A stretch of 50,795 nt of DNA from contig JABXJS010000185.1 in the NCBI GenBank assembly GCA_013538855.1, positions 1-50,795 of the forward strand. Direction: 5' to 3'. This document shows, one piece after another, positions 1-50,795 of this stretch. Position numbers and translations under genes: made by a program. The notes beneath the pieces are model-generated. The model was not told the origin of the DNA. It did no database searches and saw only the letters and a program-made list of their open reading frames with translations. This stretch comes from Herpetosiphonaceae bacterium. Lineage in GTDB: Bacteria; Chloroflexota; Chloroflexia; Chloroflexales; Herpetosiphonaceae. The stretch's first letter is position 1, and every line of letters begins with the position of its first letter.

Positions 1-93
1 ATGCCGTAACGGCCATCTACGGCATGGTTCGGGCTATCCCGCTCGCACCGTACCGACCCTACACGCCACCCGAGCCAATCCTGTGATCTACTG
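1..93. other. Sequence unrelated to the rsgA gene that follows (window edge)
   Basis: RsgA homology in the downstream frame starts abruptly at the SLLNA stretch (base 94 on). Upstream of it, where the family has its GxxGxGKS P-loop, the frame encodes no glycine-rich loop, and it is closed by TAA at bases 7-9. The other frames show no P-loop either. A contig-end or assembly artefact, or a real rearrangement junction, could explain this. Confidence 0.5.
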
Positions 94-450
94 AGTCTCC
101 TCAATGCGATCGATGCCAACTTAAATCTGCGTACCGGCGATGTAAGCGATGCGGTCAATAAAGGCCAGCATACAACCGTTGCCGCACATCTTATCCCGCT
201 GGAGGGTGGCGGCTATGTTGCCGATACGCCAGGGATTCGTGAGCTGGGCCTCTATGCTATTCCTTCAGAGGATGTGGAGTGGTGCTTTCGCGAATTTCGG
301 CCCTACTTAGGCGAGTGTGCCTTTGCTAACTGCATGCACGAGCATGAGCCTGGCTGTGCAATTCGTGCAGCTGTCCAAGAGCAGGCGATCAGCCGCGCAC
401 GCTATGACAGCTATCTGAAGCTCTATGCTGAGTCGGCAGAGCTAGGCTAG
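94..450 (+). CDS. rsgA: Ribosome small subunit-dependent GTPase A, C-terminal part (5' incomplete)
   Basis: This is the C-terminal part of RsgA, the circularly permuted GTPase that helps late maturation of the 30S ribosomal subunit. What is visible is the end of the G1 region (SLLNA), then GQHTT, the G3 motif DTPG followed by IRELGL, and the zinc-binding domain with CAFANCMHEHEPGC (Cys/His ligands), ending in the usual helical tail. No start codon or P-loop is present: the homology begins at base 94 and everything upstream looks foreign, so the gene is truncated here. It ends at TAG 448-450, followed by a strong terminator shared with the convergent gene. Identification is secure; whether the truncation is biological is unknown. 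Confidence 0.88.
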   Translation, partial: SLLNAIDANLNLRTGDVSDAVNKGQHTTVAAHLIPLEGGGYVADTPGIRELGLYAIPSEDVEWCFREFRPYLGECAFANCMHEHEPGCAIRAAVQEQAISRARYDSYLKLYAESAELG

Positions 451-481
451 CAGGTTCTGCTGGTCGCAGGCACAATTTAAA

Positions 482-515
482 CAGAGGACTTCCTTGGGGG
501 GAAGTCCTCTGTTTT
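482..515. terminator. Bidirectional Rho-independent terminator between rsgA and the Clp ATPase gene
   Basis: A 12-bp perfect stem (cagaggacttcc / ggaagtcctctg) with a TTGGGG loop is followed by TTTT on the + strand. On the - strand the hairpin is followed by TTTAAATT, so it can serve both convergent genes. Confidence 0.85.
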
Positions 516-529
516 GATACTCGCGCTAC

Positions 530-1708
530 CTACACTTTGGTTTCGGTTGAGCGGGCGATTGCGGGACCAGGCGTGGCGGGCGGTGGCGCTGGCGGCCCAG
601 CTACCTCGCGCGCAGGCAGATCGTACTCGGCTGGCTCGTCAGGATTGTGAATCGCCTGTGCGGCAAGCTCTTCATCAGGCTCGAAGTAGAAGTCGAGATT
701 TTGACCATTATGTGGCTCGTCCTCAGAGAGGTCAATGAGCACCCGTGCGCCGCCGGGGATGCCGCCAGAGGCTAGCAGGTCGGCCAGCGGTGCATCGATA
801 TCTTTCATCAGCCGGGCGCGCAGTGGGCGGGCACCAAAGCGCGGATCGAAGCCACGGTGCAGCAGATAATCGCGGGCCTGCTGCGTTAGGTTGATCTCAA
901 TCCCGTAGGCCCGATACTGCTCGTTCGCCTCTTTGATCATGCGATCAAGCACGCGCTGCAGTGTTTCGCTGCTCAGGGGGCGGAAGGCAATGATCTCATC
1001 GATACGATTGATCCACTCAGGGCTGAAGACCTTTTGGAGCGACTCAAAGCCGATCTGGTAGATCTGCTGACCAGTGGCCTCGACATCGCGGTTAGGCGTG
1101 CGGAAGCCGATTGTACGCTTTGAGACAAAGTCGGCCATTTCTTTGGCTCCGACGTTGGTTGTCATAATGATAATGGCACGCTGAAATGAAATTTTACGCC
1201 CACCGTTGAGCAAGGTGATCTCGCCATCCTCCATAATCTGGAGTAGAAGATTCCACAGCTCAGAGGTGGCCTTCTCGATCTCATCGAAAAGCACAACGGC
1301 ATTATCTTGCTCGATCAACTCTGGATCAAGCAGCGGTTTTTGATCACGTCCTACGTAAGAGGGTGGCGCGCCGAGCAGCGCTGAGACCTCGTGGCCTTGA
1401 CTAAAGAGCGAGCAGTCTATCTTTAAGAACCCGCCGCCATTTGGATGTAAGAAGGCGGCCAGGCGCTTGGCACACTCGCTTTTACCAACACCAGTGGGAC
1501 CAAGGAACAGCAGCGACGCGCGCGGACGCTTGTGCCCGCCGGCGCTAAAGCCGAAGCGTGCCCGATTGAGCGCCCGCACCAAGCTTTCGATGGCGCGGTT
1601 TTGGCCAAAGACGCTTGAGTACAGCTCCTGTTCGACGGGATCGAGGGGATTTTTATCGCCTCGGGTTGCTTTGTGCATTGTGGGAGGAATGGATTGTGAC
1701 TCACTCAT
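530..1708 (-). CDS. Single-ring Clp/Hsp100-type AAA+ ATPase (D2 module only)
   Basis: This 392-aa AAA+ unfoldase resembles the second ATPase ring (D2) of ClpC/ClpA/ClpB, without the N-domain or D1. Visible motifs are Walker A GPTGVGKS (res 70-77), an aromatic pore loop around Tyr118 (PSYVG), Walker B VVLFDE (138-143), sensor-1 TTNVGA (183-188), an IGF tripeptide (200-202) where ClpA has IGL and ClpC has VGF for ClpP docking, the arginine finger NRID (Arg235), the small D2 subdomain and sensor-2 GARPLR (292-297). A Pro/Ala-rich tail ends the protein. The start at 1708 is preceded by GGAGG; an upstream ATG at 1726 lacks one. It is not ClpX (no zinc finger). The IGF loop suggests a protease partner, but no clpP is in the window. 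Confidence 0.85.
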   Translation of the reverse strand: MSESQSIPPTMHKATRGDKNPLDPVEQELYSSVFGQNRAIESLVRALNRARFGFSAGGHKRPRASLLFLGPTGVGKSECAKRLAAFLHPNGGGFLKIDCSLFSQGHEVSALLGAPPSYVGRDQKPLLDPELIEQDNAVVLFDEIEKATSELWNLLLQIMEDGEITLLNGGRKISFQRAIIIMTTNVGAKEMADFVSKRTIGFRTPNRDVEATGQQIYQIGFESLQKVFSPEWINRIDEIIAFRPLSSETLQRVLDRMIKEANEQYRAYGIEINLTQQARDYLLHRGFDPRFGARPLRARLMKDIDAPLADLLASGGIPGGARVLIDLSEDEPHNGQNLDFYFEPDEELAAQAIHNPDEPAEYDLPAREVAGPPAPPPATPGPAIARSTETKV

Positions 1709-1743
1709 GAAACTACCTCCATCCATGACAACGGTGAGGTTAA

Positions 1744-1784
1744 ATAAATCACCGCTGGATGTCTTTTCATTGTATCCAGCGGTG
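1744..1784 (-). terminator. Hairpin terminator after the SH3b protein gene
   Basis: An 11-bp perfect inverted repeat (caccgctggat / atccagcggtg, at 1774-1784 and 1750-1760) follows the SH3b gene in the leftward direction and is succeeded by the AT-rich tail ATTTATTT. It lies in the gap upstream of the Clp gene and separates the two transcription units. Confidence 0.7.
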
Positions 1785-1805
1785 AAAAGCGCGTCAAGCT
1801 AACTC

Positions 1806-2972
1806 CTATTGCACCACTGGAATACTCGCAATGATGTCCGGATTGATTGTTAACAAGAAGGCGCTAACCCAGCCCGTACCTTGGGGGGTTTCGATTTGGA
1901 ACCAAGAATTATCGGCTACGCGCCCAACGACCCTAACGTTCTGTCCGGCAGCAATCTGGGTAATTGGCTGCCCATTCACTGGTGTAGCACGGACATTGCC
2001 ACCGTTAAAGACGACGGCAAACGGGTTGTCGCCGCTAACAGTCGGAATGCGGTTGACATCAGCTGGTGGCAAGTCGATCAGATTGCTGTTGATCCATCCA
2101 GATACATTGTTCTCTGGAACAGGAATGAGGTACCAGGTCTCGGTGCCAACCGGGAGCTTGGCCACCAAGGTGGTTACCTGGCCTGGTGCAACATTGCCAA
2201 CGGCGTTTGCCGGACCGTAGGGCGATGCATAGGCGATGCCTGCACGGCTGATCGCGATGTTTTCCAGCGGGCCAGTGGCAGCGGGGGCTGGCGATGCCTC
2301 CACTGTCGGGGCGACAGTGGCTGTGTCGGTTGTTACCGCCGTTGTGGCGGTTGGCTCGGCTGTTGGCGTCGCCTCCGCAACGGCACCGAAAAAGCGCTCT
2401 TCGGCGGCTGTGGGAATGGTGAGGGTACTTGAGGTTGGCTGGGCATTTGCGAGTTCAGGGACGAGCTGGACTGTGTACTCGGCCGACTTGCGGCCAGCCT
2501 CGTGGCTATCGGCCTCGGGGATCATAAACTCTACATTGCCGCCGCTGACCTGTGCAGTGGTATCTGCGGCATTCCAGAAATTAAAGGGCGCGCCGTTCTC
2601 AAGCAGCTCGGCGGTGACGTTGGTTCCGTCAGGCGCGTTGGTTTTGGCGCTGATGCGGGTCACCAGCTGATCGTTGCGCACGATCATATCCGCCTGGGTA
2701 ATCTCAAACGTTGGCGGTGGAACTGGGGTGGCTTCGCTGGTATTGTCGTTTTGTAGAAAAACTACAGCATATCCAACGGCTCCTAAAAAGACCAAGACAA
2801 CCAGAATAATGAGGATGAGCCGAAGCGGATTACTCTTTTTTTCTTCTGGCGGCTCTGGCAGAGATGTGTAGTCAGTGGGCACATAATCGGCAGGCAAGGA
2901 GAGTTCGTCGGGAACCTTCTTGCGCCGTAAAAAGAATACGTTAGGCACAGGGTGTGCTACGGCTTGAGACAT
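1806..2972 (-). CDS. Membrane-anchored protein with two SH3b domains
   Basis: A 388-aa protein with a cytoplasmic N-terminus of about 50 residues (RRKK-rich), one strong transmembrane helix (LRLILIILVVLVFLGAVGY), an extracytoplasmic Pro/Thr-rich segment and a region that looks like a beta-sandwich. A Thr/Ala-rich linker and two bacterial SH3 (SH3b) domains follow; the second has the typical NVRATP...GWV pattern. SH3b domains usually bind peptidoglycan or peptides, so an envelope role is inferred; no catalytic domain is seen. The start at 2972 is chosen because GGGGAGG lies just upstream; the longer reading frame up to 3122 would overlap the divergent gene. Transcribed from a clear promoter at 3028-3056. 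Confidence 0.8.
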   Translation of the reverse strand: MSQAVAHPVPNVFFLRRKKVPDELSLPADYVPTDYTSLPEPPEEKKSNPLRLILIILVVLVFLGAVGYAVVFLQNDNTSEATPVPPPTFEITQADMIVRNDQLVTRISAKTNAPDGTNVTAELLENGAPFNFWNAADTTAQVSGGNVEFMIPEADSHEAGRKSAEYTVQLVPELANAQPTSSTLTIPTAAEERFFGAVAEATPTAEPTATTAVTTDTATVAPTVEASPAPAATGPLENIAISRAGIAYASPYGPANAVGNVAPGQVTTLVAKLPVGTETWYLIPVPENNVSGWINSNLIDLPPADVNRIPTVSGDNPFAVVFNGGNVRATPVNGQPITQIAAGQNVRVVGRVADNSWFQIETPQGTGWVSAFLLTINPDIIASIPVVQ

Positions 2973-3027
2973 GCGGCTCGCCTCCCCAACCCAAGTAGTG
3001 GGCGCTAAAATCCTGCAGATAGCAGGT

Positions 3028-3056
3028 ATTATAGCCGTAGGCTTTGGTTTTGACAA
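3028..3056 (-). promoter_or_regulatory. Vegetative promoter of the SH3b protein gene
   Basis: On the - strand: -35 TTGTCA (3056-3051), a 17-bp spacer and -10 TATAAT (3033-3028). The -35 overlaps a TTGACA on the + strand (3050-3055), but no matching + strand -10 is seen at the right distance. Confidence 0.7.
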
Positions 3057-3120
3057 CGAAGTATCGCTATGCAGTGTTGGAGTTCGGCGACGCTGCGATG
3101 CGGCAGGAGGAATAGAGAGC

Positions 3121-3750
3121 ATGCGCTTAATGTTGGTTCGTCATGGTGAAACGGCATGGAATGCGGTGCGGCGCTATCAAGGGCATCATCCGGTGGCTTT
3201 GAATGAGCGGGGCCGCTGGCAGGCGCAGCAGGCTGGTCGGCGCTTGGCACGCTGCGGTGCCGCCGCTCTGTACGCCAGCGATATCGCACGCGCCTGGGAA
3301 ACCGCCGAGCTGATTGGTGTGGCCACTGGCCTTGTTCCGCACGCTTGGCCCGCATTCCGTGAGATCAACGATGGTGACTGGGTTGGCCTCACGCCTGAAG
3401 AGCTTGAGCAGCGCTATCCTGAGCACATGGCTGCGATGCGCGCCAGCCCTGCCCAAACGATGCGCCTGAATGGCGAGTCGTATGCGCAGCTGCAGCAACG
3501 GATGATCGTTGGCTTCGAGCAGCTCGCTGCGCGTCACCCGCACGACACGCTGATCGCTGTATCCCATGGCGGGGCGATTCGGGCGCTCGTGTGCTTTTTG
3601 CTCGATGCTCCACTAGAAAATTTTGGACGGCTATGGATCGACAACGGCGGCTTTGCGGAGATCGTCAGCATGCCCACAGGTGGCTGGCGTGTGCTGCGCG
3701 TCAATGATGTGGCCCATTTGCTCGACAGCGACGTTGCAACCGGCGAGTAG
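3121..3750 (+). CDS. Histidine phosphatase family protein (phosphoglycerate mutase-like)
   Basis: A 209-aa member of the histidine phosphatase superfamily, branch 1 (GpmB/CobC type). The phosphorylated histidine lies in RHGET (res 7-11). The second catalytic His is in VSHGGAIR (His149), and the conserved acidic residue is in the REINDGDW region (80-87). Length is normal for the broad-specificity phosphatases. The start follows AGGAGGAA at ideal spacing. The substrate cannot be read from the sequence: phosphoglycerate mutase, alpha-ribazole phosphatase or a general phosphatase are all possible. The next gene starts about 100 bp downstream on the same strand, so the two may be co-transcribed. 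Confidence 0.85.
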   Translation: MRLMLVRHGETAWNAVRRYQGHHPVALNERGRWQAQQAGRRLARCGAAALYASDIARAWETAELIGVATGLVPHAWPAFREINDGDWVGLTPEELEQRYPEHMAAMRASPAQTMRLNGESYAQLQQRMIVGFEQLAARHPHDTLIAVSHGGAIRALVCFLLDAPLENFGRLWIDNGGFAEIVSMPTGGWRVLRVNDVAHLLDSDVATGE

Positions 3751-3851
3751 CTTTGACGCTCCTGCGTGGATCGGATAGAATGGCTGTACCCCCGTCAGTG
3801 TTGCCGGGGGCATTGTCAATGATGCACCCATCGAAACAAAAGGAGTGTTTT

Positions 3852-5174
3852 GTGACTGAGTTTGTGAAGCATATTCCCGGTCCACGTGCGCAGGAGCTTG
3901 TTGCTCGCGATACGGCGGTTATGGCCCCGTGTAGCGGTCGCGTCTATCCATTTGTGATGGAGCGCGGCCTTGGCAGCGAAGTCTGGGATGTTGATGGCAA
4001 TCGCTATATTGACCTCAATGCTGGCATCGCGGTAGTCTCGACTGGCCATAGCCACCCGCGTGTTGTCGCAGCGCTGCAGGATCAGGCGGCGAAGTTCATC
4101 CACATGGCCGGGACCGACTTTTACAATGAGCCGATGGTGATGGCGGCCGAAAAGGTCACGTCGCTGATGCCTGGCACTGGTGAGTGGCAAGTGTTTTTCG
4201 CCAACAGCGGCACCGAGTCCGTTGAGGCGGCGATTAAGCTGGCTCGCTACAACACCAAGCGCCAGAACATCATTGGGTTTTATGGCTCGTTTCACGGGCG
4301 CTCCTATGGTAGTCTCGCGATTACTGCATCGAAGCCATACCAGCGCAAGGGCTTTTTCCCAATGATGCCAGGCGTTTTCCACGCCTTCTACGCCAATCCG
4401 TTCCGCCCGCCGTGGGATGTTGATGCCGAGCACGTTGCGCAGTATGCGCTCGACTTTATCGAGAAGACGCTCTTCACCACCACAACCCCACCAGAGGATG
4501 TGGCCGCGATTATTGCCGAGCCGATCCAGGGTGAGGGCGGCTATATTGTGCCTGCGCCTGGCTTCTGGCAAGGGCTGCGCGATCTGTGTGATCGCTATGG
4601 CATCCTGCTGATTGCCGATGAGGTGCAGAGTGGCGTTGGTCGCACTGGCAAGATGTGGGCGATCGAGCACGAGGGCATTGTCCCCGATATTATCACCAGC
4701 GCGAAGGGCATTGGCTCGGGCGTGCCGGTTGGGGCGATGATCGCACGCAAAGAGGTTGCCAGCGTTTGGAAGCCTGGCGCTCACGGCAACACCTATGGTG
4801 GCAACGCGCTGGCCATGCGCGCTGTCTACGAGACACTGTCGCTGGCCGAAGAGGGCCTGATGGCGAATGCCTCCGAAGTGGGCGGCTACTTTATGGACCG
4901 CCTGCATGAGCTAGAAGATCGCTTCGAGCATATCGGTGATGTGCGTGGCCGTGGCCTGATGATTGGCATGGACTTTGTCAAGGATCAGAAGTCGCGCGAG
5001 CCACATACCGAGATGGCCAACGAGGTGATGACGCAGGCGTTTAAGCGGGGCCTGCTGCTGCTGACCTGTGGCAAATCGACGATTCGCTTCTGCCCGCCGC
5101 TCGTGCTCACCAAAGAGCTTGTCGACGAGAGCATCGACATTCTGCAGGATACGCTGAAGGCCGTTGGCGCATAG
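3852..5174 (+). CDS. Class III pyridoxal-phosphate aminotransferase (GABA/acetylornithine type)
   Basis: A 440-aa class III (subgroup II) aminotransferase, which moves the terminal amino group of an omega-amino acid such as 4-aminobutyrate, ornithine or beta-alanine to a keto acid. Visible are NSGTESVEAAIKLAR, the cofactor-binding Asp in IADEVQSGVGRTGK, and the PLP Schiff-base lysine in TSAKGIGSG (Lys285). The substrate loops look most like 4-aminobutyrate aminotransferases, but specificity is inferred only. The start is the GTG at 3852, since AAAGGAG lies 8-9 bases upstream; an in-frame ATG at 3822 is less likely. It may be co-transcribed with the phosphatase gene before it and ends before a strong hairpin. 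Confidence 0.9.
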   Translation: MTEFVKHIPGPRAQELVARDTAVMAPCSGRVYPFVMERGLGSEVWDVDGNRYIDLNAGIAVVSTGHSHPRVVAALQDQAAKFIHMAGTDFYNEPMVMAAEKVTSLMPGTGEWQVFFANSGTESVEAAIKLARYNTKRQNIIGFYGSFHGRSYGSLAITASKPYQRKGFFPMMPGVFHAFYANPFRPPWDVDAEHVAQYALDFIEKTLFTTTTPPEDVAAIIAEPIQGEGGYIVPAPGFWQGLRDLCDRYGILLIADEVQSGVGRTGKMWAIEHEGIVPDIITSAKGIGSGVPVGAMIARKEVASVWKPGAHGNTYGGNALAMRAVYETLSLAEEGLMANASEVGGYFMDRLHELEDRFEHIGDVRGRGLMIGMDFVKDQKSREPHTEMANEVMTQAFKRGLLLLTCGKSTIRFCPPLVLTKELVDESIDILQDTLKAVGA

Positions 5175-5192
5175 CGCCGCACAGCCAAAGGC

Positions 5193-5238
5193 AAAGCCAG
5201 GGCGCTGCATCCGTTGTGGTGCGCGACCCTGGCTTTTG
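5193..5238. terminator. Hairpin terminator between the aminotransferase and dehydrogenase genes
   Basis: The inverted repeat aaagccaggg / ccctggcttt is extended by an imperfect cgc/gcg, then TTTTGTG. It sits between two convergent genes and may act in both directions. Confidence 0.75.
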
Positions 5239-5295
5239 TGTCTCTGCAGCATTGCAGACAGAGCCATGCGCCATTGCATGTTGTCCTTTGGTGGC

Positions 5296-6372
5296 TTAGC
5301 CTAGGCTGGGCCACACTTCAAGCTTGGTGCGCACGCGGCGAATCACTTCGCTGGTGAAATCACTGGTTGTTGTGTGTCCACCTAGATCAGCCGTGCGGAT
5401 GCCATCGTAGACTGTCTCCAGCGTCGCCTCGCTAATCGCGCGGCCGGCCATGTCGGCCTGTGGGGTGCCGATGTAGTCGAGAAGCGCGGCTCCCGCCAGA
5501 ATCATGGCCATGGGATTGGCAATATTCTTGCCCTCCAGCGAGGGCGCAGTGCCATGCGGGGCCTCGGCCATCACTGTTTTGACCTGAAAGTTCTCGTCGA
5601 ACGAGAGCAGCAGCGACTCGGCACCAGCGATCGTGCCGAACATTTGCAGCACCATATCGCTCAAGCAGTCGCCATCGCGGTTCAGCGTCGGGATAACCAT
5701 TGGGTCGCCAGAGTTCGTGAGCAGCAGGGCGTAGGTGGCGTCGATCAGCTGTGGCTCGTAGCGCACATCGGAGTAGCGCTCGGCGGCTGCATCCATCTCT
5801 TCTTTGAGCATGCCCTCGTAGACTGGGCTAACGGTGTACTTGGGGCCGCCGAAAACCTTGGCCTTGGTGCGGCGGGCGTGAATAAAGGCGTACTCGGCCA
5901 CAGCGCGGCATGTGCTGCGGCGAATCTTCTCGGTGCGGAAGGCGATCTCGTCGCCATCGTCGGACTCGCGCCACTCTTTCGCCCCGTAGGCGTCATCAAC
6001 CGCCATACGAATAACCGAGATAGGCGCGTAGACGCCGCCGACTGGGCGTACACCTGGAATACGCCGACCAGTGCGCACAATGACCTTGCCGTCAATGTCT
6101 TGGCGCAGCAGCGCGTTGGGGCTGCCTACATCGCCGGCTTTCTCTGGCGTAATCGTGGCCGCCTTGAGGCCGTAGCCCGAGGCGCACATAGCCTCGGCAG
6201 CCGCATGGACAACCTCATTTTTCGTTGCACGACGGTTTTCTAGACTAAGATCGAAGCGCTGAAAAGTAACATCGACCCCTGTCACAGCTGGATCGAGAAC
6301 GCGCAGGCTTTCTTCTAAAAGTTCCTGGCCGGTCTGGTCGCCTTCCAGCACAACGATCGTTGGCTTTGTCAT
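5296..6372 (-). CDS. Isocitrate/isopropylmalate family dehydrogenase
   Basis: A 358-aa beta-decarboxylating dehydrogenase of the isocitrate/3-isopropylmalate family, closest in length to NAD-type isocitrate dehydrogenases. Motifs: the N-terminal VVLEGDQTGQE nucleotide-fold start, TPEKAGDVGSPN (substrate loop), the YTVSPVYEGM region, the metal-binding DGDCLSDM, the cofactor motif EAPHGTAPSLEGKNIANP and the C-terminal DLGGHTTTSDF. The oxidation of isocitrate to 2-oxoglutarate is the most likely reaction, though 3-isopropylmalate, homoisocitrate or tartrate dehydrogenase cannot be excluded by eye. The start has AAGGAGAA upstream and a consensus promoter at 6426-6454. Confidence 0.85.
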   Translation of the reverse strand: MTKPTIVVLEGDQTGQELLEESLRVLDPAVTGVDVTFQRFDLSLENRRATKNEVVHAAAEAMCASGYGLKAATITPEKAGDVGSPNALLRQDIDGKVIVRTGRRIPGVRPVGGVYAPISVIRMAVDDAYGAKEWRESDDGDEIAFRTEKIRRSTCRAVAEYAFIHARRTKAKVFGGPKYTVSPVYEGMLKEEMDAAAERYSDVRYEPQLIDATYALLLTNSGDPMVIPTLNRDGDCLSDMVLQMFGTIAGAESLLLSFDENFQVKTVMAEAPHGTAPSLEGKNIANPMAMILAGAALLDYIGTPQADMAGRAISEATLETVYDGIRTADLGGHTTTSDFTSEVIRRVRTKLEVWPSLG

Positions 6373-6425
6373 GTATGTTCTCCTTGTGTGTTCGACCGCG
6401 AGTGCGGGGGTTAGTGATCGTGCGG

Positions 6426-6454
6426 ATGATACAGAACCGTAGCGCGACTGTCAA
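6426..6454 (-). promoter_or_regulatory. Promoter of the isocitrate dehydrogenase-like gene
   Basis: On the - strand: TTGACA (6454-6449), a 17-bp spacer and TATCAT (6431-6426), about 55 bp upstream of the ATG. Confidence 0.75.
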
Positions 6455-6500
6455 AGTGAGCCGGCCTATCTGTTTGATTGACGCTGCCTAGTGCTGGCAT

Positions 6501-7616
6501 TTAGAGCTGCGCTTCGATGGCTGTGCGCATATGCTCACCGACGTACTGCCAATTGTACTGCTGTTGAACCAGCTGTGCGCCTGTGCGCCCAAGTGCGGCA
6601 CAGCGCTCAGGGTTGCTCAGCGCCTCAATTAACGTTTGTGCCAGTTGAGCGACAGTGCCTGGCTCGACGAGCCAGCCGCTGACCCCAGGCTGCACAATCT
6701 CTGGCATTGCTCCGATGTTGGTGGTGATCACTGGCAGGTGGTGCGCTAGGGCTTCAAGCACCGCGATGCCGAACGGCTCAAGCTTGGTGGGCAGACAAAA
6801 CAGGCTTGCTTGTTGATAGAGCACGCTGGTGGTCGCTAGGTCGACGCGCCCAAGCACATGGCAGTTGCGCAGCCGTCCAGTGCGTGGTGCTGCGCCAGCG
6901 ATTACAAGTTGGGCATGCGGGTGCCGTGCAAGCACAGCTGGCCACGCCTGGAGCAGCTCGGGGCCGCCTTTGCGCTGCCAGTCGATGCCAACAAAGAGCA
7001 CCCGTTGTTGTTGATAGCGCTCAAGTATGGGTGTGTCCAGATCAAGCGGCACATTGCTCCCAACATGAACACAGTGAACCTGCTCCGGTGCCAGCCCGTA
7101 GTCATTGATCAGCGAGCGGCTAATATTCTGCGAGCGTGTGAATACCGCGCGCGCATTAATATAGATGCTTGGCTCAAGTCGCTGCCAGGCTGGCGAGTAC
7201 AGATCGGCTGGCCGAAAGCCTGGATATGAGCGGTTGGCTAGCAGTGTGTGATCAGTGTAGACAAAATGCGGCAGGCCAGGCGTGCTGCCATCAAACAGCG
7301 ACTGCATCTGAAAGGAGAACGTGTACTTTTGCGCCCGCACAACTTGCTGGACAAGTCGCCGAAAGGTATGAAACATCAGCGCTGTAACAATAAATGTGCT
7401 GCGTGGGCTTTTGCGGCCAAGAATCAGGTCACACCCATATTCGCCGAGCATCCAGCAGCCGTTGAGCAGCATTGTGAGATGGCGTTGTCGTAGCAAGGGC
7501 AGGAGATCCAGCTCGATGATTTCTGCAGCGGGAAAGGCGTGGCGTAGCGCTTGCACGGCACTGACATTGGCTGGTGGCCACGGGCCTTTGCGCAAAAAAG
7601 CAATCTTATAAGCCAT
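6501..7616 (-). CDS. Glycosyltransferase family 4 protein
   Basis: A 371-aa GT-B retaining glycosyltransferase. The C-terminal half has the Glycos_transf_1 signature: RVLFVGIDWQRKGG, then LVIAGAAP, and the sugar-nucleotide-binding EPFGIAVLEAL (E-x7-E type) near res 282-292. The N-terminal half is diverged. It would transfer a sugar from a nucleotide donor to an exported or membrane glycoconjugate; donor and acceptor are unknown. The start is supported by AGGA upstream and a promoter at 7650-7678. It is not clustered with other polysaccharide genes here. Confidence 0.85.
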   Translation of the reverse strand: MAYKIAFLRKGPWPPANVSAVQALRHAFPAAEIIELDLLPLLRQRHLTMLLNGCWMLGEYGCDLILGRKSPRSTFIVTALMFHTFRRLVQQVVRAQKYTFSFQMQSLFDGSTPGLPHFVYTDHTLLANRSYPGFRPADLYSPAWQRLEPSIYINARAVFTRSQNISRSLINDYGLAPEQVHCVHVGSNVPLDLDTPILERYQQQRVLFVGIDWQRKGGPELLQAWPAVLARHPHAQLVIAGAAPRTGRLRNCHVLGRVDLATTSVLYQQASLFCLPTKLEPFGIAVLEALAHHLPVITTNIGAMPEIVQPGVSGWLVEPGTVAQLAQTLIEALSNPERCAALGRTGAQLVQQQYNWQYVGEHMRTAIEAQL

Positions 7617-7649
7617 AGTTTCCTAATCCGGTGAAAATCAATGCAGTGT

Positions 7650-7678
7650 ATTCTACGGCTAAGCGGCTTTCTCTACAA
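7650..7678 (-). promoter_or_regulatory. Probable promoter of the GT4 gene
   Basis: On the - strand: TTGTAG (7678-7673), a 17-bp spacer and TAGAAT (7655-7650). The rest of the 7617-7826 gap holds a 7-bp hairpin (gccgctg / cagcggc) before the Hsp70 gene and a TACAAT at 7743-7748 with no good -35. Confidence 0.5.
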
Positions 7679-7826
7679 TGTGCATTTTCAGATTCCACGG
7701 AGAAATCCGTCGTAAGGCTGATGCAGCTCGGCTGGACAGCGTGTACAATCGCACCTCACCGTTTGGCCGCCGCTGAGCTTCAGCAGCGGCTCCTTTGTGT
7801 CCCCATCAGCTTCAAGGAGGAAATCC

Positions 7827-9176
7827 ATGCGTGTTGGGCTTGATTTCGGAACAACCAATACCACCGCAGCTGTGTACGATGGTGACAAAGTTACGCTGAT
7901 TCCGCTCGATCCGGTGGCGGCAAACCATGAGGTCCTGCGCACTGCTTTGTTCATCACACCCGAAGGTGAGCGACAGATTGGGCGCGCAGCGATTAATGCA
8001 TTCACCGAAGGCAACGTCGGGCGCGAGATTATTTACGAGCGTCGCTCGCTTGGTACGCTCAAGCAGACATACGCTGAGGTTGGCACGATTGAAGAGGAGA
8101 TTGTCGGCCTCGTGGATGTCAACTCGCCTGGTCGGCTTTTTCAGTCGCTTAAGACAATGCTGCGCGACCCAAGCTATGTGCGCACGAATGTGTTCGGGGT
8201 TGAGTATACCCTTGAGCAGCTGATCGCCTTTATTTTACGTGAGATCCGGCGGCGTATCGAGGCTTTTCTGGGTACAAAAGTTACCGCGCTCACGGTTGGG
8301 CGACCTGTGCACTATGCTGCGACGGCCGAGGGCGATGCACTGGCGATTCAGCGCATGACCAACGCCTGTGCCTTGGCGGGCCTTGATGCTGTATCGTTTT
8401 TGCCTGAGCCAATCGCTGCCGCGTATGCCTATGCTGCCTACCAGCGTGAGCAGCGCAATGTGCTGGTCTTTGACTTCGGCGGTGGTACTCTTGATGTCAC
8501 TGTGATGGCGATCAATGGCACTGAGCGCACGGTGTTGGCCACCGATGGCGTGCCGATTGGCGGCGATATTCTCGATAGCAAAATTGTGACTGGTGCGCTC
8601 ACACCCTACTTTGGTGCTGGTGCGCGGCTTGGACCACGCAAGCTGCCCTTACCAGCTGTGCTGCTGGAGCGGCTGAATGATTGGCAGAGCATTCTAGAGC
8701 TGCATACACCCAAAATCTTACAGGTGATCGACGAGGCTGTGCGCACAGGTGACAAGCCGCAGGAGCTCCAGGCACTGCGGGCGTTGGTGCGCGAGAACTA
8801 CGGCCTGTTGCTGTACGAGGCTGCCGAGCGCGGCAAGCGTGAGCTATCGAGTGCACCAGAGGCGACGATTGCCATGCATCAGGGCGTGATTAACTTCGAT
8901 CATCGTTTACCCCGCTTTGAGTTTGAGCGCCTAATCGGCCCAGAGGCACGCGCGATCGCCGCATGTACTGATCGCGTTGTGCAGGCGGCGGGCCTTGAGC
9001 CTGAGCAGATTGATGTTGTTCTGCGCACCGGCGGCTCGTCGCGTATTCCCAAGTTTGTGCGCTTGCTTAGTGAGCGGTTTACCGCCGAGCGGCTGCGCGA
9101 GCAAGACCCTTTTACCAGCGTTGGGGCTGGGCTGGCAATTGCCGCCTACGACAGCGCGCTCGTCGAGCAGCGTTGA
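7827..9176 (+). CDS. Hsp70-family ATPase lacking the substrate-binding domain (YegD-like)
   Basis: A 449-aa actin-fold ATPase of the Hsp70 family. Phosphate-1 motif GLDFGTTNT (res 4-12), the connect motif FLPEPIAAAYAY, phosphate-2 VFDFGGGTLDVTVM and the adenosine motif VLRTGGSSRIPKFV are all present in the usual order. The protein stops at the end of the nucleotide-binding domain, so there is no peptide-binding domain or lid. This matches YegD-type proteins of unknown function rather than DnaK. The start at 7827 is preceded by AAGGAGG at ideal spacing. A small gene with its own promoter follows. Confidence 0.87.
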   Translation: MRVGLDFGTTNTTAAVYDGDKVTLIPLDPVAANHEVLRTALFITPEGERQIGRAAINAFTEGNVGREIIYERRSLGTLKQTYAEVGTIEEEIVGLVDVNSPGRLFQSLKTMLRDPSYVRTNVFGVEYTLEQLIAFILREIRRRIEAFLGTKVTALTVGRPVHYAATAEGDALAIQRMTNACALAGLDAVSFLPEPIAAAYAYAAYQREQRNVLVFDFGGGTLDVTVMAINGTERTVLATDGVPIGGDILDSKIVTGALTPYFGAGARLGPRKLPLPAVLLERLNDWQSILELHTPKILQVIDEAVRTGDKPQELQALRALVRENYGLLLYEAAERGKRELSSAPEATIAMHQGVINFDHRLPRFEFERLIGPEARAIAACTDRVVQAAGLEPEQIDVVLRTGGSSRIPKFVRLLSERFTAERLREQDPFTSVGAGLAIAAYDSALVEQR

Positions 9177-9201
9177 CAGTGCTGCCAGAGGCTTCTACAA
9201 T
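9173..9201 (+). promoter_or_regulatory. Consensus promoter overlapping the end of the Hsp70-like gene
   Basis: TTGACA (9173-9178), a 17-bp spacer and TACAAT (9196-9201). The -35 overlaps the TGA stop of the Hsp70-like gene, and the predicted transcription start near 9208 is about 23 bases before the small gene at 9231. Confidence 0.75.
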
Positions 9202-9230
9202 GAGTCAGGCCCTAGCAGATAAGGATTTCT

Positions 9231-9425
9231 ATGCATACGATTAAATCACTTGGCGCTACAGCCGGCAAGCTGTCGTTGGCAAAGGTGGCCGCAGAGCGCT
9301 GGATGCAGGCCGCGCAGGATCTACGCCCATGGTGGCCGCTGCTCATCCCATATCTCGTGTGGCAGGCGCGCAAGACATATAAGCGCTCATACAGCGAGAC
9401 CCTGCTTGAGCAGGCGCAAGATTAA
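9231..9425 (+). CDS. Small protein of unknown function, 64 aa
   Basis: I do not recognise this family. The 64-aa product is basic at its N-terminus (GKLSLAKVAAERW) and has a short hydrophobic, Trp/Pro-rich centre (RPWWPLLIPYLVW) followed by charged residues. It could be a peripheral or single-pass membrane peptide. The gene is credible because it has its own consensus promoter (9173-9201), an AAGGA ribosome-binding site and a perfect terminator directly after the stop. Confidence 0.65.
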   Translation: MHTIKSLGATAGKLSLAKVAAERWMQAAQDLRPWWPLLIPYLVWQARKTYKRSYSETLLEQAQD

Positions 9426-9427
9426 AC

Positions 9428-9462
9428 AACCCAGCCCACACAGTCGTGTGGGCTGGGTTTTC
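9428..9462. terminator. Strong bidirectional terminator between the small gene and lexA
   Basis: A perfect 14-bp stem (aacccagcccacac / gtgtgggctgggtt) with a 4-base loop AGTC and TTTT on the + strand side. The - strand side continues TTGTTTAAT, so it can also end lexA transcription. Confidence 0.9.
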
Positions 9463-9486
9463 GCTTGTGTGTTGCTGTACGTGCAG

Positions 9487-10122
9487 CTAGTTGAGTGAGC
9501 GAATGACGCCGACCACGCGCCCTTGCACCTCGACATTGGCAGCAGGATAGTACATCGGGTCCATGGTGACGTTCGCTGGCTGGAGGCGCACCTGGTTGCC
9601 TTCCCAGTAGATACGCTTAAGCGTGACTTCGTTCTCATCGCGAATGCGTGCGGCGACCATCTGCCCATTCTCGGCGGTTTCTTGGTAGCGAATTAGGACG
9701 ATATCACCATCGCCGATGAGTGCATCGACCATGGAGTAGCCTTTGACCCGCAGCGCATAGACATCCTTGAGCTTATCGCCGCTGGCGATCTGCTCTGGGA
9801 CAAGCACATTGTCTTCGACCTCGGTCTCGCCTGGGATGGGGATTGGTTGGCCCGCCGCAATGACACCAAGCAGTGGCACGGATGTGCCAGTTCCTGCCTC
9901 GCCATCCTCCTGTTGGAGTAGCTCGATTGCTCGTGAAATATTGTTGGAGCGGCGAATAAAGCCTTTGCTCTCAAGAGCTCGTAGATTGTAGGCTACCACC
10001 GAGGTGGAAGAAATGTTAAGCTCGCGCTGAATATCGCGGATCGCTGGCGCATAGCCATTGGCGCGGACGAAATCCTTGATGTGATCAAGGATGCGCTGTT
10101 GACGTTGGGACAATGCGCTCAT
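9487..10122 (-). CDS. lexA: LexA SOS repressor
   Basis: A 211-aa LexA: winged helix-turn-helix at the N-terminus (res 1-66) and an S24 self-cleavage domain. The Ala90-Gly91 cleavage site lies in VIAAGQPIP, the nucleophile is Ser130 (VKGYSM) and the general base is Lys169 (EVTLKR). Upon RecA activation it cleaves itself and derepresses DNA-repair genes. The start follows AAAGGAA. Its promoter carries two GAAC-N4-GTT operators, so it represses itself. The preceding genes on this strand (cyclophilin, HU) end before this promoter, so lexA is its own unit. Confidence 0.95.
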   Translation of the reverse strand: MSALSQRQQRILDHIKDFVRANGYAPAIRDIQRELNISSTSVVAYNLRALESKGFIRRSNNISRAIELLQQEDGEAGTGTSVPLLGVIAAGQPIPIPGETEVEDNVLVPEQIASGDKLKDVYALRVKGYSMVDALIGDGDIVLIRYQETAENGQMVAARIRDENEVTLKRIYWEGNQVRLQPANVTMDPMYYPAANVEVQGRVVGVIRSLN

Positions 10123-10168
10123 ACACGATTCCTTTCTTTCATCGAGACTCCGAACTGGAGGATAAAGT

Positions 10169-10183
10169 AGAACACAAGTTTGC
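10169..10183. promoter_or_regulatory. LexA operator 1 (SOS box)
   Basis: GAAC-ACAA-GTTTG at 10170-10182 fits the Gram-positive-type box CGAAC-N4-GTTYG except for the first base. It sits just downstream of the lexA -10, over the transcription start. Confidence 0.75.
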
Positions 10184-10187
10184 TTTG

Positions 10188-10217
10188 ATTATATAAGCAA
10201 AACGTATGTTCTGTCAA
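10188..10217 (-). promoter_or_regulatory. lexA promoter
   Basis: On the - strand: TTGACA (10217-10212), an 18-bp spacer and TATAAT (10193-10188). Operator 2 fills the spacer and operator 1 covers the start, a classic arrangement for autorepression. Confidence 0.85.
10199..10214. promoter_or_regulatory. LexA operator 2 (SOS box)
   Basis: On the - strand AGAAC-ATAC-GTTTT lies between the -35 and -10 of the lexA promoter. It keeps the GAAC-N4-GTT core. Confidence 0.7.
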
Positions 10218-10238
10218 CTCTTTTGTTCTTTTAGCGTG

Positions 10239-10276
10239 CAGAAGCCCCGCTGCAAACAACGGCGGCGGGGCTTCTG
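10239..10276 (-). terminator. Hairpin after the cyclophilin gene
   Basis: A 12-bp perfect inverted repeat (cagaagccccgc / gcggggcttctg, at 10239-10250 and 10265-10276) lies just downstream of the cyclophilin stop. There is no real T-run on the - strand side, so termination may be imperfect. Confidence 0.55.
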
Positions 10277-10295
10277 TCTATGTTTATGGTAGCGT

Positions 10296-10781
10296 TTAGG
10301 ATTCGCTGATGGTGACTTTCTGCATGGTGTCGCCTTGGCGGATGGCGTTAACCACATCTTGGCCGTCGCGCACCTTGCCGAAGACGGTGTGCTTGCCATC
10401 GAGGTGTGGCTGTGGCGAGTGCGTGATGAAGAACTGCGAGCCGTTGGTATTGGCACCAGCATTGGCCATGGAGAGAACACCAGTCTCGTGGCGCAGCGGA
10501 TTGTTGCGCAGCTCGTCCTCGAAGCGGTAGCCCGGACCACCCCGGCCGGTGCCGGTCGGGTCGCCGCCCTGGATCATGAAGTTGGAGATCACCCGGTGAA
10601 AGGTGATGCCATCATAAAACCCCTGCCGCGCCAAGAAGACAAAGTTATTCACGGTTTTGGGCGCGTGCTGGGGGTACAGATCAATCACAATCGGGCCGCG
10701 GTTGGTCTCGATCGTGGCGGTGTACTGCTTCTTTGGGTCGATCTCCATCGCCGGAGGTGAGTTCCATTCTTTTTGCGCCAC
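10296..10781 (-). CDS. Cyclophilin-type peptidyl-prolyl cis-trans isomerase
   Basis: A 161-aa single-domain cyclophilin that catalyses cis-trans isomerisation of proline peptide bonds. The catalytic [14 protein letters not shown] (Arg in FHR), NGSQFFIT and the [12 protein letters not shown] motif are all present. There is no signal peptide, so it is cytoplasmic. The start is a GTG at 10781 with GAAAGGA about 9 bases upstream. It follows the HU gene at about 50 bp on the same strand and may be in the same transcript. Confidence 0.93.
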
Positions 10782-10830
10782 GCAAAAGCTTCCTTTCTGT
10801 ACAAATTCAGGCGCTGGGCCTGATTCTCAC

Positions 10831-11124
10831 TTACTCGGTTGTATCGGGGGCACTGCGAATGAGCATTTTGAGACTGTTGCTGGCCGAAAACCCTGGTGTC
10901 TTCGTTGCTTGAATCAACATACGCTCGCGGGTTTTGGGATTAACGCCCTGCCGTGCCTGCCGTTCGCGAACCTCAAACGTGCCAAAGCCGGTCAGAACAA
11001 CTTTTTCGCCTGCCTGGAGGCGCTCACTGATCACCTGCAACATCGTGTCAAGAATACGGCGGGCCTCCTTTTTAGAAAGACCTGTACGTTCAGCCACTTC
11101 GGCGATATATTCGATCTTCTGCAT
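10831..11124 (-). CDS. HU/IHF-family DNA-binding protein
   Basis: A 97-aa histone-like protein. The N-terminal helices (IAEVAERTGLSKKEARRILDTML) form the dimer core, followed by the family signature GFGTFEVRERQARQGVNPKT with the DNA-bending beta arm. The start is placed at 11124 because AAGGAG lies 9 bases upstream; an ATG 30 bases further upstream would put that site inside the gene. It packages or bends DNA in the nucleoid. A likely extended -10 promoter lies at 11170-11178. Confidence 0.9.
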   Translation of the reverse strand: MQKIEYIAEVAERTGLSKKEARRILDTMLQVISERLQAGEKVVLTGFGTFEVRERQARQGVNPKTRERMLIQATKTPGFSASNSLKMLIRSAPDTTE

Positions 11125-11169
11125 TGGCTGTGCTCCTTCCGCTAAGAGCGACATTCGAGGTTGTTGAGC

Positions 11170-11178
11170 ATTATATCA
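11170..11178 (-). promoter_or_regulatory. Extended -10 promoter of the HU gene
   Basis: On the - strand TGA-TATAAT (11178-11170) forms an extended -10. No good -35 is seen 17 bp upstream. The predicted start is about 40 bases before the HU ATG. Confidence 0.5.
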
Positions 11179-11243
11179 TAGTCCTGGTAGCCATATAGTC
11201 CTTTTATGCCTTAACAGTGACATGGAATGCCTGCTGTAGCAGC

Positions 11244-11272
11244 TTGCCGTGCATACGCTCCCATGCTATACT
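11244..11272 (+). promoter_or_regulatory. Promoter of the ANTAR response regulator operon
   Basis: TTGCCG (11244-11249), a 17-bp spacer and TATACT (11267-11272), giving a start near 11279 and a leader of about 110 bases. Confidence 0.65.
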
Positions 11273-11280
11273 GCCCCTAT

Positions 11281-11344
11281 GTGCCCCCGTCTGGCACACT
11301 TTTTACCAGGTCCCCTTTTAGCCTGTATGAGCCACCCTCATACA
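11281..11344 (+). promoter_or_regulatory. Structured leader upstream of the ANTAR regulator
   Basis: Two hairpins can form right after the predicted transcription start. The first is GTGCC-N7-GGCAC followed by ACTTTTT (11281-11304), which looks like a small terminator. The second is a perfect 8-bp stem tgtatgag / ctcataca with a 5-base loop (11324-11344). Attenuation is possible; neither loop matches the hexaloop pair known for ANTAR targets. Confidence 0.35.
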
Positions 11345-11391
11345 CCGTTGAGCTGTATGGAGCTGGTACACTAACACCCGGAGGAACCTGT

Positions 11392-11976
11392 ATGCCCCAG
11401 ACACGGATCGTAATCGCCGATGACGAGTCGCTGATTCGCATGAATCTGCGCGAGACGTTGGTTGGGTTGGGGTACCTTGTAGTTGGCGAAGCTGGCGATG
11501 GTGTGAGCGCTATCAATCTAGCTCGTGAGCTGCGCCCCGACCTAGTCGTCATGGATATCAAAATGCCAAAGCTGGATGGTATTCAGGCAGCAAAGGTGCT
11601 GACCGAAGAAAAAATCGCACCCGTGCTCTTGTTGACCGCACATAGCGACAAAGAGTTGGTGGAGCGCGCCCGCGACGCTGGGGTCGTTGGTTATATTGTT
11701 AAGCCATTCCGCGATGCCGAGCTGATGCCGGCAATCGAAGTTGCCATCTCACGCTTCGATGAGTTTCTGTCGCTTGAAAAGCAAGTCGGCGATCTCAAAG
11801 AGGCCCTCGAGACGCGCAAGCTCATCGAGCGTGCCAAGGGCATGCTCATGGATACGCAAAACCTCAAAGAGGCCGAGGCCTTCCGTAAGATTCAGCAGCT
11901 CAGTATGAACAGCCGCAAATCAATGCGCGAGGTTGCCTCTGCCCTGTTGCTGGCGTACCAGATCGAGCAACAATAG
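11392..11976 (+). CDS. ANTAR-domain response regulator (AmiR/NasT type)
   Basis: A 194-aa two-domain regulator. Res 1-120 form a receiver domain (acidic pocket ADDE at 9-12, phospho-acceptor Asp55 in VVMDIKMP, Thr in LLTAH, Lys in VKPF). Then comes a coiled-coil linker and an RNA-binding ANTAR domain (about res 130-190: LIERAKGMLMDTQNLKEAEAFRKIQQLSM). ANTAR proteins relieve transcription termination by binding paired hairpins in leader RNAs. The start at 11392 follows GGAGG. The next gene starts 5 bases after the stop, so they are coupled. No partner histidine kinase is adjacent. Confidence 0.92.
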   Translation: MPQTRIVIADDESLIRMNLRETLVGLGYLVVGEAGDGVSAINLARELRPDLVVMDIKMPKLDGIQAAKVLTEEKIAPVLLLTAHSDKELVERARDAGVVGYIVKPFRDAELMPAIEVAISRFDEFLSLEKQVGDLKEALETRKLIERAKGMLMDTQNLKEAEAFRKIQQLSMNSRKSMREVASALLLAYQIEQQ

Positions 11977-11981
11977 CTGCT

Positions 11982-12569
11982 ATGCAGCGCCTGAGTCGCC
12001 AGTTTTGGCTGAGTGCTCTGCGGATGCTGCTGCTGATGGGACTGGCAGCGTTGATCGGGGCGAGCGCGGCCTTAGTGGTCGCTCGAACTACCCGCTCAAC
12101 GCTGCCAACGTTTGTGATTGTTCTTCCGCCAGCTGATGCGCTGGCTAGCCGTGGCACTCCCACCGCCACACTGCCTCCGCCAGAGGCAACGCCTATTCCG
12201 GCTACCCCAACCATGGTGGTGTTTCCCGCTGACACCGTCTCGCTGGAGCTGCTGGCGCTGCAAAACGATCTTGCCACCGTCAACGGGTATGTGCTGCTGC
12301 TTAAGGCCTCTTCGCGCCTCCAGAATGCGCGCCTCGCGCTGCGCGACAACGATGTGCCCCGCGTTATGAGCCAGCTTGCCGTCGCTCAGGAAGATCTCTC
12401 TGCTGCTACTAGCTTGGCCCCTGATGCGATCAAAGGCAATATCCAAACATTGATCAGCGATATTAACTACCTGCGCGATGATTTGCTGGTGCGGCCTGAG
12501 ACGATTAACTCACGCCTCACCGACCTCTGGGAGCGCACAATTTCGCTGGTAGGTGTGACGAATCCCTAG
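11982..12569 (+). CDS. Single-pass membrane protein of unknown function, 195 aa
   Basis: Not recognised. An N-terminal basic stretch and a transmembrane helix (res about 12-35, ALRMLLLMGLAALIGASAAL) are followed by a Pro/Thr-rich extracytoplasmic linker and a predicted helical domain of about 110 residues (LALQNDLATVNGYVLLLKASSRLQNARLAL...) that looks like a coiled coil. It begins 5 bases after the ANTAR regulator, so the two are probably translated together. Its stop codon overlaps that of the convergent gene in the tetranucleotide CTAG. Confidence 0.65.
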   Translation: MQRLSRQFWLSALRMLLLMGLAALIGASAALVVARTTRSTLPTFVIVLPPADALASRGTPTATLPPPEATPIPATPTMVVFPADTVSLELLALQNDLATVNGYVLLLKASSRLQNARLALRDNDVPRVMSQLAVAQEDLSAATSLAPDAIKGNIQTLISDINYLRDDLLVRPETINSRLTDLWERTISLVGVTNP

Positions 12570-12994
12570 CCGCTGCAGCGCATATTCACCCACTCAATCC
12601 ACTCGTGCAGCTGTGCGCCGCTTGGCAGGCTGGCAAGATCCGCGATGATCCCCTGTGTGTAGACCATTCCATAGCGATCTGTAATGATCCAGCCGCCTGG
12701 ATGCGCGCCTACGAGCTGCTGATGCAGCGTGCCTTGCTCATCATACGCCAAGATAAGATTCTGCGGATGCCACATCAACTGGCTTGGACTAACGACAATC
12801 AAGCACTCTTCGCGCGTCCACTGCGCAGCGGCTTGGTCCAGCGCATCGAGCGCAGTCAGATCAGTTGGCTGCTTGGGCAGGATGATCAAGGCGAGGGCGG
12901 CCTTCCCACGCAGGCTCGCCCGCGGCAGGCGTCCACCGTGCATTGTTGTAAGTGTAAACATCGGCAACAGCTGGCCTGGTTCAACTGGAAGCAT
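12566..12994 (-). CDS. Redoxin-like protein without a catalytic cysteine, 142 aa
   Basis: The N-terminus (EPGQLLPMFTLTTMHGGRLPRASLRGKAALALIILP) has the layout of AhpC/TSA peroxiredoxins (GxxxPxFTL...LRGK). However, the position where the peroxidatic or CxxC cysteines would sit has ILPKQPTD instead. The C-terminal part (GWIITDRYGMVYTQG) also fits a thioredoxin fold. The only cysteines are in REECLIV and the last residues (MRCSG), so normal peroxidase activity is unlikely. The start at 12994 follows GAGGAG. A thioredoxin-fold protein with a non-enzymatic or unknown role is the best description. Confidence 0.6.
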   Translation of the reverse strand: MLPVEPGQLLPMFTLTTMHGGRLPRASLRGKAALALIILPKQPTDLTALDALDQAAAQWTREECLIVVSPSQLMWHPQNLILAYDEQGTLHQQLVGAHPGGWIITDRYGMVYTQGIIADLASLPSGAQLHEWIEWVNMRCSG

Positions 12995-13098
12995 ACATAT
13001 CTCCTCAAGGTTTGTTGTGTGTGGATGAATGCTACTCTCACGGTTGCGCATCCCTTTGCTGTACCACCATAGCACATTTTGGCCCCTAAGGTGCTGTG

Positions 13099-13113
13099 CA
13101 TACAGGATGTATG
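13099..13113. promoter_or_regulatory. Palindrome in the divergent gap, possible operator
   Basis: CATAC-N5-GTATG sits in the 196-bp gap between the divergent redoxin-like and HtrA genes. No regulator can be assigned, and no clear promoter was found in this gap. Confidence 0.25.
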
Positions 13114-13190
13114 TGCATGCCCCTGTTTCTTGGTCACGAAAACGATTAAGATACACATAGATGATTTCATGACAGTCGCAAGGAGGCACT

Positions 13191-14339
13191 ATGCTCCGAG
13201 ATCGTTTAGGCTGGTTGCTTAGTGGCATTTTGATCGGTATGTTGCTGATGGTTAGCTGCGACACGCTCGCCACAAGCGGCCCCACTGTCCAGCCGAGTGT
13301 CGTTGATGCAGCCCAGCCGCTGCAGACAACCCAAGCCGAGCTGCCGCCGGATGCGCCTTCAAATGCCCCGCCGTTGCTGCCGTCCAACCAAACCAGCGGC
13401 GACATTTACAGCGATGTGGTTGCCCGCGTGTTTGCCAAAGGCAACCCCTCGGTGGTGCGCATCAATGTCTCGACTGGCAGCGGTGAGGCGCTGGGCACAG
13501 GCTTTGTCTACGATACAAACGGCTACATTATTACCAACTATCATGTTGTCGCTGGCAGCAGTGGCTCAGTCATTGTGGAGTTTATCGATGGCGAGGCGGC
13601 TATTGGCAATGTTGTTGGCGTTGATCAAGATGCTGATCTGGCCCTTGTGCAGGTGCGCGACTTCGACACATCGCTGCTGCTACCAGCTGAGCTTGGCGAC
13701 TCGAGCCAGCTGCGCGTGGGTGATTTAGCGATTGCGATCGGCAACCCGTTTGGTGAGAATCGCTCGGCCACCGCTGGTATTATCAGCGCTGTGCGCGCTT
13801 CGAAAAGCGAGGGCGGCCAAAGCTCCTTCTCAATCCCTGGCGTGCTGCAGACCGATGCGGCCATTAATCCAGGCAACAGCGGTGGGCCGCTGTTCAACAG
13901 CAGTGGGCAAGTTGTGGGCGTGAACACGTTTATCCTCGATCCATCTGGACGTGGTGCCAACATTGGCATTGGCTATGCGGTGCCAATCAACTTGGTGAAG
14001 AAGATTGTGCCGCAGCTGATCCAAAAGGGTAGCTACACCCATCCCTACTTGGGCATCGGCTTGAATGAGATAAACAGCCTGTTTGCCCGCCAGAACAACC
14101 TGCCATCAAAGGGCGTGCTTATCTCCCAGCTTTTTCAAGGTCCAGGGGCGCAAGCTGGTCTGCAGCAGGGCGATCTCATCGTGGCTGTTGATGGGCAGCA
14201 GGTGCTCACGCCAGGCGATATCATCGCCTATCTCGAGTTTAACAAGCAGCCAGGCGATCAAATGATTTTTACGCTGCGCACGCCAAACGGTGGCACACAG
14301 GATGTGACTGTGCAGGTTGCTGAGCGCCCATCACGCTAG
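13191..14339 (+). CDS. HtrA/DegP-type serine protease with PDZ domain, probable lipoprotein
   Basis: A 382-aa S1C protease. The signal sequence ends in MVSC (Cys23), which looks like a lipobox, so it is probably anchored outside the membrane. A Pro-rich linker (res 40-70) leads to the trypsin-like domain with catalytic His118 (TNYHVV), Asp149 (DADLALV) and Ser230 (NPGNSGGPL). One PDZ domain (about 280-375) follows. HtrA proteases degrade misfolded envelope proteins. The start follows AAGGAGG, and a strong terminator follows. A second HtrA lies at 25376. Confidence 0.92.
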   Translation: MLRDRLGWLLSGILIGMLLMVSCDTLATSGPTVQPSVVDAAQPLQTTQAELPPDAPSNAPPLLPSNQTSGDIYSDVVARVFAKGNPSVVRINVSTGSGEALGTGFVYDTNGYIITNYHVVAGSSGSVIVEFIDGEAAIGNVVGVDQDADLALVQVRDFDTSLLLPAELGDSSQLRVGDLAIAIGNPFGENRSATAGIISAVRASKSEGGQSSFSIPGVLQTDAAINPGNSGGPLFNSSGQVVGVNTFILDPSGRGANIGIGYAVPINLVKKIVPQLIQKGSYTHPYLGIGLNEINSLFARQNNLPSKGVLISQLFQGPGAQAGLQQGDLIVAVDGQQVLTPGDIIAYLEFNKQPGDQMIFTLRTPNGGTQDVTVQVAERPSR

Positions 14340-14364
14340 GATTAACGAGCTTCTAGTCTTACCA

Positions 14365-14398
14365 AGCGCCTGAACACACGTTCAGGCGCTGCGTTTTT
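14365..14398 (+). terminator. Rho-independent terminator after htrA
   Basis: A perfect 11-bp stem agcgcctgaac / gttcaggcgct with loop ACAC, followed by GCGTTTTT. Confidence 0.88.
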
Positions 14399-14469
14399 GC
14401 GGCTGCCTCCGGCCTGATGTGCACCTTGCCGTACAATACAGGCAGAACATTCAGCATAAGGAGGTTGCC

Positions 14470-15576
14470 GTGAGTCTACGTGATGAGTTGGTGGATTTAA
14501 CCACACGTCTAGTTGCTATTCCAAGCGTCTCGGCTGAGCAGCGTGATCTTGAGCGCGTGCTGCAGTTTGTGCAGGACTATGTTGCTGAGCTGGCTGATGT
14601 GCGTCTGTTTCACGAGCAAGGTGCAGGATTCCCCTCGCTGGTGGTGGCCTTCGCTGACGAGCGCGCGGTGGATATTGTGCTCAATGCGCACCTTGATGTG
14701 GTGCCTGCCCGTGCGGAGCAGTGGGAGGCCCTGAGTAAAGATGGGCGGCTCTACGGGCGCGGTACGCAAGATATGAAAGGCGCGGCGGCGGTGTACCTGC
14801 GGCTGATCCGCGATATTGCCGCCCTGCCAGCGACACAGCGACCGAGCGTTGCGTTTCAATTCGTCACCGATGAGGAGATCGGTGGTGCGCAGGGCACGGC
14901 CCGCTTGCGTGACGCAGGTTGGACTGGGCGACTATTTATTGCTGGCGAGCCAACCGACCTCAATATTTGCCATGGGGCCAAAGGCATTCTGTGGGTTGAG
15001 GTGCATCAGCCAGGCGTGCCGGCCCACGGCTCACGGCCATGGGAGGGCTTTAATCCAATTGAAGCCCTTGCTCGTGGCCTCCAGCGCCTCTACGAAGCCT
15101 ATCCAACGCCGAACACGCCGATCTGGCGCACAACCATCACGCCAGCAATCATCAGCGGCGGCGACGCAGGCAACCGCGTGCCGGCGCATGCGGCGCTGCG
15201 GCTAGATGTGCGCTGGACGCCTGAGGAGGGTGTCGATGCGGTTATTCAAACGATTAAACAAGCGTTTGCAGGGAGCGCTGGCCCGGCCCCCGAAGTGCGG
15301 ATTGTCCAGCAGGGCAGTGCGCTGAACACGGCCGCTGATGACGAGCAGATTCAGCGGATCAATCAGGCGCAGGCGCAAGCGCTTGGTCAGACGCCGGAGT
15401 TATTCCGCGAGCACTTTGGCTCTGACGCGCGCTACTATAGCGAGGTCAAGGTGCCAGCTGTGTGTTGGGGACCAGTTGGCGCGGGGTTGCACACCGATGA
15501 TGAGTGGGTCAGCATTGATGGACTGGTGGACTACTATCAAGCACTGCGGATTCTTTTAGGAATGGCGCAGGGGTAG
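14470..15576 (+). CDS. M20-family metallopeptidase (DapE/ArgE/ACY1-like)
   Basis: A 368-aa zinc-dependent amidohydrolase or exopeptidase. Ligand and catalytic motifs: NAHLDVVP (His74, Asp76), GRGTQDMKG (bridging Asp101), TDEEIGG (general base Glu135/136), a dimerisation-domain histidine (PAHGSRPW) and the C-terminal GLHTDDEW His. It probably hydrolyses an N-acyl amino acid or a small peptide; acetylornithine or succinyl-diaminopimelate specificity cannot be read. The GTG start at 14470 is chosen because AAGGAGG lies 7 bases upstream. The stop codon falls inside a 10-bp hairpin (15568-15590). Confidence 0.88.
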   Translation: MSLRDELVDLTTRLVAIPSVSAEQRDLERVLQFVQDYVAELADVRLFHEQGAGFPSLVVAFADERAVDIVLNAHLDVVPARAEQWEALSKDGRLYGRGTQDMKGAAAVYLRLIRDIAALPATQRPSVAFQFVTDEEIGGAQGTARLRDAGWTGRLFIAGEPTDLNICHGAKGILWVEVHQPGVPAHGSRPWEGFNPIEALARGLQRLYEAYPTPNTPIWRTTITPAIISGGDAGNRVPAHAALRLDVRWTPEEGVDAVIQTIKQAFAGSAGPAPEVRIVQQGSALNTAADDEQIQRINQAQAQALGQTPELFREHFGSDARYYSEVKVPAVCWGPVGAGLHTDDEWVSIDGLVDYYQALRILLGMAQG

Positions 15577-15590
15577 GCGGCCTACCCCTG
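15568..15590 (+). terminator. Hairpin overlapping the M20 peptidase stop codon
   Basis: A 10-bp perfect stem (caggggtagg / cctacccctg) with loop CGG contains the TAG stop. No T-run follows, so it may be a weak terminator or an mRNA 3'-end stabiliser. Confidence 0.45.
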
Positions 15591-15635
15591 AACGGTTATC
15601 AGCAACGGGCCAGTATGCTGTGGGCGCTGGCGCAG

Positions 15636-16556
15636 CTACAGCTCGATTGTCAGGCCCTCATAGGCGGCGACGGTGTTGGGGAATAGTGTCTGCGCCTCTT
15701 GCTCGAGCTGCGCGATCATATCGTCGCTGTAGCGTGGCTCGTGATGAAACAGCACGAGGCGGTCGACTTCAGCGGCCTTGGCCACCGCGCACGCCATCTG
15801 CGGCGTCGAGTGCCCCCAGCCTTGGGTGGCACCGACGCCGCTGATCTGACCGAGATAGTGGGCTTCGCTATACTGCGCATCGTGGATCAACACATCGGCC
15901 TTGCGGGCGAATGCGACCAGCCGCTGATCAGTGTTGACATAACCCTCGGTATCGGTAGCATAGATAACGCTCTTGTTGTGCCACTGAATGCGGTAGATGA
16001 GCACGCCCTCGGGGTGCGCATACGAGCGCAGCGCGCGGATCTGGATGAGATCGGGATCATCGTCGATCTGCTCGTGGTAGAAATTGCGCACGCGGATGTC
16101 GTCGGCGGCCTTGCCGAGCAAGATCACGTCTGTTTCGGACATATTGCGCACAAACTTCAGCGAGTTCATCTCCTGCAGTGCAACAGGGAAGCTCGGTGGC
16201 AGCATCGAGTGCGCCAAGGTTTCTTCTAGGTCGCGCTCGAACACGCGTGGCCCAAAGATGTTCAAAATACTTGAGCCGACGTAGGCTGGGGTGAAGAACG
16301 GGAAGCCCTGGGTATGATCGTGGTGCATGTGGCTGAAGAGCAACGTTGCACGTACCGGTTCCTTATTGCTTCCTGCTCGGCGTAAAAGCTCGTTGCCTAG
16401 TCGAACAATGCCCGTGCCAGCATCCAAGATAATGGTGTGGCCATTGGCTTGGATCTCAACACACGGGGTATTGCCACCGAAACGCACGGTTTCCGGGCCA
16501 GGAACCGGAAAACTACCCCGAACACCCCAGAATGTCACCCGCATCGTTTCAGTCAT
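15636..16556 (-). CDS. MBL-fold metallohydrolase, paralogue A
   Basis: A 306-aa metallo-beta-lactamase-fold hydrolase with the binuclear-zinc motif SHMHHDH (His76, His78, Asp80, His81). It has further ligands in RSYAHPEG, the ATDTEGY aspartate and the final FHHEP histidines. The opening WGVRGSFPVPGP and the FGGNTPCVEI stretch are typical of the subgroup that includes cyclic-nucleotide-phosphodiesterase-like proteins; the substrate is not known. It begins 15 bp after the leucyl aminopeptidase gene and is probably its operon partner. A close paralogue is at 18366 on the other strand. Confidence 0.85.
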   Translation of the reverse strand: MTETMRVTFWGVRGSFPVPGPETVRFGGNTPCVEIQANGHTIILDAGTGIVRLGNELLRRAGSNKEPVRATLLFSHMHHDHTQGFPFFTPAYVGSSILNIFGPRVFERDLEETLAHSMLPPSFPVALQEMNSLKFVRNMSETDVILLGKAADDIRVRNFYHEQIDDDPDLIQIRALRSYAHPEGVLIYRIQWHNKSVIYATDTEGYVNTDQRLVAFARKADVLIHDAQYSEAHYLGQISGVGATQGWGHSTPQMACAVAKAAEVDRLVLFHHEPRYSDDMIAQLEQEAQTLFPNTVAAYEGLTIEL

Positions 16557-16571
16557 AGCCGATTCCTCTCG

Positions 16572-18092
16572 TTACAGCGATACTCCACTCCACTCGCGGA
16601 GCAGCTCGGTGAGCAGACGGACCCCATAGCCAGTTGCACCTTTGGGATTGTAGTTTTTCGGTTGATCTTCTGTCCAGGCGACGCCAGCAATATCAAGGTG
16701 CACCCATGGGAAATCACCGACGAAGTGGCTGAGGAACGCGCCAGCTGTAATTGCACCGCCGTTACGACCGCCGGTATTTTTGATATCGGCGATATCGGAG
16801 CGGACCTGGCGTTTGTACTCGTCCCACAAGGGCAGCTCCCAGATACGCTCACCAGAGGTGTCCGCAGCGGCCTTGAGCCGCTCAAGCAGCGCCGGGTTAT
16901 TGGTCATAGCGCCAGCGGCATACGAGCCAAGCGCCACGACACAGGCACCAGTGAGGGTGGCCAAGTCGATGATTGCCGTCGGATTGTAGCGCTGAGCGTA
17001 GGAGAGGGCATCGGCTAGCACAAGGCGGCCCTCGGCATCGGTGTTGAGCACCTCGATTGTCACGCCATTGAGCGCCTTGAGAATATCGCCGGGCTTATAG
17101 GCGTTTTCGCCGAGCAAGTTCTCGGTAGCGCCGACCAACGCAACAACGTGCAGCGGCAGCTTGAGGCGGCCGAGCGTCTCCATGGTGCCCAAGACTGCGC
17201 CAGCGCCCTGCATGTCCATCTTCATCTTGTCCATGTCGGCGGCGGGCTTGATCGAGATACCGCCAGCATCGAAGGTGACGCCCTTACCAGCCAGCACGAT
17301 GGTTGGCCGATCTGGCTGCGGCTGGCCATACTCCAAGATGATAAACTTGGCTGGCTCGCGTGCGCCTTTGGAGACGCCAAGCAGGCCGCCCATACCTAGC
17401 TCGACCTGCTTATCGTGATCGAAAATCGTGCAGGTCATATCGTGGTCCTGCGCGATGCGCTGGGCTGTTTCGGCGAGGTAGGTGGGGGTCGCCACAACCG
17501 GCGGGTTGTTGCCTAAATCGCGGGCGAGATTCACGCCGGCAGCGATGGCTTTGGCCCAATCGACGGCCTTTTTGACGCCATCGACATCCGCATCGACGAG
17601 CAAGGTCACTTGCTCAAGCTTGGTCGTGGGGACGCGCTCGTCGGGCAGTGTTTTGAAGGAATCAAAGCGATACACACCCATGAGCAGCCCTTCAACCAGC
17701 GAGCGAGCGGCGGCGCTTGCGCCAAGCGCATCGGTGGTAGGCAGAGTCAGCGTGGCTGAGGATTGCTGAAGCTCGCGGACTTTTTGGCCAATCAGCGCCC
17801 CAACTTGGCGGCTGCGCTCAGGCGTCCAGTCGGCTTTCTCGCCAAGACCGACTAACAAAACACGACGGCTAGCAAAGGGAGCTGACGTGGATTGAACGCT
17901 GGAGTCCTGGGGGGCGGCGGTTGTCTGCGTAGGGACGTAGACCAGTAACGCCTGTTTAAAGGCACCGTTCCAATCGCTGGATTCAACCACATGTGTCAGG
18001 CTATCGGGGAGCGGGGCATCCTGCCAGGTGCCGAGAACGACGATACGGTCTGCTTGCTGGGCGACGTTGCCCTGTTTAACGTGAATCTCCAT
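16572..18092 (-). CDS. pepA: Leucyl aminopeptidase (M17 family)
   Basis: A 506-aa M17 leucine aminopeptidase, a hexameric di-metal enzyme that removes N-terminal residues from peptides. The N-terminal domain is diverged. The catalytic domain has GKGVTFDAGGISIKP (metal Lys and Asp), the MKMDMQGAGAV loop, and the signature NTDAEGRL with metal Asp and Glu. The start at 18092 follows GGAAGGA; the longer frame to 18176 would run through the promoter. A TTGACA/TACAAT promoter lies at 18147-18176, and the MBL hydrolase is downstream in the same unit. Confidence 0.93.
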   Translation of the reverse strand: MEIHVKQGNVAQQADRIVVLGTWQDAPLPDSLTHVVESSDWNGAFKQALLVYVPTQTTAAPQDSSVQSTSAPFASRRVLLVGLGEKADWTPERSRQVGALIGQKVRELQQSSATLTLPTTDALGASAAARSLVEGLLMGVYRFDSFKTLPDERVPTTKLEQVTLLVDADVDGVKKAVDWAKAIAAGVNLARDLGNNPPVVATPTYLAETAQRIAQDHDMTCTIFDHDKQVELGMGGLLGVSKGAREPAKFIILEYGQPQPDRPTIVLAGKGVTFDAGGISIKPAADMDKMKMDMQGAGAVLGTMETLGRLKLPLHVVALVGATENLLGENAYKPGDILKALNGVTIEVLNTDAEGRLVLADALSYAQRYNPTAIIDLATLTGACVVALGSYAAGAMTNNPALLERLKAAADTSGERIWELPLWDEYKRQVRSDIADIKNTGGRNGGAITAGAFLSHFVGDFPWVHLDIAGVAWTEDQPKNYNPKGATGYGVRLLTELLREWSGVSL

Positions 18093-18146
18093 GCAATCCT
18101 TCCATCTATTATGAACTATCTGGAGAGAGCGAGTTGCACTTGGGCT

Positions 18147-18176
18147 ATTGTACATGCGGCATTTGTTTGCTGTCAA
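18147..18176 (-). promoter_or_regulatory. Promoter of the pepA-MBL operon
   Basis: On the - strand: TTGACA (18176-18171), an 18-bp spacer and TACAAT (18152-18147). The remaining part of the gap to 18365 shows a CATAAT near the MBL gene without a good -35. Confidence 0.75.
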
Positions 18177-18365
18177 TAAATGTTCATCCCTGCTTGCCGC
18201 TAGGCCTACGCACGGGTATCGTTCCCCCCTATTGGTGGCTTGACAGCGGCGTGGGCAGCGATGTGGGACGATTTGGATGTGGGCATGTGAAGCAGCTAAC
18301 AGCCAGCGATTCTAACTTCTGGCATAATAGGTGCATCAGCAATGCCAAACGGCAAGGAGGGTACG

Positions 18366-19361
18366 ATGGCCGACGAGATGAGCGTTCGCTTTTGGGGCGT
18401 CCGTGGCAGCTATCCTGTTCCAGGCAGCGACACGCTACGCTTTGGTGGTAACACACCATGTGTTGAGATCCAGGTGGCCGGCCGGACGATTATCCTTGAT
18501 GCGGGCACCGGGATCATTAACTTAGGCCGCAGCTTGCTGTCGCGCTCGCAGCAGCCGGTGGTGGCCACGGTCTTATTCAGTCACATGCACCATGATCATA
18601 CGCAGGGCTTTCCATTTTTTGCGCCGGCGTATGTTGGGTCGAGCCATCTGTATATGTTCGGTCCAAGCATCTTCGAGCGCGATCTTGAGGAGCTGCTGGC
18701 GCGCACAATGTTGCCGCCGAGCTTTCCAGTGCAGTTGGCCGAGCTGCCATCACTCAAGGAGATCTCAACGCTGCGCGAGACCGAAGAGATTCTGATCGAT
18801 GTACAGACAGGACGATCAAGGGTGCGCAACCGTTTCCATGAAACACGGTCGAGTGTTGCGGATGCGATTGTTGTGCACGCGCTGCGCTCGTATGCGCATC
18901 CTGATGGCGTGCTCATCTATCGCATCGAGTGGGCTGGCCGTTCGATTGTCTACGCGACGGATACCGAGGGCTATGTCAATGTTGATCAGCGGCTGGCGGC
19001 ATTTGCGCACGGCGCTGATGTGTTGATCCACGACTCGCAGTACACCAACGAGCACTATCTTGGCCAGCGCCCGCATGTTGGATCAACGCAGGGCTGGGGC
19101 CACTCGACGCCACAGATGGCCTGTGCCGTGGCCAAGCAGGCCCAGGTCGGACAGCTGGTGCTGTTCCATCATGAGCCGCTGTACAACGATGCAACCATTG
19201 CGGCAATGGAGACAGAGGCGCGGACGCTCTTTCCGCATACGATCGCCGCCTACGAGGGCTTAACGATCAATCTTCCGCGGCCAGCGCAGAGCGAGGAGGC
19301 TGTGCCAACAGCCGCAGCCGTAGCGGAGTCAGCACAGCCGCAGGCCAACAAGCAGTCGTAA
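18366..19361 (+). CDS. MBL-fold metallohydrolase, paralogue B
   Basis: A 331-aa paralogue of the protein at 15636-16556, identical at most positions through the whole catalytic domain (SHMHHDH at His73/His75/Asp77/His78, RSYAHPDG, ATDTEGY, FHHEP). It adds a C-terminal Ala/Glu/Gln-rich tail of about 30 residues (PRPAQSEEAVPTAAAVAES) not present in paralogue A. The start follows AAGGAGGG. It is followed 35 bp later by a Crp/Fnr-family regulator on the same strand, which hints at a link with a small-molecule signal such as a cyclic nucleotide; this is inference only. Confidence 0.85.
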   Translation: MADEMSVRFWGVRGSYPVPGSDTLRFGGNTPCVEIQVAGRTIILDAGTGIINLGRSLLSRSQQPVVATVLFSHMHHDHTQGFPFFAPAYVGSSHLYMFGPSIFERDLEELLARTMLPPSFPVQLAELPSLKEISTLRETEEILIDVQTGRSRVRNRFHETRSSVADAIVVHALRSYAHPDGVLIYRIEWAGRSIVYATDTEGYVNVDQRLAAFAHGADVLIHDSQYTNEHYLGQRPHVGSTQGWGHSTPQMACAVAKQAQVGQLVLFHHEPLYNDATIAAMETEARTLFPHTIAAYEGLTINLPRPAQSEEAVPTAAAVAESAQPQANKQS

Positions 19362-19396
19362 GCCATCTGGCGTGATACAATCACAGGAGCAGCAGC

Positions 19397-20095
19397 ATGG
19401 GGGCAACGAGCACACACTCTGACCTACGCACCATCAACTTGTTTCAACACTTGTCCCCGCGAGAGCTAGCCGAGGTTGAGGGCTTGCTGCAGCAGCGCAC
19501 GTTTGCCGCTGGCACAACCTTAATCAGCGCCCAGCAGCCTGGCGAGGTGGTCTACCTGATCCTCAACGGCACAGTTAAAATCCATATGGAGCAGCTTGAC
19601 GGCTCCGATGTGGTGATCGCGATGCTGGGCGCAGGCGATGTTGTTGGCGAGATGAGCCTGCTTGATAGCGCAGGCCGCTCGGCCAGCGTGGTGACACAGG
19701 AGGAAAGCACGCTGGCATGGATGCAGCGAGCGGCTTTTCAGCACTGTCTGAACACTATTCCCACGATGGCGGCAAATCTTGTGCGCACGCTCACCGGGCG
19801 CTTGCGCATGGCCAACGCGCAGATTCAAGCGCTGGCGACGCTTGATGTGTCGGGGCGAGTGGCGCGCCAGCTGCTAGCATTTGCGGAGCGCTACGGCATC
19901 GCGATGGAGGCTGCAACGCTGATTCCCATGCGCCTAACCCAGAGCGATCTGGCGGCGCTGGTGGGGGCCTCGCGCGAGCGGGTGAATCAAGCGATCGTGG
20001 GCTACAAACAGCAGGGTGTGATCTCGATCAATCAGCGCTTCTATATCATTATTCATGATCTGGCGGCGCTGGCTGCCGACTGCCAGATTAGCTAG
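19397..20095 (+). CDS. Crp/Fnr-family transcriptional regulator
   Basis: A 232-aa regulator. Res about 12-125 form a cyclic-nucleotide-binding-type beta roll (GDVVGEMSLLDSAGRSASVV resembles the phosphate-binding cassette GE-SLLD...R-A). A dimerisation helix and a C-terminal winged HTH with LTQSDLAALVGASRERVNQAI follow. No N-terminal cysteine cluster is present, so it is not an iron-sulfur FNR. The cassette, including GE and R-S-A, is compatible with cAMP or another nucleotide. Probably co-transcribed with the upstream MBL hydrolase and the downstream DUF3054 gene. Confidence 0.9.
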   Translation: MGATSTHSDLRTINLFQHLSPRELAEVEGLLQQRTFAAGTTLISAQQPGEVVYLILNGTVKIHMEQLDGSDVVIAMLGAGDVVGEMSLLDSAGRSASVVTQEESTLAWMQRAAFQHCLNTIPTMAANLVRTLTGRLRMANAQIQALATLDVSGRVARQLLAFAERYGIAMEAATLIPMRLTQSDLAALVGASRERVNQAIVGYKQQGVISINQRFYIIIHDLAALAADCQIS

Positions 20096-20146
20096 CCTGT
20101 GGTGCTGATGGCTTTGGATTTTTTGTTAGCAGGATGAGGTTGCTCT

Positions 20147-20551
20147 ATGAGCGGTTTACTTTCACGACGACTCAAGCATCTGAGCGGTGGCCATGTGGCC
20201 GCCCTGGCCGTTGGTGATGTGGCGGTGTTCGCGGCCTTCGCATTCTTAGGCCGCAGTGCCCACAATGAAGGCGTGAATATTGGTGAGATCGCGACGATCG
20301 CTGCCCCGTTTGCGCTCGGCTGGCTGGCGGTCAGCCCGTGGACCGGCATGTTTCGCGCTGAGGTTGCGACGCAGCCGAAGACGGCGCTCGGGCGGACCGC
20401 CGCGACCTGGGCACTGGCCGGGCCGGTTGGCCTGGGCTTGCGGGCGCTTTTTGGCCGCGACGTACCGCTGAGCTTCGCAATCACAACCTTGATTATCAAC
20501 TGCGTGCTGCTGCTCATCTGGCGCGGGCTCGCAGCGTGGCGCTTGCGCTAG
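20147..20551 (+). CDS. DUF3054 family membrane protein
   Basis: A 134-aa protein with four hydrophobic segments and the pattern of DUF3054: a GD motif in the first helix (AVGDVAVFAAFAFLGRSAHNEG), a PFALGWL segment and a basic C-terminus. The function of this family is unknown. It follows the Crp-family gene by about 50 bp on the same strand. Its stop is only 3 bp from that of the convergent histidine kinase, with no terminator visible between them. Confidence 0.75.
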   Translation: MSGLLSRRLKHLSGGHVAALAVGDVAVFAAFAFLGRSAHNEGVNIGEIATIAAPFALGWLAVSPWTGMFRAEVATQPKTALGRTAATWALAGPVGLGLRALFGRDVPLSFAITTLIINCVLLLIWRGLAAWRLR

Positions 20552-20554
20552 GCG

Positions 20555-21748
20555 CTAGTCAACAACAGGGAGCGCAATTGTAAATGTGCTCCCTTGCCCC
20601 GCTACACTTGTCGCCCAGACAACCCCGCCATGGCCTTCGACAAGATGCTTGACGATCGCCAGCCCTAGCCCTGTTCCACCTTTGCCGCGTGTGCGTGCCC
20701 GATCAACTTTATAGAAGCGCTCGAAAATGCGCCCCAGCGCCTCGGCGGGAATGCCTGCGCCGGTATCGCTGACCGCGATGGTGACCCACTCGGGGGCTGG
20801 GTCGCTGCGGGTGATCAGCTGGCTGGCGAGCGCTGCGCGGGTGTGGCGGTCGGCGCTGAGTGTAATCGTGCCGCCGCTGTCGGTCCACTTGACAGCATTG
20901 TAGAGCAGGTTGAGCAGCACCTGCCCCATGCGCGCTGTATCGACATACACCGGTGGCAGATCGGCGGCGATATGGGTTTGCAGATGCAGCGCTTTTTTGC
21001 TGATTTGCGGCTCGATGCGCTGCAGCGCACGCTCGATGATCTCGCTGACGGGCTGTGGCTGAAGCTGTAAGATCATGCGGCCGGACTCGATCTGTGACAG
21101 CTCGTGTAGCTCGTCGACGAGCTGCATCACAGCCTCTAGCTCGTGCGTAACCTGGCCGAGCATCCGCTGGCCCAGCTCGGGCGGTGGATTAGTCTGAAGG
21201 GTTTCGATCAGCAGGCTGATCGAGGCCAGCGGCGTGCGCAGCTCGTGGGAGACATTGGCCACCAAATCGCGGCGGGCGCGCTCGAGCTGGCTGAGCTGAG
21301 TCATATCGCGCACGATGAGCAGCGCGCCCTGGTTGATGCTTGGCTCGCACCAAATGCGCATGGTTTTATTTGAGAGCACTGGCTTGAGATCCATCTGCTG
21401 AGGCTCGTTGCGGCGCAGCGCGTGGTCGATCATGGTATCGGCGTGATAGTCGCGGATCAAGGTGATGATGCCGTGGTTGAGCGCCTCGTCGACGGAGACG
21501 CCAAAGAGCTTGGCGGCGGTTGGGTTGCAAAAGCGGATGACTCGATTGTGATCAACGACGATCACGCCTGAGTCCAGTGCCTGTGCCAACAGGCGAAAGA
21601 GTGGCGAGAAGGGGTCTTTTTGCTCGGCGGGCTGGATCGTGCGGCGCTGAAGATAGGCGAGGTCACGTTGGGCCTCGCGGCGCACCTTGATGGCCCAGGC
21701 CAGCGCCACCATGGCGATGACGCCGCTAGCCAGATCGAGCCAGATCAT
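20555..21748 (-). CDS. PhoR-like sensor histidine kinase
   Basis: A 397-aa sensor kinase with one N-terminal membrane helix (res 4-21), a PAS domain (about 50-150, [25 protein letters not shown]), HisKA with the phospho-acceptor His168 ([11 protein letters not shown]), and a HATPase_c domain (N box [11 protein letters not shown]1 DTGAGIP, F box, G2 [10 protein letters not shown]). The layout matches PhoR, the phosphate-limitation sensor, but the signal is not shown by the sequence. Its start codon overlaps the stop of the upstream response regulator (ATGA), so the pair is translationally coupled. Confidence 0.92.
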
Positions 21749-22443
21749 GAACGACTGAGCTGGTCGTTGAAGCGATAGCCGATGCCGCGCACCGTTTGAA
21801 TAAAGATCGGCTTACTTGGATCGGCCTCGACCTTCTCGCGCAGCCAGCGAATGTGCACATCGACTGTGCGCGAGTCGCCAGGGAAGTCATAGCCCCAGAC
21901 GCGCTCGAGGAGCAGATCGCGTGACAGCGCCATGCCGCGGTTGCGCATGAGGCAGACCAGCAGGTCGAACTCTTTTTGGGCCAGCGTGATCTCGATACTG
22001 TTGCGAAACACCCGGCGGCTGCCGGTATCGACGCGCAGATCGTCGGCGGTGAGCAGCTCGCGCTCCACGCCGGTGGGCTGGCGGTCGGAGCGGCGTAAAA
22101 TGGCCCGCACGCGCGCGAGCAGCTCGCCAAGGCTAAAGGGCTTGACGACGTAATCATCGGCCCCTAGCTCAAGGCCGGCAATGCGATCGACCTCGTCCTG
22201 GCGTGCGGTGAGCATGATAATGGGCACGTCGGTCTCGCGGCGCAGCAGGCGACAGACAGAGAAGCCGTCGAGCTTGGGCAGCATCACATCAAGGATGACC
22301 AAATCGGGCGCTTCGGCGCGGGCTAAGTCGAGGCCGGTGACGCCATCGTTCGCGGACATGACCGTATAGCCCTCGCGCTCAAGGTTGTAGCGTAGGGTAT
22401 CGGCCAACACTTCTTCATCTTCAACAAGCAGTATTGTAGACAT
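21745..22443 (-). CDS. OmpR/PhoB-type response regulator
   Basis: A 232-aa regulator with a receiver domain (acidic EDEE at 8-11, phospho-acceptor Asp52 in [17 protein letters not shown]) and a C-terminal winged helix of the OmpR class (res about 130-228, ending VRGIGYRF). Partner of the overlapping histidine kinase. No ribosome-binding site precedes the ATG, and an extended -10 lies only 9 bases upstream, which suggests a leaderless message. The upstream PBP gene ends 24 bases before this start, so read-through from it is also possible. Confidence 0.93.
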
Positions 22444-22452
22444 AGCGGCTGT

Positions 22453-22461
22453 ATTGTACCA
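22453..22461 (-). promoter_or_regulatory. Extended -10 immediately upstream of the response regulator start
   Basis: On the - strand TGG-TACAAT ends 9 bases before the ATG at 22443, which would place the transcription start at or within three bases of the start codon. No convincing -35 is seen. Confidence 0.45.
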
Positions 22462-22467
22462 CGTCTG

Positions 22468-25272
22468 CTACTGACGAATCACGATGGTTGCCGCGCTTGA
22501 TTGGCCGCGATTGCCGGCGCTATCGTAGGCACTGGCGCGCACGCGGTAGGTACCAGGGAGCAGCGGCGTCCAGTCTAGCTCCCAGGGTGGGCTAGCGCGT
22601 GTTTGGGTTTCGGCGTTGATCTCCCACTCGACGCGGGCGATGGGATTGGCATCGCTGGGCACAGCCTGAAGCCGGAGCGCCTGATTGATGCTACCGCTGC
22701 TAGGGACGATCAGCTCGACCTTGGGCGGTGTGCGATCGAGGTTGACGGTGACCCACTGCTCCTCGGGGCCAGATGGGCGATAGACGACCAGCTTAATCGT
22801 GTACTGGCCCTCGGGCTGGTCGGCATTCCAGATACCGAGCAGGCCGTTGCTCACGCCGCCGCTGTCGGTGAGGATGGTCTGCCACGTGGTTGGTGCGGAG
22901 CCTGCGCCCCAGCTGAGGGTGTAGGCGCTTTCGGCGCTGCCGCGAATGCGCACGACAGGCCCAACGATGCTGCCGTTGCTTGGCTCGCTGATAGCGACCG
23001 GGCTAGGGCTGGTCGTGCCGGTGCCAACGGCCAGCGCGCAGGGTCGATTCGGCGGTGGGCCAAGGCCCCCAACCGACCCGGTCCAGCCCTGGGCTTCTGG
23101 TGGCAGCTTGACGAAGGGCTGCTCGCTGCCGGGCTGAGTAGGCTGGGCCACGCAGTCGCCACTGGGGCCAACGCGAACCATCACAAACATGGTATCGCTG
23201 GCGCTGGGCAGCTGGTCTTGCAGGAATAGATCGGTGCGGACTTGGGGGCAAGCGGGGGTTGGCAGCATACCGCTGAGTGCGCAGACCTCGTGCTCGACGA
23301 CCGAGTCGGGGCGCTCGAACGGCGTGGCTGGGATGCCCTCGTGGTAGGCGAGCATGAGGCGCTGCCAGATGACAGCTGCGCCAAACGAGCCAGGCACAGC
23401 GTCCATCGGCGCGTTATCGCTGTTGCCAACCCATGCGCCGATGACGACCTGTGGCGTATAGCCAACCGCCCAGCTATCGCGATCATCGTCGGTGGTGCCA
23501 GTTTTTACGGCGGCGGGGCGGCCATCAGGCAGCTCAAGGGCGCTATCGGGGCCAAACATCCACTCGCGGGTTTGATTATCGCTCAGAATATCGCTGATCA
23601 TATAGGCGATGCCTGCGCCGTTGGGACCAAGCACAGGCTGTGGCTGCGGCGGACTCCACGACTCCAGCACCTCGCCGCGGGTGTTCTCGACGCGCAGAAT
23701 GGTGGTTGGCGGGCGGTAGTTGCCGCCGTTAGCAAAAACGCTGTAGGCCGTTGTCAGATCGATGAGCTTGACCTCGCCGCCGCCAAGCGCTAGCGATAGA
23801 CCGTAGCGCGGGCGATCATTGAGGGTGGTGATGCCCATGCTGTGCACTTGCTGCAGAAAGCGGTCGATACCAACATAGTCTAAAGTTTTGACGGCGGGGA
23901 TATTGAACGAGTTGGCGAGTGCTTGGCGGATCGAGACCGGGCCGTGGAACGCACCATCGTAGTTGTTGGGGGCGTAGACCTCGTCGCCTGCGAGTGGATA
24001 CTCGGTTGGCACATCCCAGAGCACCGTGGCCGGATACCAGCCCTGAAGCATGGCGGTGGCGTAGACGAAGGGCTTGAGGGCCGAGCCAGGCTGGCGCTCG
24101 GCGAGGGCGACATTGACCTTGCCGTCGATGCTGGCGTCGTTGTAGTCGGCGGAGCCGACCATGGCGAGCACCTGGTTGGTCTCGCGGTCGAGCATCACGA
24201 CGGCCCCATTGCTGGCGTGCTGGCTGCGAATCTCGTCGATGCGCTGTGCGACGGTGGCCTGGGCGACATCCTGCCAGTGCGGATCGAGCGTGGTGATCAC
24301 CCGCAGGCCGCCGCGGTGCAGCAGCTCGGGGCCGTACTTGGCCTCCAGCTGATCGCGAATATAGAACACAAAGTGCGGTGCGCGCAGATTGACCACGGCG
24401 GGCTGCACATAGAGTGGCTCGGCAAACGCTGTGCGCGCCTGTTCGGCGCTGATGAAGTTGTTGCGCACCATGGCGTTGAGCACCTGGCGCTGGCGCTCCT
24501 TGGCTCCTTGCGGATTGGTCAGCGGATCGAGCTGCGACGGCGCTTGCGGCAGGCCAGCGAGCAGCGACGCTTGCGCCAAGCTCAGATCCTGCACCGGAAC
24601 CCCGAAGTACGCTTGGGCGGCGGCCTCGGCTCCATAGGCGTTGTTGCCGTAGGGAATCTCATTCAGATAAAGCGCAAGGATCTGATCCTTGGAGTAGCGC
24701 TGGCTGATCTGATAGGCGAGGATCGCCTCGCGAATCTTGCGGCGCAGGCTGTACTCGGTGCGCTCCTCGGGGGAGAGCAGCACATTGCGCACGAGCTGCT
24801 GGGTGATCGTTGAGGCACCGCCTTGGCCGGTCGGCTGGTTGGTGACGTTTGCCCAGTAGGCGCGCACGATACTTGTAAAGTTCACGCCGGGGTTGGTATA
24901 GAAGTTAGCGTCCTCAATTGCAATCGTGGCATTTTTGAGATCGGCGGGAAAGTTGCTGAACGGAACGACCGTGCGCTTGCCGACATCGGCATCGAACAGC
25001 TCATAGAGCAAGGTTGTGCCATCGCGGGCGTAGATCTTGGTGGTCTCAAATGGGCGGTGGGTGCCAAGCGCTTCAATCGAGGGCAGATCGCGGCTGTAGT
25101 ACCAGTAGAGGCCGCCCCCGGCTGCGACCGCGCAGATCAGCAGCACGAGCAGGAGCTGCGTGCAGCGAATCAGCCAGCGCAGCCAGCGCGGACGCTGGCG
25201 ATGGCGCTCGCGGCGCTGCTGACGACGGCTCAGGGCGCGATTGTGTGAATCAGGTTGTTGGCGCGATGTCAT
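22468..25272 (-). CDS. Class A penicillin-binding protein (PBP1A family) with C-terminal Ig-like extension
   Basis: A 934-aa bifunctional peptidoglycan synthase. A basic cytoplasmic N-terminus and membrane helix (res about 36-60) precede a GT51 transglycosylase domain (catalytic Glu120 in EDANFY, GASTITQQL, RKIREA). The transpeptidase domain has Ser397-x-x-Lys400 (GSALK), Ser455-x-Asn457 and KTG (590-592). The C-terminal ~230 residues hold a Pro/Gly-rich linker and two Ig-like beta domains. In the GT51 motif EDxxFxxHxG the His is replaced (EDANFYTNPG). No Shine-Dalgarno sequence is seen before the ATG. It lies just upstream of the PhoB/PhoR-like pair. Confidence 0.93.
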   Translation of the reverse strand: MTSRQQPDSHNRALSRRQQRRERHRQRPRWLRWLIRCTQLLLVLLICAVAAGGGLYWYYSRDLPSIEALGTHRPFETTKIYARDGTTLLYELFDADVGKRTVVPFSNFPADLKNATIAIEDANFYTNPGVNFTSIVRAYWANVTNQPTGQGGASTITQQLVRNVLLSPEERTEYSLRRKIREAILAYQISQRYSKDQILALYLNEIPYGNNAYGAEAAAQAYFGVPVQDLSLAQASLLAGLPQAPSQLDPLTNPQGAKERQRQVLNAMVRNNFISAEQARTAFAEPLYVQPAVVNLRAPHFVFYIRDQLEAKYGPELLHRGGLRVITTLDPHWQDVAQATVAQRIDEIRSQHASNGAVVMLDRETNQVLAMVGSADYNDASIDGKVNVALAERQPGSALKPFVYATAMLQGWYPATVLWDVPTEYPLAGDEVYAPNNYDGAFHGPVSIRQALANSFNIPAVKTLDYVGIDRFLQQVHSMGITTLNDRPRYGLSLALGGGEVKLIDLTTAYSVFANGGNYRPPTTILRVENTRGEVLESWSPPQPQPVLGPNGAGIAYMISDILSDNQTREWMFGPDSALELPDGRPAAVKTGTTDDDRDSWAVGYTPQVVIGAWVGNSDNAPMDAVPGSFGAAVIWQRLMLAYHEGIPATPFERPDSVVEHEVCALSGMLPTPACPQVRTDLFLQDQLPSASDTMFVMVRVGPSGDCVAQPTQPGSEQPFVKLPPEAQGWTGSVGGLGPPPNRPCALAVGTGTTSPSPVAISEPSNGSIVGPVVRIRGSAESAYTLSWGAGSAPTTWQTILTDSGGVSNGLLGIWNADQPEGQYTIKLVVYRPSGPEEQWVTVNLDRTPPKVELIVPSSGSINQALRLQAVPSDANPIARVEWEINAETQTRASPPWELDWTPLLPGTYRVRASAYDSAGNRGQSSAATIVIRQ

Positions 25273-25304
25273 GAATACTCTATCAACGTAGGTCCCATGC
25301 TAGA

Positions 25305-25313
25305 ATTATACCA
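25305..25313 (-). promoter_or_regulatory. Extended -10 promoter of the PBP1A gene
   Basis: On the - strand TGG-TATAAT (25313-25305), with a weak TTGTTG upstream, gives a start about 26 bases before the ATG. Confidence 0.55.
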
Positions 25314-25375
25314 GTGGTCGTTAGCAACAAGCAGGCGTTATCTGCTTTACCGTGATATACAGAAAGGATACGTGT

Positions 25376-26647
25376 ATGGGTCGGCGGTCGGCAAGATTAC
25401 TCGGACCAGTGTTGATTTTCCCAATACTCCTCTGTGTGCTTTTAGCGGTGTTTATTTGGATTTTGCAGCCTGAGCCGACGACGGACGCAGCGGCAACCAG
25501 CATGTTACCGGTTGTGCAGAGCGGGGCCACTGCTGAGCCAACAGCGCCGCCGCAAAGTGGCGTTGCGAGCCAGCCGGTTGCCAGCAGCGGCGCGAGCGCA
25601 GCATCTGCGGAGCAGCAGCGCATAGCGGTGTACGAGCGTGTTGCACCAGCAGTGGTGAGCATCAACACATCGAGCGAGGAGATTGACGAGACGACCGATC
25701 TGAGCACGCTGGATCAGGCGCTTGGCTCGGGGTTTTTGTACAGCAGCGATGGCTATATCGTAACCAACAACCACGTCGTCGAGGCCGTCGGCAGCGGAGC
25801 GACGGTTGAGTACGCCAAGAACATCGAGGTGGTGTTTGCGAACCGTAAGCGCACGCAGGCCACGCTGGTTGGCGCTGATCCTGACAGCGATCTGGCGGTG
25901 ATTAAGGTTGATCCGGCGTTTGTAGAAGGCATTGAGCCACTGAAGATCGCCGACTCGAGCGCGCTCAAGGTTGGCCAGGATACGATTGCGATTGGCAACC
26001 CGTTCGGACTGAAGAACACGATGACCACCGGCATCATCAGCGCCTTGGAGGGGCGCTCGCTCGAAGGGCGCAACCTTGGCACCGGCCAGTTCCGCAACAC
26101 GCGCATCATCCAGACCGATGCGGCGATCAATCCGGGCAACAGCGGCGGTCCGCTGCTCAACAGCTCTGGCCAGTTGATCGGTGTCAACACAGCGATTCGT
26201 GTGAGTCCGGGGACGCTGACGCCAGCATTCGAGGGGATTGGCCTTGCGGTGCCATCGAACACGGTCAAGGCTGTTGTGCCTGATCTGATCAAGTATGGCA
26301 AGCACAAGTATGCCTATCTGGGCATTGGCTTAACCGAGGTCTCGCCGACGCTGGCGGAGCGCTACGATCTGCCGGTGCAGCAGGGCGCGCTGGTTACGCG
26401 GGTGGTGCCAGGCTCGGCGGCGGACGCGGCGGGTTTGCAAGCGGGCGAGCGGGTGGTTGCGCTTGGTGAGCAGACGCTGCCGATCGATGGTGATATTATC
26501 ATTGAGTTTAACGGCAATCCGGTGCTGGACACCAACGATCTGCTGACGTACATCAATGACTCGCAAGTTGGCGACGAGGTGATCTTGACAGTGCAGCGTG
26601 GCGGAGAGCGCCTTGCGCTACCGACGAAGCTTGGCGAGCGGCCCTAG
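25376..26647 (+). CDS. HtrA/DegP-type serine protease, membrane anchored
   Basis: A 423-aa S1C protease. One N-terminal membrane helix (res 9-30) and a low-complexity Ala/Ser/Pro linker (35-80) precede the catalytic domain with His133 (TNNHVV), Asp172 (DSDLAVI) and Ser256 (NPGNSGGPL). One PDZ domain (about 320-420) follows. Compared with the copy at 13191 it has a true transmembrane anchor rather than a lipobox, and a longer segment between His and Asp. The start at 25376 follows AAAGGA. It is divergent from the PBP1A gene and probably works in envelope protein quality control. Confidence 0.92.
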   Translation: MGRRSARLLGPVLIFPILLCVLLAVFIWILQPEPTTDAAATSMLPVVQSGATAEPTAPPQSGVASQPVASSGASAASAEQQRIAVYERVAPAVVSINTSSEEIDETTDLSTLDQALGSGFLYSSDGYIVTNNHVVEAVGSGATVEYAKNIEVVFANRKRTQATLVGADPDSDLAVIKVDPAFVEGIEPLKIADSSALKVGQDTIAIGNPFGLKNTMTTGIISALEGRSLEGRNLGTGQFRNTRIIQTDAAINPGNSGGPLLNSSGQLIGVNTAIRVSPGTLTPAFEGIGLAVPSNTVKAVVPDLIKYGKHKYAYLGIGLTEVSPTLAERYDLPVQQGALVTRVVPGSAADAAGLQAGERVVALGEQTLPIDGDIIIEFNGNPVLDTNDLLTYINDSQVGDEVILTVQRGGERLALPTKLGERP

Positions 26648-26723
26648 CATCTGGACATCCCGCGTGGCTGCCCATGCGTAGATGCAGGTACAGAATACCA
26701 AAACCGCTCCTCATCTCATCCAG

Positions 26724-26763
26724 CCACAGCGGCTCCATGGCGCAGACCATGGAGCCGCTGTGG
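26724..26763. terminator. Large hairpin after the second htrA
   Basis: A perfect 17-bp stem (ccacagcggctccatgg and its complement) with a 6-base loop. No T-run follows on the + strand (CGTTGTC), so Rho-independent termination is plausible but not typical. Confidence 0.55.
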
Positions 26764-26841
26764 CGTTGTCGGTGCTGGAACATAACCTGCTGATGTCGAG
26801 CAGACTAACCGTTCACATCGTTACCTTGGGGAGGTGCAGAT

Positions 26842-27129
26842 ATGCTGATTGTACGGTGGCTGTTTAACCTGCTAAGCCTGGTGGGCGCAACGCTCGCCGG
26901 AGTCTGGCTTGGCGAGCAAGTGCGGCCAGCGGCAAGCTGGCAGGCCGCGACCGATGGGCGTGCAGGGCTACGCGGAGCGCTGGTGCTGACCAACGTTGTG
27001 CCGGCGCTGCTGGTGGGGCTGCTGACCAAACCGCGCTGGCTGTTTGGCATGCTGGCTGGCTTTGGCCTCAGCGCGCTGATTGGTGACCGCCTGGAGCGCC
27101 CGCTGCTGGAGCAGCTTGATCTGCGCTAG
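26842..27129 (+). CDS. Small membrane protein of unknown function, 95 aa
   Basis: Not recognised. Two to three hydrophobic segments (LIVRWLFNLLSLVGATLAGVW; ALVLTNVVPALLVGLL; WLFGMLAGFGLSALI) separated by a short polar region. A good ribosome-binding site (GGGGAGGTG) precedes the ATG. It is followed by a 155-bp gap, with only a weak 6-bp hairpin (27210-27227), before a convergent small membrane protein gene. Confidence 0.6.
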   Translation: MLIVRWLFNLLSLVGATLAGVWLGEQVRPAASWQAATDGRAGLRGALVLTNVVPALLVGLLTKPRWLFGMLAGFGLSALIGDRLERPLLEQLDLR

Positions 27130-27285
27130 CTGGCGGGCTGTGCGTCGGCTGGATGGAGCACAGAGCAACCCCAACCGGCGCACAGGCAATCGCAACACTA
27201 CGGGCGTGTATGCGCAGCCAGGCGCATGGACCATGTGGCGGACAACAAACCTCACGCGCTGCTTTTCAAAAAAACAATGCCCAGG

Positions 27286-27564
27286 CTACTTTGTCGTGAC
27301 GCTTGTGACCATGAACATCAGATAGCTAGCCAGCGCAGCCCAGCCGACGAGGCGTGCCAGGGTAGGCAGAGCAAAATGTGCTAGCAGCGCAGAGAGCGCC
27401 AGCAACAGCCAGGCGAGCGCATGGCCCCAACGTAGAATGAGCCAGCGTGGCGAGTCGACGGCAAGGCCAGCCTTGTGCGGCCAGACAAAAACCCAGACGA
27501 CCGCTAGGAGCAAGCACACCCCGCTCCACACCAAGAACGGCACCCCAAGCAGCTTATGATCCAT
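27286..27564 (-). CDS. Small membrane protein of unknown function, 92 aa
   Basis: Not recognised. Three hydrophobic helices (FLVWSGVCLLLAVVWVFVW; HALAWLLLALSALLAHFAL; VGWAALASYLMFMVTS). The start at 27564 is chosen because AGGAG lies 9 bases upstream; the ATG three codons before it directly abuts that site. It lies 64 bp downstream of the CPBP protease gene on the same strand and may be co-transcribed with it. Confidence 0.6.
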   Translation of the reverse strand: MDHKLLGVPFLVWSGVCLLLAVVWVFVWPHKAGLAVDSPRWLILRWGHALAWLLLALSALLAHFALPTLARLVGWAALASYLMFMVTSVTTK

Positions 27565-27628
27565 AGCATTCATCTCCTGTGCAGATCGACAATGGGCTTG
27601 AGGATAGCACAGTTGATAGTGGCTGAGT

Positions 27629-28555
27629 CTAGCCTCCGCCGGCATTGACCGCACCAAAGGCCATAAAACTAAAGATCAGCACATCTTGGACGAAGTGAAT
27701 ACACCAAGCCCAGAAGAACCCGCGTGTCTCGAGCATGGCCTTGCCAAGCAGCCAGCCAAGCAGGGTGGCCATGGCCACGCCGATGAGGCCATAGGGCACG
27801 CCGTAGTAGTGGCCAATGCCAAAGAGGACTGCGGTAACCAGGAGCGCCGAGTGCGGGCTGATTAAGCCTTGGAGCGGTGCAAGCAGCGCAGCGCGGTACG
27901 TGAACTCCTCGCTAAATGCATTCATCAGTGCCAGCACCATAATTGATGGCAAGATTGGCAGAACCTGCTGCACCTGAGCCACGCTTGGCCGACCAGCAAG
28001 CAGCAGAAACGTCAGGGTGCCGAGGCTGATACAGCCGGTCAGGATGAGGCCAAAGCGTGACCAGTGCGTTGGGCGGGTGAGGCCAAGCCAGGGAGCGGGC
28101 ATCGCTGGTGCGCGGAGATCGCCGAGGCGCAGGAAGAGCTGCTGTGGGCGGTAGCGCAGCGCAAGCAGGAGTGCCATGACCAGCCCAGCGACGATGAGCC
28201 GCTGAAGCTGGGTGCCGAACATGGTCTCAACAAACGGGTGCTGACCTGGGCCAAACCAAGCGCGCCAGCGCGCGGAGCGTGCGACCTGCTCCAGAGCCAG
28301 CGAGCCGAGAAAGATGCCGAGCAGCACAAGCGTGTAGACGCGGAGCGGGCGCAGCGGCTGCCAGAGGCGGCCGAACACCAGCAGCGCGGCCAGCAGGGCG
28401 ACCTTGACCCACACCAGCCATGGTGGCGGTGAACCGATCAACACATCCCAGCAAATATCGGGAAGGCTTGAAACAGCGAGTGTGAGCGCCCAGACGACAG
28501 TGAGCCAACTGATGTGGCGCAGCTGTGCAGGCGAACGAAGCGATGAGACAGACAT
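27629..28555 (-). CDS. CPBP-family intramembrane metalloprotease
   Basis: A 308-aa polytopic membrane protein with about eight hydrophobic segments and the three motifs of the CAAX-protease/bacteriocin-processing (CPBP, Abi) family. These are SEEFTYR (Glu216, Glu217, Arg221), FGIGHYY (His249) and HFVQD (His287, Asp291). Members cleave peptides within the membrane or give self-immunity to bacteriocins; the substrate here is unknown. The start follows AAGGAG. Confidence 0.85.
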   Translation of the reverse strand: MSVSSLRSPAQLRHISWLTVVWALTLAVSSLPDICWDVLIGSPPPWLVWVKVALLAALLVFGRLWQPLRPLRVYTLVLLGIFLGSLALEQVARSARWRAWFGPGQHPFVETMFGTQLQRLIVAGLVMALLLALRYRPQQLFLRLGDLRAPAMPAPWLGLTRPTHWSRFGLILTGCISLGTLTFLLLAGRPSVAQVQQVLPILPSIMVLALMNAFSEEFTYRAALLAPLQGLISPHSALLVTAVLFGIGHYYGVPYGLIGVAMATLLGWLLGKAMLETRGFFWAWCIHFVQDVLIFSFMAFGAVNAGGG

Positions 28556-28705
28556 CGGCAGCTCCTTGTATGATCTGCTTCAGTGCAGCAACTCCGGTAG
28601 ATTAACCGTAGACCAGCCCACGCTGCCCAACCAAAAAGGTATCACCACGCAGCAGAGAGAAATCGTCACTGACGGAATGGCGGGGCGACCTGGGGCCACA
28701 GGAGG

Positions 28706-28720
28706 TGCACATGTGGTGCA
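28706..28720. promoter_or_regulatory. Palindrome upstream of the subtilase promoter
   Basis: TGCAC-ATGTG-GTGCA is a 5-5-5 inverted repeat ending 13 bases before the -35, a position typical of activator sites. No regulator is assigned. Apart from this, the promoter and the leader, I saw nothing else in the gap 28556-28919. Confidence 0.35.
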
Positions 28721-28733
28721 TGCTGGTGTCTGC

Positions 28734-28762
28734 TTGACAGGTTTTTTTGTTGCGCGGATAAT
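28734..28762 (+). promoter_or_regulatory. Promoter of the large secreted subtilase gene
   Basis: TTGACA (28734-28739), a 17-bp spacer and GATAAT (28757-28762). The start near 28769 leaves a 150-base leader with a 6-bp hairpin tcctga / tcagga (28801-28825) and a 23-codon open frame starting with ATG at 28825. Confidence 0.7.
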
Positions 28763-28919
28763 GGTGCCTTACAACCCCCACAACTATCTACAATAGATTT
28801 TCCTGAACTCGGCCTCTCATCAGGAATGCGGAAAGGAGGCTACAACCAAACCTACACCACACAGTCTGGAACTGTCCGTCTACGAAGGTCTTGCTAAAAC
28901 TGCTTGGAGGAAACAAGGA

Positions 28920-31900
28920 ATGGCTTTAAGCGCCTTACGAGCGATGACTCGCCTGCTGATGGTCATCGTGCTGGTCCTTCCTCTTGGCGTAGCAGCACAA
29001 AATCCCGCAACTGTATCGAGCACCTCGACACAAAAGATTTTGGTAAACACCGCCAACACAGATGCGCTTGCCGCTGTGCTTGGGCAAGGTGGTACGCTGC
29101 TCGCTGACTATGGAACGTTCTCACTCTGGCGTGTACCCACGTCAAAAGTCTCCCAACTAACCGCTTCATCGCAGATCTCCATCGCACAACACGATATGGA
29201 CACCGTTTATCTTCGTGATGGTGCGATTGATACGCGTGCCAATACGACGCCGAACGTTGCCGCTGATCTTCAGCAGCTGCGCACGGCCGAAGCGCAATTC
29301 TGGATGATCCAATTTGTGGGTCCAGTTAAAGATGATTGGCTGAAGGCAGTGACGAAGACCGGCGCAGAGCTGGTTATGTACATGCCCTCCAACGCCTATG
29401 TGGTCTGGGCCGACGGCCAGGCTGTCAAAGGGCTACAGGACATGGCCGCAGCCGACAAGTTTGTCCAGTGGGCTGGGCCGTATCATCCGGCCTATCGCAT
29501 TGCGCCGAACCTGCTGAGCGCGGCCAACGCGGTTAAGACCAACCCGACCACCAAGGTGACGGTGCAGTTCTACACCACCGCCGCAACCCAGCGGTCGCTT
29601 GAGAAGCTGTTGAGCGCCAGCAGCGCCGTGTACAAAGCGCCGTCGAAGGTGCTTGGCTTCACGGATGTGACGGTGGAAGTGCCGACAGCGATGCTCAAAG
29701 AGCTGGCCCGCCAGGCCGATGTTTTCAATGTCGAGTCCTGGGGTGCGCCTGAGAAGCTTGATGAGCGCCAAGGCCAGATTCTGGCTGGCAACATCACCAC
29801 CTCTGGCGGCAAAGTCGTGCCGGCAGGCCCTGGCTACCTAAGCTGGCTGGCCTCGGTGGGCATGCCGACGGACCCGGCCGAGTACCCGATCGTGGACGTG
29901 GTGGACGACGGCCTTGATTCTGGCAATGCCGCAAACATCATTCACCCAGACTTCCATGAGCAGGGCCTTGCCTCTAGTCCCGACCGCGTGGCGTACATTG
30001 GCAACTGTACTGTTGATGCCAACGGCAACGCTGGCGGCGGCGGCCACGGCAACCTGAACGCCGGTATTGTGGCGGCCTTCAACAACCAGAGCGGCTTCCC
30101 GTACATTGATGGGCCAAGCTCGGGGATCAGCGGCGGCTACAACATCGGCGTGGGCATGTCGCCCTACGGCCGTGTGGCGGGCACCAAGATCTTCGCCAAC
30201 GCTGGCTCCTACGATATCTCGGGCTGTGGCGACACGGACGCGGGCGTGGTGGCCGCGAGCTACAACGCTGGCGCGAACCTGACCTCCAACAGCTGGGGCT
30301 GTGGCCCGCCGCTGTGCGGCCCAGGCGGTGCGTATGACGCCTCCTCGCAGGCCTACGACGCCCTGACCCGCGATGCCTCCAGCACCACGCCGGGCAACCA
30401 GCAGATGCTGCACGTCTTCTCGGCTGGCAACTCTGGCCCTAGCTCGGACACGCTGGGCACGCCGGGCACGGCCAAGAACGTCATCGCCGTCGGCGCGACC
30501 GAGAATGTGCGCGACGAGGGCGTGGCCGACGGCTGTAACTCCACCGCCTCGGACAACGCCGACGATATCGCCGGCTTCTCCTCGCGTGGCCCGACCGATG
30601 ATGGGCGCACCAAGCCGGACGTCACCGGCCCTGGCATCCACGTCACCGGCCCCGCCTCGCAGGAGGCAGGCTTTGATGGCACGGGCGTGTGTGGCGCAAG
30701 CGGCAGCGACAACCGGTTCTACCCCGCTGGCCAGACGCTGTACACCTGGTCGTCGGGCACGAGCCACTCGGCTCCGGCCGTGGCTGGCTCGGCATCGCTG
30801 CTCTACACCTACTATCGCCTGAACTACGGCGCGGGCAGCCCGCCCAGCCCAGCGATGCTCAAGGCCTATCTGCTGAACAGCACGCGCTACCTGAACGGCT
30901 CGGGCACTGGCGGCGACCTGCCGACCAACAACCAGGGCTGGGGCGATGTGTACCTGAAGCAGGCCTTTGATGGCACAGCGCGCCTGTTCTTCGATCAGCA
31001 GACCACCTTTGGTGCCACTGGCGAGGACTTTGTGCAGGGTGGTCAGATCACTGACCCATCGAAGCCCTTCCGCGTGACGCTGACCTGGACCGATGCGCCT
31101 GGCTCGACCACCGGCAACGCCTATGTCAACGACCTGAACCTGGAAGTGACTGTTGGCGGCCAGACCTACAAAGGCAACGTCTTCAGCGGAGCCTTCTCGG
31201 CCACCGGCGGCAGCGCCGACACCAAGAACAACGTCGAGAGCGTCACCATCCCGGCTGGCGTTACCGGCAGCTTCGAGGTGCGCGTGGTTGCGGCCAACAT
31301 CGCTGGCGACGGCGTGCCTGGCAACGCAGACACGACCGACCAGGACTTCGCGCTGACGATCTACAACGCCGCGACCGGCCCGACCGGCGCGCTGACCGGC
31401 TTTGTGCGCCATCCATCGAGCGCCCCAGTTGCTGGCGCGCGTGTGGCTGCCGACACTGGCCCGGCGACGCTGAGCAACGCCACTGGCGCGTACACACTGC
31501 TGCTGCCAGTTGGCACCTACACTGTCACGGCGAGCCTGCTGGGCTACGGCGACTCGGACACCGTGACCAACATCAACATCACCGAGAACATGACGGTGAC
31601 GCAGGACTTTACCCTTGAGGGTGGTGCGCTCACCGGCGTGGTTCGTGATGCCTTTACGCCGAGCCAGCCAATCGTCGGCGCGATTGTGACCACCGGCTTG
31701 GTGACCACAACGACCGACGCGAACGGCATGTACAGCTTCCCGCAGGCCCCGGTTGGCTCGGTCACCGTGACCGCCTCGGCCGTCGGCTATGCGCCGCAGA
31801 GCGACAGCACAACCATCTCCGATAGCATGACCGCCACGCTTGATCTGGTGCTGCCAGGCGGTGCTGTGGCCGGTCAGGTGACGGATGCGATCAACGGCGC

Positions 31901-34900
31901 GCCAATCGCTGGCGCACGGGTTGAAGCACCTGGGCGCGTCTTCACCACCGACGCCAACGGGCGCTACGCCTTCCGCTCGCCGCCAGGCGCAATCAGCCTG
32001 CAGGTGAGCAAGGTTGGCTATGCCACCGTTGGGGTCAATCCTGCGATCACCAATGGCATGACGGTAACCCAGGATGTGGCGCTGACGCCAGAGTTTGGTG
32101 TCGACCCAGCCATGCTGAGCCGCACCTTCACCTTCGGCGATGCCCCGATCACGGACACAGCGGCGATGACGCTGACCAACACAAGCAGCCAGGTGTTCAC
32201 CTACACCCTGCGTGAGGTGTCCGGTGGCTTTACGCCACTGCGCCCGACCGCTGGGGACGTGCTGCTGGTCAACAACGATACCGATGCGACGACCGCCGCC
32301 CGCACGGCGCTGGAGAGCAACGGCTACACCGTCACAACCGAAACGGCGGCGGTATTCGATGCTGAGCCGGTATCATCGCTGCTCAACTACGTGGCTGTGG
32401 TGTACGCTGGCAATCCAGGCACAAACAGTCGCACCAAGCTGCAAGAGTACCTGGACAACAACGGTAGGCTGTTGATCGCCGACAACGATCTGGGCTTCAG
32501 CAACCGCACTACGCCGTTGTACACCACCTACCTTGATGCAACCTACGGTGGCGATGATCCTGGCGCTAGCAATCGCGCGCTGACCGGTGAAGACATCATG
32601 GCTGGTGTGAATGCACCGTCAGTTGATCCATTCCCCGACTACTACACGCCTGGCGCTAGCTCGGTGACGATCTTCCGCTATGGCAACAACTCCGTGGGCG
32701 GATCGCGCATCACCCGCAACGGCTACAAGGCGATCTACATCGCTACTGACTACGACAGCCTTGGCACTGCGGCCACAGGTGAGCCAATCGAAGCCACGAT
32801 TATGCAGAAGGCCATGATGTGGCTCACTGGCGGCGCTGCGCAGGACAACATTCCATGGCTCAAGGAAGACCCAACCGGTGGCCCCATCGCTGGCAACAGC
32901 GACCAGAATGTTGATATCGGATGGTACCCCGATGTGGTTGATCAGCCGGGCACCTACAACGCCCTGCTGCGCTTCAACTACACGACTGTGCCAACCATCA
33001 CCATCAACGTTCCGGTGACCATGACCGTGCTGCCATCGGCCAGCCAGGCCGGCATCACCGGCGTGGTCTCTTCCACCGGCCTCTGCGACATGGATCTGCA
33101 GCCGCTGGTTGGGGCAACGGTGACGATCACCGCCACTGGCGGCTTCAGCACGACCGTCCAGACCGACGCCACCGGCAAGTACACCTACTACACGCCGGGC
33201 AGCGACACCTACTACGTCACGGTTGAGGCCGAGAACCACCTGGTCACCACTGAGATGGTCGCTGCGACCGCTGGCTCAGTGACGACCCAGAACTTCACCC
33301 TGCGCCTGCAGTCCGCGTGTCTGAGCGTTGATCCCGACAGCCTGTCGGCAACCTTGGAGCTTGGTCAGCAGGTTACGCAGACCGTTGTGGTCTCCAATAC
33401 AGGTGCCACACCGGCCAGCTATCAGGTGATCGAAGCGAGCGGCAACAGCTCGTCGCCAGACGCCTCTGGCTACTTCTGGACCGAGCAGCGGATTGCGTGG
33501 GTCGATGCCAGCGATGGCACCTCGCAGAATCCTGCCGACGACGGTGAGTTCAACGTTACGCTGCCCTTCACCTTCCCGTTCTACGGGACGATGACCAGCA
33601 ATATTCGCGTTGGCAACAACGGCGCGATTATGGTTGGGGCGACGACTGGTGATGTTGGCTATCAAAACGCTGATCTGACGCTGGCCTCCTCGCCCAACAA
33701 CTTCATTGCCCCGTTCTGGGATGACATGAGCTCGCAGAGCGGCGAAGTCTACGTCAAGAACATCCCGACGCCGCTCAATCAGGCGACGATTATCCAGTGG
33801 AACAATCGCCCGCACTACAACGGCGTTGGTTCCGGAACCTACCAGGCTGTGCTGTACGAGAACGGCAACATCCTGTTCCAGTACCTCGACACCGACTTTG
33901 GCGATAGCGGCTTTGACGCTGGTGCCAGCGCCTCGGTGGGTATCCGCGGCACTGGTGCGGCGAATGCCTCGCAGTACTCGTTCAACCAGCCTGCTGTTGG
34001 CAACAACACGGCTGTCTGCTTCGTGCGCCCTGGCAACCCAAGCTGTACCGATATCGCCTGGCTGATGGAGACGCCAGATCAGGTGAGCGGTCAGGTTGGC
34101 ACGCCGCCAAGCGCGCAGATGATCGATGTGATGTTCGATGCCTCGCAGGTCAGCCAGCCGGGCACTTACACCGCAACACTCGTCCTGAGCCACGATGGCC
34201 TGCAGAATCCAGTCAGCTTCCCGGTGACCATGACGGTTACCCTGCCGTCTGGCTCTGGAATCATCGAGGGTACCGTTATGGGCCTGGAGGCCTGTGACAC
34301 GCCTGGTATGCCGCTGAGTGGCGCGATGGTGACGCTGGGCACGACCCCGCCACAGTCCGACACAACCGACGCGAGCGGCTACTACAACTTTGTCGCTGAC
34401 AGCGGCACCTACACCATGACGGTCTCGGCGGCGGGCTACGTCTCCAAGACGATCAGCGTTGTGGTTCCCGATGCCGCAACTGGCACCCAGGATGTGGAGC
34501 TACAGCTCGAGGCTCCGTGTGGCGATGTCTCGCCCACGAGCCTGAGCAGCACGCAGGCCCCGGATACAACCATGGATCGCACGCTGACGGTGGTCAACAC
34601 TGGCACCGCTGCGCTCGACTGGTCGATTCAGGAGCAGGCACCGCGTCCCGCTGCCGCAAACAGCGCGCCCGCTGTGCGCAAGCCTGTTGCCAGCCGCCCA
34701 GATGCTGCCAGCCTACGGCAGACGGCACCGACGGCGGATGTGCTGCAGGATGGTGGCTTTGAGGCGACCAACGCTTCGAACTTCACCAACCCATTCTGGG
34801 CACAGTCCTCGACCAACTACGGCACGGTGATTTGCAACGCCTCCTGCGCAGGCAGCGGCACAGTGCTGCCGCACACCGGCACCTTCTTCGTCTGGTTCGG

Positions 34901-35726
34901 CGGCATCCAGGCTGCCAACCCAACCGAAGTTGGCTTTGTGGAGCAGGATGTGCAGATTCCAGTCGGCACAGCATCGCTGAGCTTCTGGCTGCAGATCGAG
35001 GCTCCAACCCAGCGCCCGAATGACTATGTCCGCGCCAAGATCGACAACACGATTGTCTTCACGGCAACGACATCGGATGCGGCCACCTACGCCGACTACA
35101 CGCAGGTGAATGTGCCAATCGACGCCTTCGCCGATGGCGGCACCCACACCGTGCGCTTCGAGTCGCTGGTGGAAACTGGCGGTAACTCCAACTACTTCCT
35201 TGATGATGTCATGCTTGACTCGCAGGGCAGCCCGTGCTCGCCCGATGCGCTGAGCTGGGTGTCGGTCAACCCGACCAGCGGCTCGGTCCCTGCCAACGGG
35301 TCGTCTGACATCACCGTCACCTTCGACTCAACGGGCTTGGCCGAGGGCACCTACACTGGCAACCTCTGCTTCAGCTCGAACGATGTGCTCAACCCGCAGG
35401 TGATCATCCCGGTTTCGTTGACCGTGACCAACAATCCGCCGACCGATGGGACGATGCAGGGCACCGTCACCAGCCAGGGCACACCGCTCGCTGGTGCAAC
35501 CATCACGGCCGTTGGCTCGACAACGCTGACCACGACGACCTCGCTGTCTGGCACCTATAGCATGATCATGCCCGCTGGCACCTACACGGTCACAGCGTCC
35601 ATGCCCGGCTATGCGCCAAGCACGCAGGTGGTCACGATGACTGCCGGTGATACGGTTACTGTGGACTTCGATCTACAGCCAAGCGCGACGGAGAACAAGA
35701 TCTTCTTGCCCATCGTGGTCAAGTAG
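28920..35726 (+). CDS. Very large secreted S8 (subtilisin-like) serine protease with multiple carboxypeptidase-regulatory-like domains
   Basis: A 2268-aa secreted protein. A signal peptide (cleavage near AAQN, about res 27) is followed by a propeptide-like region of about 290 residues. The S8 catalytic domain has Asp329 (VVDDGLD), His376 (GGHGNLN), oxyanion Asn504 (SAGNSG) and Ser615 (GTSHSAPAVAG). A P-domain-like beta module follows (about 690-820). At least six carboxypeptidase-regulatory-like repeats start near 823, 901, 981, 1377, 1779 and 2177, each with a GxVxD...GxYxF...GTYTVTxSxxGY pattern. They are interspersed with beta-sandwich modules and a jelly-roll-like module near 1940-2100. 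The protein ends in NKIFLPIVVK. It probably degrades extracellular protein or polymers. Codons are strongly biased to C endings, suggesting high expression. Confidence 0.92.
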   Translation: MALSALRAMTRLLMVIVLVLPLGVAAQNPATVSSTSTQKILVNTANTDALAAVLGQGGTLLADYGTFSLWRVPTSKVSQLTASSQISIAQHDMDTVYLRDGAIDTRANTTPNVAADLQQLRTAEAQFWMIQFVGPVKDDWLKAVTKTGAELVMYMPSNAYVVWADGQAVKGLQDMAAADKFVQWAGPYHPAYRIAPNLLSAANAVKTNPTTKVTVQFYTTAATQRSLEKLLSASSAVYKAPSKVLGFTDVTVEVPTAMLKELARQADVFNVESWGAPEKLDERQGQILAGNITTSGGKVVPAGPGYLSWLASVGMPTDPAEYPIVDVVDDGLDSGNAANIIHPDFHEQGLASSPDRVAYIGNCTVDANGNAGGGGHGNLNAGIVAAFNNQSGFPYIDGPSSGISGGYNIGVGMSPYGRVAGTKIFANAGSYDISGCGDTDAGVVAASYNAGANLTSNSWGCGPPLCGPGGAYDASSQAYDALTRDASSTTPGNQQMLHVFSAGNSGPSSDTLGTPGTAKNVIAVGATENVRDEGVADGCNSTASDNADDIAGFSSRGPTDDGRTKPDVTGPGIHVTGPASQEAGFDGTGVCGASGSDNRFYPAGQTLYTWSSGTSHSAPAVAGSASLLYTYYRLNYGAGSPPSPAMLKAYLLNSTRYLNGSGTGGDLPTNNQGWGDVYLKQAFDGTARLFFDQQTTFGATGEDFVQGGQITDPSKPFRVTLTWTDAPGSTTGNAYVNDLNLEVTVGGQTYKGNVFSGAFSATGGSADTKNNVESVTIPAGVTGSFEVRVVAANIAGDGVPGNADTTDQDFALTIYNAATGPTGALTGFVRHPSSAPVAGARVAADTGPATLSNATGAYTLLLPVGTYTVTASLLGYGDSDTVTNINITENMTVTQDFTLEGGALTGVVRDAFTPSQPIVGAIVTTGLVTTTTDANGMYSFPQAPVGSVTVTASAVGYAPQSDSTTISDSMTATLDLVLPGGAVAGQVTDAINGAPIAGARVEAPGRVFTTDANGRYAFRSPPGAISLQVSKVGYATVGVNPAITNGMTVTQDVALTPEFGVDPAMLSRTFTFGDAPITDTAAMTLTNTSSQVFTYTLREVSGGFTPLRPTAGDVLLVNNDTDATTAARTALESNGYTVTTETAAVFDAEPVSSLLNYVAVVYAGNPGTNSRTKLQEYLDNNGRLLIADNDLGFSNRTTPLYTTYLDATYGGDDPGASNRALTGEDIMAGVNAPSVDPFPDYYTPGASSVTIFRYGNNSVGGSRITRNGYKAIYIATDYDSLGTAATGEPIEATIMQKAMMWLTGGAAQDNIPWLKEDPTGGPIAGNSDQNVDIGWYPDVVDQPGTYNALLRFNYTTVPTITINVPVTMTVLPSASQAGITGVVSSTGLCDMDLQPLVGATVTITATGGFSTTVQTDATGKYTYYTPGSDTYYVTVEAENHLVTTEMVAATAGSVTTQNFTLRLQSACLSVDPDSLSATLELGQQVTQTVVVSNTGATPASYQVIEASGNSSSPDASGYFWTEQRIAWVDASDGTSQNPADDGEFNVTLPFTFPFYGTMTSNIRVGNNGAIMVGATTGDVGYQNADLTLASSPNNFIAPFWDDMSSQSGEVYVKNIPTPLNQATIIQWNNRPHYNGVGSGTYQAVLYENGNILFQYLDTDFGDSGFDAGASASVGIRGTGAANASQYSFNQPAVGNNTAVCFVRPGNPSCTDIAWLMETPDQVSGQVGTPPSAQMIDVMFDASQVSQPGTYTATLVLSHDGLQNPVSFPVTMTVTLPSGSGIIEGTVMGLEACDTPGMPLSGAMVTLGTTPPQSDTTDASGYYNFVADSGTYTMTVSAAGYVSKTISVVVPDAATGTQDVELQLEAPCGDVSPTSLSSTQAPDTTMDRTLTVVNTGTAALDWSIQEQAPRPAAANSAPAVRKPVASRPDAASLRQTAPTADVLQDGGFEATNASNFTNPFWAQSSTNYGTVICNASCAGSGTVLPHTGTFFVWFGGIQAANPTEVGFVEQDVQIPVGTASLSFWLQIEAPTQRPNDYVRAKIDNTIVFTATTSDAATYADYTQVNVPIDAFADGGTHTVRFESLVETGGNSNYFLDDVMLDSQGSPCSPDALSWVSVNPTSGSVPANGSSDITVTFDSTGLAEGTYTGNLCFSSNDVLNPQVIIPVSLTVTNNPPTDGTMQGTVTSQGTPLAGATITAVGSTTLTTTTSLSGTYSMIMPAGTYTVTASMPGYAPSTQVVTMTAGDTVTVDFDLQPSATENKIFLPIVVK

Positions 35727-35746
35727 ATCACGCACGCTTAGACGGC

Positions 35747-35780
35747 AAAACGGCGGTGGGTTCGTCCCACCGCCGTTTTT
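35747..35780. terminator. Bidirectional terminator between the subtilase and the TetR-headed gene run
   Basis: A perfect 14-bp stem (aaaacggcggtggg / cccaccgccgtttt) with a 5-base loop TTCGT. T-runs occur on both sides, so it can end both convergent transcripts. Confidence 0.92.
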
Positions 35781-35811
35781 GTGTGCTTGATTGCTGCGCG
35801 TGCCGCTGAGT

Positions 35812-36126
35812 CTACGCCTGCTGCTGCCAAACCTGCTGCTGAGTCCAGAGTGAGCGCGCTGGCTGCACGCCGCTTGGGAAATGGGCGATGAAGTCGGCGC
35901 GGAAGGCTGGCCCATGCTCGTGCATGTAGCGGTCAAGGTCGGCCTGGCTCGCAGCGTGATAGGCTGTGCGGTAGCGCTGCGGGTTGCTCTGGTCAACATC
36001 AAAGTGCACATGCACGAAGCAGCCGGTGGCGAAAATCTCGGGGATGTGCTTGTCGCGCATGTAGGTCTCGAATGCGGGCACAAGGTCGGCATCCGTGAGC
36101 TCAACACAAACTTCGTAGGTAACCAT
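35812..36126 (-). CDS. DUF4286 family protein
   Basis: A 104-aa protein matching the DUF4286 pattern: an opening YEVCVELTDADL strand-helix, RDKHIPEIFATGCF, then RYRTAYHAASQADLDRYMHEHGPAFRADF. The fold is a ferredoxin-like antibiotic-monooxygenase type and the function is unknown. The ATG at 36126 is preferred; a GTG at 36138 overlaps the upstream DinB stop region and its own ribosome-binding site. It is the last gene of the leftward run and sits next to the shared terminator. Confidence 0.7.
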   Translation of the reverse strand: MVTYEVCVELTDADLVPAFETYMRDKHIPEIFATGCFVHVHFDVDQSNPQRYRTAYHAASQADLDRYMHEHGPAFRADFIAHFPSGVQPARSLWTQQQVWQQQA

Positions 36127-36134
36127 TGCGCTCC

Positions 36135-36617
36135 TCACTGCACTGAAAGCGTTTTTGTGATTTGATCCAGGTGAGCCTGGCCGTGGTTGGCGTAGCTCTG
36201 CAGAATATCGGCAACGCTGACCGCGCCGATCTCTGGATGCAGGCCGGTGCGCTGCCAGTCAGCCGCGGTAAGCTGCGCAAACAGCTGCGTCCAGCGCTGG
36301 TGCAGGCCGCGCAGAATGCCCAGCGAGGTGGCCAGATCAGCCACGCTTGCATCGGGATACTCGGCCCAGCGATCTTGATCGTAGGGCTTGAGCGTCGGGT
36401 GCTCCTCGCTCAAGATGAGCTTGGTGCGGATGTAGGCGTTCATGTGCGAGTCGGCGAGATGGTGCACGTTTTGGGCGACGGTCCACTCGCCAGGAATGTA
36501 GGCGGTCGTCAGCTGCTCTGAGCTGAGATCGCGCACGAGGGCCTCTAGCTGGTCAGGCAGCATCCGAATTGCGCTGATCAGCGCCTGCCGCTGTGTCTCC
36601 GTCATCTGGTCGTTCAT
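36135..36617 (-). CDS. DinB-family metal-dependent four-helix-bundle protein
   Basis: A 160-aa DinB/YfiT superfamily protein. Metal-binding histidines are visible in VHHLADSH (His52/53, His58) and near the C-terminus (NHGQAHLDQI). Family members include thiol transferases and damage-inducible proteins of unknown role. The start follows GGAGG. It lies 88 bp downstream of the SDR gene, and its end abuts the DUF4286 start, so the last two genes form a coupled pair that may or may not share the TetR-controlled transcript. Confidence 0.82.
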   Translation of the reverse strand: MNDQMTETQRQALISAIRMLPDQLEALVRDLSSEQLTTAYIPGEWTVAQNVHHLADSHMNAYIRTKLILSEEHPTLKPYDQDRWAEYPDASVADLATSLGILRGLHQRWTQLFAQLTAADWQRTGLHPEIGAVSVADILQSYANHGQAHLDQITKTLSVQ

Positions 36618-36705
36618 AGATCCTCCAGGCAGCCTCTACGGCTAGCTTGCGCATGGCCGATCACATTGGTGCAGCATAGCACAAGTTGCCTGCGGCTGTG
36701 ATGAC

Positions 36706-37500
36706 CTATGGTCGTCGCCAGCCGGTGCGGCTGCTGAGCCACTCCACAAGCCCAGGCATCAGGCTGTGGAGCCGGAAGAAGAAGCGCAGCTGCCACGGCA
36801 CTGTTACCGCCCGGCGATCGTTATGAATGCCGACGATAACGGCTGTGGCGACGTCGGCGGGGCTAAGGCTGGGCACAAGGCGCGCGATCCAGGGAATGCG
36901 CGCTTCGGCCCCAGGATTGTTGTCAAAGTAGCTGCTCGTGATCTTGCCTGGTGTCACAAGCATGGTGCGCAGCGGCGTGCGGCTGAGATCGGCGCGCAGG
37001 GCGCTGTCGAAGCCGCGCATGGCCCAGCGGGCGGTGGCGTAGATCGTCGCGCCAGGCCAGGGAATGCGCGAGGCGGGCGAGGTGACGTTGACGATCAGCC
37101 CACGCCGCTGTTTGAGCATATCCGGCAGCATAGCGCGGGTGATGTAGAATGCCGCAAAGCAGGGTGCGGCTAGCATCGCCTGCATCTCGGCTGGCTCGGT
37201 CTCCTCCAGGGCGAGGAAGCGCCCGCTGCCAGCATTGTTGATCAGGATGCTCGGCACGCCATGCTCGCGCTTGATCTGCTCCACGACCGCCGCCACCGCC
37301 GCTGCATCGGTGAGATCGACGGCGTACCAGGCCGCCCAGCCGCCTGCTGCCCGGATGGCTTGGCTGTGCTCCTCAAGCGCGCTAGCGGTGCGCGCCAACA
37401 GCACCACGCGCGCCCCTTGGGCGGCCAGCTGCTGGGCCAGCGCTAGGCCGAGGCCGCTGGAGGCCCCGGTGATGACGGTCAGCGCATCCTTAGTATGCAT
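36706..37500 (-). CDS. SDR-family oxidoreductase with altered YxxxK motif
   Basis: A 264-aa classical short-chain dehydrogenase. The cofactor loop TGASSGLG (res 11-18), the NNAG motif (88-91) and the catalytic Ser141 are present. The active-site motif reads Tyr154-Ala-Thr-Ala-Arg158, so the usual lysine is an arginine. It also has a longer C-terminal tail (RFFFRLHSLMPGLVEWL) that may contact membrane. The gene overlaps the preceding SRPBCC gene by 11 bases. It is the fifth gene counting from the TetR promoter. The substrate is unknown, and weakened activity is possible. Confidence 0.85.
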   Translation of the reverse strand: MHTKDALTVITGASSGLGLALAQQLAAQGARVVLLARTASALEEHSQAIRAAGGWAAWYAVDLTDAAAVAAVVEQIKREHGVPSILINNAGSGRFLALEETEPAEMQAMLAAPCFAAFYITRAMLPDMLKQRRGLIVNVTSPASRIPWPGATIYATARWAMRGFDSALRADLSRTPLRTMLVTPGKITSSYFDNNPGAEARIPWIARLVPSLSPADVATAVIVGIHNDRRAVTVPWQLRFFFRLHSLMPGLVEWLSSRTGWRRP

Positions 37501-37999
37501 GGCGCACCTCCGCTGCTTGACCTTGCGCTGCGATGCGCGCCCTGATGCGCTGGAGACACTGGCGCATGGCTGGCTGTAGGAAGAGCCGTGTGATTAGCAG
37601 CACTGGCGCTGCGGTGAGCAGCCCGCGCGTATGCCAGGCGTAGCGCCAGACAATGCGCGACTGCTCGCCCTCGGCATGGATGCGCCAGGTGACGTCAGCG
37701 TGGCGCACCAGCCAGGCCAGCGGTGGTGTAAGGCCGCCAAGGATGGTGTAGCCGTACAGTGTCGGTCGCTCCAGCGTTTCGATGCGCTCGGCCAGCACTG
37801 AGCCATCAACGCCATAGACGTGGCGCACCAGCCCTATCCCTAGCGCGCTATGGCCCGCTGGCAGCTCTTCGTACTGCATACCGGGCACCGGCCCATAGCC
37901 TTTGAAGACCGGCGGAAAGGTGTGCGGCGTGGTCAGATGATCATACACTTGCTCTGGTGCAGCAGGTATTGGCAGACTGGCGACGGCGTTGATAATCAT
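37490..37999 (-). CDS. SRPBCC-family (START-like) protein
   Basis: A 169-aa START-fold protein: IPAAPEQVYDHLTTPHTFPPVFKGYG, then IETLERPTLYGYTILGG, WRIHAEGEQSRIVWRYAWHT and a long C-terminal helix. The SRPBCC fold binds hydrophobic ligands such as polyketides or lipids, and some members are cyclases. The start overlaps the stop of the upstream reductase by 4 bases, indicating translational coupling within the TetR-controlled unit. Confidence 0.8.
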   Translation of the reverse strand: MIINAVASLPIPAAPEQVYDHLTTPHTFPPVFKGYGPVPGMQYEELPAGHSALGIGLVRHVYGVDGSVLAERIETLERPTLYGYTILGGLTPPLAWLVRHADVTWRIHAEGEQSRIVWRYAWHTRGLLTAAPVLLITRLFLQPAMRQCLQRIRARIAAQGQAAEVRHAY

Positions 38000-39078
38000 G
38001 CGTGCTCCTGATGCTGGCGCTGCTGCAGGCCGTAGACGGTCACGCCCGGCAGAGCGAGCAGCGCGCTCGCGCCAAACACGCTGGCTGGTGTTTGGAAGCC
38101 AGGCTTAATCGTTTGATTAAGGGCGTGCTGCACACATGCGATGGCGGTGAGCGCGGTGTAGTCGTAGGCCTCTGGCCCGCTGAGGCTGGCGCTGATGCGC
38201 TGGCCTGTGCGCGAGTCCTGGACCTCGCCCCAGACAAACGTCGATCCGCTGGCGCGCTGCTCCGGTGTTGGCCCGGCCGGCTGGCGCTTGAGCAGGGCCT
38301 GCAGAACGCGCTGGAAAGGCCGCGAGCGCATCAGCCAGCCAAGCCAGCGACTGACGCGCACAAGGCCGCGCAGCGCGCCGGGGAAAATCGCATAGGTTGT
38401 GATGTTCGGTATGCCTGTGCTGTGGGCAGCGGTGATCAGATCGCCGCGCCATGGGTTGAGGCTGGCGATGAGCTGCTGGCCAGCGTGCTCGATGCGGCGC
38501 TCGCTGCTGCCCGCCCGCGCAGGCACGAGCTGATTGTTCTGGCGCACAACGCCAGGATTGGGCAGGTCGTTGAGCACGGTGCTGAGGGTGCCGCGCGAGA
38601 CGCCGCCCTCGGTTTGAAAGGCCAACTCAAGCTGTGTGGCGCTGGGCAGCTGCGCTTTGAGCGCTACGGCCAGTGCATCGGTGGGCACAACGCCGAAGCC
38701 GACACCGGGCAGCAGCATGACGCCTTGCGCGCGCGCCCGGTCATCGAGCTGCTGCGCGTACTGAAACTCTGGCACCTCGCCAGCAAGATCAAGATAGTGG
38801 GTTTTGGTGCGCAGACAGGCGGCGAGCAGTGGCTTGGCGCTGCGCTTGAACGGCCCAGCACAGTTCAGCACCAGCGCCGCATCGCTCAGCGCTGTGTCAA
38901 GCGCAGCGCTATCGTTAAGATCGACCACGCGATAGGCTAGCCCTAGCTCGTTTGCCAGGCGTGCGAGCGGCTCACGGCTGCGCCCACTGAGCACAGGCTG
39001 GAGGCCAGACTGGACCGCAGCACGGGCGATGAGCTCGCCAGTGTAGCCGTATGCGCCATAAAGAATCCACGTCTGCAT
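37996..39078 (-). CDS. Saccharopine-dehydrogenase-like NADP-binding reductase
   Basis: A 360-aa protein with an N-terminal Rossmann fold (YGAYGYTGELIARAA, res about 8-22; then LSGRS; NCAGPF) of the saccharopine dehydrogenase/trans-acting enoyl reductase family. Members reduce membrane-linked lipid or polyketide intermediates in other bacteria, but the substrate here is unknown. The C-terminal half has a hydrophobic segment (ASVFGASALLALPGVTVYGL) that may be a membrane contact. The start at 39078 follows AGGAG; it lies 11 bp after the upstream SDR gene. Confidence 0.82.
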   Translation of the reverse strand: MQTWILYGAYGYTGELIARAAVQSGLQPVLSGRSREPLARLANELGLAYRVVDLNDSAALDTALSDAALVLNCAGPFKRSAKPLLAACLRTKTHYLDLAGEVPEFQYAQQLDDRARAQGVMLLPGVGFGVVPTDALAVALKAQLPSATQLELAFQTEGGVSRGTLSTVLNDLPNPGVVRQNNQLVPARAGSSERRIEHAGQQLIASLNPWRGDLITAAHSTGIPNITTYAIFPGALRGLVRVSRWLGWLMRSRPFQRVLQALLKRQPAGPTPEQRASGSTFVWGEVQDSRTGQRISASLSGPEAYDYTALTAIACVQHALNQTIKPGFQTPASVFGASALLALPGVTVYGLQQRQHQEHA

Positions 39079-39089
39079 CGCTGCTGCTC

Positions 39090-39875
39090 CTATTTCATCA
39101 GGCGGTAGGCCACGGCGGCCGAAAGCTGGCGCGGCATCAGGCGGTTGGACCACACGGTCAGCGTGTTGATGATCCCTGGCACAAAGCTAGCGCGGCGCTT
39201 GAGCATCTTTTTGATGCCGAGCTGGGCGACCTCGCGGCTTTGCATCATGGTCATGCGCTGATAGAGCGTTGGCTTCTGCCCGGCAACTTTCAGAAACTCG
39301 GTGGCGGTGATGCCTGGCGAGATAACGGTGCAGCTAACGCCAGTGCCCTTCAGCTCGTAGTTGATCGCCTCACCAAAGTTGAGGACAAAGCTCTTCGCTG
39401 CCGAGTAGCTGGCGTAGAGCGGCGAGGGCTGGTAGCCGCCGATGGAGGCGACCTGGAGCACATAGCCCGAGCGGCGGGCCACCATGTCGCGCACAAATAG
39501 CTTCGTGAGCTGCACAAGCGTGAGGATGTCTAGCTCCAGCATCTGGCGCTCGCGCTCCCATGGGATCTCGACAAAGCTGCCGTATACGCCAAAGCCAGCG
39601 TTGTTAATCAGCACATCGACCGTCTGGCCCTGCTGTTTGATCTGATCATAGAGCTGCTGGGGAGCCTCCGCCGTGCCCAAATCCATGGTGATCACGCTGA
39701 CGTGCACCTTGTGCTGCTGTTCAAGCTCCGTAGCTACTTGACGTAAAAGCTCCTCGCGCCGGGCTACCAAGATGAGGTTTGCTCCGCGGGCAGCTAGCTC
39801 GCGGGCGAAGTCAACGCCAAGCCCGCTTGATGCGCCTGTGACGAGGGCGGTTTTGCCGCGCAGTGTCGATTCCAT
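39090..39875 (-). CDS. SDR-family oxidoreductase
   Basis: A 261-aa classical short-chain dehydrogenase with an intact active site: GASSGLG (res 14-20), NNAG (91-94), Ser144, Tyr157 and Lys161 (YSAAK). It is of the DltE/YqjQ type. The C-terminus is basic and hydrophobic and might associate with membrane. First enzyme gene after the TetR repressor (32 bp gap). It probably reduces a ketone or aldehyde with NADPH, with unknown substrate. Confidence 0.9.
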   Translation of the reverse strand: MESTLRGKTALVTGASSGLGVDFARELAARGANLILVARREELLRQVATELEQQHKVHVSVITMDLGTAEAPQQLYDQIKQQGQTVDVLINNAGFGVYGSFVEIPWERERQMLELDILTLVQLTKLFVRDMVARRSGYVLQVASIGGYQPSPLYASYSAAKSFVLNFGEAINYELKGTGVSCTVISPGITATEFLKVAGQKPTLYQRMTMMQSREVAQLGIKKMLKRRASFVPGIINTLTVWSNRLMPRQLSAAVAYRLMK

Positions 39876-39907
39876 CGTGCAACTCCTTAATGCGTATAGC
39901 TATGTGC

Positions 39908-40579
39908 TCAGGGCGCGACGCTTTGCGTTAGCGTGTGCGTTTGCCAGCCCTGGAGCAGCAGGCGAAATGTTTGTGAGAAGTGAGGGGCGAATTGGATGTC
40001 GAATACGGCCAGCTCAGGCTGGGCTAGCAATGGCAGCAGCACTGGCGCAGGCTCGGCGAGCTGACGAAAGCCAATCACAAGCACGTGCGCCTGGAGCATC
40101 ACCTGGATGCCTGTGGCTGGCGCGAGAAACGGGAGCGCCCGCTCAAGCAGCGCGCCACTACGTAGCAGGTGCGTGTGCAGAAAGAGCTTGAACTCGCGCG
40201 CTTGCTCAAAGTCGATATTTTGCTCGAGCACAGTGTGCAGAATGGCCAGCAGCCTGGTCATGCCAGGGTGGCCTTCTAGCGTCTCGCAGAAGATGGTCAC
40301 AACATCATCGATGCTGGCCGGCGAGTTAAGCGCGCCCAGCCGTGTATCTAGCGTGTTGAACCAGACGGTGAGCTGCTGCTGCTGAATGTTTAAAAAGAGC
40401 GCTTCTTTGGTTGGAAAGTAGAGATAGACAGTGCCCTTCGCCAGTCCAGCGCGCTCGGCGATCGCATTGATCGTGATTGCTGGGTAGGAGAGTTCTTGAA
40501 ACATATCCCAGGCCACGTCAAGCAGTGTTTGCTGCCGCGCTTGTTTCTGTTCTTCATTCACTGCACGTTGTCGAGCCAT
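39908..40579 (-). CDS. TetR/AcrR-family transcriptional repressor
   Basis: A 223-aa TetR-family repressor. The N-terminal HTH is intact (ITINAIAERAGLAKGTVYLYFPTKEALF), followed by an all-helical ligand-binding domain with hydrophobic residues. It heads the leftward run of enzyme genes. Two TGAC-N5-GTCA palindromes in its own promoter are the predicted operators, so it should repress itself and the genes behind it until a hydrophobic ligand binds. The ligand is unknown. Confidence 0.92.
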   Translation of the reverse strand: MARQRAVNEEQKQARQQTLLDVAWDMFQELSYPAITINAIAERAGLAKGTVYLYFPTKEALFLNIQQQQLTVWFNTLDTRLGALNSPASIDDVVTIFCETLEGHPGMTRLLAILHTVLEQNIDFEQAREFKLFLHTHLLRSGALLERALPFLAPATGIQVMLQAHVLVIGFRQLAEPAPVLLPLLAQPELAVFDIQFAPHFSQTFRLLLQGWQTHTLTQSVAP

Positions 40580-40596
40580 AATGATCTACTCCTAAC

Positions 40597-40609
40597 TGAC
40601 TTGAGGTCA
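40597..40609. promoter_or_regulatory. TetR operator O1
   Basis: TGAC-TTGAG-GTCA, located at the downstream edge of the -10 of the tetR promoter. Its centre is 21 bp (two helical turns) from that of O2. Confidence 0.75.
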
Positions 40610-40638
40610 ATTATAAATGACCAATAGTCACTTGTCAA
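40610..40638 (-). promoter_or_regulatory. Consensus promoter of the tetR-SDR operon
   Basis: On the - strand: TTGACA (40638-40633), a 17-bp spacer and TATAAT (40615-40610), a perfect match to the sigma-70 consensus in both boxes and spacing. Strong when derepressed. Confidence 0.85.
40618..40630. promoter_or_regulatory. TetR operator O2
   Basis: TGAC-CAATA-GTCA, placed in the spacer between -35 and -10. Occupancy here would block RNA polymerase. Confidence 0.75.
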
Positions 40639-40774
40639 GATGCAAGCTGAAGAATCTCATTATACTGGTATTCTAGCGCTAACGGCGGGCGCGCTCATTG
40701 GTTGTCCGCTACAGTGTAGGATTCTGCGGTGCTCCTCCTAGCGTGCAGCGCCATCTTTAAACTTATGTTTATTT

Positions 40775-40812
40775 CTTGACAAGCGTTAAAGATTCTTGTA
40801 CTCTCTGCATAC
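40775..40812 (+). promoter_or_regulatory. Promoter P1 of the NHLP-type peptide genes
   Basis: TTGACA (40776-40781), a 17-bp spacer and TACTCT (40799-40804), followed by CTGCATAC. About 31 of the 38 positions agree with the second promoter at 41583-41620. A leader of about 130 bases follows before the first peptide gene; I saw no other gene in it. Confidence 0.75.
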
Positions 40813-40941
40813 ACGCAATCCGCGTGCACCCCGAGATGAGCTAAGGACTAGGAGAAGGGTGTAAACCTAGCATTATTCTTGCTGAATGATAGGTGTACAC
40901 TCCTGCGGCTTTTTATCTACACACAAAAGACAGGAGACTGT

Positions 40942-41151
40942 ATGAACGCAGAGTTCGAACGCCTGCTTGGCCGTGCCGTGCGCGATGCTGAATTTCGCAC
41001 GCAGCTGTTGACCGATCCTGCCAGCGCCACCGCTGAGTTCCAGCTGACGCCCGCAGATCGCGAGCGGATTATGCACGCCCTAGCCAAAGCCGAACAGAAT
41101 GACATCCAGGCAGCCTTCCAAGGCTCCACAACGCAGGGCTTCTGGCTCTAG
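40942..41151 (+). CDS. NHLP-clan (Os1348-like) small peptide 1, 69 aa
   Basis: A 69-aa protein of the nitrile-hydratase-leader-peptide clan. The conserved leader-like part is FERLLGRAVRDAEFRTQLL followed by TDPASA, then a short linker and a second amphipathic helix (LTPADRERIMHALAKAEQND). It ends in GFWL. The family is known from RiPP (ribosomal peptide) systems in which the leader recruits modifying enzymes. Here there is no cysteine, few core residues and no maturase gene in the window, so RiPP function is not shown. The start follows AGGAG. Probably in one transcript with peptide 2. Confidence 0.7.
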   Translation: MNAEFERLLGRAVRDAEFRTQLLTDPASATAEFQLTPADRERIMHALAKAEQNDIQAAFQGSTTQGFWL

Positions 41152-41204
41152 CAGGTAGCACTCTTATTGACCTCTATCACCCATATAGCTTTAAGGAGGT
41201 TTCG

Positions 41205-41411
41205 GTGAACGTAGAATTCGAGCGCTTGCTCGGTCGGGCCATTCGCGATACGGAGTTCCGCACCTTGCTGCTGACCAACCCTTCCGCTGCCACCGAGGGC
41301 TTCAAGCTCTCCGCAGCAGAGCTTGAGCGCATTCAGCATGCCCTGGCCAAAGCGGAGCAGGGCGAGATCAATGCTGCGTTTGAGGAGCCAAATGCCGCGC
41401 TGTGGTTCTAG
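41205..41411 (+). CDS. NHLP-clan (Os1348-like) small peptide 2, 68 aa
   Basis: A paralogue of peptide 1 with the same layout: FERLLGRAIRDTEFRTLLL-TNPSAA, then LSAAELERIQHALAKAEQGE and the terminal ALWF. The start is GTG at 41205, directly after a strong AAGGAGG. It lies 53 bp downstream of peptide 1 without a promoter or terminator between them, so they look like a tandem duplication within one transcript. The shared terminator is about 110 bp further on. No core cysteines. Confidence 0.7.
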   Translation: MNVEFERLLGRAIRDTEFRTLLLTNPSAATEGFKLSAAELERIQHALAKAEQGEINAAFEEPNAALWF

Positions 41412-41520
41412 TGTTCTAAAGCTCAATTGCGCTTAGATATAAGCTAGGGCAAGCAAATTCACTCAATGTTCCTTAACTCACAGTACATAATCATCTCTAT
41501 CATTCTGCTTATGTAAGCCG

Positions 41521-41555
41521 AATGCAACCATAGACACTAATCCTATGGTTGCATT
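41521..41555 (+). terminator. Terminator after peptide 2
   Basis: A 13-bp perfect stem aatgcaaccatag / ctatggttgcatt with a 9-base loop, followed by TGGCTT. Its stem core CAACCATAG recurs in the hairpin after peptide 3. The rest of 41412-41583 is AT-rich, with no gene seen. Confidence 0.65.
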
Positions 41556-41582
41556 TGGCTTAACGAGCGTTGTGTAGTCGCT

Positions 41583-41620
41583 CTTGACAAGCCTATAAGA
41601 TTATCGTACCCTCAGCATAC
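41583..41620 (+). promoter_or_regulatory. Promoter P2 of the third NHLP-type peptide gene
   Basis: TTGACA (41584-41589), a 17-bp spacer and TACCCT (41607-41612), then CAGCATAC. It is a near copy of P1, with identical TTGACAAGC, AAGATT and GCATAC blocks at the same positions. Confidence 0.75.
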
Positions 41621-41669
41621 CAAAGCGCGCTATGGTACCCTTTAGTCTCACTATCTGATAGGAGAAAGT

Positions 41670-41885
41670 ATGAGCGCTGATTTCGAGCGTTTGATCGGCC
41701 GTGCTGTTCTAGATGATGATTTTCGAGCAAAGTTAGTAGCTGATCCCGAGGGTACGGTTAAGAACGCTGGCTTCTCGCTGTCCGCAGATGAGCTAGATCG
41801 AGTGAAGAAAGCAGCTGAGAGCGCCAAGACCAATAATTCCCTAAGCAGCTTTGATACAATGAAGAGTAGTGGTCTTTGGCTATAA
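41670..41885 (+). CDS. NHLP-clan (Os1348-like) small peptide 3, 71 aa
   Basis: The more diverged third paralogue: FERLIGRAVLDDDFRAKLV-ADPEGTVKNAGFSLS, then ADELDRVKKAAESAK and the terminal SGLWL. It has its own promoter (P2) and its own perfect-palindrome terminator, and its DNA is clearly less GC-rich than peptides 1 and 2. The start follows AGGAG. Unknown function; leader-like part as in RiPP precursors but no cysteine and a very short putative core. The next gene is a membrane phosphatase. Confidence 0.7.
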   Translation: MSADFERLIGRAVLDDDFRAKLVADPEGTVKNAGFSLSADELDRVKKAAESAKTNNSLSSFDTMKSSGLWL

Positions 41886-41910
41886 CTAAGCTGAATAGAT
41901 GATTAAGTTT

Positions 41911-41944
41911 GATACAACCATAGATAGCTATCTATGGTTGTATC
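41911..41944. terminator. Perfect 34-base palindrome, terminator after peptide 3
   Basis: Two 17-base arms (41911-41927 and 41928-41944) are exact complements, and TTATTTT follows. It shares the CAACCATAG/CTATGGTTG core with the terminator at 41521. The longer reading frame of the phosphatase would start inside its right arm (ATG 41934). Confidence 0.8.
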
Positions 41945-41960
41945 TTATTTTGATATTTGT

Positions 41961-43262
41961 ATGTTAGAAATTGATAAAATTCTACTGTCACTCCAAGAAG
42001 AAAATGATCTTCAAAGAAGATCGTTGTTTTTGCAGTATATTAATAACTTTGTTGTTATATTCTTAGCAATAACGCTAATACTCGATTTAGTAGCTAGATC
42101 TATCGCTTTTTTTTTGATAATCCTATTAATGCTTTCATTATTTGTATCAGTTCACTTTATTAATAAGAGAGGAAAAGTTGTCTTAGCAACAACATTATTT
42201 ACTGTTTTTTTTAATCTGTGCCTATATGTAGTATTTGTATCGCAGTTTATTTTTGGGGGAAATCCACTAGCATATGGAATGATCCTTGCACTAACCTGTC
42301 TTGTCGCTTCTTATTTAATTGGTAATACAGGCATAATAGCCTCAGCCTTAGTAAGTGTTAGCGTTGTTGTTTCATGTTTTATCCTCTTTGAAGGATTGCA
42401 GTTCTCATTTTTTATCAATGCTTTACCAATTATCGGCTTTATCCTGCTGCTCTCGCTGGTCTCGTGGTTTCATCAGCGCACGCTTAAGCGTGCGCAGCAG
42501 CGCTACGAGGTGGCCCAGCATCAGCTGATGCGCGATGCTATGCTGCGCCAGGAGGTCGTCATCGCCCGCGACCTGCAGCGCCAGCTGTACCCCGACCCGC
42601 CGCAGCAGATTCAGCGCGTCTCCTTCAGCGTTTGCGCGCTGCCTGCGCTGGAGACTAGCGGCGATCTCTACGATTTTATTCAGCTCGATGAGCGGCGCAT
42701 TGGCATTGTCATCGCCGATGTGACCGGCAAGAGCATGGCGGCGGCGCTCGTGATGGTGATGGCACGCTCGAGCTTCCGCTCCGAGGGCCGTAATGTTGTC
42801 GATCCGGGCCAGGTGCTCAGCAACGTTAACTCAATCTTACATAATGACTCATCGGTCAAGCAAATGATCACCGCTTGGTATGGTGTGCTCGATGTACAGT
42901 CGATGACGCTGGTGTTTGCCAACGCCGGCCACCCCTTCCCCCTGCTTTACCGCGATGGTCAGACGCTGGAGCTAGAGGCGCTTGGCCTGCCGCTGCGCGC
43001 GACGCCGGGCCTGACCTACGAGAGCGCCACCGTCCAGCTGCTGCCAGGCGATCATCTGCTGCTGCTCACCGATGGCGTGATCGAGGCGATGAATGCCCAG
43101 CGTGAGCTGTTCGGCTACGAGCGGCTCACGCAGGTGTTTACTGCCTCGGTCGATGGCGCGACCGCAACGGCGCTTGAGCTTGTGCAAGACGAAATCACCC
43201 GCTTTTCGGCCCCCGCTCCCCAGGCCGACGATATCACCATGGTGCTGGTCAGCATCCACTAG
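41961..43262 (+). CDS. Membrane-anchored SpoIIE/PP2C-type serine phosphatase with AT-rich membrane domain
   Basis: A 433-aa protein. About res 20-165 hold five or six transmembrane helices; a short coiled stalk (RAQQRYEVAQHQLMRDAML) then leads to a SpoIIE-like PP2C phosphatase domain. Motifs are SGDLYDF, IADVTGKSMAAALVM, NAGHPFPLLYRDG, LLTDGVIEAMN and DDITMVLV, with the metal aspartates present. Such proteins act on anti-sigma or anti-anti-sigma partners. Base composition changes abruptly near 42440: the membrane half is very AT-rich, the catalytic half very GC-rich. No ribosome-binding site precedes either 41961 or the alternative ATG 41934, and the start is uncertain. Its stop overlaps that of the convergent kinase gene. 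Confidence 0.82.
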   Translation: MLEIDKILLSLQEENDLQRRSLFLQYINNFVVIFLAITLILDLVARSIAFFLIILLMLSLFVSVHFINKRGKVVLATTLFTVFFNLCLYVVFVSQFIFGGNPLAYGMILALTCLVASYLIGNTGIIASALVSVSVVVSCFILFEGLQFSFFINALPIIGFILLLSLVSWFHQRTLKRAQQRYEVAQHQLMRDAMLRQEVVIARDLQRQLYPDPPQQIQRVSFSVCALPALETSGDLYDFIQLDERRIGIVIADVTGKSMAAALVMVMARSSFRSEGRNVVDPGQVLSNVNSILHNDSSVKQMITAWYGVLDVQSMTLVFANAGHPFPLLYRDGQTLELEALGLPLRATPGLTYESATVQLLPGDHLLLLTDGVIEAMNAQRELFGYERLTQVFTASVDGATATALELVQDEITRFSAPAPQADDITMVLVSIH

Positions 43263-44746
43263 GCCAGCTTGGCTGTTGCGCCGACGCGCGCTTGCAGCTG
43301 CTCTAGCTCGCTTTGCAGCGCTTGATAGTAGCGGCTGTGGGCTGGATTCGGTGTGCGTGTCTGCTTGGTGAGCGGCTGTGTGTGCGCCAGGCTGGGCCGC
43401 TGACCGAGCGCTGTCAGCGCCTGCCAGGCGACACCATGGATGGTGGCCTCGCGGATGTCGATCAGCTCGAGCGGCGCTCCGAGCGCGTCACAGATCATCT
43501 GCTGCCAGACTGGCGAGTTGCGCAGTGCGCCGCCGCTGCCAACAATGCGGTGCTCGGCGGGCAGCAGCGGTCGCAGCGCGCTGTAGAGCTGTGCCAGCGA
43601 TACCGCCACCGCCTCCATCAGCGCCTGGAGCATATCGAGTCCGCTGGTTTGCAGATGCAGCCCGGCGATAATACCGCGCGCATCATCGGCGTAGTGCGGC
43701 GAGCGCTCGCCTGCTAGGTGTGGCACAACCGCAAGGCCGTGAGCACCAACCTGCCGCTGCATCAACTGCTCCTCGGCTGTATCAATCGGCGGTAGTCGCA
43801 GCGTGTCCAACGCCCACCTGATCAGGTTGCCAGCGTTGCTCAGCGCCCCGCCAACGAGATCTTGCATGCTGCTCACCCGGTAGCGCCACAGGCCATACGG
43901 AATTGGCCCGCCGCTCGGTAGCAGCACTCGCAGCGCCCCGCTCGTGCCAAGATTAATCACCACTGTCTGCGCATCTATGCCGCCGCAGCCGATGTTGGAG
44001 CCGACGCCGTCGCCAACTGGCGCTAGCCAGCGCGCTGCACGCAAGGCCGGCCAGCGCTGCGCCAGCTTGGGCCGCAGTGTGGCACCTTGGGCCGTTGGTG
44101 GAAGGGGCTGTCCTAGCTGCTCCGGCGTGATCGGCAGCCGCGCTACCAGCTCGTGATCCCACGTGCCGGTGTGGCGATTGAGCAGCCCATTCCAGGCCGC
44201 AATCGACATGCTGAGCAGCGGCTGGCCGGTCCACTGACCGGTCAGATACTCACCAATTGTCTGCCAGCGTGCGACCGACTGAAAGAGGGCTGGGTTCGTT
44301 TGCTGGAGCCAAATGAGCCGCGCAGGCAGGTAGGCGCTGTGGATTGGGCAGCCAGTGCGCTCCCAAATAGCGGCGGCATCCCAGGCCGCGCGCAGCGCCT
44401 GGGTGACATTGCGCGCCCGGGTGTCGGCCCAAGTCCAGATCGGCGTACAGGCTTGATTGTGCTCATCAACGCCAAGCAGGTTGCCGGCCAAGGTTGCGCA
44501 GGCCACGAGCACTATGCTATCGGCTGGCGTCGGCTGCTGCTCAAACAGCGCGTCAAGGCATGTGCCGACAGCGTCGAGCAGCGCCGGGGCGTCGAGTTCG
44601 GCTCCGCCGTCGGCGGTCGTCTGAAGGCTGTAGCTGATCTGGGAGACGGGGCTAGCATCGTGGCCGCTGGTGGCGTCGATGAGCATGGCGCGCACGGACG
44701 ATGAGCCAATATCGAGGGCGAGCACGAGCGGTGCTGCGTGGGTCAT
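43259..44746 (-). CDS. FGGY-family carbohydrate kinase
   Basis: A 495-aa sugar kinase of the FGGY type (gluconokinase/xylulokinase group), which phosphorylates a sugar or sugar acid with ATP. Motifs: LALDIGSSSVRAML (phosphate 1), IWTWADTRA (substrate Asp), GCGGIDAQTVVINLGTSGA (phosphate 2) and the adenosine motif IVGSGGALRNSPVW. The ATG overlaps the stop of the histidine kinase gene (ATGA), so the two are translationally coupled, an unusual pairing. Which sugar it uses cannot be read. Confidence 0.9.
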   Translation of the reverse strand: MTHAAPLVLALDIGSSSVRAMLIDATSGHDASPVSQISYSLQTTADGGAELDAPALLDAVGTCLDALFEQQPTPADSIVLVACATLAGNLLGVDEHNQACTPIWTWADTRARNVTQALRAAWDAAAIWERTGCPIHSAYLPARLIWLQQTNPALFQSVARWQTIGEYLTGQWTGQPLLSMSIAAWNGLLNRHTGTWDHELVARLPITPEQLGQPLPPTAQGATLRPKLAQRWPALRAARWLAPVGDGVGSNIGCGGIDAQTVVINLGTSGALRVLLPSGGPIPYGLWRYRVSSMQDLVGGALSNAGNLIRWALDTLRLPPIDTAEEQLMQRQVGAHGLAVVPHLAGERSPHYADDARGIIAGLHLQTSGLDMLQALMEAVAVSLAQLYSALRPLLPAEHRIVGSGGALRNSPVWQQMICDALGAPLELIDIREATIHGVAWQALTALGQRPSLAHTQPLTKQTRTPNPAHSRYYQALQSELEQLQARVGATAKLA

Positions 44747-46860
44747 GCGGAGGCTCCTGTGGCATTGGGAAACTGTAGGGTGACGGTCATACCAGGCGCT
44801 GGCGCGTTGGTCGTGATGTTGATGCGTCCGCCCATCCGCCACATCACGGCCGAGCAGATCGGCAGCCCTAGGCCAAGCCGCTGCGGCCCATGGGTGGTCC
44901 AGAATGGCCGCCAAATGCTGTTGAGCTGCTGCTCATCAATGCCGTGGCCGCTGTCGCTGATCGCCATCGCAACGTAGTGTTTTGTGTCCCAGGCGCGAAT
45001 GTGGATCTGCTGCGGGTCGGCTCCAGCCTCCAGCGCGTTGCTGATCAGCTCGCTGCAGAGGGTGATCAGCTCGCGCTCGTGCACAAGGATCATCAGCCCG
45101 GCTGGGATGTCGAGGTTGGTGATGTGCGGGATGGCGTTTGTGTGCTCTAGATGGTCAAGAATCACCGGCATCGTCTCGGCGAGGTCCAGCGCGAAGCTTG
45201 GTGGAATGCGCTCGCCGCCCTTGAGCAGGTGCAGGCGGCGGATCATCGCGGCACCATCGCGCACCTGCTCGACGACTGTGGCCAGCAGCATCTGCTGATC
45301 CTCGTTGACGGCGTCAAGCTCGGCCAGCTGTGTGTTGCCAAGAATGGCGGCAAACAGGTTGTTGAAATGATGCGCCATCTGGCCTGCTAGCTCGGCCATA
45401 TGCCGCAGATGCACCAGCTCGGCCTGCTCGGCCTGGCGCGCCTCGCGGTCAGCGATCGTCTGCGCGGTGGCCATGGCCACAGCCAAGTGCGGACGCGCCA
45501 TCTCGAGCAGCGACTCTTCCTCTTTGGTGAACTGGCGCTGGCGCACAGCGATCATCAGGATGCCCAGCGTGGTACCCTGATGATGCAGCGGCACGGCAAT
45601 CGCCCCGCTGTACTCTGAGCCTAGCAGCTGGGCCACGATGCTGATCGGCGGCAGGCTGTTGAGCGCGACGCGAGTGGTGCGCTCAAGCTGCGCCATCTCC
45701 AGCACGGTCTTGAGCGTAGCGGCATCGAGCGGCGACTGGATGGATTGGGCGACCGATGAGTACGCCATGCTCACATCGTCGTTGATGGCAAACCAGCCGG
45801 TCGCCACATCGCCGAGCAGCAGGCGCATCTGCTGGTTGATCGCCTCGTAGAGCATGGGCAGGTCGAGGTTGCCGCTCAGCGTTTGGGCGAGGCTGTTGAC
45901 CAGCCGCAGCTGACGCGCCTGCTGCTGGAGCTGCTGCGTGAGCACATTTTGTTCATCGCGCAGCCGCGCCTGCCGCAGCAGCCCGGTAATTTGGCGCGCG
46001 ACAAGCTCGAGCAGGTCTTGGTCCTCAGGTGTGAAGTAGCAGATCTGATTGTGGTAGATCGCCAGGACGCCGAGCGGATCTTCGATGTCGCCAAGCGGCA
46101 CCAGCAGCGCCGAGCCTTGCGAGACGGTCGAGCCTTCGATCTGTAGCCAGTGTGGGTCGGTTTGGATGTTGTCGATGCACAGGCTTTTGCCCGTCTTGAT
46201 CACGTGACCAGCAGCGCCATGGGCCAGCACGCGGTGGACATCGTCGATGTTGAGGCGCACCTGATGCGACGCGGTGAGCACATCGACGTGCTCGCCTGTC
46301 TCGCGGAGCACAATCAGGTTGCCGTGGTGGGCATGGAGCGTGTTGGTGCAGACGGTGACAATGTGCTCCAGCATATCCATCAGCGAGTCGATCTGCCCAA
46401 GCTCGCGGCTGAGCGAGGCGATAAACGCGAAGCGCTCGCGCTCCATCTCAACCCGCGAGAGCGTGCGCTTCAGGTGCACGGCAACGCGCAGGCGGGCGCG
46501 CAGCGTTTCGCTCTCGATCGGCTTGAGCAAGAAGTCATCGGCCCCCTCGATGTAGGCGCGCTGGCGGGCGCTGGCCTGCTCCTGCGCTGTGATCATAATC
46601 ACCGGGATATAGCTCAGCGTGGGATTATCGCGGATGGCGCGCAGGACACTGAAGCCGTCCATATCCGGCAGCAAAATATCCAGCACGACCACATCGGGCT
46701 GGGCTGTCTCCACCAGCTCAAGCGCCTGCTGGCCGGTCTGCGCCTCGCAGGTACGGTAGCCGACCCAGCGCACCATCTGCTGCAGCAGCACCAAGTTGGA
46801 GGGCTGATCATCGACCAGCAAGATCAGCGGTGCCTCGGACATTCGCAACCGTTCGACCAT
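44743..46860 (-). CDS. Response regulator-GAF-GAF histidine kinase
   Basis: A 705-aa signalling protein: an N-terminal receiver domain (Asp61 in VVLDILLPDMDGF, res about 10-130), a GAF domain (about 150-300), a coiled coil, a second GAF domain (about 320-470), a HisKA-like dimerisation helix with HHFNN near res 500 (GQMAHHFNNLFAAILGN) and a HATPase_c domain with DSGHGID and GLGLPICSAVM. There are no membrane segments, so it senses a cytoplasmic signal. The receiver is at the N-terminus, meaning another kinase may control it. It begins 21 bases after polA, with a strong ribosome-binding site. Confidence 0.9.
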   Translation of the reverse strand: MVERLRMSEAPLILLVDDQPSNLVLLQQMVRWVGYRTCEAQTGQQALELVETAQPDVVVLDILLPDMDGFSVLRAIRDNPTLSYIPVIMITAQEQASARQRAYIEGADDFLLKPIESETLRARLRVAVHLKRTLSRVEMERERFAFIASLSRELGQIDSLMDMLEHIVTVCTNTLHAHHGNLIVLRETGEHVDVLTASHQVRLNIDDVHRVLAHGAAGHVIKTGKSLCIDNIQTDPHWLQIEGSTVSQGSALLVPLGDIEDPLGVLAIYHNQICYFTPEDQDLLELVARQITGLLRQARLRDEQNVLTQQLQQQARQLRLVNSLAQTLSGNLDLPMLYEAINQQMRLLLGDVATGWFAINDDVSMAYSSVAQSIQSPLDAATLKTVLEMAQLERTTRVALNSLPPISIVAQLLGSEYSGAIAVPLHHQGTTLGILMIAVRQRQFTKEEESLLEMARPHLAVAMATAQTIADREARQAEQAELVHLRHMAELAGQMAHHFNNLFAAILGNTQLAELDAVNEDQQMLLATVVEQVRDGAAMIRRLHLLKGGERIPPSFALDLAETMPVILDHLEHTNAIPHITNLDIPAGLMILVHERELITLCSELISNALEAGADPQQIHIRAWDTKHYVAMAISDSGHGIDEQQLNSIWRPFWTTHGPQRLGLGLPICSAVMWRMGGRINITTNAPAPGMTVTLQFPNATGASA

Positions 46861-46881
46861 TCCTACGCTCCTCTCCTTTAT

Positions 46882-49725
46882 TTAGGATAAAGGCTTGAGA
46901 TCATCCCAGTTCGGCCCGGCTTCGATGTTGACCTGTAGCGGCACGCGCAGCTCGGGGTACACGCCCTCCATAGTTTGCTGCACAAGCGCGGCGACGGCGG
47001 CGATGTCGGCGTCGGGCACTTCAAGCACAAGCTCGTCGTGCACCTGTAGGAGCATGCGGGCGGCTGGGTACTGGGCGCAAACGGCCTTGTGTAGCTGGAC
47101 CATGGCAATTTTGATCAGATCGGCAGCGGTGCCTTGGATGCGCGCATTGATCGCCTCGCGCTCGGCCGCCTGGCGTCGTGCGCCGCTGGCGCTGCCCTCG
47201 ACCAGCTCACGGAAGTAGCGGCGACGGCCAAACAGCGTCTCGACGTAGCCCTGCCGCTGGACGGTATCCAAGGTCTGCTGGATGTACTCTTTGATGCCTG
47301 GGTACTGGGCGAAGAGGGCGTCGATCATCTGCTGTGCTTCGGTGCGCGATAGCTCGGTGCGGGCAGCAAGGCCAAAGCTGCTGATACCATAAATGATACC
47401 AAAAACGGTGGTTTTGGCGATGCGCCGCTGGTTCTTACTGACGGCATCCATTGGTACATTGAACAGGCGGGCTGCTGTGGCCGCGTGGATGTCCTGGCCG
47501 GTCTGAAACACCTCGATCAGCGTCGGGTCTTGCGTAATGTGGGCCAGCACGCGCAGCTCGATCTGCGAGTAGTCGGCGGCAAGCAGTTGATAGCCTGGCT
47601 CGGCGACGAAGGCGCGGCGAATTTCGCGGCCCTCCTCGGTGCGCACGGGGATGTTTTGCAGGTTCGGGCTGTCCGACGAAAGGCGGCCAGTCTCGGCCCC
47701 CATCTGGCGAAAGACGGTGTGCACGCGCTGCGTGCGCGGGTTGGTCAGGCTCTGCAGCGTATCAACGTAGGTTGATTTGAGCTTGCTGAGCCGTCGGTGG
47801 CGCATAATTAGCGCGACCACGCCGCTCTCGTCGTACTCCTGAAGGCTCTCGAGCACATCGGCGGTGATGGAGTAGACGGTGCCGCCGGTCTTGGTGGTGC
47901 CGCTAAGGCGCTTGAGGCCGCTGGTCGGCAGGCCCAGCGTGCGGAAGAGCAGGTCGTTGAGGTCGTAGCGCGACTGGATGTTGATCAGCGTATCGGTGTG
48001 CTGGCCGATGGTCTGCTCGATCTCGCTCAGCGTTGCGCCGAGATCGTGCTCGAGCTGCGTGAGCTGCTGGCGGTCGATGCCGATGCCATGGCGCTCCATG
48101 TCGATGAGCACCGGGATAAGCGGCAGCTCAATCGATTCAAACACGCCCTGTAGCGTTGGCTCGGCGGCGAGCTTTGGTGCCAGCGCCTGCATCAGCCGCA
48201 GAGTCATGTCGGCGTCGGCGGCGGCATAGTCGGCGGCGGCGCTGATCTCCACGGCGTCCATGGTGATCTGCTGCTTGCCGCGCCCGATCAGCGTCTCGAT
48301 CTGCGTCATCTCGATCGGCTGGCCGCTGTCGTCGCGCAGCTTGCTGAAGGCGAGATCCTTCAGCCCCTGGCGCTCGCCAAGCAGGGCGGCGGCGATCATG
48401 GTGTCAAAGCTCACGTTGGCTAGCTCAAGGCCGATCAGGCTGAACGCCTCGATGTCGAACTTGGCATTGTGCCCAATGATGTGCTTCTGCGCATCGGCGA
48501 AGATCGGCTGGAGCGCGCTGCGCACTTCGGCGACACTGAGCTGCTGGCCCTGGCGGTGGCCAATCGGGATGTACCACGCCTGGCCCGGCGCTATCGCCAG
48601 CGAGATGCCGCACACCGCCGGATCATCTGGCCCAAACAGATGCGTGGTGTTTGTCTCGGTGTCGAAGGCGATAACCGGCGCATCCTGCAGCACCTGCACC
48701 AGCTCGGCAAGCGCCGCTGCGGTGTCAACGATCGTGTACTGCGACTGGCTCGCGTCAGCGCTGGCCGGAGCGGCGCTAGGAAACATGCCCATCTGGAGCG
48801 GATTATCGGCGCTGACCGGCATTGTAATCACCTCGGGCGCGCCGCCGGCAGTGGGCAGTTTATCAACCAGCTTCAGGAACTCTAGCTCGCGGAAGATTTC
48901 GAGCACGTGGGTGCGGTCGTAGTCGTGCACAACGGTGGCGGCCAAGTCGAGCGTGATCGGCACTGCGGTGACGATTGTCGCTAGATGCTTGCTGAACAGG
49001 GCCATCTCGCGCTGGTCTTCGAGCTTGGTGCGGTAGCGCTTCTGCACCGCATCAAGGTTTGCGTAGATGCCCTCGACGGTGTCGAACTCGAGCAGCAGGT
49101 TGATGGCACCTTTCTCGCCGATGCCCTTGACGCCGGGGATGTTGTCCGATGTATCGCCCTTGAGGCCGCGCAGGTCGGCAAGTTGATTGGGCCGCAGGCC
49201 GCTGTAGCGCTCGCGCACCTGCTCCTCGTTGTAGAGCGTGACGGTGCTGCGGCCGTAGGGGTTGGCCAGCAGGACGGCGGTGTAGTCGTTGACGAGCTGG
49301 AGCGTGTCGGTGTCGCCGGTGATGATCATCGTGTTGACATCCTGCTCCTCGGCCTGGCGCGCCAGCGTGCCGATCACATCGTCGGCCTCGTAGCCGTCGG
49401 CGGTGAAGATCGGAATGTTGAGCGCGGCGATGATCTGCTTGATGCGCTCAAGCTGCGGATGGAACTCGGCCGGTGTCTCGGCGCGCCCAGCCTTGTAGTC
49501 GGCGTAGAGATCGTCGCGGAAGGTGCGGCCAACATCGAAGGCGACAGCGACATAGGCTGGTGTGTACTGGCGCAGCAAGTTGAGCAAAATTTGCATGAAG
49601 CCTTGGACGGCGTAGGTCGGCTCGCCGGTGGCGCGCACAGCCATGCCCGTATCCTTAAGCGCAAAAAAGGCCCGAAATGCCAATGCGTGACCATCAACCA
49701 ACACTAGTGTTTTGCGTTCGCCCAT
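46882..49725 (-). CDS. polA: DNA polymerase I with active proofreading
   Basis: A 947-aa Pol I. The 5'-3' exonuclease (flap nuclease) is at res 1 to about 290 (LVLVDGHALAFRAFFAL, DTDTLQ, GVKGIGEKGA). The 3'-5' exonuclease at about 340-530 has its active-site residues intact (FDTETNTT, HNAKFD, YAAADADMT), so proofreading is expected, unlike Taq. The polymerase is at about 560-947 with motif A DYSQIELRVLAHI, motif B RRIAKTTVFGIIYG and motif C HDELVLE. The start is uncertain: 49725 has a G-rich run 8 bases upstream, whereas an in-frame ATG at 49740 has none. Confidence 0.95.
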   Translation of the reverse strand: MGERKTLVLVDGHALAFRAFFALKDTGMAVRATGEPTYAVQGFMQILLNLLRQYTPAYVAVAFDVGRTFRDDLYADYKAGRAETPAEFHPQLERIKQIIAALNIPIFTADGYEADDVIGTLARQAEEQDVNTMIITGDTDTLQLVNDYTAVLLANPYGRSTVTLYNEEQVRERYSGLRPNQLADLRGLKGDTSDNIPGVKGIGEKGAINLLLEFDTVEGIYANLDAVQKRYRTKLEDQREMALFSKHLATIVTAVPITLDLAATVVHDYDRTHVLEIFRELEFLKLVDKLPTAGGAPEVITMPVSADNPLQMGMFPSAAPASADASQSQYTIVDTAAALAELVQVLQDAPVIAFDTETNTTHLFGPDDPAVCGISLAIAPGQAWYIPIGHRQGQQLSVAEVRSALQPIFADAQKHIIGHNAKFDIEAFSLIGLELANVSFDTMIAAALLGERQGLKDLAFSKLRDDSGQPIEMTQIETLIGRGKQQITMDAVEISAAADYAAADADMTLRLMQALAPKLAAEPTLQGVFESIELPLIPVLIDMERHGIGIDRQQLTQLEHDLGATLSEIEQTIGQHTDTLINIQSRYDLNDLLFRTLGLPTSGLKRLSGTTKTGGTVYSITADVLESLQEYDESGVVALIMRHRRLSKLKSTYVDTLQSLTNPRTQRVHTVFRQMGAETGRLSSDSPNLQNIPVRTEEGREIRRAFVAEPGYQLLAADYSQIELRVLAHITQDPTLIEVFQTGQDIHAATAARLFNVPMDAVSKNQRRIAKTTVFGIIYGISSFGLAARTELSRTEAQQMIDALFAQYPGIKEYIQQTLDTVQRQGYVETLFGRRRYFRELVEGSASGARRQAAEREAINARIQGTAADLIKIAMVQLHKAVCAQYPAARMLLQVHDELVLEVPDADIAAVAALVQQTMEGVYPELRVPLQVNIEAGPNWDDLKPLS

Positions 49726-49799
49726 GCGAAAAACCCCCATCCAGCGCTAATCTAGCGTGCCACTCACGCCATCAGAACAGATGTATTGTACTCTGTTTT

Positions 49800-50795
49800 C
49801 TACTCGCTGTTGAGAGCTGGTCGGCGCAGCGCTCCGCTGTAGGCGCTGCCCCAAAATTGATCAAGGCTCGTGCCTTCGATGCTGATCTGCACGCGGCTGA
49901 CGCTGCTGAAGGTGGTCAGGGCAAGCGTCAGCGAGTCGACGGCGGCCTGGCGATCACTGGTCTGCAAAAACTCGCGGCTGAGGTCGATCTGGGCTAGCCC
50001 GTCGCTGATGACGAGGCGCTGCACGCTGGTGCTGGCTGGAATCGGCTGCTGCAGCACGTCGCGGTACACGCCTGCGCCGCGAATCATCTGCTCGATGGTG
50101 GCGCGCGCCTCGGCGCTGGTGCGCGGGATCAGACGTATGACGCGCACCATCTGGCCGGTGCTGGCGGCGGGGAAGTAGAGCGGCAGGAACGATGTTGTGC
50201 TGTACTGGCCGTCGAGGTTGAGCGGGTTGTCGGCGTTGACGCTCGGGCGGTAGCGCGGCGCGCCGATGTTGGCCCCGTTGACCTGAAGCTGCACCTGCGT
50301 CACATCAGGGTACTCGGTGAGCGCCAGCAGCACCGAGCGTATGCCCAGGTCGCTGTAGTCGCTTGAGCCATAGGTGGGCAGCTGGTTGAAGTTGGCCACG
50401 GCGAGGCCATCCGCGATCTTCAAGCTCAGCAGGCGCGTCTCCGGCGGCACCAGGCGGCGCAGTGCGCCACGTGGGCCAGCGATCAGTTGACTGATCGCGG
50501 CGGTGCGCGGCTGGCGCGTTGCGTCGATCTGGCGCGTGACGGGCACCAGCAGCATGCCGGATGGGTCGGCGTAAAACAGCAGCACGCGCTCGACCAGTCC
50601 ACCGGGCGTTTCGGTGGGCGGAGCCGCCTCGGTGGGCGGCGGGGCGGCGGTTGGCTCCGCCGGCGGCTCGGTTGGCGCAGGCGGGCTGGTGGGCTGATCT
50701 GGCACAGCCGTGGTTGGCTCCACCGGCACGGCCGTGGTCGGCGCTGGCGTCTCGGGCGTGATCGTCGGCAGCGGCGCGTTGGTCGGTGGCTCAGG
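49800..50795 (-). CDS. Secreted protein with two GerMN domains (5' end beyond the window)
   Basis: The reading frame stays open to the window edge, so the N-terminus is missing. The visible part is a long Pro/Thr/Glu-rich linker (TTAVPDQPTSPPAPTEP...), then two GerMN-type domains. The first is VERVLLFYADPSGMLLVPVTRQI...TAAISQLIAGP...ADGLAVANFNQ and the second has IRLIPRT...ATIEQMIRGAG...SDGLAQIDLSREFLQ. GerMN domains occur in germination and lipoprotein envelope proteins of Gram-positive bacteria and Chloroflexota. A low-complexity linker and an expected signal sequence imply an extracytoplasmic location. Confidence 0.85.
   Translation of the reverse strand, partial: PEPPTNAPLPTITPETPAPTTAVPVEPTTAVPDQPTSPPAPTEPPAEPTAAPPPTEAAPPTETPGGLVERVLLFYADPSGMLLVPVTRQIDATRQPRTAAISQLIAGPRGALRRLVPPETRLLSLKIADGLAVANFNQLPTYGSSDYSDLGIRSVLLALTEYPDVTQVQLQVNGANIGAPRYRPSVNADNPLNLDGQYSTTSFLPLYFPAASTGQMVRVIRLIPRTSAEARATIEQMIRGAGVYRDVLQQPIPASTSVQRLVISDGLAQIDLSREFLQTSDRQAAVDSLTLALTTFSSVSRVQISIEGTSLDQFWGSAYSGALRRPALNSE

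Follow-up and report, generated by a model that had tools for sequence, protein, structure and literature searches.

The 50,795-nucleotide window analysed here (contig JABXJS010000185.1 of a Herpetosiphonaceae bacterium, phylum Chloroflexota) contains a locus in which three small NHLP-clan peptide genes are followed by the gene for a TM (transmembrane) SpoIIE/PP2C-type phosphatase, and comparative sequence analysis makes it probable, in our judgement, that this locus is a module of peptide signal and phosphatase receptor. The case is built on the pairing of the two genes, the orthology of the phosphatases, their perfect co-occurrence with the peptides, the joint absence of both at one syntenic site, the co-variation of peptide tail and receptor sensor, and the swapping of alleles between genomes. 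The initial annotation of this DNA had described the peptides, but had overlooked the co-evolving phosphatase gene downstream, which we regard as decisive. The features of the locus are as follows.

40776..40812, + strand, promoter 1: TTGACA, 17-nt spacer, TACTCT; serves the cassette of peptides 1 and 2
40942..41151, + strand, peptide 1: NHLP clan, 69 aa, tail TTQGFWL; NF038399, 45.4 bits
41205..41411, + strand, peptide 2: NHLP clan, 68 aa, GTG start, tail NAALWF; NF038399, 46 bits
41514..41562, + strand, hairpin after peptide 2: 20-bp stem, no T-run; z −8.6
41584..41620, + strand, promoter 2: TTGACA, 17-nt spacer, TACCCT
41670..41885, + strand, peptide 3: NHLP clan, 71 aa, tail TMK-SSGLWL, adjoins the phosphatase gene; NF038399, 64.3 bits
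41911..41944, + strand, intercistronic hairpin between peptide 3 and phosphatase: perfect inverted repeat; z −7.1
41961..43262, + strand, TM SpoIIE/PP2C-type phosphatase, proposed receptor: 433 aa; PF07228, 163.8 bits
41961..42470, + strand, predicted six-helix membrane sensor domain: about residues 1–170; AlphaFold helices
42687..43256, + strand, SpoIIE phosphatase catalytic domain: residues 243–432; PF07228 and PP2C structure matches

The peptides and the phosphatase

All three peptides score above the curated cut-off of 40 bits for NF038399 (Os1348 family, NHLP clan), and beyond them no other member above this cut-off was found in the 6.3-Mb genome. This HMM search bears out the earlier description of NHLP-type peptides of 69, 68 and 71 aa with Trp-containing tails (GFWL, ALWF and GLWL in peptides 1, 2 and 3 respectively), and the stated lack of Cys likewise holds for all three. 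In addition, PF14407 (Frankia_peptide, gathering score 48) gave 42.9, 49.4 and 66.2 bits for peptides 1, 2 and 3. Peptide 3, in which Trp70 is invariant (16 homologues), is proposed as the signal precursor. Its AlphaFold model (pLDDT 78) is a helical bundle with low confidence at the last residues, and the best PDB match of this model is Os1348 (6lk7), with a probability of 1.00 and a TMq of 0.63, but an E-value of 0.07. A Lys or Arg residue lies three to five residues N-terminal of the Trp in about half of the homologous tails, and none is found close to the Trp in peptides 1 and 2, in copy 2 of the relative G003 or in the Chloroflexus peptides.

The phosphatase gene starts approximately 17 nt 3′ of the second hairpin, in the same unit as the peptides. 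PF07228 (SpoIIE) is its only domain match, with no ComP-type histidine kinase or ComA regulator. The AlphaFold model (pLDDT 87) has six membrane-length helices (residues 2–45, 48–69, 73–97, 102–119, 122–144 and 148–209), the last of which is a long helix that runs into the PP2C domain, and this domain matches the structures of RssB, SpoIIE and SiaA. As the genome yields 14 SpoIIE matches, the adjacency of peptide and phosphatase would not be expected by chance. Phosphatases of the SpoIIE type govern switches in stress response, development and biofilm formation, and the known role of the class is the dephosphorylation of STAS-type proteins; to our knowledge, the ligands of their membrane sensors are mostly unknown. 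SpoIIE itself is switched via a long regulatory helix that acts on switch helices (PMC5468089), and an analogous long-helix route is therefore plausible in the window phosphatase. The catalytic domain is thus of the kind found in SiaA, SpoIIE and RsbU-type PP2C phosphatases; what sets this one apart is its six-helix membrane sensor and its pairing with a peptide gene.

Pairing of peptide and phosphatase across the order

Among 61 genomes of the order, 18 carry both a Trp-tailed peptide (an NHLP peptide with Trp within its last three residues) and an orthologous TM phosphatase, and both are absent from the other 43. Full-length orthologues scored 570–732 bits against the phosphatase profile in 18 of the 61 genomes, with the next best SpoIIE protein at 283 bits, and in every case (18/18) the gene of the orthologue lies downstream of that of a Trp-tailed peptide, with both on one strand. 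The outer flanks of the pair vary between families. Such co-occurrence is partly expected, because adjacent genes are inherited together. In G041 (Chloroflexus), the conserved neighbours lie 213 bp apart, and the peptide, the phosphatase and the third gene of the Chloroflexus operons (see below) are all missing; G014 and G051 (genus g7), which are kin of carriers, also lack both peptide and phosphatase. The NHLP peptide of G048, cut by the contig end with its tail unread, follows a different partner protein, and this genome has no receptor orthologue.

These data bear directly on the idea that the peptides are classical RiPP precursors whose maturation enzymes are unlinked, the proximity of the phosphatase being incidental. 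We consider this very improbable: the genome-wide check for maturases proposed earlier did find two LANC-like and two YcaO proteins away from the locus, which would fit, but none of the three peptides contains Cys, and it would be left unexplained why peptide and phosphatase are paired without exception in 18 genomes and why the peptide co-varies with the sensor.

Interchangeable types within one genus

Six genomes of genus g3, which is probably Herpetosiphon (G002, G004, G005, G006, G007 and G008), were aligned over 6.8 kb. Nucleotide identity per 100 nt is about 70–100% nearly throughout. A sharply bounded variable block of approximately 620 nt lies at about +160 to +780 nt, counted from the start of the peptide; within it, pairs of different type share 26–64% identity, against 75–98% in the bounding flanks. 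This block covers the tail of the peptide, the hairpin between the two genes and the membrane sensor, and protein identity is accordingly 86–100% in the leader, 16–71% in the tail, 22–88% in the sensor (22–41% between types) and 93–100% in the linker and catalytic part. By block, the genomes fall into the types (G004, G006), (G005, G008) and (G002, G007), whereas the flanks group (G002, G004, G006) against (G005, G007, G008), and the block and flank trees are mutually rejected (AU test, P = 6e-9 and 9e-103). On these alignments, the three types do not follow the species tree.

Sensor dS between types is 1.4–2.9, compared with 0.3–0.8 in the catalytic part of the same gene; for the same-type pairs G004–G006 and G005–G008, each of which falls within one flank clade, sensor dS is approximately 0.45 (versus 0.3–0.4) with a dN/dS of approximately 0.15. 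Since relaxed constraint is unable to raise dS, the types are old functional alleles that have been exchanged; the dS contrast and the tree conflict together ruled out low constraint as an explanation of the hypervariable block. Tail similarity follows sensor similarity in g3 (r 0.90, 11 of 720 permutations) and across all 19 loci (partial r 0.77, with a p-value that is optimistic because the loci are related). The sharp allelic block is documented for one genus and six genomes; the Chloroflexus loci diverge more uniformly. As judged from the aligned genes, the variation of tail and sensor in g3 is the pherotype pattern as in comQXP, where ComX has a variable C-terminus with a Trp, and ComP a variable N-terminal membrane domain and a conserved cytoplasmic part (PMC4008528).

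Gene coupling and the co-variation of tail and sensor would also fit a bound partner. Under that explanation, which we judge unlikely, the peptide is never released and serves as an intracellular partner whose tail would set the activity of the phosphatase by docking into the TM/linker region, a relationship for which RsbT–RsbU is the model. In its favour, Os1348 at full length forms a stable, folded dimer whose C-terminus is flexible (PMC7726476), and no exporter was found at the locus. However, a private pair would give no reason for several ancient interchangeable types across species, and the tail has only 13–16 residues, yet on the receptor side the variation takes in the entire membrane domain.

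Matched polymorphism is likewise seen at toxin–immunity loci, and this counts towards a bacteriocin or kin-discrimination peptide that the TM domain senses or gives immunity to, with the phosphatase signalling. NHLP leaders do belong to RiPP precursors, and loss of Os1348 lowers antibiotic activity (PMC7726476). We nevertheless hold this explanation to be quite improbable: the partner is a phosphatase of conserved domain type rather than a small immunity protein, neither a transporter nor a maturation cluster was found, and the catalytic domain is 93–100% conserved, as for a signalling output. Of the signal, toxin-like and unlinked RiPP functions that the initial annotation had left side by side, the signal direction is thus supported, and the other two are retained as lower-rated rivals.

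Promoters and hairpins

The two promoters, previously described as near-identical at about 31 of 38 positions, are identical at exactly 31 of 38 on recounting, with the common pattern TTGACAAGC-N4-AAGATT-N4-TACNCTCNGCATAC. Allowing up to three mismatches, this pattern occurs in the 6.3-Mb genome at these two sites only and not before unrelated genes, and the duplication of whole cassettes proposed earlier is supported. The core, TTGACA-17-TACNCT, looks like that of an ordinary sigma-70 promoter. Two peptide cassettes are likewise present in the relative G003; their promoters share TTGACAAG, the spacing of 17 nt and −10 boxes of the TACC type but have no AAGATT, and the extra promoter blocks are therefore mostly not conserved. 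On this ground they were rejected as regulator sites, and the suggestion that one regulator reads them is not supported. No second promoter was seen between peptides 1 and 2 of the first cassette.

Both hairpins, with z-scores of −8.6 and −7.1, are real and have the stem core CAACCATAG in common, in agreement with the earlier description. Of the two, only the hairpin at 41911–41944 has a T-rich tail, and that at 41514–41562 is not called terminator-like. The picture of two promoter–peptide–terminator cassettes thus stands as to the cassettes and promoters but not as to the first terminator, and neither do the cassettes end by 41944, as the unit runs on into the phosphatase gene from 41961. Hairpins of unrelated sequence occupy the conserved position in most loci (G002–G008, G003, G011, G020, G043 and G053), and the intercistronic hairpin is absent in the main Chloroflexus group. 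An Rfam search of the hairpins gave sub-threshold eukaryotic miRNA chance matches only. Between promoter 1 and peptide 1 (40855–40912), there is also an imperfect hairpin followed by CTTTTTAT; as a leader hairpin with a U-run it was considered as an attenuator, but with a z-score of −1.0 to −1.4 it barely beats shuffled sequences and is not claimed.

Maturation and possible prenylation of the Trp residue

As noted in the initial annotation, no maturase was seen in the window neighbourhood; neither exporter nor protease was found adjoining the locus, and PADLOC gave no matches. In Paenibacillus, the gene for the NHLP precursor PalX, with a conserved C-terminal Trp, is found together with those for a histidine kinase and for PalQ, a Trp prenyltransferase (PMC10853753), and a Gly preceding the Trp improves recognition by PalQ according to a review (PMC13290415); several of the tails here contain GW or GGW. 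The PalX/PalQ/PalP system of Paenibacillus alvei resembles the present locus in its NHLP-type precursor, conserved C-terminal Trp and adjoining sensor gene (PMC10853753). It differs in having the Trp prenyltransferase in its own cluster, whereas none is linked in the window or in genus g3, in the sensor, which is a histidine kinase there and a TM SpoIIE phosphatase here, and in the Trp position, as one or two residues can come after it here.

In Chloroflexus operons (L056–L060 and L092–L095), the phosphatase gene is directly followed by a third, unannotated gene for a protein of approximately 305 aa, which is absent in G041. Its invariant residues D82/D86 and Q197/D200/D201/D204/D208 (D-x3-D and Q-x2-DD-x2-D) include the D-x3-D and Q-x2-D-x3-D spacing of D89/D93 and Q197/D200/D204 in PalQ (PMC10853753). 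No convincing Pfam, NCBIfam or PDB match was found for it, and in hhalign its second Asp motif pairs with that of polyprenyl synthases in a weak match (P 0.037). Because the third gene has isoprenoid-synthase-like motifs and the PalX precursor is prenylated, Trp prenylation is possible; given the weakness of this match and the lack of a conserved candidate in the window's own genome, that the Trp of the tail may be prenylated is only a suggestion. A third, divergent PF00348 protein of that genome (G000:C257:7422-8366; L114:1303-2250), with a degenerate second Asp motif (FDDIEA), was rejected as a conserved unlinked ComQ/PalQ, since it has no orthologue and only paralogue-level matches in 60 relatives. 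Separately, the gene after the phosphatase in L058 (G043) and L097 (G020) has no Pfam match and contains a DxDD-like PPDLDDTACA motif, which is reminiscent of terpene cyclases.

Proposed mechanism and relation to known systems

In the proposed signal–receptor module, the NHLP leader (about residues 1–57) would bear a short variable tail, among whose last three residues is the invariant Trp. This tail would presumably be cut off, possibly at the Lys/Arg before the Trp in about half of the cases, perhaps modified on the Trp, and then released, and the six-helix membrane domain of the phosphatase, whose gene lies directly downstream, would sense it. The signal would travel along the long helix that links TM6 to the PP2C domain, and the phosphatase would then remove phosphate from STAS-type partner proteins and so switch gene expression. 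Cleavage, export, modification, binding, the direction of control and the STAS targets are thus what we infer, and the tail could also act intracellularly on the TM domain. The intercistronic hairpins may hold receptor output below peptide output, and peptides 1 and 2 may be additional signal variants.

Another close parallel is ComQXPA of Bacillus, which has a small precursor with Trp near its most variable region, the C-terminus, and a receptor with a variable multi-TM N-terminus, a conserved cytoplasmic domain and exchangeable types (PMC4008528). Unlike ComQXPA, the present locus has an NHLP leader, a phosphatase rather than a kinase output and no linked ComQ-type isoprenyl transferase in the window, and it lies in a different phylum; a ComQXPA census found none outside Firmicutes (PMC4008528). 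Os1348 of Pseudomonas sp. Os17 (PMC7726476; PDB 6lk7) belongs to the same NF038399 family and fold, but its neighbours are SagB-type, peptidase-like and efflux genes, and no phosphatase receptor is described. The literature searched yielded no published case of a peptide signal read by a SpoIIE-type receptor. Only tentatively, and with doubt outweighing confidence, do we go on from the module to a full ComQXP-like pherotype system outside Firmicutes, in which a membrane SpoIIE-type phosphatase would read an NHLP-leader pheromone whose Trp is prenylated or modified in some other way, with cell–cell communication directly controlling partner switching.

If the module is real, the co-evolving gene-encoded peptide would be a testable ligand for one receptor class, and peptide quorum sensing would gain a branch with phosphatase output. 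Chloroflexota, which include filamentous, predatory and phototrophic bacteria, would gain a communication system with recognizable types, and a function would be offered for part of the large number of NHLP peptides that lack a nearby maturase.

Other NHLP peptides and window features

Other NHLP paralogues in the order have as partners a cyclase/AAA/TPR protein, a class IV lanthionine synthetase or a radical SAM C-methyltransferase. A second NHLP peptide, widely conserved in the order (L055:1811-6385 and L011–L040) and ending in ...KSAGRGF, lies directly 3′ of the gene for the cyclase/AAA/TPR protein of approximately 1450 aa, a further pairing of an NHLP peptide with a signalling protein, likewise without a maturase; the best NCBIfam match of this protein, TIGR03903 (TOMM kinase/cyclase fusion), is below cut-off. 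At L046:4165-8359 (G006, genus g3), an NHLP peptide has a radical SAM C-methyltransferase (TIGR03975, over cut-off) on one side and an M3 peptidase on the other, which is a classical RiPP cluster, and at L050:1898-4954 an NHLP-like small peptide adjoins the class IV lanthionine synthetase LanL (NF038150, over cut-off). Elsewhere in the window, positions 28920–35726 encode a 2268-aa subtilase with many carboxypeptidase-regulatory-like domains. The tandem NHLP peptides of L099 have very Trp-rich tails (GWWYIIWGWFSWW and GWWLIILGWFHWW), and the peptides of L105 and L109 end in GWFYWPS and AWLFWP respectively.
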